A program made the translations under genes and the position numbers. A stretch of DNA of 64,000 nt, taken from positions 248,001-312,000 of the forward strand of contig NZ_JAJOZB010000001.1 of the NCBI RefSeq assembly GCF_023701745.1, in the 5' to 3' direction. The stretch comes from Streptomyces sp. RKAG293 (GTDB lineage Bacteria; Actinomycetota; Actinomycetes; Streptomycetales; Streptomycetaceae). This document shows positions 1 to 64,000 of the stretch, one piece after another. Numbering within the stretch: position 1 is the stretch's first letter; each line of letters starts with the position of its first letter. The notes beneath the pieces are model-generated. The model ran no database searches. It saw nothing but the letters and a program-made list of their open reading frames with translations, and had not been told where the DNA came from.

Positions 1-880
1 GGGGACCGCGGGCGTCGTGATGACGGCGGTCTGGGCGAAGAGCGAGTTCGCAGAGGCGATCGCGACGACGGGAGGCGAGGCGCTGCTGCGGGCAGCGGAC
101 CGTACGGAAGCGGGCCTCGACTGGGGCATGACCCCGGGGAGGCCGTCGAGGGCACCGAACTACTCGCACGGAACCGCCGGCATCGCGGCCGCACTGGCGG
201 TCGCGGGCACCGCCCTGGACCGTCAGGACTTCATCGAGGCGGCGGTGGAAGGCGCCCGGCACGTCCTCTCGGTGGGGTCCTTGGAGGACGCCGGTTTCGT
301 CGTCCCGCACACGATCCCGCCGTCGAAACGGGAGGTGGAACCGGTGACGTACACGTGGTGCCACGGCCCGGCGGGCACCTCGCACCTGTTCACCGCACTG
401 GCGCACGCAGGGGTCGCCGAGGTGGCGGGCCATGACGTCGACGAACTGCGGCACCGCTGTATGACCTCGATCCTCACCTCGGGCCTGCCGCAACGCCTCC
501 GTCCCGGTTTCTGGGACAACGACGGCCGCTGTTGCGGAACGGCAGGCGTCGGAGACGTCCTGCTAGACGCCGCCCAGGACTGCCGGTCGCCGCAGCGGAG
601 GCAGACCCTGCTGCGGGCCGCGCACCGGATGGGCGATGCGCTGGTCGACCGGGTCATCAGAGATGATGCGGGCGCCCGTTGGCGCTTTCTGGAACACCGC
701 GAGGACCCGCCGCTGCTGCCGCCCCAGACGACGTGGATGCAGGGCGCGGCAGGCATCGCGGCCTACCTTCTGCGCCTCGCCCGGTACGGCGAGAGCGGCC
801 CCGACGCCCCAGTCGTGGACCGCCCGGACCAGTGGTGGGCCGTGCCGACGCACCTGCGGAGTACTCGCACGGACTCATGA
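1..880 (+). CDS. LanC-like (lanthionine synthetase C-like) protein, 5' end outside window
   Basis: The reading frame is open from base 2 and its first residues (GTAGVV) already look like one of the repeated G-x-A-G helical-toroid motifs, so the true start lies upstream of the window. Further motifs follow in order: NYSHGTAGIAAAL, TWCHGPAGTSHLF, GRCCGTAGVGDVLL and WMQGAAGIAAYLL. In LanC cyclases the WC-x-G cysteine and the paired C-C/H residues bind zinc. Here the pair is Cys-Cys, a variant known from some LanM enzymes such as ProcM. The family adds cysteine thiols to dehydrated residues or, in stand-alone LanC-like proteins, to other electrophiles. No precursor peptide or dehydratase is visible in the window. 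The family is clear; the substrate is unknown. Confidence 0.85.
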   Translation, partial: GTAGVVMTAVWAKSEFAEAIATTGGEALLRAADRTEAGLDWGMTPGRPSRAPNYSHGTAGIAAALAVAGTALDRQDFIEAAVEGARHVLSVGSLEDAGFVVPHTIPPSKREVEPVTYTWCHGPAGTSHLFTALAHAGVAEVAGHDVDELRHRCMTSILTSGLPQRLRPGFWDNDGRCCGTAGVGDVLLDAAQDCRSPQRRQTLLRAAHRMGDALVDRVIRDDAGARWRFLEHREDPPLLPPQTTWMQGAAGIAAYLLRLARYGESGPDAPVVDRPDQWWAVPTHLRSTRTDS

Positions 881-1236
881 GCGAGTGGTGGCTTCATTCG
901 AGACAAGTAATCCATAACGATCTCGGCCCAGGCCTTGTGCGATGCGCGGGCCGCCCTAGGCCAAGAGCGGAACGGTGCAGGAGCGGGTCGAGTTCAGGGG
1001 CGACCGCTGTCGAGCGGAAGGCGCCGATGCAGGCCACGGAAGGCAGCACCTCAACGGGGCCGAAGGCGCCGGCAGCCTGGTCCGGGTACTCGCGGGAGGG
1101 GGGAACCGAATGGACCGGCGTGGAGGGGAACGCACGTTCAGCCTGCCGCTGGAGACTCCTGACCTTCATGTCATTGACGGGCTTGCACGGGTAGCCCTCC
1201 AGCATCCCTCCGTAGGTCGAAGACATTCGCAGCTCG
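881..1236. other. Intergenic stretch, no supported gene
   Basis: Between the LanC-like gene and the ACP remnant. Open frames occur on both strands but none has a convincing ribosome site or recognisable family. A minus-strand frame (1226 to 894) has some non-random looking sequence and could be a decayed gene. Confidence 0.4.
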
Positions 1237-1467
1237 GTGAGTTCGATCGAACGTCCAGACGAGAGGGCTATGTGGCTCAGTGACTTGCCGACACCCTATG
1301 TGCAAGATTCACTTCCGATACACGGCCTAGTAGTCGTTGAACAGCGTGCCGACTTCCAGGGCCACGCCGTGGCCGCGCGCGCTGACCCTTCGCTCCCCGA
1401 GGAGGACATGAAGGGCTTTCGGACGGTCGGCGACGCCGCCGACTACATTCTCAAGAAGCAGGTCTGA
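1237..1467 (+). pseudogene. Acyl carrier protein-like C-terminal remnant
   Basis: The 76-residue frame ends in PEEDMKGFRTVGDAADYIL, which matches the helix III/IV end of type II acyl carrier proteins. About 40 residues upstream it carries a DSL triplet at the expected place of the phosphopantetheine-serine motif, followed by LVVVEQRADF, which resembles helix II. The helix I region is not recognisable and the stretch between helix II and the PEED motif carries extra residues. I infer a decayed or very divergent ACP; a functional one cannot be excluded. A more compact start would be ATG at 1270. No polyketide or fatty-acid genes lie nearby. Confidence 0.4.
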
Positions 1468-1700
1468 GAACCTGCCCCCCGGCACCGTGATGAGCACGGT
1501 AGCTTGCGAGTGCGCGGCGTTTCAGTCACTGTCGGTGATCGGAGGCCGTCGCTTGAGGGGGAAGCGCCTGGCCCGGGTGGTTGTCACAGGCGGTGGTTCG
1601 GCACGGCGGTTGCCACCGAGGTTCTGCGGTCGCCGTAAGGCGATTGGTCGCCCGGTGGGCAGGCTGCTCGTCGTCCACCGGGCGCACTTTCGTCGGGCGG

Positions 1701-2942
1701 TCAGCGGACGGGCATCTGGAGGTCGTAGTCGCGGAAGTCGACGGCGTACCAGGCGACCGTCTGCGAGGCGACCTTGAACATCTTCTCGTGGATGGGGACG
1801 AGCAGCGGGAACTTCTGCTGGATCTCGTACACGGGCCGGTAGAGGTAGGGGCCGAGGGTGGCGACGGGGATGTCCAGCAACGGGTTGGGCTTGATGTCGA
1901 GGATGTCTGCGACGTGGGTGTCCATCATCCGGACCATGGAGGCGCCGACGGCCCCGGCGCCGGGGAAGATCTTCCGGTCCATCCAGTCCAGCATGTTGTG
2001 GGCCAGTTTGGTGCCTTCGTCGGAGGAGGCCCGGTGGTGGGCGGCGGCGTCGGCGAGAACCTGGTTGCACTGGTCGAGGGTGCGCGGGTTGTACTTCTCC
2101 TGGATGCCGAGCAGCCGGCCGCCGATGCGGATCAGTTGCACCAGCTCGTCGATCTGCCGGGGGTTGGGGTGGAAGCCGAACTTGGCCGCGAGCTGGACGT
2201 TGCTGGCGCCCACGTACATGAGCTCCTCAACCTCCAGCCGCTGGCTGATCGGCATGCCGTCCCGGGCCACGTTCCAGCCGTGCGCCAGGCCCATCTGCCG
2301 GGCCGCCGCGTGCACCAGCCGCAGCTTGACCATGCTGATCAAGGCGTTGCCCGACGGATTCCAGTTGCCGCCGTCGATGCCGTCCCAGAGGGTGTTCATG
2401 GTGCGGGAGAAGCGCCGGCCGATGTCCATCACCAGGTCGAATTTGGCGTACCAGACCGACTTGGCCAGCAGCGGGTCGGCCAAGGCGGTGAACAGGCCGC
2501 CGAAAGCCTCGGTCATGGTGATGGCCTCGATATTGCCCTGGACGAGCTTGCCCGAGTCACCGTTCTTGACCAGGTCGATCGTGGCCCGCTCCTCCCTGGT
2601 CAGGACGGCGTTGCGCGTCAGGAAGTCGTGCAGCCCCAACGGCGCCGCGTCCGGCACCGGCTGGTCGTTGCGGGTCCATTCGTGGAAGACCTGGTTGGCC
2701 AGCTGCATCTGACCGGCGCTCACCAGCTCCTTGACGACCTCGTCGGCCTCTGGGTCGCCCTCCTGCGCGGCCTGATCGGTCGGCAGTTCCCAGACCGACC
2801 GGGGGTCGGGCTCGGCAGCCGGGCCGGATGCCGCACGGCGGGCGGAGGCGGTGGCAGCGGCGGGCAGGCCGACGGCCGCACCTGCGGCAAGAGCGCCGGT
2901 CAGAGCGGTACGCCGGGTGACGAAGTGGTCCATGTAGCCCAT
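1701..2942 (-). CDS. Exported Lcp-like / DUF2236 haem-dependent oxygenase
   Basis: A 413-residue protein with a twin-arginine signal (FVTRRTALTGALAAGAAVGLP, residues 7-27) and a DUF2236-type all-alpha body. Residues Arg177, Thr181 and His211 have the same spacing (+4, +34) as the Arg164/Thr168/His198 set of Streptomyces K30 latex-clearing protein, where His is the axial haem ligand. The lysine that precedes that Thr is arginine here. Lcp cleaves double bonds of polyisoprene outside the cell, so an extracellular oxygenase on rubber or another isoprenoid is plausible. An ATG at 2933 is an alternative start; neither has a strong ribosome site. The gene stands alone. Confidence 0.72.
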   Translation of the reverse strand: MGYMDHFVTRRTALTGALAAGAAVGLPAAATASARRAASGPAAEPDPRSVWELPTDQAAQEGDPEADEVVKELVSAGQMQLANQVFHEWTRNDQPVPDAAPLGLHDFLTRNAVLTREERATIDLVKNGDSGKLVQGNIEAITMTEAFGGLFTALADPLLAKSVWYAKFDLVMDIGRRFSRTMNTLWDGIDGGNWNPSGNALISMVKLRLVHAAARQMGLAHGWNVARDGMPISQRLEVEELMYVGASNVQLAAKFGFHPNPRQIDELVQLIRIGGRLLGIQEKYNPRTLDQCNQVLADAAAHHRASSDEGTKLAHNMLDWMDRKIFPGAGAVGASMVRMMDTHVADILDIKPNPLLDIPVATLGPYLYRPVYEIQQKFPLLVPIHEKMFKVASQTVAWYAVDFRDYDLQMPVR

Positions 2943-3162
2943 GGATAGTGGCTGGCCACCCGAAACCAGGTCAGCCACGCGGAGAGGGCCGCCGAAAGGC
3001 CACCCGCAGGAACGAAAAGGCGAAGAAAGCCACCGCGCGCAAGCGCAGCGCCTGACCCGCGCTTGGGTCAGGCGCGCGGCACATCGGCAGCACGCGCCCA
3101 TCGGCTCCGCCTACGCCCGCAGCCGGCGGCGGCGGTGGGGCGGGCGGGGTGCGGTTCAGGAT

Positions 3163-3360
3163 CTACCGGCGCCTTCCGCGCCAGCCCGTCCAACGGAGCA
3201 CCAGCGAGCCGCCCACCACGCCCGCGGTCACCGAACAGGCCATCTCCACCGCGTCCCGCCACCCGTGACCGAGCAGCAGGTGTGTCGCAACGGTGCCGGC
3301 CCCTGCGGTTGCGACCGTGAGCAGCACCATCAGCACGGCCCTGCGGACTCGTCTCCCCAT
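3163..3360 (-). CDS. Small two-helix membrane protein
   Basis: A 65-residue basic protein (starts MGRRVRRAVLMVLL) with two hydrophobic segments, about residues 8-25 and 37-52, and a basic tail (RWTGWRGRRR). It fits the positive-inside pattern of a small inner-membrane protein. No family is recognised. An upstream ATG at 3393 would add 11 polar residues. Reading as a real gene rests on the clean hydrophobic pattern only. Confidence 0.45.
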   Translation of the reverse strand: MGRRVRRAVLMVLLTVATAGAGTVATHLLLGHGWRDAVEMACSVTAGVVGGSLVLRWTGWRGRRR

Positions 3361-3697
3361 GTCTGCCGACTGCCCGTCGACACACGAGCCCAACGCGGGG
3401 GCGGGGAGGGGAATCAGATGCTGGGTCAGCCGAGGCGCGCCCGGAGCGCTCCAGACATTCAGCTCGCTTTGGGCTTATAGTGGCATTCAAATCCTTCTGT
3501 CATGATTTTTTCTTTCGAGACACTGCAAGCAGGATCAGTGGATGCGCGTGCGGGTTCGACTCGGCCGGGTCCGTTGGTCCTCACCAAAGCGACGTGCGGG
3601 AAGCAAGCCTCTCAGCTCAGACATCATCCTGATGCGGCGTACTGACAAGGCGACACCCAACGTCTGACTCGCGATACCTGATTGGAAGGGACCCGCC
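3361..3697. other. Promoter-containing gap before glycine-rich protein gene
   Basis: No gene is supported. The stretch 3475-3530 is much more AT-rich than the surroundings (around CATGATTTTTTC), consistent with a promoter region for the downstream secreted protein, though no clear -35/-10 pair can be fixed by eye. Confidence 0.35.
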
Positions 3698-4900
3698 ATG
3701 CGCCTCACTCCCGCTTCCCTCACTCCCACCAGCCGCCGTCGTGTCGGGGTGGGTGCAGCGGTGGGGGTGTTGGCCACTGGGCTGATGCCCGCACTTGCTC
3801 CGGCCGTGCACGCCGCCGACGGCATCTCATGCGGCAACACCGGGATGCTGAGCGGCAATTCCTGTATCTACACCGCACCCACGACAGGTGGAAATGGGGA
3901 CACCTTCACTATCCCGAGCGGGCTCATCAACGGGACGACCACTGTCCTCACCGTCACCATGTGGGGCGGCGGCGGAGGCGGCGCAGGCGGCGCAGGCGGT
4001 GGCGGCGGTGGCGGCGGTGGCGGTGGCTACGGTGCCGGCGGTGGCGGCGGCGGGACCGGCGCCGGCGGGAACGGCGGTGGCGGCGGCCAAGCCGGCGCAT
4101 TCATCAAATGCACATTCGTCGGAATTCCGCTGTTGAGTGGAGGGACGTTCGCCGTCAATGTGGGCGCCGGCGGCGGGGGAGGCACCGGCCTGGCCGGCGG
4201 CAGCGGCGGGGCCGGCGGGTCTGTACACAACAACGGCTCCAACGGCAGCCCAGGCACGTCCGGCAGCTTCGCAGCCAACGGCAGCACCGGCTCTCCCAGC
4301 CAGTTCTCTCCCCTCGGCGCCCTCGTCCCTGTGCTGCGCAGCAACGTATATGCCTACGGGGGAGCGCCCGGCCTCGGGCCCTCCGGCGGCAGCACACAAG
4401 GCCAGTACGGCGGCTACGGCGGTAGCAGCGATGGCGGCTACAGCGGGACCGGGGGCATCGCCTCCGGCAGCGGCGGACGCGGTGGCCAATCCGGCGGCAC
4501 ATCAGAATGCAGCCTCACATCAATCCCCCTCATCTCCACCGTCGGAACAATCGGGCAATCAGGAACGCTGGGCGGCGACGGCGGCAACGGCTTTGTCGGC
4601 CTCTCCCGGAGCCGCGGCGGCGCCGGCGGCTCCGGCGGCGGCTTCAATCTCTCCGGTGGGGGCGGCGGGGGCGGCGCAGCCATCTCGAACTCAGGCAGCA
4701 GCTACGGCGGCGGCGGCAAAGGCGGCGGCGGCGGCGGCAAGGTCAATAGCGGCTACGGCGGCAACGGCGGCGACGGCGACCCAAAAACGTATCCCCTTAA
4801 CTCGCGACCCGGACAAGCCGGTCTGCCCGGAGTCGCTGGTTCGCAAGGTGCTTCAGGCCGGTCTGGAGCAGTCATCGTGACAGTACTGGTGGTGCTGTAA
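3698..4900 (+). CDS. Secreted glycine-rich protein
   Basis: A 400-residue protein with a signal peptide (basic start, hydrophobic VGVGAAVGVLATGLMPALAPAVHA, cleavage near Ala40). A short domain follows (FTIPSGLINGTTTVLTVTMWG), of the type that opens bacterial glycine-rich surface proteins, then about 300 residues dominated by poly-Gly and Gly-Ala/Ser blocks. Four cysteines in two short hydrophobic inserts (IKCTFVGIPLL near 130, SECSLTSIPLI near 270) interrupt the glycine runs and may form disulphides. A GGAAGGGA ribosome site precedes the ATG. Function unknown; a structural extracellular or wall-associated role is an inference. Confidence 0.8.
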   Translation: MRLTPASLTPTSRRRVGVGAAVGVLATGLMPALAPAVHAADGISCGNTGMLSGNSCIYTAPTTGGNGDTFTIPSGLINGTTTVLTVTMWGGGGGGAGGAGGGGGGGGGGGYGAGGGGGGTGAGGNGGGGGQAGAFIKCTFVGIPLLSGGTFAVNVGAGGGGGTGLAGGSGGAGGSVHNNGSNGSPGTSGSFAANGSTGSPSQFSPLGALVPVLRSNVYAYGGAPGLGPSGGSTQGQYGGYGGSSDGGYSGTGGIASGSGGRGGQSGGTSECSLTSIPLISTVGTIGQSGTLGGDGGNGFVGLSRSRGGAGGSGGGFNLSGGGGGGGAAISNSGSSYGGGGKGGGGGGKVNSGYGGNGGDGDPKTYPLNSRPGQAGLPGVAGSQGASGRSGAVIVTVLVVL

Positions 4901-5011
4901 CCCGGCGTCATTCCGGGGCCTGCCAGGGGGGTGCAGGCTGGCACTGGAACAGCTGGCCGAGGTGGCCCCGGGCTGGCTGACGCCACGACTGCGGCCCGAT
5001 TGGGAGGAGCG

Positions 5012-6009
5012 TTACGTCCGGCGGATCGAGAGTCCGGGCGGTTGCCCGTTCACGCTCCCGGCGTGGCGTGCCCGCTCGTGGAAGGCGGCCTCCCGCGTGT
5101 CCGGGGCCGCGCGGCGCGGGGCCGGGGCGAGGACGAACAACACCACCGGGAATGAACGCTCCCGGGACGGCCCGGCGTAGGTCTCCTGCCAGTGGTTGCG
5201 CGGGGTGCGGGCGGCGTTGCCGCGCCCGGACGGTGGTGCGTTGCGGTAGGCGTCGTAGCGCTCCAGCTTGGCGACCAGTCGGGCGTAGGACATGGTGCGG
5301 CCGATCTCCACGAACGCGCTGGCACCGTTGTTCAGGAGCACCACGCCGTCGGGCAGCAGGTTCCCGGCCGGGGTGGGGTGGGCGACTTCCACCCGCCAGT
5401 CCGCAGCGTCGGCCACCTGCGCCTGGTGGAGGCGACGACGGTGTCGACCAGGGCGAGGCCGTGCTCGCACAGGCCCGTCTTACTGGCGGCGATGCGCTTG
5501 CCCGTGGTACGCCCAGTCGTCGGCGCGAGTTCACCGGAGGCCGCGGCTTCGGCGAGACCCGCCGCAGTGCAGTACCAGTAGCTCTGCTGCGCACGGTGGG
5601 TCCGGCCGACCAGGGCCGGGGATTCGGCGAGCAGACTGCGCAGCGCGCGACGGACATGGTCGGTGTCCTGCTGGTGCGACAGCAGCAGCGCCTTGAGCTG
5701 GCGAGGTGTGGCCAGGCGCAGCTGAGTGAGGGTCAGCAGGACCTCGCCGCGGATGTCCGCTCCGGCCTTCGCCGCCGTCGCGCTCCTGCGGGGCCGGGAC
5801 GCTTCTCCCGGTAAATCAATACGGGGAGAAGAGGAGTTGCAACCCGCCACAGCAGGCGAATTGGGGGTCTGATCAGCAACAACGCTCAGGCGGCGGCCGA
5901 CAGCTGCGGGACCGACAGCGGGGCTTGCCGCAGGGCTCGCAGCGGGGTTCGCCGTCGCAGCGGTGCCCGCCGGGGCCGGCGGAGTCTCCGAAGTGGGTGC
6001 GGTGGTCAT
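5012..6009 (-). pseudogene. Replication-relaxation family protein, frameshifted
   Basis: From ATG 6009 the frame opens with a Pro/Ala-rich leader. It then encodes a winged-helix-like region (LLTLTQLRLATPRQLKALL, then ALRSLLAESPALVGR) typical of the replication-relaxation family carried by actinobacterial plasmids and integrative elements. At about 5430 the frame breaks after GLALVDTVVA. A single missing base restores the continuation HQAQVADAADWRVEVAHPTP in the next frame, which ends at 5012. Total length (about 330 residues) fits the family. One deletion explains the break, so sequencing error or recent inactivation are both possible. Its presence hints at plasmid or ICE ancestry for this end of the window. 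Confidence 0.7.
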
Positions 6010-6580
6010 CGGATCCTCGGATTCTCCGGCCGTTCGCGGCCGGATCGGTGACAGGTCCGGCTCGCACGCGAAGGTGCGTACGGGCCGGGGCCACCGTGCG
6101 AAGCCACCCCTTGCCCGCAGTCTGTTCGCCGCCCACCACCGATGCCCGTTACGCCCCTTGACCGCCCCTTGTCCTCCCGGTTTGTCCGTGACTGACGCCA
6201 CAGGAAGTGTCCCTCTCTGAAGGCCGGACCCTGTCCACAGGTCCAGCGCTGGACCGTAGGGCGATCGGCCGGGCGCAGCAGGCACCCGTCCTACGAACAG
6301 CAGGGAGTCCGTCACGGAGACGACGTCGCCGAAGGTGCCCCAGCTCGCCCCGGAGCAGATGTGGCCTTCCACGTTTGTTGGCCACATTCCGCGATAGGTG
6401 GCCAGTGACGTTCTGTGGCTGATCACGAATGCTCGGGTGTGCGCCGCTTCTGGTGGCTCGGGGACGGTGTACTACCGGCTGTTTGGGTGGAGTACCCCAT
6501 GGCGGGCGGAGTGTCGGGTATGGCGTTCAGGACGCTCCGCCCACCCCCGGGCGGGGCCGGGGAAGAAGAGGGAACAGCTC
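6010..6580. other. Non-coding gap between divergent genes
   Basis: This separates the replication-relaxation pseudogene (minus) from the small secreted peptide gene (plus). Open frames reading through it are extensions of the flanking genes without family resemblance. The GGAAGAAGAGGGA ribosome site of the next gene lies at its right end. Confidence 0.4.
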
Positions 6581-7825
6581 ATGTCCGTACGCATCCGTCA
6601 GGCCGTCGTGGCGGCCACTGTCATCGCCGCCACCGCAGGCGCGGCGGCCCCCGCCCTCGCCGCTCCGGCCACGGCACCCGCCGGGCATGCCGCCCACCTG
6701 TCCGCACTTCCCATCGACGGCGAAGACGGCGCCGCCGACAGCGCCGACGAAATGCACGGTCCCGAAGACCCGGCAAGCTTCGACGCCGAGTAGACCGGCA
6801 CCGAGCGCGCAGAGCCTCCCAAGGCTCTGCGCGCCGCCACCCTCTCCCGTAGAAACCCCCTGGCGGCCAGGTACGGCACAGCTCCTCAGTTCCACACCGA
6901 GACGACGCGGTTTCACGCTGCGTGACAGAAGCAGTGCCCCGCTGGCCAACCATCGTGGAGCGAAGTGGCCAACTGCATCACAGGTCACCCTCGTTGCCAG
7001 GGGCTTTCGCCTTTCCGCCGCTTTCGTATAGGCGTACTCGCGTTCCGCGTCGTCGTGGCTGATCAGCAGAGCGAGCGAGGCCGTAGTGAGCATCTCGATG
7101 TCCACATCGGCGTTGCCGGCTGCGAGCAGGGGCAGGCGCCCGGTCTGGGCGTAGATGTGCTCCGGCTTTCCCGCGCCCAGGGCCAGCCCGCCGAGCATCC
7201 GGTCGGTCCGTACGATCCGGCCGTCGGTGTACTCGTACGCTGAGGCCGTTCCAATGACGTTCTCCTTCGGCAGGCTCCAGATCTCCTCAGCGAACACGCG
7301 CATGAAATCCCGGCCGCCCCCGGAACAGACGAACACCCGGAAGTCGTGTGCCTTGAGGTAGTCGAAGAGTTCGAGCATGGGCCGGTACACCAGGTCGGTG
7401 TAACCGATGCCGAACCTGGGCTGCTTGACCGTATCGGCCCATCGGTGCACTTGGGCTTCGAACGCGTCCGGCGTGGATCCCGCCCACGAGCGGGCCACTG
7501 CCCCCTCCAGCGACGCCATGACCTGAGGGTCCTGGGTCATGAGTCCCTCGAAGAATGCCGGGTCGCGCTCGACGATGGCCTTGTACGGCTGCCGCTCGGC
7601 CAGTGACGGGGCTTCCCCCGCCTCCTGGGACCAGACACGCAGCAGGAAATCGAACTGCGGGGGCGCCGGCTGTTTCACCCACAGAGTGCCGTCGTTGTCG
7701 AAGGTGGCGATCCGGTCCGCCAGCGGCGCGAAGGCTGCGCCGGGCTGGGTGGCCGACTCCACGAACTCCGCGATCGCGCGCTTGGAACCGCCTTCACGCC
7801 AGCCAGCGAGGTCCACGCTTGTCAT
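6527..7825 (-). CDS. HAD-family phosphatase with aberrant C-terminus
   Basis: From ATG 7825 the protein shows HAD motif I (ATFDNDGTLW; nucleophile Asp and acid/base Asp), motif II (VFVCSGGGRDFM) and the later AGNADVDIEML motif, as in phosphoserine-phosphatase-like hydrolases. Up to EREYAYTKAAERR (about 7010) it follows the family. After that the usual short C-terminal end is missing. The frame instead runs on antisense through a terminator hairpin and the small peptide gene to 6527. I infer a frameshift or deletion near 7000-7015, leaving the catalytic core intact. The functional end is therefore uncertain. It lies downstream of the FGE gene on the same strand, separated by that gene's terminator. 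Confidence 0.65.
   Translation of the reverse strand: MTSVDLAGWREGGSKRAIAEFVESATQPGAAFAPLADRIATFDNDGTLWVKQPAPPQFDFLLRVWSQEAGEAPSLAERQPYKAIVERDPAFFEGLMTQDPQVMASLEGAVARSWAGSTPDAFEAQVHRWADTVKQPRFGIGYTDLVYRPMLELFDYLKAHDFRVFVCSGGGRDFMRVFAEEIWSLPKENVIGTASAYEYTDGRIVRTDRMLGGLALGAGKPEHIYAQTGRLPLLAAGNADVDIEMLTTASLALLISHDDAEREYAYTKAAERRKPLATRVTCDAVGHFAPRWLASGALLLSRSVKPRRLGVELRSCAVPGRQGVSTGEGGGAQSLGRLCALGAGLLGVEACRVFGTVHFVGAVGGAVFAVDGKCGQVGGMPGGCRGRSGEGGGRRACGGGDDSGRHDGLTDAYGHELFPLLPRPRPGVGGAS
6581..6793 (+). CDS. Small secreted acidic peptide
   Basis: A 70-residue product with a classic signal peptide (VRIRQAVVAATVIAATAGAAAPALA, cleavage near residue 29). The short mature part is very acidic at its C-terminus (DGEDGAADSADEMHGPEDP). 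Start chosen for the purine-rich GGAAGAAGAGGGA just upstream. A perfect 12-bp stem-loop follows directly (6805-6834), giving a compact self-contained transcription unit. No family recognised; no cysteines, so a lanthipeptide or disulphide peptide is unlikely. Confidence 0.6.
   Translation: MSVRIRQAVVAATVIAATAGAAAPALAAPATAPAGHAAHLSALPIDGEDGAADSADEMHGPEDPASFDAE
6805..6834. terminator. Stem-loop terminator after small secreted peptide gene
   Basis: GCGCGCAGAGCC at 6805-6816 pairs perfectly with 6823-6834 around a TCCCAA loop, 11 bases after the stop codon. There is no U-tract, as is common for actinobacterial terminators. Confidence 0.65.
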
Positions 7826-7921
7826 CCCATCACCCAGCCTGTCCTTTTCCCTGTGCGCCCCGGCGCACTCCAAGACATCAGCAGGCCCTTCCTGACCGAC
7901 CGGTGTTCGGTCGACGTTCGT

Positions 7922-7958
7922 ATCGGACCGTAGCCGGGGTTCCCGGCTACGGTCCGAT
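7922..7958. terminator. Stem-loop terminator of the FGE gene, overlapping its stop codon
   Basis: ATCGGACCGTAGCCGGG (7922-7938) pairs perfectly over 17 bp with 7942-7958 around a 3-base loop. The right arm contains the last FGE codons and its stop, so transcription probably ends immediately after translation. Confidence 0.7.
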
Positions 7959-8906
7959 CGGCTCCGCGCAGCGGAAGCCGATGTTGCCGGTGGAGGAGTC
8001 GGGTGTGTTGGCCATCCTGGCCGAGACCCGGTAGCGGCGGCAGTAGGAGGCGTGGCAGAGGTAGGACCCGCCGCGCAGGGCACGGGCGGTGCCAGTGGGC
8101 GGCCCGGTGGGGTCCTGGTCGGGGCTGGTGGTGGATGAGCCGGGGTGGAACCTGCCGGCGGTCCACTCCCATACGTTGCCGGTCGTGTTGTACAGGCCGT
8201 AGCCGTTGGGCTCGAAGGCGTCTACCGGGCAGGTACCCAGGTAGCCGTCTTCCCGGGTGTTGTGCTGGGGGAAGGTGCCGTTCCAGACGTTCATCCGGTG
8301 TCGGCCGCCCGGCCGCAGTTCGCCGCCCCAGGGGAACGGCTGCTGTTCCAGGCCGCCGCGGGCGGCGTACTCCCACTGTGCTTCGCTGGGCAGGTGCCCG
8401 CCTGCCCAGGCGCAGTAGGCGGTGGCGTCGTTCCAGGACACGTGTACGACGGGATGGTCCTCACGCCCGGTCAGGTCGGAGTGCGGGCCCTCGGGGTGCC
8501 GCCACTGGGCGCTGGGAACCTCGCGCCACCAGGGGGCGGCCGCGACGCCGCGGGTGGGCGGGAAGTCGTCAGGGAGCAGTCCGGCGAACACGAAGGACGC
8601 CGCATAGCGTTCGGCGTCGGTGACGTGTCCGGTGGCCTGGACGAACGCGCGGAACCGGGCGTTGGTCACGCAGTGGGCATCGATGGCGAAGGCGCTGATG
8701 TCGACCCGGCGCACAGGCCCTTCACCGTCGCCGGGGTAGGCCCAGGCGTCGTCGCTACCCATACGGAAGGAGCCGGCTTCCAAATGAACGGGCGCTTCAA
8801 GCACGGGCACCGCCCCCGACGTGGCCGGGAACTCCAGGGGCTGGGGTGGCCCCGCCGGTTGGACAGGACGGGCAGGACTACAACAGGCGGGCCGGTCGTC
8901 GTTCAT
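7947..8906 (-). CDS. Formylglycine-generating enzyme (FGE/SUMF1 family)
   Basis: A 319-residue protein of the FGE-sulfatase fold. It oxidises the cysteine of the CxPxR motif in type I sulfatases to formylglycine using copper and oxygen. The catalytic pair is visible as Cys284 and Cys289 in GGSYLCHASYCRRYRVSAR, matching Cys272/Cys277 of the S. coelicolor enzyme. Other family landmarks are FRMGSDD, VTNARFRAFV, HPVVHVSWNDATAYCAWAGGHLPSEAQWEYAARGG, GNVWEWTAG and GNIGFRCA. The only visible partner is the CSPTR-containing arylsulfatase at 12675-15038. The 319-residue length is close to the S. coelicolor enzyme. Confidence 0.95.
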   Translation of the reverse strand: MNDDRPACCSPARPVQPAGPPQPLEFPATSGAVPVLEAPVHLEAGSFRMGSDDAWAYPGDGEGPVRRVDISAFAIDAHCVTNARFRAFVQATGHVTDAERYAASFVFAGLLPDDFPPTRGVAAAPWWREVPSAQWRHPEGPHSDLTGREDHPVVHVSWNDATAYCAWAGGHLPSEAQWEYAARGGLEQQPFPWGGELRPGGRHRMNVWNGTFPQHNTREDGYLGTCPVDAFEPNGYGLYNTTGNVWEWTAGRFHPGSSTTSPDQDPTGPPTGTARALRGGSYLCHASYCRRYRVSARMANTPDSSTGNIGFRCAEPIGP

Positions 8907-9041
8907 CCTGGTGGGCGGCTCTCTCGTGCGGTGCCGGGCTCAGCGGTGCATGGATTATCTGCCGGTGCCGGCCAGGAACGGAGGATGCCGGGCTGGTGGG
9001 CGTGGCGCACGGTGAGCGACGGGTCCGGTTCGTGCCGTGTT

Positions 9042-9302
9042 TCAGGCGTAGTGCCGGATGATCCATTCGGCGCCGCGGTTCGCGACAGCGCACCGGCGCT
9101 CAGTACGCGAGCTGTGCCTGTGCGCGGCCTGGGCGCTCCTGTGGGCGACGGTGTCCAGCTCCCGGGTCCGCCGCTCCAGGTCGAGCAGTACACGGGGGTC
9201 CGGTCGTGGGGTCGCGGTCAGGCGCTCGTAGGCCGCCTGTACCGCGGCGAGCGCGGTGCGCAGGTCCGGTGTGGTTGCCTCTGCAGGCATGGATGTCGCC
9301 AT
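9042..9302 (-). CDS. Small hypothetical protein
   Basis: An 86-residue, Ala/Arg-rich, probably helical protein (LRTALAAVQAAYERL, then LERRTRELDTVAHRSAQAAHRH). Start ATG 9302 has a strong AGGAGGAG ribosome site 4 bases upstream, which favours a real gene. No family recognised. It sits between the FGE gene and another small gene, all on the minus strand downstream of the MalT-type regulator. Confidence 0.55.
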   Translation of the reverse strand: MATSMPAEATTPDLRTALAAVQAAYERLTATPRPDPRVLLDLERRTRELDTVAHRSAQAAHRHSSRTERRCAVANRGAEWIIRHYA

Positions 9303-9391
9303 GTCTCCTCCTGCGTTCGCGGGTTCTTGGCTCGTCCACCATTGCACCGGTGGGTGCTGATGGGTTCACCCGGCGCGGGTGAACGGTTGCC

Positions 9392-9589
9392 TCAATCGGG
9401 TAGCCGGCGCATCTCCAGCACGTGCAGGCCTACCGCCTGGAACCGCAGCAGCAGCCCGTACAGGTGGGCTTCGTCGGTGACAGGTCCCAGGAAGAGGTCC
9501 TGGTCGGGAACCGGGACGTGGTCGAGTTCGGGGAAGGTCTCGGCAAGGTCCTCCGAGACGACGCCGGCGATGTGGAATTCGTAGCGCAC
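9392..9589 (-). CDS. Small hypothetical protein beside the MalT-type regulator
   Basis: A 65-residue acidic protein beginning VRYEFHIAGVVSEDLAETFPEL and ending with an amphipathic segment (LLLRFQAVGLHVLEMRRLPD). GTG 9589 is chosen because GGAGG lies 6 bases upstream. It reads as a compact alpha/beta domain. Position, about 100 bases downstream of the LuxR regulator on the same strand, suggests co-transcription. Function unknown. Confidence 0.6.
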   Translation of the reverse strand: MRYEFHIAGVVSEDLAETFPELDHVPVPDQDLFLGPVTDEAHLYGLLLRFQAVGLHVLEMRRLPD

Positions 9590-9695
9590 GCGTGCCTCCA
9601 CGTGGGTGCGGCAGTCCGATGCTCGTCCCACCATGGTCGGCGCCTGCGGGCCGGACGTCTTCCCCCAGTTCGGGGGAGACTCGGCACTGGCGCAA

Positions 9696-12386
9696 TCACA
9701 GCAGACCGAGGGCCTGCGCGCGGTGGACTGCTTCGCTGCGGCGGGTGACACCCAGCTTCCGGAAGGCACTCTTGAGGTGGGTCTTGACCGTGTTGACGGA
9801 CACGCACAGCTCGGCTGCGATCTCCTCGGTCGAGAGCATGCGGGCGGCCTGGTTGAGGACGTCCCGCTCACGGTCCGTCAGACCATCGACAATGGACGGC
9901 AGTTCGGTGATGGTGTCGATGCGATGACGGCCGAGAAGCTGAGCAGGAAGCCAGCTGTGTGCCTGCGCTAGGTCCGGGTTCTCACGCAGCAGCAGGTGCA
10001 CTCCAGGCCCGCTCTCGACGAACAGGCGGCGCAGCTTCTCGGGCCGGGCCAGCGTGAGCGCCTGGGCCAGCAGGCTGTGCGCCTCTTGGAGGTCGTCTCG
10101 TTGCACCGCGGCCTGGACGCGCAGCAGACAGGCCTGTACTCGGCTGGGAGCGGTGGCCGGTTCCGGGTTGGGGAGATGAGTGAGTTCCTGCATCGCGCTG
10201 TCGTCACGGCCGGTCGCCAGCAGGACGCGGGCCAGAGCCACGGTGTGTTGGGGGCGTTCGCAGGCGACGCTGTCCAGGGCGGCGAGGGCCGCGCCGGTCT
10301 GCCCCTGGGCCAGGTGCACCGCGGACGCGGCGATGGCGAGTTCGTCCATCGCCCATGGCGGTGCGCCGTCGGCAGGCAGGCACTCGTACGCCCGGTCCAG
10401 GGCCGCACGTGCCCCGGCCCAGTGACCCGCCGCAGCCGCGAGCCTGGCACCGATGACCGCCGCCTCGACCAACGCCACATCCTCCAGGTCGGCCCTGGTG
10501 GTCAGCACGAGGTCGAGATGGGCCTGGGCATCGGCCAGTTCGTTGTGCTCAGCTGCTGCGCCCGCCAGGACAAGGCGTTCCAGTGCGGCGTGGTGCGCGG
10601 GTGTCAGGGCGGAACGTTCGACGATGTCGAGCGCGTTGTGTGCGTAGGCCTGAGCCTGGCGCAGCCGTCCCTGGAGCAGTTCGACCAGAGCCAAGGACCC
10701 CAGAGCGTCGTGGTGTGGGTGTTCGGTGCCCGGTTGCCCGCAGGCGTCGACGGCGGCGGTCAGGGTGGCCGTGGCGTTGTCGAGCTCTCCGGCGTTGAGC
10801 GCGGCCGATCCGAGACTGGCGAGCACGGTCGCCGCCAGTTCCGGGTGTTCCAGACGGAGGGGCTGCGGGATCTCGCGCAGCAGCCTGCGGGTGTCCGCTG
10901 CTGCCTCACGGACGGCTTCGTAGGGGCCGGACAGACGCGCGGACAGCACCGCCAGGAAGGACGCGGAGAGCTTGACAGCCACGCCCTGATTCCCGGGCTG
11001 ATCCTCGGCGGTCCGCAGCGCGGCGGCGCAGCCCTGGACGTCGTGCTGCGCCAGGCACAGGGTGGCGTTCACCAGGGCAGGTTCCGCGCCGGCCAGATCC
11101 AGCGGCATGGCGGACAGCAGGCGGGTGAGCCTGTCGGTGTCCGGGCCGGCCAGGAGGCGGGGGATCGCCAGCGTGTCGACCAGCTGTTGCGCGGCGAAAC
11201 CCCAGTCGGCGGCGGCCGAGGCCTGGACGACGGCTTCGGTCTGCTGCCCGTTGGCGGCCAGCCATCGCGCCGCGCGTTGGCGCAGGCGAGGTTCCAGGTC
11301 GGGGTGTATGTGGCGCAGCCGGGCTCGCAGTACCTCGGCGAACAGCGGGTGCATGCGGTACCAGGCGGTGTCGTTCACCTGCTCCACGAAGGCGTTGGCG
11401 CGGGCGAGCGCGGCTAGGGTCCACTGGCCGTCGTGGTCTCCGGTCAGGGCGTCGGCCAGGTCGGGGTGGATGCGGTCGATGATGCTCACCCGCAGCAGCA
11501 GGTTCTGCGTCGCGGGTGGGTAGGCGTCCAGTACCTCGGTCAGCAGGTAGTCGGCGATGGTGGACCGGTCGGCGGCGAAGTCGCGGATGAAGGCCCGCGG
11601 ATCCATGGCACGCTGCATCGCCAGCGCGCACAGTCGCAGGCCCGCCGCCCAGCCCTCAGTGCGCTCGGCCAAGGTGCGCAGATCCTCCTCGCCGACGTCC
11701 AGCCCGTGCCCGCGCAGCAGCACCTGGGTGTCCTGCTGCGTGAACCTCAGGTCGGCGTTGCGGATCTCGGTGATCTCGCCTGCTGCGCGGTAGCGGTGCA
11801 GTGGGAGCAGCGGATCGCAACGGCTGGTCAGCACCAGGCGCAGTCCGGGGGCGGCGTGCCGGATCAGGAACGCGAGGTCCTGCGTGACCTCGGGGCAGAC
11901 GAGGGCGTCGAACCGGTCCAGAACCAGGACCACCGGTTCAGGTGCGTGGGCCAGCCCCTCGGCGAGGCGCGCCAGCAGCAACCGCCCGGCGTCCTGCTCG
12001 CGTAGTGGCGTGTCCACCTGAGCCGGCAGCCGAACCCCACTGCGGTGCAGGGCCTCCAGAACATGGGCCCAGAAGTTGTCGGGGGAATCGCCGGGCTCCA
12101 CGCTCAGCCAGGCGACCGTGCCCGGTCCCCGGTACTGACTCACCCAGTGAGCGGTGAGCACGCTCTTGCCGGCGCCCGCGGGGCCGCTGACGAAGGTGAC
12201 CGGCCCCTGCACACCAGTGGTCAGGCGTTCCAGGAGGCCCGGCCGGGGCACCAGGATCCTGGGTACGGCGGGGACGGCGAACCTCGCGGAGAGGATCGGG
12301 TCACCCGACGGTGCCGGATCGCGGTGCTGCCAGGGGTCGGGGGGCTCGGACGCTGCCAGGTTCTGCAAGGGATCACCCAGGATCAC
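9696..12386 (-). CDS. MalT-type LuxR family transcriptional activator
   Basis: About 896 residues. The order is: a short leader, an NTPase domain with Walker A GPAGAGKS (68-75) and a Walker B-like VVLVLDRFDAL, a long helical repeat region, and a C-terminal LuxR helix-turn-helix (LTDRERDVLNQAARMLSTEEIAAELCVSVNTVKTHLKSAF). This is the architecture of large ATP-dependent activators such as MalT. GTG 12386 is the best start. The frame stays open upstream for another 2.7 kb antisense to the sulfatase, but that part has no protein character. It is divergent from the arylsulfatase (289-base gap) and upstream of small genes and the FGE gene, so control of sulfatase expression is a reasonable inference. 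Confidence 0.88.
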   Translation of the reverse strand: MILGDPLQNLAASEPPDPWQHRDPAPSGDPILSARFAVPAVPRILVPRPGLLERLTTGVQGPVTFVSGPAGAGKSVLTAHWVSQYRGPGTVAWLSVEPGDSPDNFWAHVLEALHRSGVRLPAQVDTPLREQDAGRLLLARLAEGLAHAPEPVVLVLDRFDALVCPEVTQDLAFLIRHAAPGLRLVLTSRCDPLLPLHRYRAAGEITEIRNADLRFTQQDTQVLLRGHGLDVGEEDLRTLAERTEGWAAGLRLCALAMQRAMDPRAFIRDFAADRSTIADYLLTEVLDAYPPATQNLLLRVSIIDRIHPDLADALTGDHDGQWTLAALARANAFVEQVNDTAWYRMHPLFAEVLRARLRHIHPDLEPRLRQRAARWLAANGQQTEAVVQASAAADWGFAAQQLVDTLAIPRLLAGPDTDRLTRLLSAMPLDLAGAEPALVNATLCLAQHDVQGCAAALRTAEDQPGNQGVAVKLSASFLAVLSARLSGPYEAVREAAADTRRLLREIPQPLRLEHPELAATVLASLGSAALNAGELDNATATLTAAVDACGQPGTEHPHHDALGSLALVELLQGRLRQAQAYAHNALDIVERSALTPAHHAALERLVLAGAAAEHNELADAQAHLDLVLTTRADLEDVALVEAAVIGARLAAAAGHWAGARAALDRAYECLPADGAPPWAMDELAIAASAVHLAQGQTGAALAALDSVACERPQHTVALARVLLATGRDDSAMQELTHLPNPEPATAPSRVQACLLRVQAAVQRDDLQEAHSLLAQALTLARPEKLRRLFVESGPGVHLLLRENPDLAQAHSWLPAQLLGRHRIDTITELPSIVDGLTDRERDVLNQAARMLSTEEIAAELCVSVNTVKTHLKSAFRKLGVTRRSEAVHRAQALGLL

Positions 12387-12674
12387 GCGAGTGGGGCCTG
12401 CGAGACGTAACCTCCTTCCACTGAACCCCGGGCACCTGGGTGCCGCCAGTCGTGCCGGCCTTCGACGGGCACGGCCGATGCGTCCAGAGCGTGATTTCTC
12501 CTGAGGCACCTGGCCTGGCGGGGGTGCGTTCACCCGGTGCGGGTGACGCGGTGCACGCGTCGTCGACGCAGATTGGATGCGAGCCGTTCCGTGCGCCGGC
12601 CGCCGCATGGCGACCGCACCGGCGCCAGGCCCCGGATGGCAATCCGCATGACCGACGAAGAGAAGGCAGCAGTC

Positions 12675-15038
12675 ATGGCTGACATTCAGCGTCAGATCCT
12701 TCCCATTCCGGACCTGCCCCGCCCCGGTCCGATCACTTACGACGCCAAGGACCCCGACACGTCCTTCCCGCCTCTGAAGGAACTGCGCCCGCCCGAGGGC
12801 GCGCCGAACGTCCTGGTGATCATGCTCGACGATGTGGGGTACGGAGCGTCCAGCGCCTTCGGCGGCCCGTGCGAGACACCGGTCTTCGAGCGGCTGGCAG
12901 GCGGGGGCCTGAAGTTCACCCGCTTCCACACCACCGCCTTGTGCTCGCCCACCCGCCAGGCCTTGCTGACAGGGCGCAACCACCACTCGGTGGGCATGGG
13001 CGGCATCACCGAGATTGCCACCTCCGCCCCCGGTTACAACTCGTTGCGGCCCAACACCAAGGCCCCGATCGCCGAGACCCTGCGCCTGAACGGCTACTCG
13101 ACCGCGCAGTTCGGCAAGTGCCACGAGGTACCGGTCTGGCAGACCAGCCCGGCCGGGCCCTTCGACGCCTGGCCCTCCGGTGGCGGCGGCTTCGAGCACT
13201 TCTACGGCTTCCTCGGCGGGGAGACCAACCAGTACGATCCCGCGCTGTATGACGGCACGACCCCCGTGGATCCGCCCAAGACCGTTGAGGAGGGCTACCA
13301 CCTCACCGAGGACCTCACCGACCGGGCCATCATGTGGGTGCGCCAGCAGAAGACTCTGATGGCGGACAAACCGTTCTTCTGCTACTTCGTCCCCGGGGCC
13401 TGCCACGCACCGCACCACGTGCCGGCAGAGTGGTCCGACCACTACCGGGGCCGCTTCGACCAGGGCTGGGACGCGATCCGCGAGGAGACCCTGGCCCGGC
13501 AGAAGGAGCTCGGGGTCGTGCCCGCCGACGCGGAACTCACCGCCCGGCACGAGGAGATCCCCGCGTGGGACGAGACCGACCCCCAACTGCGGCCGGTCCT
13601 GGCCCGGCAGATGGAGGTCTACGCGGGCTTCATGACCCACACCGACCACCACATCGGCCGCCTCATCGACGCCCTGGAGGAGCTGGGCGTCCTCGACGAC
13701 ACCCTGATCTACCTGATCATCGGTGACAACGGGGCCTCCGGTGAGGGCGGCCTGCGCGGCACCTTCAACGAGATGCTGGTCTTCAACGCCATGGCCGACG
13801 TGGAGACGCCCGAATTCATGGCCGAGCGCATCGACAAGTTCGGCACCCCCGAGGCTTACAACCACTACGCGGTCGGCTGGGCCCACGCCATGGACACCCC
13901 CTACCAGTGGACCAAGCAGATCGCCTCGCACTGGGGTGGAACCCGCAACGGCACCATCGTGCACTGGCCGCGCGGGATCACCGCCACCGGCCAACAGCGC
14001 CACCAGTTCACCCACGTCATCGACATCGCCCCCACCATCCTGGAAGCCGCGGGCATCCCGGAGCCGACCTCGGTCAACGGCGTCCAGCAGTCGCTGATGG
14101 AGGGCACCTCGATGCTCTACACCTTCAACGACGCCGACGCCCCCGAGCGCCACGACCACCAGTACTTCGAGATGTTCGGCAACCGCGGCATTTACCACAA
14201 GGGCTGGTCCGCCGTGACCAAGCACCGCACCCCGTGGTTGCTGGGTCCGGGCAACATCCTCGCCTTCGACGACGACGTCTGGGAGCTCTACGACGGGGCC
14301 ACCGACTCCACCCAGGCCCACGACCTGGCCGCGGAGATGCCCGACAAGCTGCACTACCTGCAACGGCTGTGGCTGATCGACGCCGCCCGCTACAACGTGC
14401 TCCCGTTGGACGACCGGACGGCCGAGCGGTTCAACGCCGAGCTGGCCGGGCGCCCCGAACTGATCACCGGGGATTCCCAGATGCTGTACGCGGGCATGGG
14501 ACGGCTGACCGAGAACAGTCTGGTCAACGTCAAGAACAAGTCGTTCTCCGTCACCGCCGAGGTCGCATCCACCAACGGCGGCCCGCTCTCGGGCGTCATC
14601 CTCGCCCAAGGTGGCAGCTTCGGCGGCTGGAGCCTCTACACCAAGGAGGGCCGCGCCAAGTTCGCCTACAACCTCGGCGCGCTGGAAGTCACGTCGATCG
14701 AGGCCGACCGACCGCTCCCCTCCGGCGAGCACCAGGTCCGGATGGAGTTCGACTACGAGGGCGGCGGCCTCGGCAAGGGCGGGAACGTCGCGCTCTACTA
14801 CGACGGTGAGCCCGTGGGCCAGGGCCGGCTCGAACACACCCTGCCCTTCATCTTCTCCGCCGACGAGACCGCAGACGTCGGTCTCGACAGCGGCACCCCG
14901 GTCGCCCCCGACTACGACAGCCCCACTGGCACCTTCACCGGCGACATCCACTGGGTCCAGGTCGACGTCGGAAGCAACGACGCCGACCACTTCATCGAGC
15001 CGGACGAAAGGATCCGGATCGCCATGGCACGCCAGTAA
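12675..15038 (+). CDS. Type I arylsulfatase (formylglycine sulfatase)
   Basis: A 787-residue sulfatase. Metal-binding Asp52-Asp53 lie in NVLVIMLDDVGYG. The formylglycine signature C-S-P-T-R-Q-A-L-L-T-G-R has the modifiable Cys90. The second metal site is DNGASGEGGLRGT. It hydrolyses sulfate esters after Cys90 is converted to formylglycine, presumably by the FGE at 7947-8906. A C-terminal domain of about 200 residues (SFSVTAEV through FTGDIHWVQVDVG) looks like a beta-sandwich and is typical of the large actinobacterial arylsulfatases. ATG 12675 follows AGAAGG; ATG 12648 or 12636 are alternatives. No signal peptide is evident, so it may act in the cytoplasm. Sulfate release could feed sulfur assimilation. 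Confidence 0.93.
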   Translation: MADIQRQILPIPDLPRPGPITYDAKDPDTSFPPLKELRPPEGAPNVLVIMLDDVGYGASSAFGGPCETPVFERLAGGGLKFTRFHTTALCSPTRQALLTGRNHHSVGMGGITEIATSAPGYNSLRPNTKAPIAETLRLNGYSTAQFGKCHEVPVWQTSPAGPFDAWPSGGGGFEHFYGFLGGETNQYDPALYDGTTPVDPPKTVEEGYHLTEDLTDRAIMWVRQQKTLMADKPFFCYFVPGACHAPHHVPAEWSDHYRGRFDQGWDAIREETLARQKELGVVPADAELTARHEEIPAWDETDPQLRPVLARQMEVYAGFMTHTDHHIGRLIDALEELGVLDDTLIYLIIGDNGASGEGGLRGTFNEMLVFNAMADVETPEFMAERIDKFGTPEAYNHYAVGWAHAMDTPYQWTKQIASHWGGTRNGTIVHWPRGITATGQQRHQFTHVIDIAPTILEAAGIPEPTSVNGVQQSLMEGTSMLYTFNDADAPERHDHQYFEMFGNRGIYHKGWSAVTKHRTPWLLGPGNILAFDDDVWELYDGATDSTQAHDLAAEMPDKLHYLQRLWLIDAARYNVLPLDDRTAERFNAELAGRPELITGDSQMLYAGMGRLTENSLVNVKNKSFSVTAEVASTNGGPLSGVILAQGGSFGGWSLYTKEGRAKFAYNLGALEVTSIEADRPLPSGEHQVRMEFDYEGGGLGKGGNVALYYDGEPVGQGRLEHTLPFIFSADETADVGLDSGTPVAPDYDSPTGTFTGDIHWVQVDVGSNDADHFIEPDERIRIAMARQ

Positions 15039-15052
15039 CTCCGCTTCGGCAG

Positions 15053-15127
15053 GGAGTGCACGTGCTGAGGCTGCGGACGCCCACATTTGAGGATGCGGGG
15101 CATCCGCAGCCTCAGCACGTGCACTCC
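15053..15127. terminator. Long bidirectional stem-loop terminator with nested hairpin
   Basis: The 25 bases at 15053-15077 are a perfect inverted repeat of 15103-15127. Inside the 25-base loop a second small hairpin GATGC-GGG-GCATC (15092-15104) abuts the right arm. It lies between the convergent arylsulfatase and DUF2550-like genes, so it probably ends transcription from both sides. Confidence 0.8.
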
Positions 15128-15134
15128 GTTCGCG

Positions 15135-15569
15135 TCAAGACGTCGTTGTGCCCCGTCCTTGAGCCCTCAGCGGGCCGTAGACCTGTTCTCTGTCGTCGTT
15201 TGCCGATGCGAGGTCGATCCGGGCACCACCTTCGATCACCATCGGAGTGACCACGACGTTCTTCCCCAGACGCTTGACCTCGCCTTTCTCGGCTTCCCGG
15301 GCCGGGCCCGTCAGGGCGTCGGGGAGAACGAATGCGCCCCGGAACAGGAAAGGTTTCTTCTCCCAGACGAGGACGTCGCGAACCCAAAGTCCATAACCGC
15401 GCCGCCATTTCGTACTCAGGCCCGGCGCATCGCCGTCGACCACCCGAATGGCCCCTTTGAAAACGTCAGGCTGACGGGTGACCCAGCGTCGTCGTGCCAG
15501 CACGACTGCCAAGAACGCGACGATCACGATCAGGTCGACACCCAGCACCGCCAGTAGTGCGATCAGCAT
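15135..15569 (-). CDS. DUF2550-like membrane-anchored protein
   Basis: A 144-residue protein with one N-terminal transmembrane helix (LIALLAVLGVDLIVIVAFLAVVLARRR) and a cytoplasmic beta-rich domain (FKGAIRVV, KWRRGYGLWVRDVLVWEKKPFLFRGAF). The pattern of a single helix followed by an F-x-G-x-I-R strand and a W-x-R-G-Y-G-x-W motif resembles the DUF2550 family of actinobacteria. Function unknown. ATG 15569 chosen so that the helix is N-terminal. Confidence 0.6.
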   Translation of the reverse strand: MLIALLAVLGVDLIVIVAFLAVVLARRRWVTRQPDVFKGAIRVVDGDAPGLSTKWRRGYGLWVRDVLVWEKKPFLFRGAFVLPDALTGPAREAEKGEVKRLGKNVVVTPMVIEGGARIDLASANDDREQVYGPLRAQGRGTTTS

Positions 15570-15877
15570 GGCGAAAGCCTCGCACCCCGCCGACTGGTGT
15601 GCATGTCCGGCAAAGGTCCGGGCCGCGGTTGTTCGGGCTGCGGCATTCACGCCGAGGCCACGTCCCGCGTGTTCCGGGGCGCAGGTGGTAGGTCGCTACC
15701 CGGTGGGCGAACGTGGACGTCTCCGCGTGCGCGCACGGAGCCGCGGGGTGACGATCAAGGTACGCGCGCTACCTGCCGCGCGGTAGCCCTGCGCCGGCTG
15801 CAGGTGCCTACCCCAGCAAGCTGCGCGGCCGAGGGTCGAGGGCGCGGCCGTGGCGCCCTGTGATGGCTGGAGTGTTG

Positions 15878-17086
15878 ATGGCAGCCCGGACCGGTCACAC
15901 CCCGCTGCACCGTAGGCGCCGTGTGCGCGCCGAGCGCACCCAGGCCCTGTTCACCCTGGTGGGCCTGGGCCTGGGCCTTGTGATGCCCAGGGTCAGCGGT
16001 GGGCCGCAGATCGCGTCCGGCCAGGTCACCACGATGCTGCTCACTCTGGGTTTCGGCGTGCTCGGAGTGGTCGCGGTCATCTTCTCGCTGCTGTTTCTGG
16101 TGGTCCAGTGGGCGCACTCCAACTTCTCGCCGCGCCTGACGCTCTTCCGTGAGGCGCCGATCGTGTGGCGGACCTTCGCGATGGCCATCAGCGTCACCGT
16201 CTTCAGCATCACCGCTGCGCTGGCAATCGGCACACGACCTCACGTTTCCTTCGCGGTACCGGCCCTTGCCGGAATCATGCTGCTCACGATGCTGGCGATG
16301 CTGCGGAGACTCCAACTGCAGGCCTTCGCCTCCATCCAGCTCGCCCCGGTGCTCCTCGCCATCACTCAGCGCGGCCGCGCCATCCTCGCAAGCCTCTACC
16401 CCGGCCCAGCCGGGCCGGTGCCCATGTCCGACGTCGAGCTGCCCGCGCCGGTCGCCACGGTCGCCTGGCCCGGGCACCTGTCGGTACTGCAGCAGATCGA
16501 CATGGACGAGCTGGTGACAGCCGCGGAGCAGTGCGGGGCCGTCATCGTCCTGCACGTGACACCCGGAGAGGTGCTACGACACGGGGCACCTCTCGCGGAC
16601 ATCCGCGGTGCGCCGCTGCCGGCCGGCGCGGTCCTCGACTGCATGGTCACCGGCACCGAGCGAACCCTCGAACAGGACCCACTCCAAGCCTTTCGTCTGC
16701 TGGCCGACATCGTCATGCGGGCCTTGTCCCCCGCGGTGAACGACCCCGCCACCGCGGTCCAGGGCCTGCACTGCCTGGAGGACCTCCTTGAGGGGCTGCA
16801 AGGAGTGCCGCGCGGCCCCTTGTATGTGAGCGACCACGAAGGTGAGCCGCGCGTGGTGCTCACCCTGCCCGACTGGGGCGACTTCCTACGCACCGGCCTG
16901 GACGGCATCATCGCGGCCGCGATGGGTTCCCCGATCGTGCTGATGCGCCTGCGGGCCCTGCTCGCGCGCCTGCACCCGCACGTCCAAGACCGCAACCAGA
17001 CTGCGGTCACCGCCCGGCTGACATGGGTGGAAGAGGAGCTGGCCACCCGGTTCCCCGTGCTGTGGAACGAAACCGCTGCCGGCTGA
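15878..17086 (+). CDS. DUF2254 family membrane protein
   Basis: A 402-residue protein with four predicted transmembrane helices in the first 150 residues (LFTLVGLGLGLVM, LLTLGFGVLGVVAVIFSLLFLVV, TFAMAISVTVFSITAAL, FAVPALAGIMLLTMLAML). A large soluble domain follows (VLQQIDMDELVTAAEQCGAVIVLHVTPGEVLRHGAPLADI). This two-part organisation is that of DUF2254. Three in-frame starts occur (15860, 15863, 15878); the last has GGAG 5 bases upstream. Function not established. Convergent with the broken SulP gene. Confidence 0.8.
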   Translation: MAARTGHTPLHRRRRVRAERTQALFTLVGLGLGLVMPRVSGGPQIASGQVTTMLLTLGFGVLGVVAVIFSLLFLVVQWAHSNFSPRLTLFREAPIVWRTFAMAISVTVFSITAALAIGTRPHVSFAVPALAGIMLLTMLAMLRRLQLQAFASIQLAPVLLAITQRGRAILASLYPGPAGPVPMSDVELPAPVATVAWPGHLSVLQQIDMDELVTAAEQCGAVIVLHVTPGEVLRHGAPLADIRGAPLPAGAVLDCMVTGTERTLEQDPLQAFRLLADIVMRALSPAVNDPATAVQGLHCLEDLLEGLQGVPRGPLYVSDHEGEPRVVLTLPDWGDFLRTGLDGIIAAAMGSPIVLMRLRALLARLHPHVQDRNQTAVTARLTWVEEELATRFPVLWNETAAG

Positions 17087-17122
17087 ACTCGGAGCGCCGA
17101 TGCGGTGACGGGCACCGGAGAG

Positions 17123-18480
17123 TCATCTCGGGTGCGCTTCGCGGTAGGCGGCAACCCCGGCGCGCACCGTGGGGAAGAGGAACCCCTCGCCGACCAGCTC
17201 GGTCATGCCGGTGTTGGTCAGGACGCGGCGTAGGGGGGTCTTGGCGCGGGCGAAGGCCAGGACCACGTCACGCTTGGCCAACTTCTGGTGCAGGTCGCGC
17301 AAGGCGTCGATGGCGGTGGAGTCGATGTACGTGACGGCCTCGACGTTGACCAGGATCCAGCGGACCTTCGGCGGGGCGTCCGCAACCACCTGCAGCACGC
17401 GGTCACTGAAGAAGGGCACGTTGGGGAAGTACAGGGCTGCGTCGAAGCGGTAGACCACCAGACCCGGAACGGTCTGAGCGCTGTGATGCACCTCGATGTC
17501 GCGGAAGCCGTCGATGTCCTGGTCGTGGCCCAGGACCGCGTCGTGGGGGCGCACCGTGCGGTGCACGAAGATCCCGATCGACAGAGCCACCGCGACCAGC
17601 AGGCCGTTGAGAACCCCCAGGGCGAGCACCGCGACCAGGGCGCACACCGCCAGCCCGGCTTCGGCATCGCGGACCTTGTGCAGTCGCAGAATCCCCTTGA
17701 AATCGAAGAGCTTGAGGGCGGCTGCGACCACCACGACGCCCAGAGCTGCCTTGGGCAGCGGGGCGATCAACGGGGTGGCGACGGCGGCTACCACAGCCAC
17801 GATGGCAGCAGCGACCAGTCCCGTGACCTGCGAACGTCCCCCCGACGCGTCGGCCAGCGCGGTGCGCGAGCCGCTGCTGCCCACCGGGAAGGCTCCGGTG
17901 AAACCCGCCGAGAGGTTCGCCGTGCCCAGGGCCACCAGCTCCCGGTTGACGCTGACCACGTAGTGGTTCTTGGCGGCGAAGGAGCGGGCGATGGCGATGC
18001 CGTCGGCGAAGGAGACCAGCGCCATCCCGGCCGCAGGAAGCACCAGGGCGACCATGTCGCTGAGCCCTGCGTGGGGGAACCGCAGATGTGGCAGACCGCC
18101 CTGGAGGTCGCCCACGACTGCGATGCCGTGGTCCTTGAAATGGAACAGCTGCGAGGCAGTGATCGCGACGATGACGACCACCAGGCTGCCGGGCACCTTG
18201 GGCGTGAAGCGCTGCATCAGCAGCACCGCACCCAGCAACGCCACGCTGAGCACCACCGTCAGGACGGAGGCGTCGCCCAGCTTGCGCAGCGCCTCGGGGC
18301 CACCTCGGCCAGCCCGGCCATGCCCATCGCGGCCGGAACCGCCACCGCGGCCACTGTCACACCGACGATCGCGTCCTTGGCCCACGATCCACGCCCCTGA
18401 CTCACCAGCATCGCCGCCCCGGGCAGGAGGTCCTGCCACGAGCGCGGAAGACGGGCTCGCAACCTAGCCGTCCGGCTCAC
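17123..18480 (-). pseudogene. SulP anion permease with central deletion
   Basis: The start region (GTG 18480 with GAGGAG upstream) encodes a normal SulP N-terminus including helix 1 (DAIVGVTVAAVAVPAAMGMAGLAEV). At about 18300 the protein jumps, in a different frame, to a mid-protein SulP segment (EALRKLGDASVLTVVLSVALLG). From there it continues normally through GTANLSAGFTGAFPVGSSGSRTALADASGGRSQ to a C-terminal STAS domain (WILVNVEAVTYIDSTAIDALRDLHQKL). Roughly 150 residues, several membrane helices of the transport core, are missing. I infer an internal deletion with loss of frame. The 3' part could be translated alone from a later start but would not transport. Confidence 0.8.
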
Positions 18481-18908
18481 GGCGGCTCGCTCCTCGCCCG
18501 CCCCTCCGGGCCCGGAAGCCGGAGCGCGCATCCGGTCCGGGGGCGGATCGACCATCGGGCGGGGTCCTCTCGCACGCCGGAAATGTCTCCACCGACCGTA
18601 TGCGGGGACCACGTCTGCAGCTCCGGAAGACGGTGGCCACGCGGGGCTGGCCCATCCGGACGGCCCAAGCCAGCGGCCCAAGCGAGTCCCCTGTGCAGGC
18701 CATGCGGCATAAGGCGCCAAATGGCCTTTTCGAGCCTAGGGTGGATAGCAGAACGGCCATGCCAAGGGCGCGCCCTCCGATTCGCGCTCAGTGCAAGTCT
18801 GGCCGGCTGAAGCGCGGGCGCCCCGGGACCAGGTCGCATCAGCAGCAGGCGAGCAAAAGAGTCGACCAGGGGCAGACAACCTCGCCGTGGATCCGAAGGA
18901 GAGAGCAC
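18481..18908. other. Intergenic region between SulP remnant and SHOCT gene
   Basis: It holds the divergent promoters for the SulP remnant and the SHOCT/DUF6325 genes. Overlapping open frames on both strands show no family resemblance. The AAGGAGAG ribosome site of the SHOCT gene lies at the right end. Confidence 0.4.
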
Positions 18909-19187
18909 ATGCCGGGACTTCTTCGCGCAGTCGTCCGCACCGCGGCCGTCGCCGGAACCGCCACCGCCGTGTCGAACCGTGTCTCACGCCGACAGGCCGG
19001 CCGTTGGGCTCAGCAGGGTCAACCACAAGATCCCGCACAGCCCGCGAAACCGGCCCCGGCCGCCGCGCCCTCCACCGACATGGACAGCAAGCTCGACCAA
19101 CTCTCCCAGCTCGCCAAGCTCCGGGACCAAGGAGCGCTGAGCGACGCGGAGTTCGCGGCCGAGAAAGCCAAGGTGCTACAAGGCTGA
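18909..19187 (+). CDS. SHOCT-domain small protein
   Basis: A 92-residue protein: basic N-terminus (VVRTAAVAGTATAVSNRVSRRQ), a Gln/Pro/Ala linker, and a C-terminal SHOCT motif (LDQLSQLAKLRDQGALSDAEFAAEKAKVL). SHOCT is a short C-terminal helical hairpin thought to mediate oligomerisation. A strong AAGGAGAG ribosome site precedes ATG 18909. It is the first of three plus-strand genes (SHOCT, DUF6325-like, GAP) that look co-transcribed with gaps of about 100 bases. Confidence 0.85.
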   Translation: MPGLLRAVVRTAAVAGTATAVSNRVSRRQAGRWAQQGQPQDPAQPAKPAPAAAPSTDMDSKLDQLSQLAKLRDQGALSDAEFAAEKAKVLQG

Positions 19188-19281
19188 TCCCCCGGACTTC
19201 TCAGGTCCGAGACCAGGGGCACGTGTGGAACAACAGAACCACCAACGACGGATCCCACCCCGAGACCCACGAGGAGCCGGC

Positions 19282-19722
19282 ATGAACGAGACGGACGACA
19301 TGGGGCCGATCGATTACCTGATCATCGAATTCCCCCCAGGCGCAATGAGTGGCGAGGGCTTCCCCCTGCTCGTCGACCTCGTCGACAGGGGCGTGATCCG
19401 CATCATCGACCTCACATTCGTGCGCAAGGAAGCCGATGGATCGGTGGTCGCCGTGACCATCGCCGACTTCGACCACGATGGCAGTCTGGACCTGGCCGTC
19501 TTCGAGGGAGCGTCCTCGGGCCTGCTCAGCGGTGAGGACATAGACGAGGCCGGCAGAGTCCTCCAGCCCGGCAGCGCGGCGGGAATCCTGGTCTACGAAA
19601 ACCTCTGGGCCGCCCCTCTGGCCTCCGCGTTGCGACGCTCCGGCGCGCAGATGATCGCCGGCGGCCGGATTCCGATCCAGGAACTGGTCGCCGCACTCGA
19701 CACCGCGGACGCCGGCGCTTGA
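19282..19722 (+). CDS. DUF6325-like protein
   Basis: A 146-residue soluble protein. The conserved core MGPIDYLIIEFPPGAMSGEGFPLLVDLVDRGVIRIIDLTFVRK and the later LVYENLWAAPLASALRRSGAQMIAGGRIP fit the DUF6325 / former DUF1269-like group of actinobacterial proteins often found beside SHOCT proteins. ATG 19282 follows GAGGAG. Function unknown; the pairing with a SHOCT protein is the main clue. Confidence 0.82.
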   Translation: MNETDDMGPIDYLIIEFPPGAMSGEGFPLLVDLVDRGVIRIIDLTFVRKEADGSVVAVTIADFDHDGSLDLAVFEGASSGLLSGEDIDEAGRVLQPGSAAGILVYENLWAAPLASALRRSGAQMIAGGRIPIQELVAALDTADAGA

Positions 19723-19828
19723 TCAGTCCGTCGGATCCCCCGGACAGCATCAACTGACGGCAGCCACCGGAACGAAGCAAGCCCCGACTGCCCATCCCGT
19801 CGAACGATGCTGTCCCCTGGAGGCGGCC

Positions 19829-20473
19829 ATGGTGCTCGACCTCATCATCATCGGTCTGGCCATCACCCTTGGGCCGCTGCACAACACCGCGTTCATCCTG
19901 CTGCTTTCAGGGCCCGGCGGGGTACGCAAAGGGGTCGCGTTCATCCTGGCCTGGCTGGTGTGTCTGGTAGTTGTCATCGCCGCGGTGGTCCTTCTGACCG
20001 GCGGCAAACCCCTCATACACAAGAGCGCGCCCTCCACCGTTGCCCTGGCCCTGAAGCTGCTGCTCGGCCTGGGCATGGTCCTTTACGCCGAGCGCAAACG
20101 GCGCCGTGGGGCGAAACCACGTCCGTCCCCCAAGCGGTTCGCACGACTCGACAACGTCTCCGGTTGGTTCGCAGCGGCGTTGGGCATCCTCCTCCAGCCG
20201 TGGGCCATGGTCGCCGCCGGCGGAGCGACCGTGGTGCAGGCGAACATGTCGTCCCTCGCCACCTACCTGGCCTTGATCGGCTATGTGCTGCTGGCCACCT
20301 CCAGCCTGCTGGCGATGGAGCTCTACACGACCTTCAGACCAACTGCCGCCGCGACCACACTCAGCGGCCTTCGCGCCTGGATCGAGGGCCACCAGGACCA
20401 GGCCATCGTGAGCCTGTCACTCCTCCTCGGCCTATGGCTGGTGGGACAGAGCCTCTACGGACTCGTCAGTTGA
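19829..20473 (+). CDS. GAP-family (Sap-like) membrane protein
   Basis: A 214-residue protein with about six transmembrane helices, beginning MVLDLIIIGLAITLGPLHNTAFILLLSG and containing LKLLLGLGMVLYAERKRRRG. It belongs to the GAP / sulfolipid-1-addressing (Sap) family, whose mycobacterial members take part in export of cell-envelope glycolipids. CTGGAGG lies upstream of ATG 19829. Third gene of the SHOCT cluster. Confidence 0.8.
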   Translation: MVLDLIIIGLAITLGPLHNTAFILLLSGPGGVRKGVAFILAWLVCLVVVIAAVVLLTGGKPLIHKSAPSTVALALKLLLGLGMVLYAERKRRRGAKPRPSPKRFARLDNVSGWFAAALGILLQPWAMVAAGGATVVQANMSSLATYLALIGYVLLATSSLLAMELYTTFRPTAAATTLSGLRAWIEGHQDQAIVSLSLLLGLWLVGQSLYGLVS

Positions 20474-20547
20474 AACCGCCTGAACACCTGGGGATTCGGC
20501 CCCTGGACGGCTGTCGCCCGCGCGCCCTTCGCCACCGCCGAGTGGCG

Positions 20548-20790
20548 TCAGTCCTGCCGACGCCACGCTCGCGGGCCCCACCGGAAGGTGTGCAGGTCGC
20601 CGGGTGCGAGTTCCACCAGACCGTCACGGCTTCGGAACGCGTTCGGCGGGCAGGACATCGGCTCGACCGCGATGCCCCGGCGCCGCCGCTCGGGCAGGGT
20701 GTCTCCGGTGTACACCTGCACGAACCCTGCGCCCTCCCCGAGCCACAGGTCGGTGCCGTGCGAACCCGAGTGATGTGCGAGACGCACGAC
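20548..20790 (-). pseudogene. Aldose 1-epimerase, C-terminal fragment
   Basis: About 80 residues matching the end of galactose-mutarotase family proteins: FVQVYTGDTLPERRRRGIAVEPMSCPPNAFRS, then LVELAPGDLHTFRWG. The N-terminal two thirds, with the catalytic His residues, are absent. Upstream of about 20790 the sequence changes abruptly into the repeated element at 20825-20999, so the gene is truncated there. Confidence 0.75.
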
Positions 20791-20824
20791 GGCCCGACCG
20801 GAGGAGCCCCGTTCCCCTCTCACC

Positions 20825-20999
20825 CGCATCTCACCAACAACACCGACGACCCTGGACCACAAGGACCCCACCTGGCACTACGCCACTTCCCTGTACTCAG
20901 TGGACGCCCCTGGACGGTCTCTACGACCTGTGCCGTGTAGTACCGAGAGCGGGGCCGAAGACCAGGACCGGATCGCGTTCTGGCTGGTCAAGGCGGCAT
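20825..20999. repeat. Dispersed repeat, copy A
   Basis: About 175 bases nearly identical over the first 120 bases to 56821-56995 in the same orientation; shared core CTACGACCTGTGCC. Copy A sits beside the truncated epimerase, copy B behind an M56 gene. No transposase frame or inverted ends are evident, so its nature is unknown. Confidence 0.75.
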
Positions 21000-21130
21000 T
21001 GCAGGGTCTTAGCCATCGTCTCGCCCGCCCACGCACGCACCCACATCTCACGGTTATTCCAGGGAGGGGGCGGGACGCCCGTCAGCCCTGACAGACCTGG
21101 CACGGCTGTGGCACGGGCCTCCGTGGGAGC

Positions 21131-21418
21131 TCAGAGTCCCCGAAGGGCGTCGCGAAGATCTGTATAGGTGCTCCAGCAGACGATGCTGCCGTCGCCGTAC
21201 AGGTTGCCCATATGCCAATCATCGTCACCGGAGACCTTGACGATGCACAGCTCGTGGAATCCGAGGACGATCTCTGGGTGCAGCAGCTCATCGGCGCGGC
21301 CGGCGATCCCGCAGTACACGGCCGGGCGATCAGCACTGAGAACCGTAGCTTGAGCGTCTCCAGAGACATCACGGATCTGCTGAATCGTCCATCCTGCAGG
21401 TGGCTCAAGGGATTCCAT
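21131..21418 (-). CDS. Hypothetical protein
   Basis: A 95-residue protein starting MESLEPPAGWTIQQIRDVSG. It has a beta-rich second half (ELCIVKVSGDDDWHMGNLYGDGSIVCWSTYTDLRDAL). Composition and the lack of low-complexity sequence suggest a real gene. ATG 21418 is preferred over 21463. It may be an immunity-type or phage-derived small protein given the SUKH gene nearby; that is a guess. Confidence 0.6.
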   Translation of the reverse strand: MESLEPPAGWTIQQIRDVSGDAQATVLSADRPAVYCGIAGRADELLHPEIVLGFHELCIVKVSGDDDWHMGNLYGDGSIVCWSTYTDLRDALRGL

Positions 21419-21521
21419 CTTGCGATGCTTGCACGGACGCGGTGTCTTCCTTCCCGCCCTCACCGCCCGCGGCCGCGCAACCTTCGGTGAGATTGGTCAA
21501 AGTTCGCCGAGATGGGACAGC

Positions 21522-21585
21522 CACTGATTCCTAATGCCGTTTGTCAAGCCGCAAGGGCCGTCGGCGGCCTGAGTTCGTGTGACCG
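21522..21585 (-). mobile_element. IS110-family 3'-end scrap
   Basis: Bases 21522-21580 repeat, with few differences, bases 22443-22500. The latter are the last codons and end of the IS110-type transposase fragment. Both scraps have the same orientation and flank the SUKH gene. Nothing else of this copy remains. Confidence 0.65.
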
Positions 21586-21769
21586 AGCGCCGTAGGTTGT
21601 CCCGCCGGCCAGGTGCGCGCTCAGCGACCGCCGGACAGGCGCAGGTCTTGGCGTGCCGGGGTCTTCAAGCTCGGCGGGCGACTGCTTGGGTCGGGCTCCG
21701 TTGCGGGTCTTCGCAGGGCCTGCCGACTCCCCCACGGCTCCCGGCGGGTTCTCCGGTAGCGTCCGATCC

Positions 21770-22333
21770 ATGATCGCCCTCGATGCGCTTGTCCGTCTCT
21801 GCCAGCCGCCGGTCGATCCGCCACCGGCAGTGGACTGGGCGGATGCCGAGCTGACCCTTGGTACGGCGCTGCCCGCCGACTACAAACAGCTCGTCGAGAC
21901 GTACGGCGACGGCATCTTCGACGAGACGATCTGGCTGCTTGTACCGGACTCCGCCTACGACGACTGCGACCTGCACGCGCAGACGGCGGAACGGGACGAG
22001 GTCCTGACCGACTTGTGGGAGTTTGAGGACAAGCCAGCTGGCCTGCAGGAGGCGGGAGCGAAGGTCCTGCCGTGGGCATTCGAGGAGGGCACAGGGGCGT
22101 TCCTGTACTGGCTCGCGCGGCCTGGTCAGCACCCCGACGAGTGGACCGTGCTCTACAACGAGGGGCGCGGTCCCCTGTGGGAGCATCACGACATGGGGTC
22201 CCTGGCCTTCCTGCTGGCGGTGCTCACCGGAACGGCGAAAACGGAGTACTTCGGCCACCTTTACGAAGTGCTGAAGCCGACGGAGCACCGCTTCGCGACT
22301 GCCGACCAGACTCTTGGGACTACAGGGCAATGA
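21770..22333 (+). CDS. SMI1/KNR4 (SUKH) family protein, putative immunity protein
   Basis: A 187-residue protein with the SUKH core: an early LGTALPADYKQLVETYGDGIFD motif (the L-P-x-D/E-Y-x-x-L...G signature), a middle acidic part, then EGTGAFLYWLARPGQHPDEWTVLYNEGRGPLWEHHDMGSLAFLLAVLTG. SUKH-1 proteins commonly neutralise secreted or contact-dependent toxins in polymorphic toxin systems. No toxin gene is adjacent, so this is an orphan. It is bracketed by two same-orientation IS110 ends and followed by a strong terminator, which suggests it arrived or survived as an isolated cassette. Confidence 0.82.
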   Translation: MIALDALVRLCQPPVDPPPAVDWADAELTLGTALPADYKQLVETYGDGIFDETIWLLVPDSAYDDCDLHAQTAERDEVLTDLWEFEDKPAGLQEAGAKVLPWAFEEGTGAFLYWLARPGQHPDEWTVLYNEGRGPLWEHHDMGSLAFLLAVLTGTAKTEYFGHLYEVLKPTEHRFATADQTLGTTGQ

Positions 22334-22379
22334 CGCCGCCCACTGCTCTCGATCACTGACTCGCCACTGACACACCAAA

Positions 22380-22428
22380 TGAGCGCCGTATCTATCTGGC
22401 CAGACCGGCCAGATAGGTACGGCGCTCA
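22380..22428. terminator. Strong stem-loop terminator after SUKH gene
   Basis: A 22-bp stem (22380-22401 with 22407-22428; one G-U type mismatch) around an AGACC loop, 46 bases after the stop codon. It also faces the end of the IS110 fragment on the other strand. Confidence 0.8.
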
Positions 22429-22442
22429 GTCACAGTTCGTCT

Positions 22443-22957
22443 CACTGATTCCCAATGCGGTTTGTCAAGCCGCAGGGGCCGTCGGCGGCGCGAGTTCGTA
22501 GCACTGTCCGTCGCGCAGGAGGGCCCAGAGTACGTTGACGCGGCGTCGTGCAAGAGCGAGGACGGCCTGGGTATGGCGCTTGCCCTCGGCTCGTTTGCGG
22601 TCGTAGAACCGGCGGGACTCCTCGCACGTTCGGATGCTGAACAAGGCGGAGGTGTAGAAGACGCGTTGGAGCCTGCGGTTGTATCGCTGGGGGCGCCGAA
22701 GGTTGCCGCTGATCTTCCCGGAGTCCCGCGGTGCCGGCGCGACGCCGCCGAAGCCGGCGAGCCGGTCGGGAGCGCCGAAGACGGCCATGTCGCCGCCGGT
22801 TGCGGCCAGGAACTCGGCACCGAGGACACCCCGACCGGGCAAACTGGTGATCACTGCGAAGTGGTGGTGCTCGCGAAACCGTGGCCTCGATGAACTTGTC
22901 GATCTCGGCGACCTGCTGGTTGAGGCCCATCACCTCCGCCGCCAGCGTGGGCACCAT
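22443..22957 (-). mobile_element. IS110-family transposase fragment, frameshifted
   Basis: The frame 22465-22854 encodes the Transposase_20 half of an IS110 transposase: ITSLPGRGVLGAEFLAATGGDMAVFG, LAGFGGVAPAPRDSGKISGN, YNRRLQRVFYTSALFSIRTCEESRRFYDRKRAEGKRHTQAVLALARRRVNVLWALLRD. Upstream, LNQQVAEIDKFIEATVS continues it in another frame, so there is a frameshift near 22865. The DEDD catalytic N-terminal domain is missing, so it is inactive. Confidence 0.85.
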
Positions 22958-23195
22958 CCGGGCGTTGACGGAGCCTCTTCGGAGCGGTTACCGATCGGGG
23001 TGCGGAGCTGGCGTGAGGGTGGGGTACGCAACGGACAGGGCTCCCGCGCCGTTGAGGGAGGTGTGCGAAGTCTCAACTCAGTAGCACAGGAGTCCCGTTG
23101 GACAAGATCAAGATCTACAGCTGGTACTAGGTTCACCATGAGATCGGGTACAGGTTTCATGGCACCGTCCTCCTGCGGTGCCCTAGCGTCGTGCC

Positions 23196-24443
23196 ATGAC
23201 GATTCCAGGTGGACTGAGTCGCACGGTCCTCCGGGCGCGGCGGGACACCGGCTTTCTTGCCGCTGGTGTGCTGCCGCACCTGGCGCTGGTACCCGTGTGG
23301 GCCTGGGCGGCGGCGACTACTGCCAGGACGGGGAACTGGCTCCTTACGGTTTCCGTGTCGGCCGCCCTGGTCCTGCTCGGCACCCCGGTGCTGACGGCCG
23401 TTCAGCGGGCTCGCTACCGGGTGCTCATCGGTGTGGACGTCCCCCGGATCACCCCCACCGCGCCGGAACAATGGACGCGGGCCTCGACCGCCCGGTGGCT
23501 CGCGGCGAGGCGGCCTTGGCGCAAGATCGGCTACCACCTCCTGCTGGGCCCGCTGCTCGCGCTGCTGGAGCTGCTGGTGCTCGCAGTGGCAGCGGCGTGC
23601 CTGGCGGGCGTCATCGCCTACGCCTGGTCATGGGCGCTGCCAACCGGAATCCGCCAGGACTGGTTCGGATACCTGACCCAGCTGCCGGCTTACACGGCCG
23701 CTGGGCTCCTCCTCCTGTGTGCCCTGCCCTGGACCGCGCGGGCACTAGCCCGGGCCGAGGCGCGGCTGGCGCTGGGCCTGCTCGGGCCCAGCCGGGCGCA
23801 GCGGCTCCAGGAGCGGGTCGATCAGCTGGCCGTGAGCCGGACCGACTTGATCGAGGCCGTCGACACGGAGCGCCGCCGGATCGAGCGCGACCTGCACGAC
23901 GGCACCCAGCAGCGGTTGGTGTCTCTCGCGGTCAACCTGGGTCTGGCCATTGCCACCCGCCCGGACCTGCCGAGTGATGCCCGCGAGGTGATCGCGAGAG
24001 CGCACCTGGAGGCGAAGGAGGCGATCGCCGAACTCAATGACCTGGTGCGGGGGCTGCACCCCGCTGTGCTCGAAGACCGGGGTCTGGACGCGGCGTTGTC
24101 CGGGCTGGCTGCCCGCACGCCCCTGCCGGTGCGGCTGCGGGTCGATCTGGAGGAGCGGGTGGCGCCCAACGTGGAGTCAGTCGCGTACTTCGTCATTTCT
24201 GAGGCGCTGACCAATGCAACGAAGCACGCCAACGCGATGCGTGCAGAGGTGATAGTCCGTCAGGTCGGCGGGGTGCTGCGAGTGCGCGTTACCGACGACG
24301 GGCTGGGCGGTGCCGACGCCGCCGCCGGCACGGGGCTGACCGGGCTGGCCAAGCGGGTCGGCTCCCTCGACGGGGCCTTCCACGTCAGCAGCCCCGTTGG
24401 CGGGCCCACCACCATCACCGCGGAGCTGCCGTGCGCGCGGTGA
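23196..24443 (+). CDS. NarL-type sensor histidine kinase
   Basis: A 415-residue kinase. Four hydrophobic segments fill the N-terminal 185 residues. A HisKA_3 phosphoacceptor helix follows (ERRRIERDLHDGTQQRLVSLAVNLG, His234), then a dimer/ATPase region (GLHPAVLEDRGLDAALSGLAART) and an HATPase_c domain with FVISEALTNATKHA (N box) and VTDDGLGG (G1). It phosphorylates a LuxR-type regulator. The downstream regulator gene overlaps by 13 bases but has lost its DNA-binding domain, so the circuit is probably dead or rewired. Confidence 0.9.
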   Translation: MTIPGGLSRTVLRARRDTGFLAAGVLPHLALVPVWAWAAATTARTGNWLLTVSVSAALVLLGTPVLTAVQRARYRVLIGVDVPRITPTAPEQWTRASTARWLAARRPWRKIGYHLLLGPLLALLELLVLAVAAACLAGVIAYAWSWALPTGIRQDWFGYLTQLPAYTAAGLLLLCALPWTARALARAEARLALGLLGPSRAQRLQERVDQLAVSRTDLIEAVDTERRRIERDLHDGTQQRLVSLAVNLGLAIATRPDLPSDAREVIARAHLEAKEAIAELNDLVRGLHPAVLEDRGLDAALSGLAARTPLPVRLRVDLEERVAPNVESVAYFVISEALTNATKHANAMRAEVIVRQVGGVLRVRVTDDGLGGADAAAGTGLTGLAKRVGSLDGAFHVSSPVGGPTTITAELPCAR

Positions 24444-25090
24444 TCGCCGAGGATTCGGTGTTGTTGCGGGTCGGCCTGATCAAGGTGCTGGAGATGGGCG
24501 GGTTCCAGGTCGCCGCGGAAGCCGGCGACGCGGAGGGGCTGTTGGCGGCAGTGGCGGAGCACCGGCCCGAACGTGCCTTGATCGACGTCCGGATGCCGCC
24601 CGGCTTCACCGACGAGGGGGTGCGGGCGGCGATGGAGATCCGTCGGCGCTGGCCGGGGACGCCGGTGGTGCTGCTTTCGCAGTACGTGGAGGAGCGGTAC
24701 GCGGCTGACCTGCTGTCTGCGAACACCAGCGGTGTGGGCTACCTGCTCAAGCAGCGGGTCGCCGATGTCGCCGACTTCGTGGCGGCGGTCCGGCGAGTGG
24801 CGGACGGGGGCACGGCCCTGGACCCGCAGGTCGTCGCCCAGTTGCTGCTGCGGCGCGACAGCGACCCGCCCGCGCGGCTGACCCCCCGTTACCGTCTTCG
24901 TGGCTCCGCAACGGGGCTACCGGCCTTCGGGTCCGGCATGACTTCCCCCCTTGTCGCGGTTGATGATCCGGGGGGTGGTGTCACCGGGCCCGGAGTCATC
25001 GACGGACCGCTGATGAGGGGCTTGAGCACCGGCTTACCCGAGCCGGAAGAGCTCTCCGTAACGTGGGATCCCTGCCACTGCCCTCGCTGA
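24431..25090 (+). pseudogene. NarL-type response regulator lacking its DNA-binding domain
   Basis: Residues 1-155 are a normal receiver and linker: acidic pocket AEDSV, phospho-acceptor Asp in ALIDVRMPP, Ser in VVLLSQYVE, and Lys in YLLKQRV. At ARLTPR, where the LuxR helix-turn-helix should start (T-P-R-E), the sequence switches at about 24890 to YRLRGSATGLPAFGSG and 60 more unrelated residues. The HTH is gone. An insertion or recombination at this point is inferred. The receiver might still accept phosphate but cannot bind DNA. Confidence 0.8.
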
Positions 25091-25290
25091 CGGGAATCCC
25101 CGGCGACATCAGCGCCTGCTCCGGCTGGATCGTGGCGGATCCCTTCCGGTGCATTGACGGTGAAAGGGTCGGTGTTTGATTATCCGCTCAGGGATTCTCT
25201 CGGGGACAGCTGGAACGCTGGAACCCTCTTGTCCGCGAATCGGTGACGCGGCCCGTCACAACCAGCTCCTGGTCACATTACCCCGGACAA
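24891..25290. other. Foreign-looking sequence joined to the truncated regulator
   Basis: It starts exactly where the response regulator loses homology. It is rich in short inverted repeats, for example CCGGCT-TACCCG-AGCCGG at about 25030-25047. No coding frame is recognisable. It could be the end of a mobile element or intron read from the minus strand, but I cannot identify it. Confidence 0.35.
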
Positions 25291-25296
25291 TATGCC

Positions 25297-26658
25297 TTAT
25301 CCGGCGGGAAGTGAGACCACGAAGCGGGCGCCGGTATCGGCAGGAGACACCGTGATCTCACCCCCTGCCGCCCGCGCGAGGCGGCGTGCGAGTGGCAGGC
25401 CCAGGCCGGCTCCGTCGTGGCTGCTGGCGGGAGCGGCCCGGAATCCCGGTTCGAAGACATCTCCCCACAGGTCGGCCGGAATCCCGGGACCGTCGTCGGA
25501 GACCCTGACCTCTACGCTCTGTCCCGGAGCTGCCGCATAGTCGATCACCACGCACCGCACCGCGTAGCGGCGGGCATTGTCCAGGAGCGGCGCCAGGATC
25601 CGCTCCAGAAGCGGAGCGGAGACGCCTACGGTGGCGGTCTCCCCGTCGATGCCGGTTCGCAGCACAACCGGAGGATCCTGGGGATGATCCTCAGCGCTGC
25701 GGCGCGCGACATCCACGATCACCTCATGCAGCGAACATCGTCCGGATGTCTCGGAGCCGCGGGTGCGCGCTTCGGTGAGCAGCGTTTCGACGATGTCGTG
25801 CATGCGGGCGGCGCCGGAGGCGATGGCCTGGTGCGCGGTCTCCTGTTCCTCGGCGCCGCGCGGCCTGGCCTGCAGCCATTCGACCTCGGCGGTGAGAGCG
25901 GCCAGGGGGGTGCGCAGCTCGTGTGACATCTCTCCGGTCAGCTGCTGCTCGTGCCGGAGCACAGCGGCGAGCCGGTCCAGAAGTCCGTCAAGTGTCCTTG
26001 CCAGGTCAGCCAGTTCCGCCGGGCGTCGCTCCGCTCCGAACCGGTGACCGGCGTCCTCCCCGCTCCACCGTGCCGCTTGCCGGCTCATGACGGACACCGG
26101 GCGCAGTGCCCGGGCGACGACCGCGCGGGTCACCGGGTAGACGCCCCCGAGCAGCAGTACGGCCAGTCCGATCGACCCGATGAGTGCGGTCTGGGCCGTG
26201 TGGCGGTACGGAGTGACCTCCACCGCGGCGACGACCGTGCCCACCTGTCGGCCGCGGTCCCGGATCGGCAGGGCGTACAGCCGGAACGGTGCGGTGCCGG
26301 ACGACTCGTCCGCGAACCCTTCCCCGCCGGCGAGCCGGTCGGCCCATGCCTGCGGGCCGCCCGGTGGCGGCGGGCCTTCCACGACGTGCCGGCCCTGGTA
26401 GATCCAGATTCCGGTGTCCAGGACATGGTCGTCGGACGGTTCATGGACGGTGAGTGAGCCGTTGGACCGCACTTCGACGGTGGCGGCGACGGCGGCCGCA
26501 CGCGTGCGCAGCAGATCATCGGCCTGCGCGCGCAGCCGGGCGTCGAGCACCACGTTGAACGCGGTTGTGAGCAGTGCCACCCATATCGCGGTGGTGGCCA
26601 GAGCGAGCAGTGCGAGTCGGCCCCGCAGGGTGGCCGGGCGGAGCGTGAGGCGTCTCAT
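25297..26658 (-). CDS. OmpR-class sensor histidine kinase
   Basis: A 453-residue kinase with helix 1 (LALLALATTAIWVALLTTAFNVV) and an extracytoplasmic sensor of about 120 residues. Helix 2 is at about 157-180. HAMP and a HisKA domain follow (EMSHELRTPLAALTAEVEWL, His246). The HATPase_c domain has LLDNARRYA and VSDDGPGIP with DGAGLGLPLARRLA. The ATG overlaps the stop of the preceding response regulator (ATGA), showing translational coupling. It is the last gene of a COG4705/regulator/kinase operon. Confidence 0.92.
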   Translation of the reverse strand: MRRLTLRPATLRGRLALLALATTAIWVALLTTAFNVVLDARLRAQADDLLRTRAAAVAATVEVRSNGSLTVHEPSDDHVLDTGIWIYQGRHVVEGPPPPGGPQAWADRLAGGEGFADESSGTAPFRLYALPIRDRGRQVGTVVAAVEVTPYRHTAQTALIGSIGLAVLLLGGVYPVTRAVVARALRPVSVMSRQAARWSGEDAGHRFGAERRPAELADLARTLDGLLDRLAAVLRHEQQLTGEMSHELRTPLAALTAEVEWLQARPRGAEEQETAHQAIASGAARMHDIVETLLTEARTRGSETSGRCSLHEVIVDVARRSAEDHPQDPPVVLRTGIDGETATVGVSAPLLERILAPLLDNARRYAVRCVVIDYAAAPGQSVEVRVSDDGPGIPADLWGDVFEPGFRAAPASSHDGAGLGLPLARRLARAAGGEITVSPADTGARFVVSLPAG

Positions 26659-27422
26659 GCGAACCGGTATCCGACTCCGCGGACGGTCTCGATGCCTTCG
26701 GCCGCGTCCACTTCCCGCAATTTGCGGCGCAGCCGCGCCAGGAACTGGTCGAGCGTGTTGTCGCTGACGCTGGCGCCGTCGGGCCACCCCGTGCGGATCA
26801 GGGTCCGCCGGCGCACCACCGCGCCGGGCTCGGCCATCAGGCAGGCCAGGAGCCGGAACTCGGTGGGTGTCAGGGATGCGGTGCGGTCGCGCACCTCGAG
26901 CAGATGCCGCGCCGGGTCGAGTCGGATCCCGGCGCCGTGCGCCACGCGTTCGCTTCCGGTGCGCCGCAGGGCCGCCCGCAGTCGCGCGGCGAGCTCGCTC
27001 ATGTGGAACGGCTTGGACAGGTAGTCGTCGCCTCCCGCGGAGAAGCCCGACAGGCGGTCGGTCAGTCCGTCGCGCGCGGTCAGGAACAGCACCGGTGCGA
27101 CCAGGCCGCGGGCCCGCATGGCCTGGCACACATCGCGTCCGTCGGAGTCCGGTAGGCCGACATCCAGCACCACGGCGTCCGGGTGGCCGGTGGCGGCAAG
27201 GGTTCGCAGCGCGCTGCGGCCGTCGGCGGCGGTCACGACCTCGAAGTCCTCCTCGCGGAGTCCTCGGGCCAGCACGTCCCTCAGCGCGTGATCGTCCTCG
27301 ACGACCAGCACCAGGGGCCGCGTCCTGCGGGCGGCCGGGCCGGGCGGCGCGCCGGGTCCTTCGGCCGGCTCGGCCCGGCGTTCGGACGGCGCGTCGCGGT
27401 GGGAAGGGGTGTGAACGGCCAC
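26655..27422 (-). CDS. OmpR-family response regulator
   Basis: A 255-residue protein: Pro/Ala-rich leader, receiver (VVEDDHALRDVLARGLREEDFEV, phospho-Asp in AVVLDVGLPDSDG, Lys in DDYLSKPF) and winged-helix DNA-binding domain (LTPTEFRLLACLMAEPGAVVRRRTLI, ending RLRRKLREVDAAEGIETVRGVGYRFA). GTG start at 27422, 4 bases after the COG4705 stop, and overlapping the kinase. It pairs with the kinase at 25297-26658 and probably controls this operon. Confidence 0.93.
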   Translation of the reverse strand: MAVHTPSHRDAPSERRAEPAEGPGAPPGPAARRTRPLVLVVEDDHALRDVLARGLREEDFEVVTAADGRSALRTLAATGHPDAVVLDVGLPDSDGRDVCQAMRARGLVAPVLFLTARDGLTDRLSGFSAGGDDYLSKPFHMSELAARLRAALRRTGSERVAHGAGIRLDPARHLLEVRDRTASLTPTEFRLLACLMAEPGAVVRRRTLIRTGWPDGASVSDNTLDQFLARLRRKLREVDAAEGIETVRGVGYRFA

Positions 27423-27426
27423 GGGG

Positions 27427-28275
27427 TCAGTATTGCCCGGTTTCCGAGGTGCCCCGGACGAGGTCGCGCGCGACGGGTTCTGCGGTTCCGGGGTCCGTCT
27501 GGTCCTTGCGGGTGAAGGAGAGGAAGGCGACGAGAGCGGAGATCGTCACGAGGAACAGGGCGCTGGTCCCGACCGTTCCCAGGCCGAGGCCGCCCTCGTC
27601 ACCTGGCTGCGAAAGGTAGTCACCCAGCGAGGCGCCGAGGGGGCGCGTCAGGATGTAGGCGATCCAGAAGGCCACCACCGCGTTCAGCCTGATGCCGGTG
27701 TGCGCCAGCGCGACAAGGGCGATCAGCGCCCCGAAGACGACCGTCGACACCCAGTAGCCCAGACCGAGCTGCTCCGCGGTGAGATCGCCCGCGGCAGTGC
27801 CCAAGGCGAAGGTGAACAGAATGGCCGCCCAGTAGAAGGCTTCGCGCCGCACCGTGACGATGCTGTGGATGGACAGCGTCTTCTCACTCGCGAACCAGAT
27901 CGCGAAGGTGGCGGCCAGCGCGACGGCGAACAGGACGGCGGTGGTCGCGAGCGGAACTCCGAAGTTGTCCGTGAGATTGTCGGTGACCAGCGTGCCGACC
28001 ACGCTGATCAGAACGACCGCCATCCAGTAGATCGCGGGCACGTACTTCTTCACCATGAATTGGAAGAACAGTGTGATGATCAGCAGGCCGGCCATGATGT
28101 AGGTCGTGTTGGTCAGGCCGAGGTCGAGATTGCTGTTCAGGAAATCCGCTGCCGTCTCGCCCACGGTGGTGCAGAGCACTTTGATGATCCAGAAGTAGAT
28201 CGTGACTTCCGGGACCTTGTTCAACATCTGGCGGCGCGTGGGCGCGGCCCCGGACCATTCCGTCGTGATCGTCAT
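27427..28275 (-). CDS. COG4705-type multipass membrane protein, copy 1
   Basis: A 282-residue protein with about eight transmembrane helices in a repeated arrangement. The landmarks KVPEVTIYFWIIKVLCTTVGETAADFLN, SEKTLSIHSIVTVRREAFYWAAILFTFALGTAAGDL and AFWIAYILTRPLGASLGDYL recur almost unchanged in the second copy at 52062-52913. This group is annotated as uncharacterised membrane-anchored protein COG4705. It is the first gene of an operon with a two-component system, so it may be either a sensor partner or the output of that system. Substrate unknown. Confidence 0.85.
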   Translation of the reverse strand: MTITTEWSGAAPTRRQMLNKVPEVTIYFWIIKVLCTTVGETAADFLNSNLDLGLTNTTYIMAGLLIITLFFQFMVKKYVPAIYWMAVVLISVVGTLVTDNLTDNFGVPLATTAVLFAVALAATFAIWFASEKTLSIHSIVTVRREAFYWAAILFTFALGTAAGDLTAEQLGLGYWVSTVVFGALIALVALAHTGIRLNAVVAFWIAYILTRPLGASLGDYLSQPGDEGGLGLGTVGTSALFLVTISALVAFLSFTRKDQTDPGTAEPVARDLVRGTSETGQY

Positions 28276-28387
28276 GGCGCGAGGCTGCCACGGCCCACCT
28301 GAACACAACCTGACTACGTGGTCTGCCCGCCACCGGCCGGGGCCGCGGTAGCCGCGAAGCTCCTGCAGGAGTCCATGTCAGAAGTCC

Positions 28388-29119
28388 CTACCCGCTCTCC
28401 GGTCGCTCGAGCCGGTAGCCGTGCCCCCGCAGGGTGGTGATCTCCAGCGGCCGGGTGGGGATCGGCGCTGTGGCAGCGGCATGGTGCAGGCGGCGGCGCA
28501 AGGAGGCCATGGTGACGTCCAGGGTCTTCGTGGGGCCGAACCAGTTCTCGTCCCAGACCTGTGCCATCAGGTCCTCCCGGGAGACTGCCGCGCCCTGGTT
28601 GCGGCACAGTACGGCCAGGAGTTCGAACTCCTTCGCGCGCAGAAGGATTTCCGCACCGTTGAGCAGGCAGCGCCGCGCGGCGATATCCAGCGTCAGGGCA
28701 CCGATCACGAGCGACGCCGGGCCCTCCGGCGCGGTCGTGGGGCGGCGGCGCAGGTGGGCGCGGAGCCGGGCGAGCAGAACGGTCAGGCTGAAGGGCTTGA
28801 CGAGGTAGTCATCAGCGCCCGCGTCCAGGCCGGCGATGACATCGATCTCGTCGGAGCGGGCGGTCAGGATGACGATGAGCAGATCGGGGTGGTCCGCGCG
28901 GAGGCTGCGGGCGACGTCGATGCCGTCCATGTCGGGCAGGCCGAGGTCCAGGAGGACGACGTCGGGGCGGGCGCTGTGCGCCGCGCTCAGACCGGATGTC
29001 CCGGTGCGGCACCAGGTAGCGCTGTATCCGTTGCCGAGCAGGCCGGTGTGCAGGTGGCGTCCGATGGTCTCGTCGTCCTCGATCACCAGAGCGGCGGGCC
29101 GGTCGGATGCGGTGGCCAT
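28388..29119 (-). CDS. OmpR-family response regulator downstream of ABC operon
   Basis: A 243-residue regulator with a receiver (VIEDDETIGRHLHTGLLGNGYSA, phospho-Asp in VVLLDLGLPDMDG, Lys in DDYLVKPFS) and a C-terminal winged helix (LLRAKEFELLAVLCRNQGAAVSREDLMAQVWDENWFGPTKTLDVTMASLRRRL). ATG 29119 is chosen because GGAG lies 7 bases before it. It is the last gene of the lipoprotein/ABC unit, and no kinase adjoins it. The kinase divergent from the operon (34128-35426) is the likely partner. Its effector domain closely resembles that of the regulator at 39923-40636. Confidence 0.9.
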   Translation of the reverse strand: MATASDRPAALVIEDDETIGRHLHTGLLGNGYSATWCRTGTSGLSAAHSARPDVVLLDLGLPDMDGIDVARSLRADHPDLLIVILTARSDEIDVIAGLDAGADDYLVKPFSLTVLLARLRAHLRRRPTTAPEGPASLVIGALTLDIAARRCLLNGAEILLRAKEFELLAVLCRNQGAAVSREDLMAQVWDENWFGPTKTLDVTMASLRRRLHHAAATAPIPTRPLEITTLRGHGYRLERPESG

Positions 29120-29211
29120 GGGCATGCTCCAAAGCGTAGGGGGCCCGGCAGGCAGGAGCGGGACAGACACCAGGGCGAGCGTGGCGCCTGCCCCGCCGGC
29201 CTGGTGGGCCG

Positions 29212-31872
29212 TCAGAGTTCCCGCAGCTCCTCGACGGCCGGCCGGTGGGAGGCGCGGGCCGCGGCCAGGGCAGCGGCTGCCAGCGCGGTCATGGTGATCA
29301 GCAGGGTCAGGCCCAGGTACTGCCAGGGCACGGCCACCGTGCTGGGCGGCGGGTCGAAGACCCCGGTCAGTACCTTGACGAGCATCTGCGACAGCGCCCA
29401 GGCGATCACGGCGCCACCGAGCACTCCACCGGTGAGCACAGCGGCGGCTTCGCTGAGAACCAGCCCCCGCAGCTGCCGCCTGGAGGCCCCGAGCACGGTG
29501 GCGATCGCGAAGGTGCGGCGGCGTTCCGCCAGGCCCAGGGCCAGAACGATGCCGCCTGCCGCCGCGGCCAGCAGGATCGAGAAGGCGAGCTCGATCCGCG
29601 TCAGTCCGGCGAGGTCGACCGAGGTGAGGCTGGAGCCGACCGAGGACCGTGCCTGCGTAACGTCGGTGACGCTCGCCCCGGTGCCGAGCCGGCTCCGCAG
29701 CGCCGCGGCCACGTCCTTCTGGTGGGTGCCGCCGGTGTCGACCAGGAAGGCGCCGACCGCGTCACTGCCGGTGGTCTTGGCGATGTAGTCGGCGTTCGCG
29801 ACGAAGAAGCTGTCATGGGGGGCGGTCGGGAATTCCTTGACGATGCCCGCGTAGTGGAAGGCCACAGTCCGGAGCTGCTGTCTGCGACTGTCCTGCAGGC
29901 GCAGATTCAGCAGGTCTCCGGGGGCGAGCTGGAAGTCCTTCACGGTTTCGTCGCTGACCAGGACGGAGTCGGGCCGGGCGGCAAGCCGCTGCATCAGGCT
30001 CTGAGCACTGCCGCCGGAGAAGTAGGCGTCCTGCAAGGACGTGGCGGAGGTGATCGTGGACGGCCGCACCCCGTACAGGTCCTGCAGATCGGAACCGACG
30101 TACGCGAACCGGTGCTGCAACGGCTCGACGTGCCGCACTCCGGCGACCGAGGCCAGAGCGCTCGCGCCGCCGGGTCCGGTGGTGGAACCCGGCGACTGCG
30201 TGACCGTGACATCCGCGCCGTTCGTGAGCTGGGCATCGACTTCCGCCTGCTGGCGGTAGGTCGCGTTGAAGGTCGCGGTGGAGGCGGCGAACGAGACCGC
30301 GAGCGCCAGCAGCACCATGGACCGCGCCAGCGGACGGTGCTGGCGCGACATGCTCGCGGCGGTCGCCCCGGCCAGCGTTCCCGTCAGCGGCCTGACCAGC
30401 CGGGCCAACGGCCGACGGCCGTGGGCCAGAACCGTTGTTGCCAGCCGCCACAGTAGGAGCGCGGAGCCCAGCCAGAGCAGGGCCGGGCCCAGGAACGCCC
30501 AGTAGGACACCGAGATGGCGGCCACACCTTCCGGGGCCAGCACCAGCGCGTAGTTGTTGCCGCTGGACGCCCGGAAGACCAGGAGGGAGACCACCAGCAG
30601 TACGACGTCCAGACCCCACCGCATCCACAGCGCGTTGCGGCCGCGCCCGACCGTGAGCCGCGCCTCGGCCACGGTGCCGGCCCGCAGATCCCGCAGAGCA
30701 GGCAGCAGCACGACTCCGGTCGCGATGGCGAACCCCAGGATCAGGGCGAGGGCGGACCATGCGGCGGCCGAGGCGGTGGTGGCGCCGAACGATGCGGTGC
30801 CGAGGGCCAGCCGCCCGGCCAGCGCGGCGATTCCGATCCCGACCGCGCCACCGGCCAGCCCGACCACTCCGGCTTCCACCGCGGCGAGCCGGGCCACCTG
30901 GCGGGGCCGCAGCCCCCGGGTGCGCAGCAGTGCCTGTTCGCGGCGACGCCGGCCGGCGCCCGCACCCGCCAGTGCCGCAGTCAGCAGGGCGGCCAGGACA
31001 GCTCCGGGAGCGCCCAGGAACAGGAAGAGAATCTGAGCGTAGAGGGCGTCCTGGCGCGCCGCGGCGAGGGAGGCGCCGAGGTTGTCGCCCACGAGTACGC
31101 CGCCGGACAGGTGCGCTTCGAGGTTGTGGGCCGCACTGGTGACCGCCGAGTAGGCGGCGGCGGGGTCCTGCGGCAGGCGCGCGTCGCGGGCCACGTGGAT
31201 CTGGGTGGTGACGGCAGCCGGGTCGACGGCCTTCACCGGGGTCGTCAGGGTGCTGAACACGGCGGCGGGGAGCAGGATGACGTTGTCGGGTGGTGCGGAG
31301 GGCTGCGTCTGGGGCGGGGCACCGACCTTCTGGAACAGCGAGTCGGCCTGCGGCAGGTCGACGACGCCTGCCACCGTGACGGACACGGGGCTCGCGCCCG
31401 GCCGGCCGATGCGCACCGTGTCGCCTGGTGCCACATGCAGGTTCGCGGCCGTCTGCTGTGCCAGCAGCACGCCGTCGGCCGCTCCGGTCAACTGTCGGAT
31501 CTCGCGCGGGAACGCGGCTCGGTAGCCTTCCGGGAGACCGAGCAGGACCCCCGATCCGGTGCTCTGTACCGAACCTGCGACCGTGGCCTGGAAGCCGGTG
31601 CTGCGGGCGAAGCCGACCGGCAGCGCGGTCCGTACACCCGCGGCGGCGCGGACCGTGCCGAGCGCGGTGGCGGGATCGGCTCCGGGCTGCACCTCCACCT
31701 GCCAGTCGACGGCGACCGAGTGGACCGCGCGGGCCGTCATGGTCGACTTCGACGCGGTGAGGAAGGAACCCAGCGCGGAGATGAGTGCCACGGCCAACGC
31801 GATGCCCAGCGCCGTGGCCAGCAATCTGCCACCGCGCCGCCGCAGCAGGCCGATCGACCAGGTGACGATCAT
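29212..31872 (-). CDS. FtsX-like ABC transporter permease (MacB/BceB class)
   Basis: An 886-residue permease with an N-terminal helix (LATALGIALAVALISALGSF), a large extracytoplasmic domain, two FtsX-type helical blocks and a second extracytoplasmic domain. The end is typical (IELAFSILLAAAAGGIVLALGLAERRRTFAIATVLGASRRQLRGLVLSEAAAVL through ALAAARASHRPAVEELREL). Such permeases work with LolD-like ATPases in mechanotransmission, lipoprotein handling or peptide-antibiotic resistance. Its ATG overlaps the stop of the ATPase gene before it. Confidence 0.92.
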   Translation of the reverse strand: MIVTWSIGLLRRRGGRLLATALGIALAVALISALGSFLTASKSTMTARAVHSVAVDWQVEVQPGADPATALGTVRAAAGVRTALPVGFARSTGFQATVAGSVQSTGSGVLLGLPEGYRAAFPREIRQLTGAADGVLLAQQTAANLHVAPGDTVRIGRPGASPVSVTVAGVVDLPQADSLFQKVGAPPQTQPSAPPDNVILLPAAVFSTLTTPVKAVDPAAVTTQIHVARDARLPQDPAAAYSAVTSAAHNLEAHLSGGVLVGDNLGASLAAARQDALYAQILFLFLGAPGAVLAALLTAALAGAGAGRRRREQALLRTRGLRPRQVARLAAVEAGVVGLAGGAVGIGIAALAGRLALGTASFGATTASAAAWSALALILGFAIATGVVLLPALRDLRAGTVAEARLTVGRGRNALWMRWGLDVVLLVVSLLVFRASSGNNYALVLAPEGVAAISVSYWAFLGPALLWLGSALLLWRLATTVLAHGRRPLARLVRPLTGTLAGATAASMSRQHRPLARSMVLLALAVSFAASTATFNATYRQQAEVDAQLTNGADVTVTQSPGSTTGPGGASALASVAGVRHVEPLQHRFAYVGSDLQDLYGVRPSTITSATSLQDAYFSGGSAQSLMQRLAARPDSVLVSDETVKDFQLAPGDLLNLRLQDSRRQQLRTVAFHYAGIVKEFPTAPHDSFFVANADYIAKTTGSDAVGAFLVDTGGTHQKDVAAALRSRLGTGASVTDVTQARSSVGSSLTSVDLAGLTRIELAFSILLAAAAGGIVLALGLAERRRTFAIATVLGASRRQLRGLVLSEAAAVLTGGVLGGAVIAWALSQMLVKVLTGVFDPPPSTVAVPWQYLGLTLLITMTALAAAALAAARASHRPAVEELREL

Positions 31873-32609
31873 GGTGTGTCTCCCCGGTGAGTGGCGCCCG
31901 CAGTCGGCGGACCGGAATCGAAGGGAACGGTCAGCCGGCCGTCGGACATCGTCCAGCGCGCCGGGAACCGCTCACCGACGCTGGGGTCGTGCGTGCTGAC
32001 GACCAGTGCGGCACCGATCTGGTCGGCCACGCCCAGCAGGACGTCGACGATGTACCGGCCGGTGACACGGTCCAGTTGCCCGGTGGGTTCATCGGCCAGC
32101 ACCAGCCGGGGCCGCAGCGCCAGCACACGGGCGATGGCGACCCGTTGGGCCTGGCCGCCGGAGAGCTCCTGGGGAAGCTTGCCCATCAGATCGCCCGCCC
32201 CCACGAGGTCGAGCGCTTCGAGCGCCTGCCGCCGGGCCTCGGCCTCGGGCCTGCCGGCCAGGACCAACGGGAGACCGGCGTTCTCGGCCACGTCCAGAGT
32301 GTTGATCAGACTCGGGCTCTGGAAGACGACCCCGACGTCCCGTGCGCGCAGTCCGCCATCGGCGGAGAAACCGGGCCAGGTCACGGTGCCGCCGGTCGGC
32401 CGTTCCAGGCCGGCCATCAGGTGCAGCAGCGTTGACTTCCCGGATCCAGAGGGACCCATGACCGCGACCCTGTCGTGCGCGCGCACCAGGCAGTAGGTGC
32501 CGTGCACCGCGACCACGGCGCCCGCTCCTCTGCCGAAGGTCCGCGCGACGTTCTGGCAACTCACCAGTACCGTGTCGGCCGGGGCTCGGGCCGACATCGG
32601 GGCGTTCAT
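31869..32609 (-). CDS. LolD/MacB-type ABC transporter ATPase
   Basis: A 246-residue ATPase with Walker A GPSGSGKS, Q loop VVFQSPSLI, signature ELSGGQAQRVAIARVLA, Walker B RLVLADEP and H-loop VVSTHDPS. The order and spacing fit the LolD-like class that energises FtsX-type permeases. It overlaps both neighbours by 4 bases (ATGA), so the two ATPases and the permease are translationally coupled. Confidence 0.94.
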   Translation of the reverse strand: MNAPMSARAPADTVLVSCQNVARTFGRGAGAVVAVHGTYCLVRAHDRVAVMGPSGSGKSTLLHLMAGLERPTGGTVTWPGFSADGGLRARDVGVVFQSPSLINTLDVAENAGLPLVLAGRPEAEARRQALEALDLVGAGDLMGKLPQELSGGQAQRVAIARVLALRPRLVLADEPTGQLDRVTGRYIVDVLLGVADQIGAALVVSTHDPSVGERFPARWTMSDGRLTVPFDSGPPTAGATHRGDTP

Positions 32610-33319
32610 GACTCGATCCTTCCGTCGCGCAGGCTGATGACCCGGTCGGCGATCCGGACGACCTCGGGGCTGTGGGTGACCACGAGGACCCCGCGGCCGT
32701 CCTTCGCACGGTCCCTGAGCAGGGCCAGTACCCGCTGCTCGGTCTGTCCGTCGAGTTCACCGGTGGGCTCGTCGGCGAGCAGGATGTCCGGGTCGTTGGC
32801 CAGGGCGACCGCCAGACCCGCACGCGCCAGTTCACCGCCGGCCAGTTCATGCGGCAGCGCCCGCGCCCGGCTGCTGAGGCCCACCTGCTCGAGGAGGCGG
32901 TCCGCGTCCGGCGCCGGACCTCGGCTGCGTCCCGCTGCCATATGGACGAGGCGAATGTTGTCGCGCACGCTGAGGTGCGCGATGAGGTTGCCGGACTGCA
33001 GCAGCACGCCGATGCGGCGGATCCGCGCCCGAGCCCGCTCGGCTTCCGGCCGGTGGCTGATGCGCTCCCCGCCGACACGAACCACCCCGCCGGCGGGCTC
33101 GTCCAACCCCGCCAGACACGCCAGAAGGGTCGATTTCCCCGATCCGGAGGGGCCCACGACCGCGACCGTCTCCCCTCGGCCGACGTGCAGGCTGACCCCG
33201 CGCAGGGCGAGGGTTTCTTCCGCCCCCGAGCGGAAGAACCGGTAGAGGTCCCGTGCGTCGAGGGCGTAGGGCCCGGCCATGTCCTCGTCCTTGGCCCGTG
33301 CGGGCGCGGTTCCGCTCAT
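32606..33319 (-). CDS. Second LolD-like ABC transporter ATPase, atypical signature
   Basis: A 237-residue ATPase: Walker A GPSGSGKS, Q loop GVLLQSGNLI, Walker B DILLADEP, D loop GELD and H-loop VVTHSPE. The signature reads LAGGELARAGLA instead of LSGGQ-x-QRVAIA, losing the Gln and the basic pair. The two ATPases plus one large two-block permease suggest a heterodimeric engine with one non-canonical site. ATG 33319 overlaps the stop of the lipoprotein gene by one base. Confidence 0.9.
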   Translation of the reverse strand: MSGTAPARAKDEDMAGPYALDARDLYRFFRSGAEETLALRGVSLHVGRGETVAVVGPSGSGKSTLLACLAGLDEPAGGVVRVGGERISHRPEAERARARIRRIGVLLQSGNLIAHLSVRDNIRLVHMAAGRSRGPAPDADRLLEQVGLSSRARALPHELAGGELARAGLAVALANDPDILLADEPTGELDGQTEQRVLALLRDRAKDGRGVLVVTHSPEVVRIADRVISLRDGRIES

Positions 33320-33975
33320 CACTGCCACCGGAAGGAATCGGTAACCAGGCGCCACGGGTCGACGTTGTCGGCATTGACGGGGCCGGACACCGTAATGACG
33401 ACCTCGCGGCCGGCCTGGTGGAAGGCGTACCGCTCGAAGGCGTCCCGGATGACCTTGCCGGTCACCGGGTCAGGGGCGGAGTTGCCCCGATAGGTGAGCA
33501 GCACGGCCTGACCGGCCTGCCGGGAGGCCAGCGACGCCGATCCCGGGGCAAAGGCGGGGACCTCCCGGGTCAGCCGGGGCACGACCACCGACTTCGCTGC
33601 CTGCACCGTGGGGGCGGTCGGGGCGGCACTCTGCGACACCTCGATACGGTTGAGCTTGTCGGTGAAGACCGTGACCGAGCCGGCCTGGGTACGGGCCCAG
33701 CCCTCGGGCACCTTGACCTGGAAACCGCCTCCGGCCGGGATGTACGCCACGTACGCCTGGTTGTCGGGGATGTCACCGGGCGGATTGGACTCCACCGGCG
33801 CCGGCGTCTGGCTGCCGGCGGAAGTGCCCGGGACGGCGGGGCTGGAGGCGTTGGAAGGACCGGCGGTCGTGGGTACGGCAGTCGTACCCTTGGCGCCGCC
33901 GGAGCCGCCGCATCCGGCGATGGCCACCGCGGCCAACAGGGCAGCCGTGACGGTGAGAGAGCCTCGCAAGGTCAT
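33319..33975 (-). CDS. Secreted lipoprotein of the ABC operon
   Basis: A 218-residue lipoprotein: signal MTLRGSLTVTAALLAAVAIAGC with lipobox A-I-A-G-C (Cys22), a Thr/Pro/Ser linker, and a soluble domain (GGGFQVKVPEGWARTQAGSVTVFTDKLNRIEVS... VTVSGPVNADNVDPWRLVTDSFRW). The domain resembles the PsbP/LpqN-like fold seen in actinobacterial lipoproteins (F-x-V-x-x-P-x-G-W). GGAGG precedes ATG 33975. First gene of the operon, so probably the extracytoplasmic substrate or stress-sensing component. Confidence 0.85.
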   Translation of the reverse strand: MTLRGSLTVTAALLAAVAIAGCGGSGGAKGTTAVPTTAGPSNASSPAVPGTSAGSQTPAPVESNPPGDIPDNQAYVAYIPAGGGFQVKVPEGWARTQAGSVTVFTDKLNRIEVSQSAAPTAPTVQAAKSVVVPRLTREVPAFAPGSASLASRQAGQAVLLTYRGNSAPDPVTGKVIRDAFERYAFHQAGREVVITVSGPVNADNVDPWRLVTDSFRWQ

Positions 33976-34127
33976 GATGGCCTCCACAGGGGGTATGACT
34001 GCGATGACCACGACGCTAGGGACCGGGCGGTAAAACCCCGGCGCAACGAGGGTTAGACGACGACAAAACCTCGCCTCTGCCCTCGCGTAACCGGGCCGCG
34101 GGAGTCAGCGGCGCCCATGATGGGCCT

Positions 34128-35426
34128 ATGAGAGCGCATGTGGTGCGAGTGGCCGTCGCCGCGGTCCTGGTGGCCCTCGTCCTGCTCGCCGTCCCCCTGG
34201 CGGTAGTGATCCAGCGGTCCTTCTTCGACGACGAGCGCGGGGAACTGGAGAGGACAGCGCTGGCCGCTGCCGTCCGCGTCGGACCGCAGTTCGCGGCCGG
34301 TGACGAAGTGGAACTGCCCGCACCGGAAACGGAAGGACAACTGGGCGTCTACGACCTCACGATGCGGCTGCGCTCGGGCTCGGGTTCCGCGCAGGCCGAC
34401 GACGTGACGCGGCGTGCGGCCCGTGGAGTGGTGGTGCGCGGGGGCTCCGGAAGTGACCTGGTCGTCGCGGTGCCTGTCTCGACCTCGGAACAGGTCATCG
34501 GCGTCGTCCGCGCCACGACCCCGACCTCGGAGGTATGGCACCGTATCCTGCTGACCTGGCTGGCGCTCCTGGGCGTGGTGCTCCTGGCCCTGGGCGCCGC
34601 GATCGCCGTCGCCCGGCGGCAAGCGCGGGCACTCAGCCGACCCCTGGAGTCCCTGTCCTGCACGGCGCAGGCCGTCGCCGACGGTGACCTCACCGCGCGC
34701 GCGGGACGCTGCGGCATTGTGGAGATCGATCAGCTGGCCACGGCCCAGAACACCATGGTCGCGCGGCTGACCACCCTCCTGCAGCGCGAACGGCATTTCA
34801 GCGCCAATGCCTCACACCAGCTGCGCAACCCACTGGCAGGACTGCAGCTCGGACTCGAAACCGCGCTGGACGCGACCCGGGCCCCCGACGCAGAGCTGCG
34901 ACAGGCACTCGAGGACGCACTCGAACGATCGCAGCACCTCCAGCGGACCGTTGACGAAGTCCTTCGCCTGGCCGGCGCACCTTCCGGCGACATGGTCCCC
35001 GCGCCCGATGAAACCGCCGTCGAACTCATCGCACGGGCAGAACGCCGCTGGCACGGCGCGTTCGCCGAAGCGGGTCGGCGGCTGGATGTCGCGGTCCATT
35101 CCGAGGCCCGCTCGTTTCGTCTCCCGGGCCGCACCACCGACCAGGTCCTCGACGTCCTCCTCGACAACGCGCTGCGACATGGCCGGGGCACCGTGCTGAT
35201 CACCGTGCGTGAAGCGACCGGGGCCATCGCCCTGGATGTCACGGACGAAGGGGCCCTGCGCATCACCCCGCGGGCCGCTTTCGAACGGGGCACCACCACT
35301 GGGTTCGGCAGCGGTATCGGACTGGCGGTCGCGCGGGAGATGGCCGAGGCGGCGGGCGGACGGCTCACTGTCAGCGCCACCGCCCCCACGGCCTTCACCC
35401 TTCTGCTACCGGGCCCGGTGGTGTAG
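34128..35426 (+). CDS. OmpR-class sensor histidine kinase, divergent from ABC operon
   Basis: A 432-residue kinase with helix 1 at 6-29, a short extracytoplasmic loop of about 110 residues, helix 2 at about 139-162 and HAMP. The phosphoacceptor helix is QRERHFSANASHQLRNPLAGLQLGLETAL (His230) and the ATPase domain has VLLDNALRHGRG and GFGSGIGLAVAREMA. The usual G1 motif D-x-G-x-G is degraded to VTDEGALRI. It starts 152 bases from the divergent lipoprotein gene, sharing that intergenic region. Likely partner: the regulator at 28388-29119. Confidence 0.9.
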   Translation: MRAHVVRVAVAAVLVALVLLAVPLAVVIQRSFFDDERGELERTALAAAVRVGPQFAAGDEVELPAPETEGQLGVYDLTMRLRSGSGSAQADDVTRRAARGVVVRGGSGSDLVVAVPVSTSEQVIGVVRATTPTSEVWHRILLTWLALLGVVLLALGAAIAVARRQARALSRPLESLSCTAQAVADGDLTARAGRCGIVEIDQLATAQNTMVARLTTLLQRERHFSANASHQLRNPLAGLQLGLETALDATRAPDAELRQALEDALERSQHLQRTVDEVLRLAGAPSGDMVPAPDETAVELIARAERRWHGAFAEAGRRLDVAVHSEARSFRLPGRTTDQVLDVLLDNALRHGRGTVLITVREATGAIALDVTDEGALRITPRAAFERGTTTGFGSGIGLAVAREMAEAAGGRLTVSATAPTAFTLLLPGPVV

Positions 35427-35434
35427 CGAAGGGG

Positions 35435-36265
35435 TCATACCCCGGCAGCGGTGACTACGGCATCAGTCGCGAATCCGAGGAGCAGGCCGAGCAGGATGCA
35501 CCATGTCGTCAGTTCCTTCGACGCCGCCGCACGACGGGCCACCGCGAGAAGTTCGATGACGACATAGAGGATGGATCCGGCGGCCAGGCCGAGGAACGCG
35601 ATCGACAAGGTGTCGTTGACCAGGTGCTGTCCAAGAAGGGTGCCCAGGAACGTCGGCCCGCCGCCGATCAGTCCCAGCCAGAGCAGCGTCGTCCACGTCG
35701 GGCGCTCACCCTCAGCAGCCAGGGGAGCGACGATGCCGAACCCTTCGGTGGCATTGTGCAGACCGAAACCGATGACCAGCAGCACCGCCAGGGAAATCTC
35801 ACCCTGGGCGGCGGAGTTGCCGATCGCCAGCCCTTCGGCGAAGTTGTGCAGCCCGATACCGGTAGCGATCATCAAAGCGAGCTCGCCGGCCTGCGACCGC
35901 TTGGCGGGGGCGAGTTCGGCGGTATCCGCGGCACCGGGGCCGTGCGGGAGCGTGGACTTGGCCCGCCGTGCCGCCGCCCAGCGGTCGTAATGCACCAACC
36001 CGGCGAGTCCAATCGCCAGCCCGGCAGCCAGCACCGTTCCCCCGACGAGCGCGGTCCCCCAGTGCTTGTCGCTCAGCGCCGCGTCCGTGGGCTCCCACGC
36101 ATGGGTCAGGATGTCCCAGACGAGGAACACCAGGACACCGATCGCAACGGCATTCAAGCCCGCCCTCAACCGGGGCGCGGCGTTGCGCAACCTGCCCAGC
36201 GGAAGCCCGAGGTAGATCGTGAACCCCGCCACCGCGCCGAGCAGAGCAATCTGGGAACTGGACAT
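35435..36265 (-). CDS. ZIP-family divalent metal transporter
   Basis: A 276-residue, eight-helix protein with the two metal-binding helices of ZIP proteins: IATGIGLHNFAEGLAIGNSAA (helix 4) and VIGFGLHNATEGFGIVAPL (helix 5), both H-N-x-x-E-G. A His-poor cytoplasmic loop of about 45 residues separates helices 3 and 4. Imports Zn2+ or another divalent metal. It converges on the kinase gene with an 8-base gap. Confidence 0.93.
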   Translation of the reverse strand: MSSSQIALLGAVAGFTIYLGLPLGRLRNAAPRLRAGLNAVAIGVLVFLVWDILTHAWEPTDAALSDKHWGTALVGGTVLAAGLAIGLAGLVHYDRWAAARRAKSTLPHGPGAADTAELAPAKRSQAGELALMIATGIGLHNFAEGLAIGNSAAQGEISLAVLLVIGFGLHNATEGFGIVAPLAAEGERPTWTTLLWLGLIGGGPTFLGTLLGQHLVNDTLSIAFLGLAAGSILYVVIELLAVARRAAASKELTTWCILLGLLLGFATDAVVTAAGV

Positions 36266-36734
36266 ACGTACTCCATGGCAACGGGCGGACGCGAAGGAAC
36301 CTGCCGTTTCGCTTAGGCAAGGCTCGGCTAACCATAGAGGTTGATCAGCAAACCGTCTACAACGGTGTAGTCGAACGTGCCCTACCCGCTGTCGACCCGG
36401 CCCCGACCTGCTGGAAAACGTATGATCCGCTGTTCGGCATGCTTGGCACCGGAGATCTGAGGCCCCGGGCGGATGGCACTGAAGGCGACGCGGGGCTGGC
36501 TGCGGCTCACGGCCGGGAGATGCGTCCGGCGGTCGAGTTGGTCGGCCATCTGGCCGAAGAAGAGCGACAGCCGTGTTGGCGGCGTTGTCAACTGAATGGG
36601 CCGCGGTGTGGCCGGGCAGGCTGAGGGCGTGTTCGGCCCAGGGTCGGCTCTCGGTCTCCGGCGCATGGTCACGTAGGCCGCTCCGTGACCACCTGATCTA
36701 CCCCGGGGCTCAGGTCCCGGCCCTGCACGCCTGA
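36266..36734. other. Intergenic region upstream of ZIP gene
   Basis: No gene supported. The part just upstream of the ZIP gene (about 36300-36375) is relatively AT-rich and contains GCTTAGGCAAGGCTCGGCTAACC, a plausible metal-regulator target, though no perfect dyad is visible. Confidence 0.3.
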
Positions 36735-36880
36735 CGTCGAAGGTGGCGGTCGGCACCTGGCTCGACACGCATCCGGCGATGGCCCGCCACACCCTGGACA
36801 ATGGACATGACCTGGGCAGCCACACTCAGCACCACCTGGACATATCCGCGATGAGCGCTACGGCCGCGTACGACGAGATC
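36735..36880 (+). pseudogene. NodB polysaccharide deacetylase scrap
   Basis: The translation AVGTWLDTHPAMARHTLDNGHDLGSHTQHHLDISAMSATAAYDEI matches the mid-part of NodB deacetylases: the G-x-x-x-x-x-x-P...GH-E/D-L-G-x-H-T-x-x-H zinc motif. The N-terminal T-F-D-D-G-P part and the C-terminal half are missing on both sides. Remnant only. Confidence 0.65.
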
Positions 36881-37155
36881 ACGCCCGCATCCCCGTCGGC
36901 CGCGGCCCCCACGGACTGTGCGTATACCCATGACCCGGCCGCTGCTCCCTCGGCCACGCCGGCATCTTCAGCTGACCCGGAGAACGCGACGGTCAACCGG
37001 AGGACGCGTAGCCACCACCAGTACGCAGCTGCCGTGCGGTATCAGGCCCTGCTCGAATGACGGCCGACCGGGACACTCGTGAGGGCGCCCACCCATGGCG
37101 GTGATTTGCCGTGTTGCAGATAGCCGGCCGACGCCCAACTCCCAGTAGAAGGCGT

Positions 37156-38202
37156 CTACTTTGCCGGGACGGACGGGGCGCTCCGCTCCTGCCGTGAGGC
37201 CTCGATGATGGGGTGCCGTGACCAGCGTCGGGCAATGACTGCGCACACCATCAGCTGCATCTGATGGAACAGCATGACCGGAAGGACGGCCAGGGCCGCT
37301 TTCGCGCCGAAGAGAATCGAGGCCATGGGAAGGCCGTTGACCAGGCTCTTCTTCGACCCTGCGAAGACGATCGTGATCCGGTCCGCACGCCCGAACCCCA
37401 ACGCCGTAGCGCCGATCCCGGTGACGGTCAGGACCAGGGCAAGCAAGACCACTTCCACCGCCAACAGAGTGAGCAGTCGTAGCGGTGCCGTCTGGTGCCA
37501 AATGCCCTGTGCAGTGCCCTGGCTGAAGGCCGTGTAAACGACCAGAAGCACTGAGCTGCGGTCGAACAGGCGCAGTGCCGTGTGCCGGCGGTTGATGAAG
37601 GCGCCGATCCATGGGCGCAGCAGGTGTCCGGTGAGGAACGGGAGCAGCAGTTGGGTGGCGACGGCGAAGAGCCGATCGGGGGAGAAGGTTGCGGCTGAGC
37701 CCAGCAGGGTGGTGGCGAGCAGGGGGGTGGCGACCATGCCGAGGAGGCTGGAGTATGTGCCCGCGCAGATGGCGGCGGCGACGTTGCCGCGTGCGATGGC
37801 GGTGAAGGCGATGGAGGACTGGACGGTGGATGGCAGGAGACACAGGTAGAGCAAGCCGGGGTAGAGCTGTGGCGCGATGACGTGGGGCACCAGGAAGCGG
37901 GCGGCCACGCCGAGTAATGGGAACAGAATGAAGGTGCTGGCGATGATGGCGAGGTGGAGGCGCCAGTGGCGCAGGCCGTCGGCAGCTTCCTGGGAGGAGA
38001 GCCGTGTGCCGTAGAGGAAGAAGAGCACGGTGACCGCGCCATTTGCGGCGGCACTCGTAGGTGCAGCGGCGGCGCCGGTCGCGGGGAGCAGCGCGGCGCA
38101 CGCGACGGTAGCGATCAGAGCCGCGATGTAGGGGTCGATCCGCAGCCAGGTCGGCCACAGGCTGCGGGACACGGCGGCTCTCGGCGGTGCGTTGCCCGGC
38201 AT
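37156..38202 (-). CDS. SBF-like (bile acid:sodium symporter family) transporter
   Basis: A 348-residue protein with about ten transmembrane helices. Landmarks: LFFLYGTRLSSQEAADGLRHWRLHL, LCLLPSTVQSSIAFTAIARGNVAAAICAG and IVFAGSKKSLVNGLPMA, as in the SBF_like group (SLC10A7-like). It follows the CoA-transferase gene on the same strand after 75 bases and may be co-transcribed with it. Substrate unknown; an organic acid is a reasonable guess from the context. Confidence 0.9.
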   Translation of the reverse strand: MPGNAPPRAAVSRSLWPTWLRIDPYIAALIATVACAALLPATGAAAAPTSAAANGAVTVLFFLYGTRLSSQEAADGLRHWRLHLAIIASTFILFPLLGVAARFLVPHVIAPQLYPGLLYLCLLPSTVQSSIAFTAIARGNVAAAICAGTYSSLLGMVATPLLATTLLGSAATFSPDRLFAVATQLLLPFLTGHLLRPWIGAFINRRHTALRLFDRSSVLLVVYTAFSQGTAQGIWHQTAPLRLLTLLAVEVVLLALVLTVTGIGATALGFGRADRITIVFAGSKKSLVNGLPMASILFGAKAALAVLPVMLFHQMQLMVCAVIARRWSRHPIIEASRQERSAPSVPAK

Positions 38203-38277
38203 GGTGTCGTCCGTCCTGTTGCCTTCGGTGTCCTGGCCTGGTGCTCCTGTCGGAGGCGGGCCCGTGCTGGCGCGGCG

Positions 38278-39471
38278 CTAGGGATGGGGAGCCGGTGGAT
38301 CGGCCTGGTCGAGCCAGGCGCGCACGGAGGTGGTGTGCTGGCCAAGGGTCGGCGGGGCGTTGTGCCGGGAACGGCCGCCGGTCTCGAAGCGCCAGGGGGG
38401 TCCGGGCAGGGTGATCGTGCCGAGAGTGGAGTGGTCGACATCGATGAGTAGGCCCTGCTGGCGGGTCTGCTCCCATGAGTAGACTTCGGCCACGGTGCGT
38501 ACGCGGCCGACGGGTACGCCGGCCGCGTCGAGACGCTCGATCCAGGCGTCGACGGTATCGCGGGCGAACACGGCGTCGAGGGCGGCGGCCAGGTCGGTGC
38601 GGTGCCGGACCCGGTCGGCGTTCGTGGCGTAGCGGGGATCAGCGGGGTCCAGACCGGTGATGGCCGCGACAGCGCGCCACAACCGATCACTTCCGGCTGC
38701 TAGTTGGAGGTCTCCGTCCGAACAGTGGAACAGGCCGTAGGGGGCAATGGCGGGGTGCTGATTGCCGGTGGCCGACGGTTCCTGCCCGGCGATGGTCCAG
38801 CTTGTTCCCTGGAAACTGTGGAGCCCGACCACTGAGGAGAGCAGTGAGGTGCGCACCACCTGGCCGCGCTGGGTGGTGTGGCGTTCGAGCAGCGCGGCGA
38901 GCACCGCGGTCACACCGAAGACCCCGGCCAGCAGGTCAGCGACTGGGGTGCCCACCTTGACGGGGGCTCCGGGTTCACCGGTCAGGCTCATCAGTCCGGC
39001 TTCGCCCTGGGCGATCTGGTCGTAGCCGGCACGGCCGCCGTGGGGACCGTCGTGGCCGAACCCACTCACGGAGAGTACGACCAGCTGGGGGTTGGCCTCC
39101 CGCATTTGCTGCAACGGGAACCCGAGGCGCTCCAGAACGCCAGGGCGGAAGTTCTCAACGAGTACGTCCGCTTGGCGCAGCAGCCGCGTGAGCAGTTCCC
39201 GGCCCTGCTCAGTCTTGAGGTCGGCGGTGACGGATTCCTTGTTGCGGTTGCAGGAGAGAAAGTACGTGGATTCGGGTGTCTGATCCGGACCGACGAAAGG
39301 CGGACCCCAGCCGCGGGCCTCGTCGCCGTGGCCGGGCGTCTCGATCTTGATCACCCGTGCGCCCAGATCGCCGAGCATCATCGCAGCGTGCGGGCCGGCC
39401 AGAGCATGGGACAGCTCGATCACCAGGCAGCCGTCGAGCGGACCGTTTCCTGACGGGTCAGAGTCGGACAT
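38278..39471 (-). CDS. Class III CoA-transferase (CaiB/BaiF family)
   Basis: A 397-residue protein with the family opening (LVIELSHALAGPHAAMMLGDLGARVIKIETPGHGDEAR), NRNKESVTADLKTEQGRELL, VLVENFRPGVLERLGF and the mid-region GQVVRTSLLSSVVGLHSFQGTSWTIAG. In formyl-CoA transferase the catalytic Asp lies in the equivalent S-M-Q-D-A helix. Here that position appears to be Ser (SLLSS), as in a subgroup of CaiB-like proteins, so the mechanism may differ. Together with the SBF-like transporter it suggests uptake and CoA activation of a carboxylic acid. Confidence 0.9.
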   Translation of the reverse strand: MSDSDPSGNGPLDGCLVIELSHALAGPHAAMMLGDLGARVIKIETPGHGDEARGWGPPFVGPDQTPESTYFLSCNRNKESVTADLKTEQGRELLTRLLRQADVLVENFRPGVLERLGFPLQQMREANPQLVVLSVSGFGHDGPHGGRAGYDQIAQGEAGLMSLTGEPGAPVKVGTPVADLLAGVFGVTAVLAALLERHTTQRGQVVRTSLLSSVVGLHSFQGTSWTIAGQEPSATGNQHPAIAPYGLFHCSDGDLQLAAGSDRLWRAVAAITGLDPADPRYATNADRVRHRTDLAAALDAVFARDTVDAWIERLDAAGVPVGRVRTVAEVYSWEQTRQQGLLIDVDHSTLGTITLPGPPWRFETGGRSRHNAPPTLGQHTTSVRAWLDQADPPAPHP

Positions 39472-39922
39472 GCTGATGTGGGCCCTTTCGTCGATCCGTG
39501 CGTAGGACGTGGGGCCACCGTATGTAAACGAACATCAGGGGAATCACCGAAGAGGGTTAAAACCTTTTTAACCTCCGCGATACGATGATCGACGCGGTTC
39601 ATGCGAATAAGTGATCTGTTTTGCTGGTTCCAGCCCTGCCGAGGACACCTGGTCACCACCGGGGAAAGTGGGCCAACTCGCGTCGGCCCAGGTCTTCGCA
39701 GTCAGGATGGAAACATTTCCAGCCCGGACAGAAATGGCGACTCGGCCTCGGCAGCCGCAATCACGGCCTCTTCGACAATCCGCCGCTAAATCAATATCCT
39801 TGGACTTCGCACCCGGTTTCTCCACCACCCCACCTCTGCTCTCCGTGGCGGTCGAAACGTACGCCGGATAGGCGTGCTCTCCGTATCATCCCTGGTCAGG
39901 ACTCGTGGAGAAGGGCGGAATC
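39472..39922. other. Regulatory gap between CoA-transferase and response regulator
   Basis: A 450-base divergent promoter region. It holds the dyad at 39555-39573 and a stretch of lower GC (39690-39800). Open frames within it have no family resemblance. Confidence 0.4.
39555..39573. promoter_or_regulatory. Dyad operator candidate upstream of CoA-transferase
   Basis: GGTTAAAACCTTTTTAACC is a near-perfect inverted repeat in AT-rich sequence, 84 bases upstream of the CoA-transferase start. It looks like a repressor binding site; no dedicated regulator gene is adjacent. Confidence 0.5.
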
Positions 39923-40636
39923 GTGCGTAGGGCGCTCGCGGAGTTGTTGATCGTCGAAGACGACGCTGAGATCGCGTCCGAACTCAACCGGGCGCTGGTC
40001 GGCCACGGATACCAGGTGGCTCGGGCCGCTACCGGCGGACAGGCCGCCGAGCAGGCCAGACGTCGCCCGCCGGACCTGGTCCTGCTGGACCTCGGCCTGC
40101 CGGACGTCGACGGGGTGGAGGTATGCCGCAGACTGCGCGCCCTCCTACCAGTGGAGACCGTCATCGTCGTCCTCACCGCACGCATCCTGGAGTTCGAAGT
40201 AGTGGTCGCCCTCGACGCCGGCGCGGACGACTATCTCACCAAGCCGTTCCGCCTGACCGAACTGCTGGCCCGGCTGCGCGCGCACCTGCGCCGCCGAGCC
40301 ACTGTGGCCGGACCGCCAGTGATACGGATCGGCGGCACCCGAATCGACACCCACACCCGCAGGGTGCACATCGGCGACCGCGAAGTCCACCTGCGCCCCA
40401 AAGAGTTCGACCTGCTCGCTACCCTTGCCGGGTCGGCCGGAGCCGTCGTGAGCCGTGAACATCTGATGGCGGAGGTCTGGGACGAACACTGGTTCGGCCC
40501 TACCAAGACCCTGGATGTGCATGTCTCGGCGCTGCGACGTAAGCTCGCCGACGCCGATGACCGCGGAGGAGAGTGCATCACCACGGTGCGTGGCAAAGGG
40601 TACCGGTACGAGACAGGCGCACCACCAGTACGCTGA
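39923..40636 (+). CDS. OmpR-family response regulator
   Basis: A 237-residue regulator: receiver with IVEDDAEIASELNRALVGHGYQV, phospho-Asp in LVLLDLGLPDVDG, Thr in VVLTARI and Lys in DDYLTKPF. The winged helix is LRPKEFDLLATLAGSAGAVVSREHLMAEVWDEHWFGPTKTLDVHVSALRRKL. GTG 39923 follows GGGCGGA; a GTG at 39905 is also possible. It converges with the kinase gene (8-base gap), an unusual tail-to-tail arrangement for a cognate pair. Its effector domain is closely related to that of 28388-29119. Confidence 0.92.
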   Translation: MRRALAELLIVEDDAEIASELNRALVGHGYQVARAATGGQAAEQARRRPPDLVLLDLGLPDVDGVEVCRRLRALLPVETVIVVLTARILEFEVVVALDAGADDYLTKPFRLTELLARLRAHLRRRATVAGPPVIRIGGTRIDTHTRRVHIGDREVHLRPKEFDLLATLAGSAGAVVSREHLMAEVWDEHWFGPTKTLDVHVSALRRKLADADDRGGECITTVRGKGYRYETGAPPVR

Positions 40637-40643
40637 TCGCCCG

Positions 40644-42026
40644 TCACCCTCGCAGTGACTCATCCCCCGCGCCCGTGGCCGGTGACGGTTCGCAGGCCGG
40701 GAGCAGAAGGCTGAACACGGGCTGGGGTCCGGGCCTACGCAGGAGCAGTCTGCCGCCCTCGGCTTCGGCGAGAGAGCGGGCCAACGGCATCCCGATACCG
40801 TGGCGCTGACCGTCACGCCGTGCCGTTGCGAAGACCGCGTCGCCGTCACCGGCGGGACCGGGTCCGTCGTCCCCCACCTCCAAAGCCACGCCTGCGCCCA
40901 CGTCCGTCGCACTGAGTCTGATCTCCCCCTTGCCGTGGACCAGAGCGTTGTCCATCAACGTGCCCATGATCTGCGCCACTGCCGCTGCCGAGGCTCTGAC
41001 CGGCGGCAGACCGGCTTCGCACCGCACGGTCAGGCGGCGCCCGGCCTCCCCAACAGCGTCACGGTGGCGCTGAGCGATGTCGTCCAGCAGCCCCCGCACC
41101 TCGACGATGTCGGCACGGTGGTGGGTCTCGCGCGCCAGTCGCAGCAGATCCTCGATCGTGTCACCGAAGTGTTCAGCCCGGCGCAACGCGGTGGCCAGTG
41201 CCTGTCCCCGGCCCCGGTCGTCGAGTGACTGCGCCGTCTCCAAGCCCAGAACGAGTGCCGTCAGCGGGGTGCGCAACTGATGGGAGACCGCTGTACTGAA
41301 CCGGCGTTCTCGCTCCAGGAGAGATCCCAACCGCCGCGCCGTCATGGCCAGTGCCTGCCATGCGGCGTCCGCCTCGCGTATGCCGGTACGCTCCGCCCGG
41401 ATACTGAAGTCCCCCGATCCCAAGGCCTGGGCGCTAGCCGTCAACCGCTCCAAAGGAATGGCAACCCGGCCCGCGACACGCCAGGCGAGTAACGCGGCCA
41501 ACGCGACGACGACCGCACCGATAGCGGCCAGCAGAAGCCAGGCGAGAACGGTGCTGTCGGCGACCGGGTCCCATGGCATCCATGCCCGCACCACCTCCCG
41601 CACGGCACCGCCCCGGAAGACCGGAGCGGAGACCACGAGATTTCCGCCTTCCACCCCTCGATGCAGCACCCCGTCACGGGCGGCGGCCGCTCCCGGGGAC
41701 CGGGCAGGCCCCCTCCCGTAGATACGCCGGCCCAACGGGCTGTATACCCCCACGTCAACACCGTGCGAGGGGTGGTGGAGCGTGGTCGGGCTATCGGGGG
41801 CGCCAACGGCACCGCCCGCCAAGCCGGCCGCCGTCCAGATGGCGTCGCGCTCCAGGCGGGCCACAGCCCCGTCGCGGTAGATCCGGGAGACCGCGATGGC
41901 CAACGGCACAGTAAACACCAGTACAGCGCACGCGGTGACGGTGACGATCGAGACCAGCACTCTGCCGCGGACGGACGACCCGACGACGCCCCGACCAAGA
42001 GGGACATGGCCGTCGCCGCCGCTCAC
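40644..42026 (-). CDS. OmpR-class sensor histidine kinase
   Basis: About 460 residues: helix 1 (VLVSIVTVTACAVLVFTVPLAIAV), an extracytoplasmic loop of about 110 residues, helix 2 at about 160-183 and HAMP. The phosphoacceptor helix is ERERRFSTAVSHQLRTPLTALVLGLETAQ (His249) and the ATPase domain has LMDNALVHGKG and VGDDGPGPAGD. GTG 42026 gives a short leader; GTG 41960 is an alternative. Overall layout and the F-S-x-x-x-S-H-Q-L-R motif match the kinase at 34128-35426, so the two systems are paralogues. Pairs with the convergent regulator 39923-40636. Confidence 0.9.
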   Translation of the reverse strand: MSGGDGHVPLGRGVVGSSVRGRVLVSIVTVTACAVLVFTVPLAIAVSRIYRDGAVARLERDAIWTAAGLAGGAVGAPDSPTTLHHPSHGVDVGVYSPLGRRIYGRGPARSPGAAAARDGVLHRGVEGGNLVVSAPVFRGGAVREVVRAWMPWDPVADSTVLAWLLLAAIGAVVVALAALLAWRVAGRVAIPLERLTASAQALGSGDFSIRAERTGIREADAAWQALAMTARRLGSLLERERRFSTAVSHQLRTPLTALVLGLETAQSLDDRGRGQALATALRRAEHFGDTIEDLLRLARETHHRADIVEVRGLLDDIAQRHRDAVGEAGRRLTVRCEAGLPPVRASAAAVAQIMGTLMDNALVHGKGEIRLSATDVGAGVALEVGDDGPGPAGDGDAVFATARRDGQRHGIGMPLARSLAEAEGGRLLLRRPGPQPVFSLLLPACEPSPATGAGDESLRG

Positions 42027-42270
42027 CGGCGCGGTACCACAAGGACCGTCATATTCGGTGTTCTCCCGTAAGCGCCCCCTCCCCCAACACCGGCGTCGAA
42101 CTGGTCGCACGTGCCTCGGCCAGGTTTGGGAGCGGCGTCGGCATTCTCGGAGAAAGGCAATTCGAGCATGCCGTCTCAACGAGCGGTGCCATACCGTCGT
42201 TACCCGACCGGCACGCCGTGGTGGGCGAGGTGGCCGTCGGTTTCCTCGCGCAGGTGCCGGGGCCGGGCAC

Positions 42271-44298
42271 TCACGGGGCGGGCGTGCACCGGTACAGCTG
42301 CAACGGCGCGCCGTCGGTGGCGTCGGTGACCGTGCCGCCGTAGGCGCTGTCCGGGACCCGAGCACAGGACGTTCGGACCCAGGACGCGACGCGGGCGGCG
42401 GGCGTGGCGGAGGCACCCCGTGGGTGTGCCCGGCGGAGCAGTACGTAGCGCAGCCGGCCCGCGGCTACGTACCGCTGGATCTCGCCCGGGGTGGGTGCCG
42501 GGGCCTGGCCCATGTAACCGCCGATGGGCAGCACCGCGTCGCCGGTTGCCCGTAGGTACGGGGAAGCGATGTTCCAACTGGCGGTCGCCACCAGGTAGTC
42601 GGTGCCGTGCCGGTTGGTCTGCAGGTAGCCGAGCAGCCGTCGTCGCGCCCTGGGACCGGGGGCCGAGGCCCGGTCGCCCAGGGCGGCGACCGCCGGAGCC
42701 CGCAGGCGGGTGCGATCCGCATCGCTGTCGGGACCTACCGTGCCCTTGGCGGACTGGCTGTAGCGGGGCATGACGACCGAGACCGACCAGGCCGCGGGGG
42801 CCAGGAGGATGGCAGTCAACCCCACCAGGAGCCCTGCTACCGCCGCCCGATGTCCGCCCGGGTGCCCCGGTCCCGCACCGCTCGGGCGGCTCCAGGCCAG
42901 CAGTACCAGCGCGACCAGGCAGAGCACCAGAACAGCGACTCCCAGGCCGGGCCAGAAGTGCGGCCAGGCGCCGGCCACCACGGCACCCCACACGGCGGTG
43001 CCGCCGATCATCGCGGGCAGCGTCCACGCGCGGGAGCCGCCCGCCCGGTGGGCGCGCCAGCACTGGACGGTGCCGATCCCGGTCAGGGCCGCGAGCGGGG
43101 CCGCCACGACCCCCATGTAGTAGGTGTGCCCCGCGACCGTCCCCGCGCTGAAGACGGCGAGGAACGTCGTGAGCCAGCCGCCCCAGAGAAGCAGGGCGGC
43201 CCGCTCGGGGTCGGTGCGCGGCCGGTGCCGCAGCCACACCAGGCCGCAGCCCACGGTGAGGGCCGCCGCCGGATACAGCCAGCCGGTCTGCGAGGCCAGG
43301 GGCGCGCGAACCATCTTGGTCCAGCCGCCCTCGTCGCCCGTGGCAGCGGCCGGCCCGGGACCGGCTCCTGACGACCCCTTCGCCGCGGGGCCGCTGGGTA
43401 CGGAGTTGACGCTGCCGGTGTCGGCGGGGGTCAGTCCCAGCTGAGGGAAGCGGTTGAGGAAGTTGTACCCCACGACCATGCTCACCGGCGAGTTGTTGGT
43501 GGTCCCGTCGATGTAGGGCCGGTCGCCCGCGGGTATCAGTGCAACCACCAGGACCCAGGACGCCGACACAGCGAACGTCACGGCGGCCGCGACAGCGGTA
43601 CCGGCCACTCTGCGGCGCAGTGTCGTGGGAGCCGCGATGAGGAAGACGGCGGCCAGGACGGGTCCGAGGGCCCACGCTTCGAGCATCTTCGCCTGGAAAG
43701 CGAGCCCCACCCAGAGCGCGCTCCATATGAGCGGGCGCAGCCGTGCCGTGCGGGCCGCCTGGAACGCCGCGTCGGCGGCGAGCAGCAGGAGCAGCGTGAA
43801 CGGTGCGTCCTCGACAGCCGAGCGGAACAGTCCGGTCGCCGCCGGGGTGCTCGCGAACGCGGCCGCGGCCACCAGCGCCGCAGGAGCTCCAGCCTGCCTG
43901 CGCACCAGCCGGAACAGCACCAGCACACTCAGCGCGCCCTCGATCACTTGGGGCAGCGCCAGCGCCCAGGGATGGAATCCGAAGAGCCGCGCGGAGACCG
44001 CCTGCGGCCACAGAAAGCCGGGCAGTTTGTCCAGAGTGATGGAGTTGCCGGGCTCGAATGAACCGAAGAAGAACGCCTTCCCGTTCCTGCTCATACTGAG
44101 CACGGTGTCGGCGTAGAACGGATGCAACTGACCACGGTCGATGTTCCACCCGTACAACGCGGTAGCGACGGCCGTGATCACCAACAGCAAGGGACGCACG
44201 TAGGCGGGCTGCCCGGCGGGCGAACGCCAAAATCGGCGCCGGTTACGGGCGCTGCAGGTCGCGAAACGGGACGCCTGGGTGACCACAATCGAAGCCAT
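42271..44298 (-). CDS. GT39-type (ArnT/PMT-like) glycosyltransferase
   Basis: A 675-residue integral membrane glycosyltransferase. The first helix is followed by a luminal loop with the conserved acidic pair (YADTVLSMSRNGKAFFFGSFEPGNSITLDKLPGFLWPQA), then about eleven further helices. A C-terminal soluble domain follows (NRHGTDYLVATASWNIASPYLRATGDAVLPIGGYMGQAPAPTPGEIQRYV). This is the architecture of bacterial GT39 proteins that transfer sugars from polyprenyl-phosphate donors. Acceptor unknown. It lies downstream of, and on the same strand as, a short gap next to the kinase gene, so it could be a target of that two-component system. Confidence 0.9.
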   Translation of the reverse strand: MASIVVTQASRFATCSARNRRRFWRSPAGQPAYVRPLLLVITAVATALYGWNIDRGQLHPFYADTVLSMSRNGKAFFFGSFEPGNSITLDKLPGFLWPQAVSARLFGFHPWALALPQVIEGALSVLVLFRLVRRQAGAPAALVAAAAFASTPAATGLFRSAVEDAPFTLLLLLAADAAFQAARTARLRPLIWSALWVGLAFQAKMLEAWALGPVLAAVFLIAAPTTLRRRVAGTAVAAAVTFAVSASWVLVVALIPAGDRPYIDGTTNNSPVSMVVGYNFLNRFPQLGLTPADTGSVNSVPSGPAAKGSSGAGPGPAAATGDEGGWTKMVRAPLASQTGWLYPAAALTVGCGLVWLRHRPRTDPERAALLLWGGWLTTFLAVFSAGTVAGHTYYMGVVAAPLAALTGIGTVQCWRAHRAGGSRAWTLPAMIGGTAVWGAVVAGAWPHFWPGLGVAVLVLCLVALVLLAWSRPSGAGPGHPGGHRAAVAGLLVGLTAILLAPAAWSVSVVMPRYSQSAKGTVGPDSDADRTRLRAPAVAALGDRASAPGPRARRRLLGYLQTNRHGTDYLVATASWNIASPYLRATGDAVLPIGGYMGQAPAPTPGEIQRYVAAGRLRYVLLRRAHPRGASATPAARVASWVRTSCARVPDSAYGGTVTDATDGAPLQLYRCTPAP

Positions 44299-44489
44299 AA
44301 GGACGATCTTCAGACGAAAGCGGCCACCGTGTGGTCTGTTTACGACATCTTGCCGTTCACCGGTCAGTCGGCTCGACTCTGCGGAGCCGCGGAACGCGGA
44401 TCACAAGTACGGCCTGATGGTTGACTGTCCGAGCATTACGGGGACTCCCGACTATGGCAACTGCAGTGGTTCGGATTCCTCACCGCCAG

Positions 44490-45431
44490 TCAGCCGCCCT
44501 TGGCGAGTTCCAGCAATTCGTGCAGGTCCTGGGCGGCCTCCAGCGTGCACAGCGCCGTCGCCGCCAGCACTGCGCCCACACCCAACAGCGCGAGCATCTG
44601 GTTGCGCGGTGGCGGGGCGAGCAGAGCGGCTACACGGCGGGGCACCGGCCCGACAGCGGTCCGTGCGCGGTCGCGGCCGAGGATTCCCATTGCGGCGGCG
44701 GGCAGGCGACGGCGACCCTCGCCGCTCTTGGCCGCCAGGGCGGCCCTGCCCACGGTGCGGGCCACGCGTCGGCGGTCACCGATCACCGTGGCGGCGCGTT
44801 CGTCAGCCCACCGCTCTACCGTGTACGTAACGGCAGTGGCCGCGGGGCGCAGCAGGGGATTGGCGGCGGCGGCCAGTTGGGCGCCGGCGGTGAACAGGTA
44901 GTGGTGTCCGCGTAGATGGGCGCGTTCGTGGGCGAGCAGAACTGCGCGCTCGCCGTCGTCCAGGGCGCTGAGCATGCCGGTGGAAACGACGATGCGGCCG
45001 GGCAGCCCTGGCATGGCGAACGCGTCGGCGGCCGGTTCGTCGAGGACGACCAGTCGGTTCGTGCCGGGGAAGCAAGCCGCCTCCAGGGCCGCGTTGAACA
45101 ACGCCCGCACCCGCCGCCACACCATGCGGGTCGCAGCCGTCACCGCGATGGTCAGCAGTACGCCGGCAAGCAGCCCGACGGCCCACGCGGTCGGGTCATG
45201 GCGTTGCACCACCTGGAGTGAGAATCCGCCCAGGTCCGCGACCGTCGGGATCCGTACGCAGACGGCCAGCGCCAGCAGCCCCAGAACCGTGGTGCTGCCG
45301 ATCGCCAGGACCACCGAGCCGACCGTAAGGATCCAGGTGGCCAGACGGGGCTCCAACCGGTCGGTCAGTGGCCGGGCGGCGATTACGGCCAGGGCGGGGA
45401 AAAGCAACGGCAGATAGACGGCGAGATGCAT
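44490..45431 (-). CDS. M56-family (BlaR1/HtpX-like) membrane metallopeptidase, copy 1
   Basis: A 313-residue protein with three N-terminal helices, a cytoplasmic protease domain with zinc motif LLAHERAHLRGHH (HExxH) and a third ligand candidate in ERWADERAA, then one C-terminal helix (LALLGVGAVLAATALCTLEAA). There is no penicillin-binding sensor domain, unlike BlaR1/MecR1. It probably cleaves, or triggers cleavage of, the BlaI-type repressor encoded just upstream (12-base gap), as in other BlaI/M56 pairs. Signal unknown. Confidence 0.9.
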   Translation of the reverse strand: MHLAVYLPLLFPALAVIAARPLTDRLEPRLATWILTVGSVVLAIGSTTVLGLLALAVCVRIPTVADLGGFSLQVVQRHDPTAWAVGLLAGVLLTIAVTAATRMVWRRVRALFNAALEAACFPGTNRLVVLDEPAADAFAMPGLPGRIVVSTGMLSALDDGERAVLLAHERAHLRGHHYLFTAGAQLAAAANPLLRPAATAVTYTVERWADERAATVIGDRRRVARTVGRAALAAKSGEGRRRLPAAAMGILGRDRARTAVGPVPRRVAALLAPPPRNQMLALLGVGAVLAATALCTLEAAQDLHELLELAKGG

Positions 45432-45443
45432 CCGGGGCGGTCC

Positions 45444-45839
45444 TTACCGGCCGGGGTCCAGTTCGGCGCCGAGCAGGCGGCGCAGCAGCAGCTCGTCAGC
45501 GGCGGAAAGGTCGTCGACGAACCGGGTCAGGACCCTCTCGCGATCCGGTTTGCTCCCCAGAACCTGGTGCATCTGGCGAGCGGCCAGGCCCGGCTCGTCG
45601 GTGACGGGCGTGTAGGCGTAGGCCCGCCCGCGAGGGGTGCGCTCCAGAATGCCCTTGGCGTGCAGTCGGGACAGGATCGTCACCACCGTGCTGTACGACA
45701 GTCCGCCGCCGAGCCGCTCGGCGGCCTGCGCGGGGGTCAGCGCCTCCTCGGCGGCCTGCAGGATCGCCAGAACCTCGGCCTCCAGAGCGCCGTTGGGGCG
45801 CCGCCCGGCCGCCACGGTCGCCTCGCCGTCGTCATTCAT
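45444..45839 (-). CDS. BlaI/MecI-family transcriptional repressor, copy 1
   Basis: A 131-residue winged-helix protein (GALEAEVLAILQAAEEALTPAQAAERLGGGLSYSTVVTILSRLHAKGILERTPRGRAYAYTPV) with a C-terminal dimerisation helix pair (DRERVLTRFVDDLSAADELLLRRLLG). S-Y-S-T-V-V-T-I-L-S-R-L is the recognition helix. GGAAGG precedes ATG 45839. Two BlaI-type dyads lie just upstream, shared with the divergent PAP2 gene, so it should repress itself and that gene. Confidence 0.93.
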   Translation of the reverse strand: MNDDGEATVAAGRRPNGALEAEVLAILQAAEEALTPAQAAERLGGGLSYSTVVTILSRLHAKGILERTPRGRAYAYTPVTDEPGLAARQMHQVLGSKPDRERVLTRFVDDLSAADELLLRRLLGAELDPGR

Positions 45840-45864
45840 GACTTGGCTACCTTCCGTTCATCAT

Positions 45865-45897
45865 CTACAGTCGCGTAGTACTTCTACGTGACTGTAG
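45865..45897. promoter_or_regulatory. Tandem BlaI-type operators between BlaI and PAP2 genes
   Basis: Two CTAC-N6-GTAG dyads, CTACAGTCGCGTAG (45865-45878) and CTACGTGACTGTAG (45884-45897), are centred 19 bases apart, so they fall on nearly the same DNA face. They are near mirror images of each other. They lie 26 bases upstream of the repressor gene and 86 bases upstream of the PAP2 gene. Confidence 0.75.
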
Positions 45898-45982
45898 AAG
45901 TCATTGGCACCCCGAGTGTGCCACGCCCTCCCGCGCCTGGCGAGCAGCCCCGGCGCCTGCTCCCCAGCGCAAAGGCACCTCC

Positions 45983-46600
45983 GTGACCGCACCTTCGTTC
46001 CAGGCGCTGGACGGCGCAGCCATCGACGGCGGCTGGTACACCACCATCACCGACTTCGCCCGCGACACCCACTGGCTCAATGCACCGATGCTGGCCTTCA
46101 CCAGCTACGGCGCGTTGCTGTTCGCTGTGGCCCTGCTCGCCGGCTGGTGGATGGCCCGCCGCGCCGACGCCGCCGCGATGGCCGCGTCCCTGGCCGGAGG
46201 GGTCGCTGTCATCCTCGCCTACCTGCTCAATTCCGGCATCAAGGATGTCTTCGCCGAACCACGCCCCTGCCGTGCTCTGCCCCACGATTTCCTCGTCGAA
46301 GCCTGCCCACCCTTGAACGACTACGCCTTCCCGAGCAACCACACCACCGTCGCCTTCGCCGCCGCCACCGCGCTGCTGCTCATCCACCGCCGCCTCGGCG
46401 CACTGGCCCTCGTCCTCGCCGTACTGATGGCCGCCTCCCGTGTCTACGTCGGCGCCCACTACCCCCACGACGTCATCACCGCCGCCCTCATCGGTGCCGC
46501 CATCGCCGTCCCGACTGTGCTCCTCGGCCGCCGCTACGGCGCTCCAGCCGTCGAACGACTTCGCACCAGTCGCCTGCGCCCCGTATTGGCCCGACGATAG
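45983..46600 (+). CDS. PAP2-family phosphatase (undecaprenyl-diphosphatase-like)
   Basis: A 205-residue, about five-helix membrane protein carrying the three PAP2 motifs: KDVFAEPRP (C1), PSNHTT (C2) and SRVYVGAHYPHDV (C3), with catalytic His in C2 and C3. Members such as BcrC dephosphorylate undecaprenyl diphosphate or phosphatidyl lipids at the outer face of the membrane. GTG 45983 start. Divergent from the BlaI repressor and sharing its operators, so expression is likely induced when the M56 protease removes the repressor. Confidence 0.92.
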   Translation: MTAPSFQALDGAAIDGGWYTTITDFARDTHWLNAPMLAFTSYGALLFAVALLAGWWMARRADAAAMAASLAGGVAVILAYLLNSGIKDVFAEPRPCRALPHDFLVEACPPLNDYAFPSNHTTVAFAAATALLLIHRRLGALALVLAVLMAASRVYVGAHYPHDVITAALIGAAIAVPTVLLGRRYGAPAVERLRTSRLRPVLARR

Positions 46601-46601
46601 G

Positions 46602-46628
46602 ACCCGCGTACCCCCCGGCCCCGCGGGT
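46602..46628. terminator. Short stem-loop after PAP2 gene
   Basis: ACCCGCG (46602-46608) pairs with CGCGGGT (46622-46628), starting one base after the stop codon. Seven-bp stem, 13-base loop; a modest terminator candidate. Confidence 0.4.
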
Positions 46629-46820
46629 TCGCGAGGGGTTGTTTCGGACCTCCTCCGCAAGGGTGCCGCTTCGCCTCGTCTGGGCCGAGCGGGTGGCAAT
46701 TGCGCCGCGCGGATCCCGCACCTCGGGAACGGTGACAACCGCTGCTAGCTTCGCGAACCTTCGGAAGACCCGAGAAGCCCCGGGAGCAGGCGGGGCCCAC
46801 CGCGACGAGCGGAGACAACG

Positions 46821-47969
46821 GTGACAGGTACAACGAGCGACCCGGCCAAGCCGGAGGCTTCCCCGTTCAAGCGCAGGAGCTTCGTGGCGGCGGCAGCCCT
46901 GGCGGCCGCGCCGGTCTCGCTGGCCGGGCCCGCCGCAGCGGCGCGCGCGGCCGGGCCGCCGCAGGCCGCAGCGCTCGGGTCGGTCGCACGTCTGATGGCT
47001 GTTCCCGCCATCGACCGCGACGTGGGCTGGCTCAGGCAGGCACTTCAGGTTGCCGTGGAACTCGAACTCTCCACCATCCCGCCGTATCTGTGCGGCTGGT
47101 GGTCGGTCAAGGACCGCGGCAGTGAGGCCGCGCAGCTGATCCGGCGCATCGTCGGCGACGAGATGTACCACCTGGGAGTGGTCTGCAACCTCCTGGTGGC
47201 TGTGGGCGGGCGGCCCCGGATCAGCAACGCCGCCCCCACCTACCCCGGCCCGCTACCCGGCGGCGTGCGCCCCGGAGTGAACGTCTACCTGTCGGGCCTG
47301 ACCAAGTCCGTCGTCCACGACGTGATGATGGCGATCGAGGCCCCCGACGCTCCGCTCACCCGCAGCAGGGCCACCTCACCGAGCGTTGCTGACTTCTACA
47401 CCACCCTGCAGCAGGCGTTCCGACAGACGGCGCCGGAACTGTCGGCGCGGGGGCAACTGTCCGAACACATCGGCTCCGCCGTGCTGAAGCCGGTCGACAA
47501 CCTCGATGACGTCGAAGGCTGCCTCGAAGTCATCAAGGAGCAGGGCGAGGGCACGATCACCTCCCCGGACGAGTCCTTCGGCGACGACCACCCGGCGCAC
47601 TACTACGCCTTCGGTGAGATCTACCACGGACGGCGGCTGCTCAAGGTCGGCGGAAGCACGCAGTTCACCGGCGCCCCCGTACCCTTCCCCGACGCCCGCC
47701 CCATGGCCAGGGTCCCTGCCGGCGGCTGGCCCCAGGCGTCCGTGCCGGTCCGGCGGCTCCTCGACCAGTTCGACACCACTTACCACGCCGTGCTCGACAC
47801 CCTCGAAACCGCATGGGATGGCGGCGACCCCAGCGCCCTGCGAGCGGCCGTCCACGCCATGCGGGGACTGGAGGCCCCAGCCGTCGAATTGATGGAGATC
47901 GGCATCCCCGGCACCTCGGGGAATTACGGCCCCCAGTTCCGTCCGCCCCTCTCCCCCCGCCCCACCTGA
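46821..47969 (+). CDS. Exported ferritin-like domain protein
   Basis: A 382-residue protein. It has a twin-arginine-like signal (FKRRSFVAAAALAAAPVSLAGPAAAARA) and a ferritin-like four-helix domain of the VioB / iminophenyl-pyruvate dimer synthase type (LRQALQVAVELELSTIPPYLCGWWSVKD, then IVGDEMYHLGVVCNLLVAVGG with the E...E-x-x-H metal motif). A second part includes HYYAFGEIYHGRRLL and a C-terminal helix with AVHAMRGLEAPAVELMEI. GTG 46821 follows GGAGA. A di-metal catalytic role is plausible, but no biosynthetic partner is adjacent. Confidence 0.85.
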   Translation: MTGTTSDPAKPEASPFKRRSFVAAAALAAAPVSLAGPAAAARAAGPPQAAALGSVARLMAVPAIDRDVGWLRQALQVAVELELSTIPPYLCGWWSVKDRGSEAAQLIRRIVGDEMYHLGVVCNLLVAVGGRPRISNAAPTYPGPLPGGVRPGVNVYLSGLTKSVVHDVMMAIEAPDAPLTRSRATSPSVADFYTTLQQAFRQTAPELSARGQLSEHIGSAVLKPVDNLDDVEGCLEVIKEQGEGTITSPDESFGDDHPAHYYAFGEIYHGRRLLKVGGSTQFTGAPVPFPDARPMARVPAGGWPQASVPVRRLLDQFDTTYHAVLDTLETAWDGGDPSALRAAVHAMRGLEAPAVELMEIGIPGTSGNYGPQFRPPLSPRPT

Positions 47970-48372
47970 CGATAATCGCCGACATACCGGCAACGGACGT
48001 GCCCGCACCGACCCACCCCCACTGGGCCGCCACCACGCTGTAATGGAGTGTGCGCGTCCGCGGTGGCTCCCGTGGACGGTGGCCGCCCGCCACACCGTCG
48101 GAATCGTCGCTGCGTCCCGCCCTGCTCCGGGGACCGGGCGGCCCCGCGAAACGATCACGAACGCCGGTCAACTCTCCTGCGTACGAGACGAATCGGCGGA
48201 GGGTAGGTGCTCACTGCGGCATGTGCCGGAATTCATCACAGCTTGAGTGGCCGTGAGGCCGACTCACACGCAGCTACGTAGTACGGGGTGGCAAGCGTGC
48301 ACAGGTGTTGAAGGAAAACGCCAGGGCGGACGCCCGTGTGCTTCCTGCATGATCCAGCTGGAGGTCCTTGAG
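47970..48372. other. Intergenic region before protease gene
   Basis: No gene supported. It contains the promoter region of the protease; the palindrome CTACGTAG occurs at 48273-48280 but lacks the 5-6 base spacer of the BlaI sites. Confidence 0.35.
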
Positions 48373-49863
48373 TTGAGCCACCGACATGTGAACAAGCGGA
48401 CCGGCGCCATCACCGGCGCTGTGGCGGCAGTCGTCGCGGGGGTGGCGATCCTGCTCCCCCACGCCAACGCGAGTACCAACACGCCACAACCCCCCGAGAC
48501 GTTCTCCTCGCAGTCGGCCGCGCTGCTCGCGGCATCCCTGAACGCGGACCTCGGCGGCAAGACAGCGGGCTGGTACCTGGACGCTCCCGCCAGGCACCTG
48601 GTCGTGAACGTACTGAGCGACGACGACGCCCGGCGGGTCCAGTCCCAGGGGGCCATCGCCAAGGTCGTGCGGAACACCATGCCCGCACTGCGCGACGGCG
48701 TCCGCACCTTGAGCGACACCGCCTCGATACCCGGCACCGCCTGGTCCATCGACCCGAAGACCAACCAGATCGTGGTCCTCGCCGACCGGACGGTGACCGG
48801 CACGAAGATGGCCAACCTGACACGGGCCACGGACCGCCTGGCCGGTCTGGTGAGCGTCAAACGGACCCCGGGCGAGTTCACACCCAACGACTCAGGCGGC
48901 CGCCGCCAAGGCGCGGCCGGCGGCAGCTCCCCGGCGGCGGGAGGGACGGGAGGCCAGACGGGCGGCGCGAACGCCACGACGGGAGCTATCGGCGGATCCG
49001 CCATCTTCGGTGGCCGGGCGCAGTGCTCACTGGGATTCAACGTCACCGTGCAGGGAGCGCCCGCCTTCATCACAGCAGGCCACTGCGGCAACGAATCGAA
49101 GACCTGGGCGGCCGACCAGGCAGGTCGTCAGCCGCTGGGCACCGTCGCGGACTCCCGGTTCCCCAAGACCGACTTCGCCCTGGTGAAGTACGACGACCCG
49201 ACCGCGAAGCCGTCCAGCGCGGTCGACCTCCAAAACGGCGGCACCCAGCAGATCACCCAGGCCGCGGACGCGGCCGTGGGCATGAAGGTGCAGCGTTCCG
49301 GCAGCAGAACGGGTCTCAAGGACGGCACCGTCACCGGTCTCAACGCCACGGTCAACTACGGCAACGGCGACATCGTCAACGGACTCATCCAGACCGACGT
49401 GTGCGCGGAGCCCGGTGACAGCGGCGGCCCGATGTTCGCCGGCGACGCGGCCGTGGGGCTGACCTCGGGCGGCAGCGGTGACTGCACGCAGGGCGGCGAG
49501 ACCTTCTTCCAGCCGGTCACGGCCGCGCTCGTGGCCACCGGAGCCGTCATCGGAGCGGGCGACGCCGGTGACAACGCCGGCGCGGCCGGCGGTGATGACG
49601 CGAACGGCAACGGCGCGAGTGCTGGTTCCGGCAACGCTACTGGTGGCGGTGACGCCACCGGCAACGACGCGAGTGCGGGTTCAAGTGCTGGTTCAACTGC
49701 TGGTGCGGGTGACGCGAACGGCACTGATGCGGGTGCTGGTTCCGGTGACGCGAACGGCACTGACGCGGGTGCTGGTTCCGGTGACGCGAACGGCACTGAC
49801 GCGGGTGCTGGTTCCACCACCGGCGCCATGACCGGCGCGGATGGAGGCGACGGACAACTGTAG
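48373..49863 (+). CDS. Secreted trypsin-like serine protease with repetitive C-terminal tail
   Basis: A 496-residue pre-pro-protease. TTG 48373 is chosen because GGAGG lies 8 bases upstream; ATG 48349 lies before that site. Signal peptide NKRTGAITGAVAAVVAGVAILLPHANA, then a pro-region of about 140 residues like the alpha-lytic protease family. The S1 catalytic domain has His237 (FITAGHCG), Asp267 (KTDFALVKY) and Ser350 (CAEPGDSGGPMF). The tail of about 100 residues is an acidic Gly/Ala/Asp/Asn repeat (DANGTDAGAGSG x3 at the end), which may be a spacer or wall-associated region. Probably autocatalytically matured outside the cell. Confidence 0.92.
   Translation: MSHRHVNKRTGAITGAVAAVVAGVAILLPHANASTNTPQPPETFSSQSAALLAASLNADLGGKTAGWYLDAPARHLVVNVLSDDDARRVQSQGAIAKVVRNTMPALRDGVRTLSDTASIPGTAWSIDPKTNQIVVLADRTVTGTKMANLTRATDRLAGLVSVKRTPGEFTPNDSGGRRQGAAGGSSPAAGGTGGQTGGANATTGAIGGSAIFGGRAQCSLGFNVTVQGAPAFITAGHCGNESKTWAADQAGRQPLGTVADSRFPKTDFALVKYDDPTAKPSSAVDLQNGGTQQITQAADAAVGMKVQRSGSRTGLKDGTVTGLNATVNYGNGDIVNGLIQTDVCAEPGDSGGPMFAGDAAVGLTSGGSGDCTQGGETFFQPVTAALVATGAVIGAGDAGDNAGAAGGDDANGNGASAGSGNATGGGDATGNDASAGSSAGSTAGAGDANGTDAGAGSGDANGTDAGAGSGDANGTDAGAGSTTGAMTGADGGDGQL
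49711..49815 (+). repeat. 36-bp tandem repeat in protease tail
   Basis: Three near-identical 36-bp units (49711-49746, 49747-49782, 49783-49815 partial) encode DANGTDAGAGSG. Degenerate earlier units reach back to about 49564. In-frame repeats can change copy number by slippage. Confidence 0.85.
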
Positions 49864-49880
49864 GTCCGTGGGGACCACCG

Positions 49881-49906
49881 GCTCCGGTCACTGGTGACAC
49901 CGGAGC
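49881..49906. terminator. Stem-loop after protease gene
   Basis: GCTCCGGT (49881-49888) pairs with ACCGGAGC (49899-49906), extended inward by TCAC/GTGA with a small bulge, 17 bases after the stop codon. Confidence 0.5.
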
Positions 49907-50143
49907 TCCACCGAACTGGCCGCACCATGGCGCTGCGGTGACCCGCCCCTCCTCCCCTGGCGCCGGCCACCGCAGCGGCACCGTCAACGAGCGCCGCCCC
50001 ACTGCTCACGACCTGGATCCGGCTGCTGCTGCCCTTCTTGGGCCGGCTGAGCGGCAACCTGGCCAAGTCCTCCTGACTGGGCCCGCCGGGAAACCCGCGG
50101 GGCCGGGGCGGCCCTCGAACGGCCGTCCGCGCGGCCGGTGACG

Positions 50144-51604
50144 CTACCGCTTGGGCAGTACCTGGGTGTGTTCGGCCCGGACCGCGTCGAGGGAGCGCGG
50201 GTCGAGGCCGAGGAAGCGGACGATGGTGGGGGCCACCTGGGTGGTCGTGACCCGGTCGTCGACCTCTTCACCTCGCCGTACTCCAGGGCCCGCTACCAGC
50301 AGGGCGACATGGGTGTCGTCCGCGCTGAAGCCACCGTGTTCGGCAATCTTCGTCGCGCCGGGCTTGGCGTAGACGGTCCCGGGCCGGGGAAGCACCAGCA
50401 CGTCGGGGGTCCTGGAGTCCTTGGCCGGGTTGCCGAACCGGCGGGTGATGTCCTTGCCGACCAGCACCCGGTCGATGTTGAGCTCGTCGGCGTGTGCGCG
50501 CAGCGCATCGGCCGCGGCCTGGGCCTTGCTGTGGTCGGTGAGCCAGAGCAGAGCGACGTCGTCGGCGGTGGTCTGCGCGACGAGGCCCGGGGTGACGCCG
50601 TTGACCACGGTCGTCAGCAGCTTCTTGTCGACCGGCTTCAACTGGGCCCGGTCGGTGGGCGACTGGCCGTGCTTGGCGGTGAGTACCACCTGGGTGCTGC
50701 GGTCCAGGCCGCGGGCCGTGAGCCGGGCCAGCAGTGTGCCGATGGAGCGATCGGTGTGCTCCAGGGCGTCGGCCAGTTCGGTGCTCGGAGTACGGCCACC
50801 GTCGGTGTAGCCGCCCGCGGCGTCCTTCTGCGCGACGCTGACAGCTTGGAAGTTGAGGCCGAACACCGCTGGGACGCCTACGGAGTGAGTGCCGGTGTGG
50901 TCCCGGCCGTCGATCTCGTTGCGGACGGCGGCGGCCTTGAGGTCGTCGTATCCCTCGGTGGCGGCCGTTCCGGCCACCGCGTTGATCTCCGGGTTGTAGG
51001 GGTCCTGGACACCCTTGCCCGACGGGCCGTTGACCAGGTCGTATGCGGGGTGCTTGTCGGACCAGGCGGTCCTGAGTCCGGCCTGCCGGGCCACCTCGAA
51101 GACCGTGTTCGTGCGGAGGAACTGGTGCGGGTAGACCGGCGTGCAGCCCTTCGCCGGGTCGAGCGGCAGCTTGGCCGGGTCGATGCCGCCTCCGCCGTCC
51201 AGGGCGTCGGGGTTGCGGTCGATCGACTCGTCGAACACCACCTCGGTACCGACCGTCGCACAACCGGACCCGGGCGGGGAGAGCTTGCGGTCGTAGGAGT
51301 CGTCGTAGTAGACGCCGGTGCTGCGCGGTGTGCCGCCGGTCACCAGGGCGAGCAGCCCGGGGAAGGAGTCGGACGGTTCGGAGCCGCGGGCGTCGGTGTA
51401 CGTGGTGCCCCGCCGGGACAACGCGGCCAGCGCGGATCCGGGGTGGGTGGCGACATACCGCTGGAGGTCGGCGGCGTGCAGTCCGTCGACGCTGATCACC
51501 AGTACGTGGTGGCCGGTGGCCGCTTGGACGGGGCTTGCCGCGGCAATCGCCAGCGGGGTGGCACAGGCAAGAGCGGTCAGTGAGGCAGTGATGCGACGTC
51601 TCAT
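50144..51604 (-). CDS. Exported alkaline-phosphatase-superfamily phosphodiesterase
   Basis: A 486-residue protein with a Sec signal (MRRRITASLTALACATPLAIAAASPVQA). The fold is that of nucleotide pyrophosphatase/phosphodiesterases: metal site VLVISVDGLHAADL, nucleophile region SEPSDSFPGLLALVTGGTPRSTGVYYDDSYDR (Ser or Thr nucleophile), TAWSDKHPAYDL, VLTAKHGQSP and AEHGGFSADDTHVALLVAGPGV. It should hydrolyse phosphodiesters or phosphonates outside the cell. It converges with the protease gene. Confidence 0.9.
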   Translation of the reverse strand: MRRRITASLTALACATPLAIAAASPVQAATGHHVLVISVDGLHAADLQRYVATHPGSALAALSRRGTTYTDARGSEPSDSFPGLLALVTGGTPRSTGVYYDDSYDRKLSPPGSGCATVGTEVVFDESIDRNPDALDGGGGIDPAKLPLDPAKGCTPVYPHQFLRTNTVFEVARQAGLRTAWSDKHPAYDLVNGPSGKGVQDPYNPEINAVAGTAATEGYDDLKAAAVRNEIDGRDHTGTHSVGVPAVFGLNFQAVSVAQKDAAGGYTDGGRTPSTELADALEHTDRSIGTLLARLTARGLDRSTQVVLTAKHGQSPTDRAQLKPVDKKLLTTVVNGVTPGLVAQTTADDVALLWLTDHSKAQAAADALRAHADELNIDRVLVGKDITRRFGNPAKDSRTPDVLVLPRPGTVYAKPGATKIAEHGGFSADDTHVALLVAGPGVRRGEEVDDRVTTTQVAPTIVRFLGLDPRSLDAVRAEHTQVLPKR

Positions 51605-52061
51605 CGTGGTCTCCCGTACCTCGTGGATCGGACGCCGCCGAGCGAACCAGCCCCTGCCGTCGGCGGGGGGTACGGGTCATGGCACGTTCACATCCACGGT
51701 CTGAAGGGCGGGCGGCCAACAGACCACGGAAGGTTGTGCTCCGGGTCAAGGTCCGTCCACGCCGTGGTCCCACCGGGAGTGTTGAGCGCTCCCGCGCATT
51801 TCGCACTCACCGCTCTTCGCTTGGTTGCTCCTCCGAAGCTGCGGGTCCGGTCCGGACCGCAGCGCGAGCCGTGACCGGGCCTGCCGGGCCTGCCGGTGCT
51901 GACCGCGCAACGTCGCACGCAATGGCATGCCGTGCGGCCCACAAGCGTCAGGCCACCGTGCGGCCTTCCGACGTGGCGTGGTGCCGTCACCTTCGCCTAC
52001 GACATGGGCCTCAGCGACGCCACAAAGGGCCTCGCCGGCAGCCATCACCACCTGACACTCC
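51605..52061. other. Intergenic region, no supported gene
   Basis: Lies between the phosphodiesterase start and the end of the second COG4705 gene. Short frames on both strands lack family resemblance and ribosome sites. No clear repeat or terminator seen. Confidence 0.4.
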
Positions 52062-52913
52062 TCAACTCCGTGCTTTGACCGGCACGGCGGTGCGCTGATG
52101 CGCGACGGCCTGGTACGCGACGAGTGCGGCGATGAGAAGGGCCAGGACCAGGCTGACCGGCCCGGTGCCCCAGCCGAGCCCGCTGCGCCGGGCGGGTACA
52201 CCCATCCAGTCGGCGAAGGACGCCCCGAGCGGGCGGGTCAGTACGTAGGCCGCCCAGAAGGCGGCGACCGGGTTGAGCCACCGGAGGCGCCAGGCCAGGG
52301 CGGGTACGGCGATCAGGGCGGTGAACAGGACACCTGAGGAGAGGTAGCCGAAGTGGAGGGTGCCAGCGGTGAGGTCGCCGGTTGCCGTGCCCAGGGCGAA
52401 GGTCGCCAGCACGGTCGCCCAGTAGAACGCTTCGCGGCGCGGGGTACGGATGCTGTGGATGGACAGCGTGCGCTCGCTCACGTACCAGGCCGTCAGAATC
52501 GCCGCGAGGGCCAGTGAGAACACGACGGTGGAGACCGTGTACGGGATACCGACCACCACGTGGGCGACATCGGCGGCCATCGTGCCGAACACACTCACCA
52601 TGACGATCGCCGACCAGTAGAGCCAGGGCGAGTACCGGGTGGCGCGGAATTGAATCACCAGTAGTGCCACCAGCCCGAACAATCCCAGCGCGCCGGCCAC
52701 GACCGGGCCGAGCACTCGTGCCAGGAAGTCCGAGGTGGTCTCGCCCATCCCCGTGGTGAGGACCTTGGTGACCCAGAACAGGGCCGTCACCTCAGGGACC
52801 TTGCTCCAGGCGGCCGCGTACCGGTGGTGCCCCGGCCCGGATGCGGCAGGCCGGGACGGAGCTCCCGCGCCCGTCCCGGTCCTCATCGCGAACCCGTGTC
52901 CGGACTGTTCCAT
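52062..52913 (-). CDS. COG4705-type multipass membrane protein, copy 2
   Basis: A 283-residue protein with about eight helices, clearly paralogous to 27427-28275. Shared landmarks: SKVPEVTALFWVTKVLTTGMGETTSDFL, SERTLSIHSIRTPRREAFYWATVLATFALGTATGDLTA and AAFWAAYVLTRPLGASFADWM. ATG 52913 is a reasonable start; ATG 52886 is possible. No two-component genes adjoin this copy. Its promoter region instead carries a BlaI-type operator shared with the divergent glycosyltransferase gene. Confidence 0.85.
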   Translation of the reverse strand: MEQSGHGFAMRTGTGAGAPSRPAASGPGHHRYAAAWSKVPEVTALFWVTKVLTTGMGETTSDFLARVLGPVVAGALGLFGLVALLVIQFRATRYSPWLYWSAIVMVSVFGTMAADVAHVVVGIPYTVSTVVFSLALAAILTAWYVSERTLSIHSIRTPRREAFYWATVLATFALGTATGDLTAGTLHFGYLSSGVLFTALIAVPALAWRLRWLNPVAAFWAAYVLTRPLGASFADWMGVPARRSGLGWGTGPVSLVLALLIAALVAYQAVAHQRTAVPVKARS

Positions 52914-53001
52914 GAGTACCGCCACTCTCCCGGCGCCTCGCGCCGTATCCAAGTCTCCGCCCGGTCGACTCCCGGCGGACACAAGATGCATTCCCTTAGT
53001 T

Positions 53002-53014
53002 CTACATCATGTAG
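53002..53014. promoter_or_regulatory. BlaI-type operator between COG4705 and glycosyltransferase genes
   Basis: CTACATCATGTAG, a CTAC-N5-GTAG dyad. With its flanks it reads TCTACATCATGTAGTAG, identical outside the central five bases to the site at 55354-55370. It lies between the two divergent starts (52913 and 53177). Confidence 0.72.
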
Positions 53015-53176
53015 TAGCTTCGCCGCATAGCCCCCGGGCTCCGGTCCTCATCTCTGGCCGGACCGGGCGGTATCGACCTCGCGCGCCCGCCAACCAGGGG
53101 GTCGGCGTCGGCGCGTCGTCACCGAGTGCGAACCATCCCCCGTCATGCCGCTGCCCGGCAAGGAGGCTGATCGGCT

Positions 53177-54532
53177 GTGCCTTACCGTGAAGACCCGTCG
53201 GAAGCACGGGCGTTGCCGCCGCCGTGTTCCCCGCCGCGCATGGCCGCCCGGCGGATCGTCATCATCTCCGCGAGTGTGGGCGCGGGACACGACGGCGCCG
53301 CCGACCAACTGGCCCGCCGCCTTCGGTCCGACGGATTCCACGTGGATAGGCATGACTTCCTCGATCTCCTCCCCGCCGGCTTGGGGAAGCTCCTGTCCGG
53401 CGGTTACCACCAGCTGCTGACCTGGGCTCCCGACAGCTATCAGCGGATCTACGCGGTGACCGAGCGCACCGGGCGCCCCGGCTCAGCTGTCCGGGCGCTG
53501 CTGCGGTCCGCGGAACAAAAGACGTTGCGGACGATCACCCCGGACACCGTCGCCGTTGTTTCCACCTATCCCGGCGCCAGCCAGGTCCTGGGGGCGCTCC
53601 GCGCCGGCGGCCGGCTGACGGTCCCGGTCCTCACGTACCTCACCGACTTCTCCGTCCACGCACTGTGGATCGCACCCGGCGTCGACCGCCACCTCGCCGC
53701 CCATCCGATACCCGCCGGGCAGGCCCGCGTACAGGGGGCGTCCGGGGTAACGGTGACAGGTCCCGTGGTCGATTCCCGCTTCGCTCCGGCGAGTGCAGGG
53801 CAACGCCGGTCCGCGCGTGAACAGTTCGCACTCCCTCGGCACGCGCCGCTGGCACTGCTGGTCGCGGGGTCGTGGGGGGTCGGGGCGGTGGAGCAGGCCG
53901 CAGCCGACATCCGCGACAGCGGTGTGGCCGTTCCTGTCGTGGTCTGTGGACGCAATGCGGCGCTCGTCGGGCGACTGCGCGCCCAGGGCATCGAGCACAC
54001 GTATGGGTGGGTCCCGGACATGCCGACGCTGATGCGGGCCTGCGACGCCCTGGTGGAGAACGCGGGCGGCCTCACCTCGCTGGAGGCGTTCGCCAGCGGT
54101 CTGCCGGTCACCAGCTACCGCTGCATACCCGGTCACGGGCAGACCAACGCCCAGGCCCTGCAGGATGCGGGACTCGCCACCTGGGTCCGCGAACCGTCCC
54201 GTCTGGCAGCCGTACTGGCGGAGCTGATCGACGGACCGGCGGGCCGTGAGCAGCGGGCCCGGGGGCTGGCCTTGTTCCGGACCGACCGCGGTCCGGCCGA
54301 GGCCGTCGCCGACGCCGCGGGCCGGCCGTCCGACACCTGGACTTCGCCACCGCGGGCGTCACGGTCCCTGCTCCCCCGCGGTCGTGACCGGCGCCGCATC
54401 CCGGTCCTGGCCGTGGCGGCCGCCATGGCCGGCACCGTCGCGCTGGGCATCGGCGCTCCGCTCGCCGAGGCTTACGGCGACTCCCCCGCCCACTTCAGGC
54501 CGTTCAGTCATGTCCTGGAAGGGGACCGGTGA
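53177..54532 (+). CDS. GT28-type (MGDG synthase-like) glycosyltransferase
   Basis: A 451-residue protein. The N-terminal MGDG-synthase domain begins ISASVGAGHDGAADQLARRL. The C-terminal nucleotide-sugar domain holds LLVAGSWGVGAVEQAAADI, YGWVPDMPTLMRACDALVENAGGLTSLEAFASGLPVTSY and PGHGQTNAQALQDAG. A hydrophobic segment near the C-terminus (IPVLAVAAAMAGTVALGIGAPL) would anchor it to the membrane. The family glycosylates diacylglycerol or polyprenyl-linked acceptors. GTG 53177 follows AAGGAGG; ATG 53240 is an alternative. Its stop overlaps the next gene's GTG, so the two are coupled. Confidence 0.88.
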   Translation: MPYREDPSEARALPPPCSPPRMAARRIVIISASVGAGHDGAADQLARRLRSDGFHVDRHDFLDLLPAGLGKLLSGGYHQLLTWAPDSYQRIYAVTERTGRPGSAVRALLRSAEQKTLRTITPDTVAVVSTYPGASQVLGALRAGGRLTVPVLTYLTDFSVHALWIAPGVDRHLAAHPIPAGQARVQGASGVTVTGPVVDSRFAPASAGQRRSAREQFALPRHAPLALLVAGSWGVGAVEQAAADIRDSGVAVPVVVCGRNAALVGRLRAQGIEHTYGWVPDMPTLMRACDALVENAGGLTSLEAFASGLPVTSYRCIPGHGQTNAQALQDAGLATWVREPSRLAAVLAELIDGPAGREQRARGLALFRTDRGPAEAVADAAGRPSDTWTSPPRASRSLLPRGRDRRRIPVLAVAAAMAGTVALGIGAPLAEAYGDSPAHFRPFSHVLEGDR

Positions 54533-55287
54533 CGACTCGTCCACGGCTGACCCGCATCGTCCTGCGAGCGGGTGCCCTGGCGCTGCCCGCGCTCGCCATC
54601 GCCCACGCCGCGCCGGTCGTCTCCTGCTTCGGCCCACTGCGCAACCGGTTCATGCCTGCCCTGTCCGGCCAGGGCAGGCCCGACCACATCGCCCTCACCT
54701 TCGACGACGGGCCCGACCACCTGTCCACCCCGCACTTTCTGCGGCTGCTGGACAGCCGCAAGATCCGCGCGACGTTCTTCCTGCTCGGCTCCATGGCGGT
54801 GCGCTCCCCCCAGCTCGCGAGGGATATGTCCGACGCCGGACACGAGATCGCCCTCCACGGCTGGGCGCACCGACCGCTGCTGCTGCGCGGGCCACGCGCC
54901 ACGTACGACGACCTGGCCCGCGCCCGTGACACGCTCGCCGACATCACCGGCGCGCCCCCGCGGCTCTTCCGGCCCCCGTACGGCGTCATGACCACCGGAA
55001 CCCACCTGGCCTGCCGACGCCTCGGACTCACCCCGGTCCTGTGGACGGCCTGGGGAGAGGACTGGCGGGCCCGCGCGACGCCGCGCACCGTGCACGACAC
55101 CGTCGCCCGGGATCTGCGCGGCGGCGGCACGGTGCTGCTGCACGATTCCGACTGCACCTCGGCCACCGGCTCCTGGCGCACCACCCTCACTGCGCTCCCC
55201 GGGCTGCTGGACACCTGCGCGGAGCGCGGTCTGAGCATCGGCCCGCTGCGCGACCACGGATGGCAGTCCGGCGCGGGCGGCCGCTGA
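54529..55287 (+). CDS. NodB-family polysaccharide deacetylase
   Basis: A 252-residue protein with an N-terminal hydrophobic segment (IVLRAGALALPALAIAHAAPVVSCF). NodB motifs: TFDDGPD (motif 1), then H-G-W-A-H in place of the usual H-S/T-x-x-H (motif 2), FRPPYG (motif 3), and LLHDS (motif 5). It removes N- or O-acetyl groups from an extracytoplasmic glycan. Translationally coupled to the glycosyltransferase (GTGA overlap), suggesting that a glycolipid or wall glycan is made and then deacetylated. Confidence 0.9.
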   Translation: MTTRPRLTRIVLRAGALALPALAIAHAAPVVSCFGPLRNRFMPALSGQGRPDHIALTFDDGPDHLSTPHFLRLLDSRKIRATFFLLGSMAVRSPQLARDMSDAGHEIALHGWAHRPLLLRGPRATYDDLARARDTLADITGAPPRLFRPPYGVMTTGTHLACRRLGLTPVLWTAWGEDWRARATPRTVHDTVARDLRGGGTVLLHDSDCTSATGSWRTTLTALPGLLDTCAERGLSIGPLRDHGWQSGAGGR

Positions 55288-55354
55288 CGGGACACCGCCC
55301 GCTGCCGGCGCCCCGTGCCGTCCATGCCCCGTTCGCACCGGCTCTGCCGTACCT

Positions 55355-55367
55355 CTACGTGCTGTAG
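55355..55367. promoter_or_regulatory. BlaI-type operator upstream of second BlaI gene
   Basis: CTACGTGCTGTAG, a CTAC-N5-GTAG dyad; with flanks TCTACGTGCTGTAGTAG (55354-55370). About 100 bases upstream of the repressor start and downstream of the deacetylase stop. Confidence 0.72.
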
Positions 55368-55465
55368 TAGTTTGGTCTTGCGGTCACGGACGCCGCTGAT
55401 TGCGCCGGTACTCCAGGCCGCGGCGGCGATGTGGGCGACGGGCCGGCGACGAAGGAGCGGACAGC

Positions 55466-55849
55466 GTGGGCGACCAGAAGGACGCGGCAGCCGGGCGGCG
55501 CGCGCCGGGCGAGCTGGAGAGCGAAGTCCTGGCTGCCCTGTGGGCGGTCGGGGAGCCGGTTGCCGCGGGAATCGTGCGCGAGCACGTGACCGGCGATCCC
55601 GCCTACACCACCGTGCTGACCATCCTGTCCCGGCTGCACGACAAGGGACTGGTCACCCGCGAGAAGGCAGGCCGCGGGTATCTGTACTCCCCCGTACGGG
55701 ACGAGGCCGGACACGCCGCGGCGGGGATGCGCGACCTGCTGGAGCACGGCGGGGACCGGGCGGCGGTCCTGGCCCGGTTCGTCTCCGAACTACCTGCCGA
55801 GGACGAGAAGTTGCTGGAGCAACTCCTGCGCGGACACCCGGAGGCGTAG
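55466..55849 (+). CDS. BlaI/MecI-family transcriptional repressor, copy 2
   Basis: A 127-residue winged-helix repressor (GELESEVLAALWAVGEPVAAGIVREHVTGDPAYTTVLTILSRLHDKGLVTREKAGRGYLYSP) with a C-terminal dimerisation part (DRAAVLARFVSELPAEDEKLLEQLL). GTG 55466 follows AAGGAG. Recognition helix A-Y-T-T-V-L-T-I-L-S-R-L is close to copy 1. Followed after 3 bases by an M56 gene, a second complete repressor/protease module. Confidence 0.93.
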   Translation: MGDQKDAAAGRRAPGELESEVLAALWAVGEPVAAGIVREHVTGDPAYTTVLTILSRLHDKGLVTREKAGRGYLYSPVRDEAGHAAAGMRDLLEHGGDRAAVLARFVSELPAEDEKLLEQLLRGHPEA

Positions 55850-55852
55850 ACA

Positions 55853-56773
55853 GTGTGGATCGGCCTGCCGCTGCTGTTCAGCGCGATCCTGGCGCTGGCC
55901 GCACCCTGGACCGGACGCCGGCTGCCTCCCCGAACCGCCGCGTGGTCGCTGACCTCAGCCGCGGTCGTCGCCGCGGGCGCCTGGTTGACGGCACTGGCCA
56001 TGCTGGGCTTCACCCTGATCGGACAGGTCCCCCAAGTAGCCGCCGAAGGCCGGTGGTCGGCGCGAGTCCTGGCCACCGACGCCCCGGTTGACCGTCCGGT
56101 GGCCGCCGCCTGCGCCATCGGCGTCCTGTGCTGCGCGCTGGCGCTGACCGTGACCGCCTGGCGGCAGACACGCATGCTGGTCGACGCCCGCCGCGAATGC
56201 CGCGACCTGGTCGCAGCCGGAGACCTGGCCGTGGTCGACGACCCAGTGCCCACCGCTTTCGCCCTGCCCGGCACTCCCGGCAAGGTAGTGGTGTCCTCCG
56301 GCATGCTGCGCGCCCTCGGTATCGACGAGCGGCGCGCGCTACTGGCACACGAGCGCGCCCATCTGTCCCACCGTCACCATCTCTTCCTCCTCGTCCTCCA
56401 CCTCGCCGCGGCGGCCAATCCGCTGCTGCGGCCCCTCACCCGCGCGGGCGCGTTCACCCTGGAACGCTGGGCCGACGAACAGGCCGGATCCGTCGTCGGA
56501 GACCGGCAACTGGTTGCCCGCGCGGTCGCCCGAGCGGCCCTCGCCGCGAAACGGGCGCCCAGGGCGGCCCTCGCCGCCACCGGAGGGCCCGTGCCCCAAC
56601 GGGTTCGCGCCCTGCTGGCACCGCCAGTACCGGCACGCCGCAACCTGGTCGCAGCCATCACCACCCTGATGGTGCTCTGCTGCACCAGCCTGGCCGTGGC
56701 CGCCCAGGACATGGACGGCCTCTTCGACGCCGCCTCACCCCCGTGCACCACCTCGCACCCGCCCCTCCGCTGA
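55853..56773 (+). CDS. M56-family membrane metallopeptidase, copy 2
   Basis: A 306-residue protein organised like copy 1: N-terminal helices, zinc motif LLAHERAHLSHRHHL (HExxH), ERWADEQAG, and a final helix (LVAAITTLMVLCCTSLAVAA). Again no extracellular sensor domain is present. GTG start 55853. Probably controls the repressor encoded just upstream. Confidence 0.9.
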   Translation: MWIGLPLLFSAILALAAPWTGRRLPPRTAAWSLTSAAVVAAGAWLTALAMLGFTLIGQVPQVAAEGRWSARVLATDAPVDRPVAAACAIGVLCCALALTVTAWRQTRMLVDARRECRDLVAAGDLAVVDDPVPTAFALPGTPGKVVVSSGMLRALGIDERRALLAHERAHLSHRHHLFLLVLHLAAAANPLLRPLTRAGAFTLERWADEQAGSVVGDRQLVARAVARAALAAKRAPRAALAATGGPVPQRVRALLAPPVPARRNLVAAITTLMVLCCTSLAVAAQDMDGLFDAASPPCTTSHPPLR

Positions 56774-56780
56774 CGGCGGA

Positions 56781-56806
56781 GCCCCGCCGGACGCATCCGG
56801 CGGGGC
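56781..56806. terminator. Stem-loop terminator after M56 copy 2
   Basis: GCCCCGCCGGA (56781-56791) pairs perfectly with 56796-56806 around a CGCA tetraloop, 8 bases after the stop codon. Confidence 0.75.
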
Positions 56807-56820
56807 CCTCACCTCTCACA

Positions 56821-56995
56821 CGCGTCTCACCAACAACACCGACGCCCCCGGACCACAAGGACCCCACCTGGCACTACGCCACTCCCCCTGTACCCAGTGG
56901 ACGCCCCTGGACGGTCTCTACGACCTGTGCCATGTGGTGCCGAGAGACAGTCGCAAGATCAGGGCTGGGGGAAGTTCTGGCTCATCAGGCGGCAT
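56821..56995. repeat. Dispersed repeat, copy B
   Basis: Same-orientation copy of 20825-20999. Identity is highest over the first 120 bases and becomes patchy afterwards, with a shared GTTCTGGCT...GGCGGCAT block at the end. Lies directly after the M56 terminator. Confidence 0.75.
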
Positions 56996-57447
56996 GCAGC
57001 GTCTCAACAATCTTGTGATCGTTCGCTAGCCTCGGCTAACGTCAACAAGAGCCGACACCGCTTTCCTCGGAACGTCGCAGGGGCGAGGTTGTCAGAAGCC
57101 ATCCGTCCTCACGGTGGCCGCGGTCGGGAACGGACGACAGAGGCGTGCACGGCCCGCATGGGGCGAGAAGCTATTCGGCCCGGTTGAGAGCGGATTCCCC
57201 CACCAAGGCAGCGATGCCTAGCACTCGGAGCGGAGCAAGTCTGCCGCGACCACGCGGCCTGGGTACCTTCCGAACGATCCCGGCAGCCCGCAGCAGCCCG
57301 TAACCCCCATTGCCCGAGTCAGGGTGCGCCAACCATCGCTGACCCGCAAAAGCAGGGCGAACAACAGCCCTCAGGGAACACCTCGAAAGCCAAAGGGAAG
57401 GGCTACCTCCGCACAGCGGAGATTGCCTCTGCTCCACGTAAAAACCG
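56996..57447. other. Unassigned region between repeat B and tRNA fragment
   Basis: No protein family is recognisable on either strand. Composition is less GC-rich and less coding-like than the neighbours, fitting decayed mobile DNA. Confidence 0.4.
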
Positions 57448-57480
57448 TCGGGACGACAGGATTTGAACCTGCGACCCCCA
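57448..57480 (-). other. tRNA-Pro 3'-end fragment, candidate attachment-site scar
   Basis: On the minus strand the sequence GGGGGTCGCAGGTTCAAATC followed by CTGTCGTCCCGA is the T arm and 3' acceptor strand of a proline tRNA. The anticodon stem, D arm and 5' acceptor strand are absent, so this is not a tRNA gene. Such 3'-half fragments are the hallmark of attachment sites of integrative elements, and pSAM2-type elements use tRNA-Pro. Confidence 0.65.
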
Positions 57481-57610
57481 ACCCCAGACGGCGAGTTTAG
57501 GGGTTTCCGCAGCTCAGGGCGGCTCTTTGTCACGATCACTTGTTCACCTGGACTGGCGTTGTTCGGCAGCGCGCATGGGTGGTCCCAAAGTGGCCCCAGA
57601 GCAATGGAAT

Positions 57611-57949
57611 TCACTCAGTCGGCAAGGTTCTCCACGAGGAGTACGCACGCTCAATCTCGCCCGCGTCCTGCCCCAGATGGAAGCGCACTCCCACGATAGC
57701 CTCGCCTTCGCGGCCTGGGTACAACAAGTCGGCCCAAACAACCGTCTCGCCCCGTAGCTGCACTCGGATGTGAAGTGCGCCCAGGTCCGATTCGGACTGC
57801 CCATGACATGCCACGCTCACGCTTCGAGCAACGTCCATCGGGTAAAGGGGGCCGCCGGCCCGAAGAAGCTGCCTCGGGTGAAATCCGACCGCCTTGCTGT
57901 TTCTACGCGAGATCATGTCGAGGCCATCGACGAAAAGGTACGTGTGCAC
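57611..57949 (-). CDS. Hypothetical protein
   Basis: A 112-residue protein starting MHTYLFVDGLDMISRRNSKAVGFHPRQLL. It has a beta-rich end (LGALHIRVQLRGETVVWADLLYPGREGEAIVGVRFHLGQDAGEIERAYSSW). Sequence complexity and the strand pattern suggest a real domain. GTG 57949 lacks a clear ribosome site. Function unknown. Confidence 0.5.
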   Translation of the reverse strand: MHTYLFVDGLDMISRRNSKAVGFHPRQLLRAGGPLYPMDVARSVSVACHGQSESDLGALHIRVQLRGETVVWADLLYPGREGEAIVGVRFHLGQDAGEIERAYSSWRTLPTE

Positions 57950-58025
57950 CGCTGTGCACGCTGGTGGCCCAGGACAGCTGCCAATGAGCAGCGTACTGAT
58001 CGAAGGACGGTCGTAACGATCGGCA

Positions 58026-58476
58026 TCAGTCGGCGCCGTCGGCGCTGCCCCAGTGCATGGCCGCGCGCCACAGCAGGCGGCCGAGGCCGAGACCCCGGTA
58101 CTCGGGCAGTATGCCGAAGTGTTGCGGCATCCGGGCCTTGCTGATCGGGGCGGGCATGGTCTCCATGGGGCCGATGGCGCCCACCACGAGGCCGTCGCGG
58201 ACGGCGGTCAGGACGGGGCCGACGCTGTGGATCCGGGAGTGCAGGAAGGCGAAGCCCTCGCCGGCCAGCTTCGCGGCGAAGGCGGTGAAGGTGGCGCGCA
58301 CGGGCCTCGGGCAGGGCGTCCAGGTGCTGGATCCCGCTGACCGGTAGGGCCGGCTGGTCGAAGGTGCGGAGTTGGACGCGGGTGGAAGCGGCCGCCGGGT
58401 CGGAGTCGGCCGGGAATCAGACCACGCGGGTAGTGGCGGCGTCGTGGACGGCGGCGAGCTTGGCGGCCGTCTCCAT
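58026..58476 (-). pseudogene. GNAT acetyltransferase pseudogene
   Basis: From ATG 58476 the frame reads METAAKLAAVHDAATTRVV, then a TGA where family members have Trp, then FPADSDPAAASTRVQLRTF and a frameshift near 58303. It resumes as ATFTAFAAKLAGEGFAFLHSRIHSVGPVLTAVRDG, ending with the acetyl-CoA site FGILPEYRGLGLGRLLWRAAMHWG. The C-terminal GNAT motif (Q/R-x-x-G-x-G/A) is intact but the protein ends soon after. Two lesions indicate inactivation. Confidence 0.7.
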
Positions 58477-58675
58477 CGCCTGTGGTGCTCGCCGGCGCCA
58501 TAGAGGTGGACGCGCAGGACGCCGCGGTCGGTGAGGGTGGGCGTCAGGGTGCGGCGGGCGTCCTGCTGCGCGTCGCCGACGAGGAGGGGTTCGTCCTTGC
58601 GCTCCGACCAGCGGCGGGGATCAGTATGTCCACGAGCGGGTGGGTCCGGTCGATTGGACAAGGTGAACTTCGACC

Positions 58676-59800
58676 TCAGGACAGTTTCGCTTCGGGGGCG
58701 AAGGCGGGCAGCTTCTCGAGACTGCTGCGCACGGCCTCGGCGCCGTACTCGAACATCTGCCGCTCGTAGTCGTCGACCGCGCTGAGCAGATCCTGGCGGC
58801 CTTCGCCTGCCTCGGTCAGGCAGCGGCGCAGCAGGTCGGCGTCGCGCAGTGCGGTGTTCGCGCCGTTGCCGCCGGTCGGGGAGGTGGCGTGGATCGCGTC
58901 GCCGAGCAGCGTGACCGGGCCGGACGTCCAGCGCTCGCCGGGCTTGACCACCCGGATGGACAGCAGGGTGCTGTTGTCCGGGTCGGCCTGCTCGATCAGA
59001 GCGCGCAGCTCCGGATGCCACCCTTCCATCCTGGACAGCACGGCGTCCTGCGCGGTCAGGTTCTCCAGCGAGCCGTTCGGCGGCAGGATCATGGCCCAGC
59101 GCACGTAGTCGCCGATGTCGGGCAGTGTGACTTCGGGGGCCAGTTGCTCGGCGGCCTGCTTCGGTGGGGTACGGAAGCGCATCGCGCCGAGCAGCAGGCT
59201 GACGCCGTCACCCGCGATCTTCGAGCCGTATGCCTTGGACAGGTTGGCGAACTCATCGGTCAGCGGGGTGCGGCCGATGACGAACCGGACGCCGGTGTCG
59301 GTCGGGGTGGTCTGCGGCGAGAGCACCCCGCGGACCGCGGAGGTGACGCCGTCCGCGCCGACGAGCAGGTCGGCGATAGCCGGGTCGCGGCGGGCGAACC
59401 GGGCCTGGACGTTGCCGTCGGCCAGCACGTCGTAGCCGGTCAGCGCGGCATCGGTGTGCACGGTGAGGCCGGTCAGCAACAGGTGTCTCAGCACCTGCCG
59501 GTCGACCACGATGCCGGTGCGGCCCGCGCCGAGCTTGCCGATCGCGTTCAGCTGCGGGTCCAGGATCAGCTGCTCGGCGGAGGCGTCCATGACGATCTCG
59601 TCCAGCAGCGGGTGCCAGCGCGTCGGCAGGCAGTCGCGCACCGCCTGGAAACCGATCGGGTCCAGCACGAGCCGGTAGCCCTGGAACCGTGCGGCGATCC
59701 CCGGGTCGCGCTCGAACACGTCGGCCTCGATCCCGGCACCACGCAGACCCTGCGCGAGGGCCAGACCTCCCAGACCGGCTCCGACAACGGAAACGCGCAT
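58676..59800 (-). CDS. FAD-dependent monooxygenase (PHBH-like class A)
   Basis: A 374-residue flavoprotein: Rossmann motif VSVVGAGLGGLALAQGLRGAGIEADVFERD, the DG motif region LLVGADGVTSAVRGVL, and the GD motif VTLLGDAIHATSPTGGNGANTALRDADLL. This is the class A hydroxylase layout, shared with drug-modifying enzymes such as TetX and Rox. GGAGG lies 8 bases before ATG 59800. It is divergent from a TetR gene with a perfect operator between them, so it is probably induced by its substrate or a related small molecule. Confidence 0.92.
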   Translation of the reverse strand: MRVSVVGAGLGGLALAQGLRGAGIEADVFERDPGIAARFQGYRLVLDPIGFQAVRDCLPTRWHPLLDEIVMDASAEQLILDPQLNAIGKLGAGRTGIVVDRQVLRHLLLTGLTVHTDAALTGYDVLADGNVQARFARRDPAIADLLVGADGVTSAVRGVLSPQTTPTDTGVRFVIGRTPLTDEFANLSKAYGSKIAGDGVSLLLGAMRFRTPPKQAAEQLAPEVTLPDIGDYVRWAMILPPNGSLENLTAQDAVLSRMEGWHPELRALIEQADPDNSTLLSIRVVKPGERWTSGPVTLLGDAIHATSPTGGNGANTALRDADLLRRCLTEAGEGRQDLLSAVDDYERQMFEYGAEAVRSSLEKLPAFAPEAKLS

Positions 59801-59824
59801 CACATACCTCCAAGACATCGATGC

Positions 59825-59873
59825 GAACTTAGTTCGTTCTGACGATCTAAGTTCTACTCAACGAACTTAGATC
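59825..59873. promoter_or_regulatory. TetR operator cluster in divergent promoter
   Basis: GATCTAAGTTC (59844-59854) and GAACTTAGATC (59863-59873) form a perfect 11-bp-arm palindrome with an 8-base centre. A third half-site, GAACTTAG, lies at 59825-59832. The cluster sits between the monooxygenase and TetR starts, so one dimer can block both promoters. Confidence 0.85.
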
Positions 59874-59882
59874 GTGTCAAGG

Positions 59883-59888
59883 TATAGT
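59883..59888 (+). promoter_or_regulatory. Candidate -10 box of the TetR gene, leaderless transcript
   Basis: TATAGT ends 7 bases before ATG 59896, which places the expected transcription start at or next to the start codon. No ribosome site is present upstream. Confidence 0.45.
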
Positions 59889-59895
59889 GGTCGGC

Positions 59896-60621
59896 ATGTC
59901 CGCCGATCCCCGCCAACGCCGCGCAGCTCGCCACGTCCAACCTGCGGCGGAGGTCGCCGCGTCGGCGCCACGCAAGAAGCCGATCACCGTCGAACGGATC
60001 ACCGACGCCGCCCTGGAAGTCGTCGCCACCGAGGGGTACGACGCGCTGACCATCCGCCGGGTCGCCGCCGTGCTCGGCACCGGTCCGTCGTCGCTGTACG
60101 CGCACATCGTCAACAAGGACGACATCGACGATCTGCTGATCGGCAGGCTCTTCGCCGAGGTCGTGCTCCCCGAACCGGACCCGGCCGCCTGGCGCGAGCA
60201 GCTGCTCGGGGTGTACACGCAGATCCGCGACCTGTACCTGAAATACCCCGGGGTCTCACGCGCCGCGCTGGCCATGGTGCCGACCAACCTGGAAACGCTG
60301 CGGGTCGGCGAAGGAATCCTGGCGATCCTGCTCGCGGGCGGCATCGAGCCGAGGACGGCCGGATGGGCCCGTGACGCGCTCTCCCTCTACGTCAGCGCCT
60401 ATGCACTGGAGCAGTCACTGGTCCGGCAACGGCGCCGGCGCGAGGATCACGAATGGGTGCTCAGCCACAAGGAGTTGTTGGAGCGCTTCACCACACTGCC
60501 TGCCGAGAGATTTCCGCACACTCGACGCCATGCCGCCGAGCTGATCTCCGGCACCGGACACGACCGCTTCGAGTTCGCCCTCGGCCTGCTCATGAACAGT
60601 CTGGGGCCCGCATCCGGTTGA
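59896..60621 (+). CDS. TetR-family repressor of the monooxygenase gene
   Basis: A 241-residue regulator. The N-terminal helix-turn-helix (TVERITDAALEVVATEGYDALTIRRVAAVLGTGPSSLYAHIVNKDDIDDLLIGRLF) is of the TetR type, and the C-terminal ligand domain resembles the TetR_C class of tetracycline-type repressors. ATG 59896 fits a leaderless message; GTG 59887 is an alternative. The operator in the shared promoter region implies control of itself and the FAD monooxygenase. Confidence 0.92.
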   Translation: MSADPRQRRAARHVQPAAEVAASAPRKKPITVERITDAALEVVATEGYDALTIRRVAAVLGTGPSSLYAHIVNKDDIDDLLIGRLFAEVVLPEPDPAAWREQLLGVYTQIRDLYLKYPGVSRAALAMVPTNLETLRVGEGILAILLAGGIEPRTAGWARDALSLYVSAYALEQSLVRQRRRREDHEWVLSHKELLERFTTLPAERFPHTRRHAAELISGTGHDRFEFALGLLMNSLGPASG

Positions 60622-61103
60622 CCTGCGGCGTGCGGTGGCCACCTGGTGCCGCGACGATGACACGTCGCATCTGGCACAGGGAAGTCCGTTCACCCTGAAC
60701 GATCGGCGCACGGCCCTGGCCGCTGAGTGTTCGTTCACCCCCAGCGGCCATCGGTGCTGGTCAACACCACAGCTCCGCGTCGTCCGGGTCGGTCTTCGGT
60801 GCCTCGTGCTCCTGGTCGTCGTTGTCGGTCCAGGCACCTAACGGTCCGGACACGCCGGGCCCCTCGGGGCCGAGCTGGAGGCGAAGGCCGCGAGAGCCCG
60901 AAGTTCAACCACTGCTCCGGCCCGCCCGGTCGGTCCTGGGTGCCGAACAGTTGTCGCGGGCCGGCCGCCAACTCCCGGACCTCAGGCGGCTGCCCGCCTA
61001 TTGACGCTGCATACCCACGGTGATTCACTTCCAGCCTGAGAGCGCTCTCCCGCGGCTGAGGGACCAGCCGCGGCCGCCCCATCCACCACGTCCAGGGAGA
61101 GCT
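60622..61103. other. Intergenic region before beta-helix protein gene
   Basis: No gene is supported. A minus-strand frame running through it is an extension of an antisense shadow. A GGGAGAG ribosome site lies at the right end for the next gene. Confidence 0.35.
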
Positions 61104-62939
61104 GTGTCTGTCATTCCCACTCGCCGTACCGTGCTGCGCGGCGGTGCCGTCGCCGCTGCGGTGCCGCTGGCCGGCGGCATCTCCGCCGGATCGGCATTCG
61201 CGTCGTCGTCCGCGTCCGCCTCGCCGTCGCCGCACGAGTCCGGAAACGTTTACGGTCACACCGCCGCAGCACTCGGCCCGAACGTCCTGGTCTTCGACCC
61301 GTCCATGGGCGACGCCGCGATCCAGGCCAAGGTCGACGCCGTGTTCGCCCTCCAGGAGTCCAACCAGTTCGGCAACGAGCGCTTCGCCTTGGCCTTCCGG
61401 CCGGGCACGTACAACGTCGACATCAACGTCGGCTTCTACACCCATGTCCTCGGTCTCGGCGCCGCCCCCGGCGATGTGGTGATCAACGGTCATGTCACGG
61501 TCGACGCCCAGTGGTTCGAGGGCAACGGCACGCAGAACTTCTGGCGTGCCGCGGAGAACTTGACCATCGTGCCGCCGGACGGCCTCAATCGCTGGGCCGT
61601 CGCCCAGGCGTGCCCGCTGCGCCGGGTCCACATCAAGGGCAACGCCACCCTGTGGCCGAGCCCGCCCGGCAACCGGTGGTCCAGCGGCGGCTACCTGGCC
61701 GACAGCGTGGTGGACGGCTATGTCGAGTCCGGATCGCAGCAGCAGTGGCTGTCCCGCAACGACACCATCGGCAGCTGGACCGGCGCCAACTGGAACATGG
61801 TCTTCGTCGGCGTCCAGGGCGCACCCGCCCAGTCCTTCCCGACGCCGCCCCACACCACCATCGACCGCACCCCGGTCGTCCGCGAGAAGCCGTTCCTGAC
61901 CGTGGACCGGCACGGGTCCTACCAGGTCTTCGTGCCCGCGCTGCGACGTAACTCCACCGGCACCACCTGGGCGAGCGGACCTGCAGCGGGCCGCACCATC
62001 GCGCTGTCCCGCTTCTTCGTGGCCAGGCCCGGCGACTCCGCCGCCGAGATCAACCGCGCGCTGGAACGCGGGCAGCACCTGCTGTTCACACCCGGCATCT
62101 ACAACCTGTCCTCGACGATCCGCGTCACCCGCCCCGGCACGGTCGTGCTGGGCCTGGGCTACACGACCCTGCGCTCGACGCACGGCAACACGTTGATCGA
62201 GGTCGCCGACGTGAGCGGAGTGACCGTCGCCGGCGTGCTCGTCGAGGCGGCCTCGGCGCACACCCCGGTGCTGCTGCGGGTCGGCGAGGGGCGCAGCCGG
62301 CGCCGCCACGACGCGGACCCCACCGCGCTCTTCGACGTCTTCGCCCGGATCGGCGGCGCCATCGCCGGCGGCGCCGGCGTCAGCGTGCAGATCGACAGCA
62401 ACGACGTCTTCTGCGACCACCTGTGGCTGTGGCGCGCCGACCACGGCCTGGACGACACGGTCGGCTGGGCGGTCAACCCCGCCGACACCGGCATCCTGGT
62501 CAACGGCGACCACGTCACCACGTACGGGCTGTTCGTGGAGCACTACCAGAAGTACGAAGTGCTGTGGAACGGCGACCACGGCCGCACGTACTTCTACCAG
62601 AACGAGCACCCGTACGACGTGCCCACGCAGAGCGCCTGGGTGCACGGCTCCACCAAGGGCTACGCCGCCTACAAGGTCGCCGACCGGGTCAGGGAGCACC
62701 ACGCCTGGGGTCTGGGCAGCTACTGCTTCTTCAACCTCAACGCGGACATCTACACCGACCGCGCCTATGAGGTCCCCGACACGCCCGGCGTCGTCTTCAC
62801 CGACCTGATGACCGTCTGCCTCAACGGCGCGGGCGGCGGCGGCATCGTGCACTGCATCAACGATGCCGGCGACCCCGTCCAGAACGGCTTCGGGACATAC
62901 AACATGAAGGCGTACAGCAACGGCGAGAGCGTCGTCTGA
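61104..62939 (+). CDS. Secreted right-handed beta-helix protein (pectate-lyase-like fold)
   Basis: A 611-residue protein with a twin-arginine signal (IPTRRTVLRGGAVAAAVPLAGGISAGSAFA) and an extracellular body. The body has repeated short beta-strand coils, for example GHVTVDAQWF, NFWRAAENLTIVPP, RRVHIKGNATLW, DSVVDGYVESGS, EVADVSGVTVAGVLVEA, and a G-x-Y-N-V/L-x-x-x-I motif occurring twice. This is the arrangement of GH55/pectate-lyase-like beta-helix proteins; actinobacterial homologues are often misnamed adenylyl cyclase. Catalytic residues cannot be assigned. GTG 61104 follows GGGAGAG. Confidence 0.82.
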   Translation: MSVIPTRRTVLRGGAVAAAVPLAGGISAGSAFASSSASASPSPHESGNVYGHTAAALGPNVLVFDPSMGDAAIQAKVDAVFALQESNQFGNERFALAFRPGTYNVDINVGFYTHVLGLGAAPGDVVINGHVTVDAQWFEGNGTQNFWRAAENLTIVPPDGLNRWAVAQACPLRRVHIKGNATLWPSPPGNRWSSGGYLADSVVDGYVESGSQQQWLSRNDTIGSWTGANWNMVFVGVQGAPAQSFPTPPHTTIDRTPVVREKPFLTVDRHGSYQVFVPALRRNSTGTTWASGPAAGRTIALSRFFVARPGDSAAEINRALERGQHLLFTPGIYNLSSTIRVTRPGTVVLGLGYTTLRSTHGNTLIEVADVSGVTVAGVLVEAASAHTPVLLRVGEGRSRRRHDADPTALFDVFARIGGAIAGGAGVSVQIDSNDVFCDHLWLWRADHGLDDTVGWAVNPADTGILVNGDHVTTYGLFVEHYQKYEVLWNGDHGRTYFYQNEHPYDVPTQSAWVHGSTKGYAAYKVADRVREHHAWGLGSYCFFNLNADIYTDRAYEVPDTPGVVFTDLMTVCLNGAGGGGIVHCINDAGDPVQNGFGTYNMKAYSNGESVV

Positions 62940-62965
62940 CGCCCTGCATCGCGCCAACGCACGCC

Positions 62966-62996
62966 GCGGGTGGGCCCCTCGAACGGGCCCGCCCGC
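62966..62996. terminator. Stem-loop terminator after beta-helix gene
   Basis: GCGGGTGGGCCC (62966-62977) pairs with GGGCCCGCCCGC (62985-62996), 12 bp with one G-U pair, 7-base loop, 26 bases after the stop. Confidence 0.7.
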
Positions 62997-63585
62997 GCCG
63001 GCGGCCGTAGGGCAGTTCGGGGCCGACGTAGGTCAATTGCTCGCCCATGCGGATCGCGTCGCAGGGCACTGGTCCGGCCGATCGCCAACGGCGGCCACCA
63101 CCGCACCATCAGCCACAGCCACTCCGTCTGCCGGCCTCAACGGCCACGACGATTTCGTCGGGCTGCACGCACAGCCAGCGTGAACAGTCCGCTCGCGCTG
63201 AGGCTCGGCCCACTCCGGTACCGGTACGGCCCCGTCGCGTGCCCGCCGACACTTCGCCCTCGGACAGATATACCCCGCCAGGGCAAGACCCGCCTGAACC
63301 ACGATCAGAACTGGCTGCGTGGGTGAGGGCTCAACGGGCTGCGGCTGCTGCGCGACGCCTCCTGGAACCGCGGCGCACAGGACCTGCGGTGAGCCGCCGC
63401 ACCAAGAAGGCCGCCCCCACGCCGTTGGGCTTCGAGGTCAGCAATTCGTTTCCTGGCAAAGCGAGGTTGGAACCCGGCTCCTTCGAGTCGCTCCTGCAGG
63501 GTGCGGTGCGATGGGTGCCGGACCGCCAGGGGCGTCGCGCGCGGTGGGTACACTCGGCCCGGCGCGTCAGCAAGGTGATCGGCGT
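62997..63585. other. Intergenic region, no supported gene
   Basis: Several open frames occur on both strands, but none has a family match, a signal peptide or a ribosome site. It may contain decayed coding sequence on the minus strand (around 63033-63302). Confidence 0.35.
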
Positions 63586-64000
63586 GTGGACACATGGTGC
63601 GTCGGGCAGGTCGCCGGGTACACAGGTGAGGGAGTCTTCGCCCTCACCGGGCCCAGCCCCTATCTGCGGATCTGCCTGCTCCTTACGGTCTGGACGGTAC
63701 TGCCGGCCCTGGTCCTGCACCGGTGGAAGTTTCACTTCCTGGCTGTGAGCCGCGACGCTGTGATCGTGGTCGCCATCTCGAAGGTCACCCTCGCGCCCAA
63801 GAAGATCGTCTCGATCACTCCCCTGGAGCAGATGCGCATCGACGACGTCCGCGGCGGCTGGATGTGGACCCGGCTGCGGTTCACCGATGCCACAGGCGCC
63901 ACCCACCGGTACAACGTCAGCCGGCACTTCCACACGGACTTGGATGATCTCCTCGCCGCCCTGGGCGCCCCGCCCAGACCACACGCGTTGGAACCCACCC
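63586..64000 (+). CDS. Membrane-associated PH-like hypothetical protein, 3' end outside window
   Basis: The frame from GTG 63586 (AAGGTG upstream) runs open to the window end. It encodes MDTWCVGQVAGYTGEGVFALTG, a hydrophobic segment (YLRICLLLTVWTVLPALVLH), then a beta-rich domain (KFHFLAVSRDAVIVVAISKVTLAPKKIVSITPLEQMRIDDVRGGWMWTRLRFTDATG) resembling bacterial PH-like domains. The following RYNVSRHFHTDLDDLLAALG forms a helix. Because no stop is present it is partial. Function unknown. Confidence 0.65.
   Translation, partial: MDTWCVGQVAGYTGEGVFALTGPSPYLRICLLLTVWTVLPALVLHRWKFHFLAVSRDAVIVVAISKVTLAPKKIVSITPLEQMRIDDVRGGWMWTRLRFTDATGATHRYNVSRHFHTDLDDLLAALGAPPRPHALEPT

Follow-up and report, generated by a model that had tools for sequence, protein, structure and literature searches.

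What would a pair of closely set BlaI-type dyads control when the gene facing the repressor encodes a PAP2-family phosphatase rather than a beta-lactamase? This question is raised by a 33-bp array in Streptomyces sp. RKAG293 that has a BlaI-M56 operon on one side and a divergently oriented PAP2 gene on the other, within a stretch of 64,000 nucleotides that was analysed as a whole and is referred to here as the window. The features concerned are as follows.

44490 to 45431, minus strand: M56/M48-type membrane metalloprotease, BlaR1-like, 313 aa (Pfam M48 48.9 bits; M56 26.4 bits)
45444 to 45839, minus strand: BlaI/MecI/CopY-family repressor, 131 aa (PF03965 74.3 bits against a cut-off of 22.6)
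45865 to 45878, no strand: N6 dyad 1, CTACAGTCGCGTAG, BlaI-proximal half of the predicted operator array
45884 to 45897, no strand: N6 dyad 2, CTACGTGACTGTAG, PAP2-proximal half of the predicted array, its centre 19 bp from that of dyad 1
45914 to 45923, plus strand: non-coding element GAGTGTGCCA, 15 to 17 bp past the array on the target side, identical in clade loci
45983 to 46600, plus strand: PAP2-family membrane phosphatase, 205 aa, probable undecaprenyl-diphosphate phosphatase (PF01569 91.3 bits against 27.2)
36357 to 36370, no strand: N6 dyad 3, CTACAACGGTGTAG, between genes, ~92 bp upstream of a ZIP transporter gene

The sequence-only reading of this DNA had described two CTAC-N6-GTAG dyads with centres 19 bp apart, and both are present, their half-sites starting at 0, 10, 19 and 29 bp of an imperfectly palindromic 33-mer in which 14 of 16 base pairs match across the centre. 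It had also called the dyads in-phase; the 19-bp spacing is real, but the term is imprecise because 19 bp corresponds to ~1.8 helical turns, making the phase approximate. The extended half-site reads CGTCTACAGT on the outside and GTAGA(C) on the inside, and the array implies an alternative half-site pairing in its middle, GTAG-N5-CTAC, which sequence alone cannot separate from two N6 dyads. Three N6 dyads were observed in the window against a chance expectation of 0.10, the third (at 36357) being absent from the list of the earlier reading. The element GAGTGTGCCA was found to be identical across 12 distinct loci of the window BlaI clade despite variable surroundings.

The gene products flanking the array resemble the components of a bla-type switch. 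The Penicillinase_R domain (PF03965) of the window repressor scores above the curated cut-off, and the sole PDB sequence match of this protein is 2g9w, which we take to be M. tuberculosis Rv1846c. The protease scores above the cut-off for M48 (48.9) and below that for M56 (26.4 against 31), and keeps the zinc motif HExxH...E with H168, E169, H172, E206 and E211 invariant. Its predicted structure (pLDDT 86) is modelled as a multi-helix membrane protein, for which the best fold matches, all weak, are S. aureus BlaR1 (top, E 0.026) and Ste24 proteases. A C-terminal penicillin-binding sensor domain was absent from the 313-aa protein by both domain search and model, and no beta-lactamase or PBP gene is present in the repressor-protease-phosphatase unit, the divergent gene being that for PAP2. 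Both absences argue against a module that responds to cell-wall antibiotics in the manner of bla/mec, with induction by beta-lactams and PAP2 as an accessory resistance factor. Such a module would fit the BlaI and BlaR1-like protease families at the locus, and the M. tuberculosis BlaR, which also lacks the sensor domain, still regulates blaC via BlaI (PMC5473688), but on balance we consider beta-lactam induction improbable.

The PAP2 protein has the family motifs KX6RP, PSxH and SRX5HX3D in the form of KDVFAEPRP, PSNH and SRVYVGAHYPHD, respectively. Among solved structures, those nearest in fold are 5jki, a PAP2 phosphatase from B. subtilis, and 8bm3, the C55-PP phosphatase PgpB of E. coli; PAP2 enzymes can also use other lipids. 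The best NCBIfam models for the protein are undecaprenyl-diphosphatases, but its score of 67.8 does not reach the equivalog cut-off of 250, and we therefore infer a probable undecaprenyl-diphosphatase role from the gene swaps described below and not from family membership.

The array itself was followed through genome-wide scans, which were pattern searches. The exact 33-bp array occurs twice in the RKAG293 genome, with no matches to a reversed control, and 28 of the 35 genus genomes scanned carry the array. When the gap between paired N6 dyads was left free (0 to 30 bp) in these 35 genomes, 38 of 39 pairs had a gap of 5 bp, the lone exception being a short GC-rich direct repeat (G034), and all N6 pairs (35/35) were 19 bp apart at loci fetched by BlaI protein similarity alone. 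Family-wide, 115 of 298 genomes contain the array, the reversed control again giving none, and none of 110 genomes sampled from the rest of the class showed it. BlaI and a target gene flank the array throughout the examined loci. Chance palindromes without a regulatory role would account for the majority of the remaining N6 matches in RKAG293, many of which are intragenic, but for the array a chance origin, to which we give negligible weight, is ruled out by the fixed 19-bp geometry across genus and family together with the absence of control matches. Conservation strongly supports the earlier assignment of the dyads as putative BlaI operators of the divergent repressor/PAP2 pair. A bare N6 dyad is nevertheless an unreliable predictor of sites because most isolated matches in the genome are likely due to chance; CTACAGTNNNGTAG is the better predictor. 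In one genome (G077, L258 1928-1979) three N6 dyads with a 19-bp period separate a BlaI gene from an ABC/FtsX transporter operon.

The genes behind the array point to recycling of the undecaprenyl carrier. A core locus conserved genus-wide, and present in the RKAG293 genome as well (L016), consists of an M56-BlaI unit, the array and a DedA-PAP2 unit. The core DedA protein matches DedA models, with a match to UptA (undecaprenyl phosphate transporter) below the cut-off; COG0586 DedA proteins are putative UndP flippases and some are known to be fused to PAP2 (PMC10127716). Repressors of the window clade face PAP2 in S. fildesensis, S. humicola and S. tropicalis, and UppP in S. odonnellii, S. pseudogriseolus, S. 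cellulosae and a Planotetraspora, while plasmid pFRL5 has PAP2 and UppP together at a window-clade repressor locus. Single N6 sites are located upstream of UppP/BacA genes in other genomes, the encoded proteins scoring above NCBIfam equivalog cut-offs. In the RKAG293 genome, two of the 28 N6 sites outside arrays (C1:8357021 and C1:1174449) precede one of the 15 PAP2/BacA genes, compared with ~0.007 such sites expected if placed at random within 150 bp upstream (P ~ 2e-5). The UppP promoter site of this genome and several UppP loci elsewhere have a third half-site at the 19-bp register, and at some UppP loci CTAT-N6-ATAG substitutes for the usual dyad.

The link to the lipid carrier proposed from the sequence alone thus gains support from the range of genes, DedA-PAP2, PAP2 or UppP/BacA, that the same repressor and array type appear to serve. 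Because window-clade repressors face either PAP2 or the unrelated UppP/BacA, a regulon for undecaprenyl-carrier recycling is probable, and the strongest clue to function is that a single repressor clade is paired with two enzymes that share a reaction but not an ancestry. Arrays of this type also lie in front of genes for an ABC/FtsX transporter (G077 and G059) and an ArsP-type permease (G198), neither of which has an evident role with the lipid carrier; the module is therefore open to other uses and the lipid-carrier reading describes a strong tendency and not a rule. Arrays of the same geometry before such genes, single N6 sites upstream of DUF347 and EfeU genes, and the existence of plasmid copies of the BlaI module would all be compatible with a generic cassette, mobile between assorted envelope, metal-stress and transport genes, in which PAP2 would be a chance partner and the trigger would be membrane or peptidoglycan stress in general. 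However, the core locus is conserved, most members of the window clade face PAP2, DedA or UppP, and, unless the two enzymes act on one substrate, it is difficult to see why UppP, which is unrelated to PAP2, should have replaced it under repressors of one clade; a generic cassette seems to us rather unlikely, if less so than induction by beta-lactams.

Three minor observations were also made. At four UppP loci (L227, L229, L233 and L267) the sequence CTATTCGCGAATAG, an N6 dyad with CTAT half-sites, is contained within a longer perfect palindrome. Immediately 5' of the core DedA start codons (L016 1949 and equivalents; 24 contexts) the sequence CCATTATGGGAG is invariant, and in many cases it takes the form of the palindrome CCCATTATGGG. 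Lastly, N5 or N6 dyads occur near EfeU-type iron permease genes at L178, L236 and L237, which suggests that BlaI may control iron uptake in some genomes.

We favour, with a probability of about 0.72, a carrier-recycling switch in which the 33 bp would serve as a double operator for the adjacent BlaI, the locus combining bla/mec-like control with a carrier-recycling output as an accessory copy of a family regulon. The gene families, gene order and array conservation were observed here; the remaining elements of this model, namely binding, cleavage, inducer and enzyme substrate, are inferred. The four half-sites (GTCTAC type) would most likely accommodate two repressor dimers side by side, in a position to cover the predicted divergent promoters of blaI-M56 and PAP2, and bound repressor would block both units. 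The membrane M56 protease would sense an envelope signal and inactivate BlaI by cleavage, as modelled on BlaR1/BlaI, and the loss of BlaI would derepress PAP2, BlaI and M56 together. The output enzyme would probably dephosphorylate undecaprenyl diphosphate, taking the place of a beta-lactamase, and the window locus would be an accessory member of a widespread Streptomyces-family regulon with DedA, PAP2 and UppP/BacA as outputs.

Comparable divergons are known from the bla and mec systems, in which a BlaI-family repressor shares an operon with an M56 protease and several operators occupy the stretch between these genes and a divergent effector (PMC3305447, PMC9834060). The window module resembles BlaI-BlaR1 and MecI-MecR1 of S. 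aureus and B. licheniformis in its repressor-protease operon, its divergent effector and its several, here predicted, intergenic operators. It differs in having no penicillin sensor and in its effector, which is PAP2 (DedA or UppP elsewhere) and not a beta-lactamase or PBP2a. The operators also differ, window-type arrays consisting of a pair of N6 dyads with an unvarying 19-bp spacing. Operators of S. aureus have the form CTAC-N4-GTAG. The module effectors belong to the families of known carrier-recycling enzymes (UppP/BacA, BcrC/PgpB-type PAP2 and DedA/UptA).

Another precedent, for the sensing arm, is M. tuberculosis, in which BlaI (Rv1846c) likewise adjoins a BlaR (Rv1845c) without an extracellular sensor (PMC5473688), an actinobacterial repressor beside a sensor-less partner as in the window. 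The targets reported for it in that paper comprise blaC together with genes for cytochrome bd and ATP synthase, unlike the PAP2 or UppP neighbours of the present module. For the operator, a precedent is C. thermocellum BlaI_0696, for which a GTCTAT half-site was confirmed by EMSA and whose targets carry four half-sites (PMC8457756). BlaI as the binder of the window array is supported by the resemblance of its GTCTAC half-site to GTCTAT, and the arrangement of two inverted repeats with four half-sites is shared with BlaI_0696/BlaI_1845. However, BlaI_0696 sites have N5 spacing and the regulon comprises BlaR1 and hypothetical genes, with no lipid-carrier genes reported.

The individual parts of the module are therefore known, including a BlaI repressor, a sensor-less BlaR1-like protease (as in M. 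tuberculosis, PMC5473688) and a PAP2 phosphatase. The literature searched described neither their combination nor an N6 array with the fixed 19-bp spacing nor a carrier-recycling regulon, and it contained no paper on BlaI control of DedA, PAP2 or UppP, although its coverage of subscription journals was incomplete. The occurrence of the same arrangement before other carrier-recycling genes in related Streptomyces suggests that a switch known from antibiotic resistance may have been reused to control carrier recycling. UppP, PAP2 and DedA take part in the essential recycling of the peptidoglycan lipid carrier, a process whose cellular control is poorly known, and a dedicated repressor-protease circuit, if true, would open a way into that control in the genus that is the chief producer of antibiotics. 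Such a circuit would also show what sensor-less BlaR proteins, including that of M. tuberculosis, may respond to.

A second BlaI module lies in the same window and raises the question of whether the two repressors are kept apart.

52062 to 52991, minus strand: DUF347 membrane protein, with relatives in other genomes preceded by N6 sites
53002 to 53014, no strand: N5 dyad CTACATCATGTAG, between the DUF347 gene and a glycosyltransferase-deacetylase-BlaI2-M56 operon
55355 to 55367, no strand: N5 dyad CTACGTGCTGTAG, upstream of BlaI2
55466 to 55849, plus strand: second BlaI-family repressor (BlaI2), N5 clade (PF03965 81.7 bits; tree)
55853 to 56773, plus strand: second M56/M48-type protease (domain search; zinc-protease motif check)

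The dyads at 53002 and 55355 agree with the sequence-only reading, which had noted a 5-base spacer at two further loci and had proposed that the two BlaI proteins could discriminate sites by spacer length, each module having its own operators. The same split is found in related genomes, where perfect dyads at BlaI loci of the genus comprise 33 N5, 93 N6, one N4 and four N7, most N8 matches at these loci being N5 sites extended by TAG. In a tree of 93 BlaI proteins, 60 rows with a clear autoregulatory dyad were labelled (48 N6 and 12 N5), requiring a minimum of two changes, and an N7 spacer is found in one two-row clade. Spacer class thus correlates with repressor clade, but exceptions occur in both clades: a close ortholog of BlaI2 in an S. 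fildesensis-type genome (G007, L118) has N6, DUF347 promoters near other BlaI genes carry N6 (L063 and L128), L098 has N6, and L102 is a core array with one N5 dyad. A strict spacer rule is rejected because of these natural exceptions. The claim that each module has its own operators is not established, DUF347 promoters being N6 in many genomes and N5 in the window. The bases flanking the dyads also differ by class, N5 sites favouring T(A/T)CTACA and N6 sites GTCTACAGT, so that spacer and flank are confounded.

Spacer length as a true specificity code, with N5- and N6-clade BlaI proteins binding only their own spacer class and the window modules insulated from each other, would agree with the two changes in 60 labelled rows and with a recognition helix that is largely conserved between clades. 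Within it, protein position 53 differs, and most clade-specific residues lie elsewhere, at positions 36-47, 75-102 and 120, clusters that may fit a difference in dimer geometry. It would also agree with an N5-clade locus (G013, L129) that has its own PAP2 and DedA genes, each preceded by an N5 dyad. Set against the exceptions at L118, L063, L128 and L102 and the accompanying change in flanks, however, we consider such a code possible but somewhat doubtful; the N5/N6 split appears real as a correlation and is unproven as a mechanism of discrimination. Under the favoured carrier-recycling switch, BlaI2 of the other clade would use mostly N5 operators with different flanks, which may limit cross-talk. 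A broader and more tentative proposal, to which we give slightly less than even odds, is that the sensor-less BlaI-M56 pair monitors the undecaprenyl-carrier cycle and runs a DedA/PAP2/UppP regulon, with paralogous circuits kept separate by the layout of their operators, both the spacer (N5, N6 or N7) and the flanking bases contributing. Single genomes hold several spacer classes side by side and so offer a natural test of operator partition by spacer among related repressors.

Two further observations concern dyads outside the PAP2 locus. The DUF347 gene of the window starts 11 bp from an N5 dyad, and across the genus N6 sites repeatedly lie next to DUF347 genes (L142, L152-L154, L159, L168, L170, L172, L173 and L175). 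The third N6 dyad of the window, at 36357-36370, resembles the N6 site CTACAAGGGTGTAG of the BlaI2 ortholog in G007.
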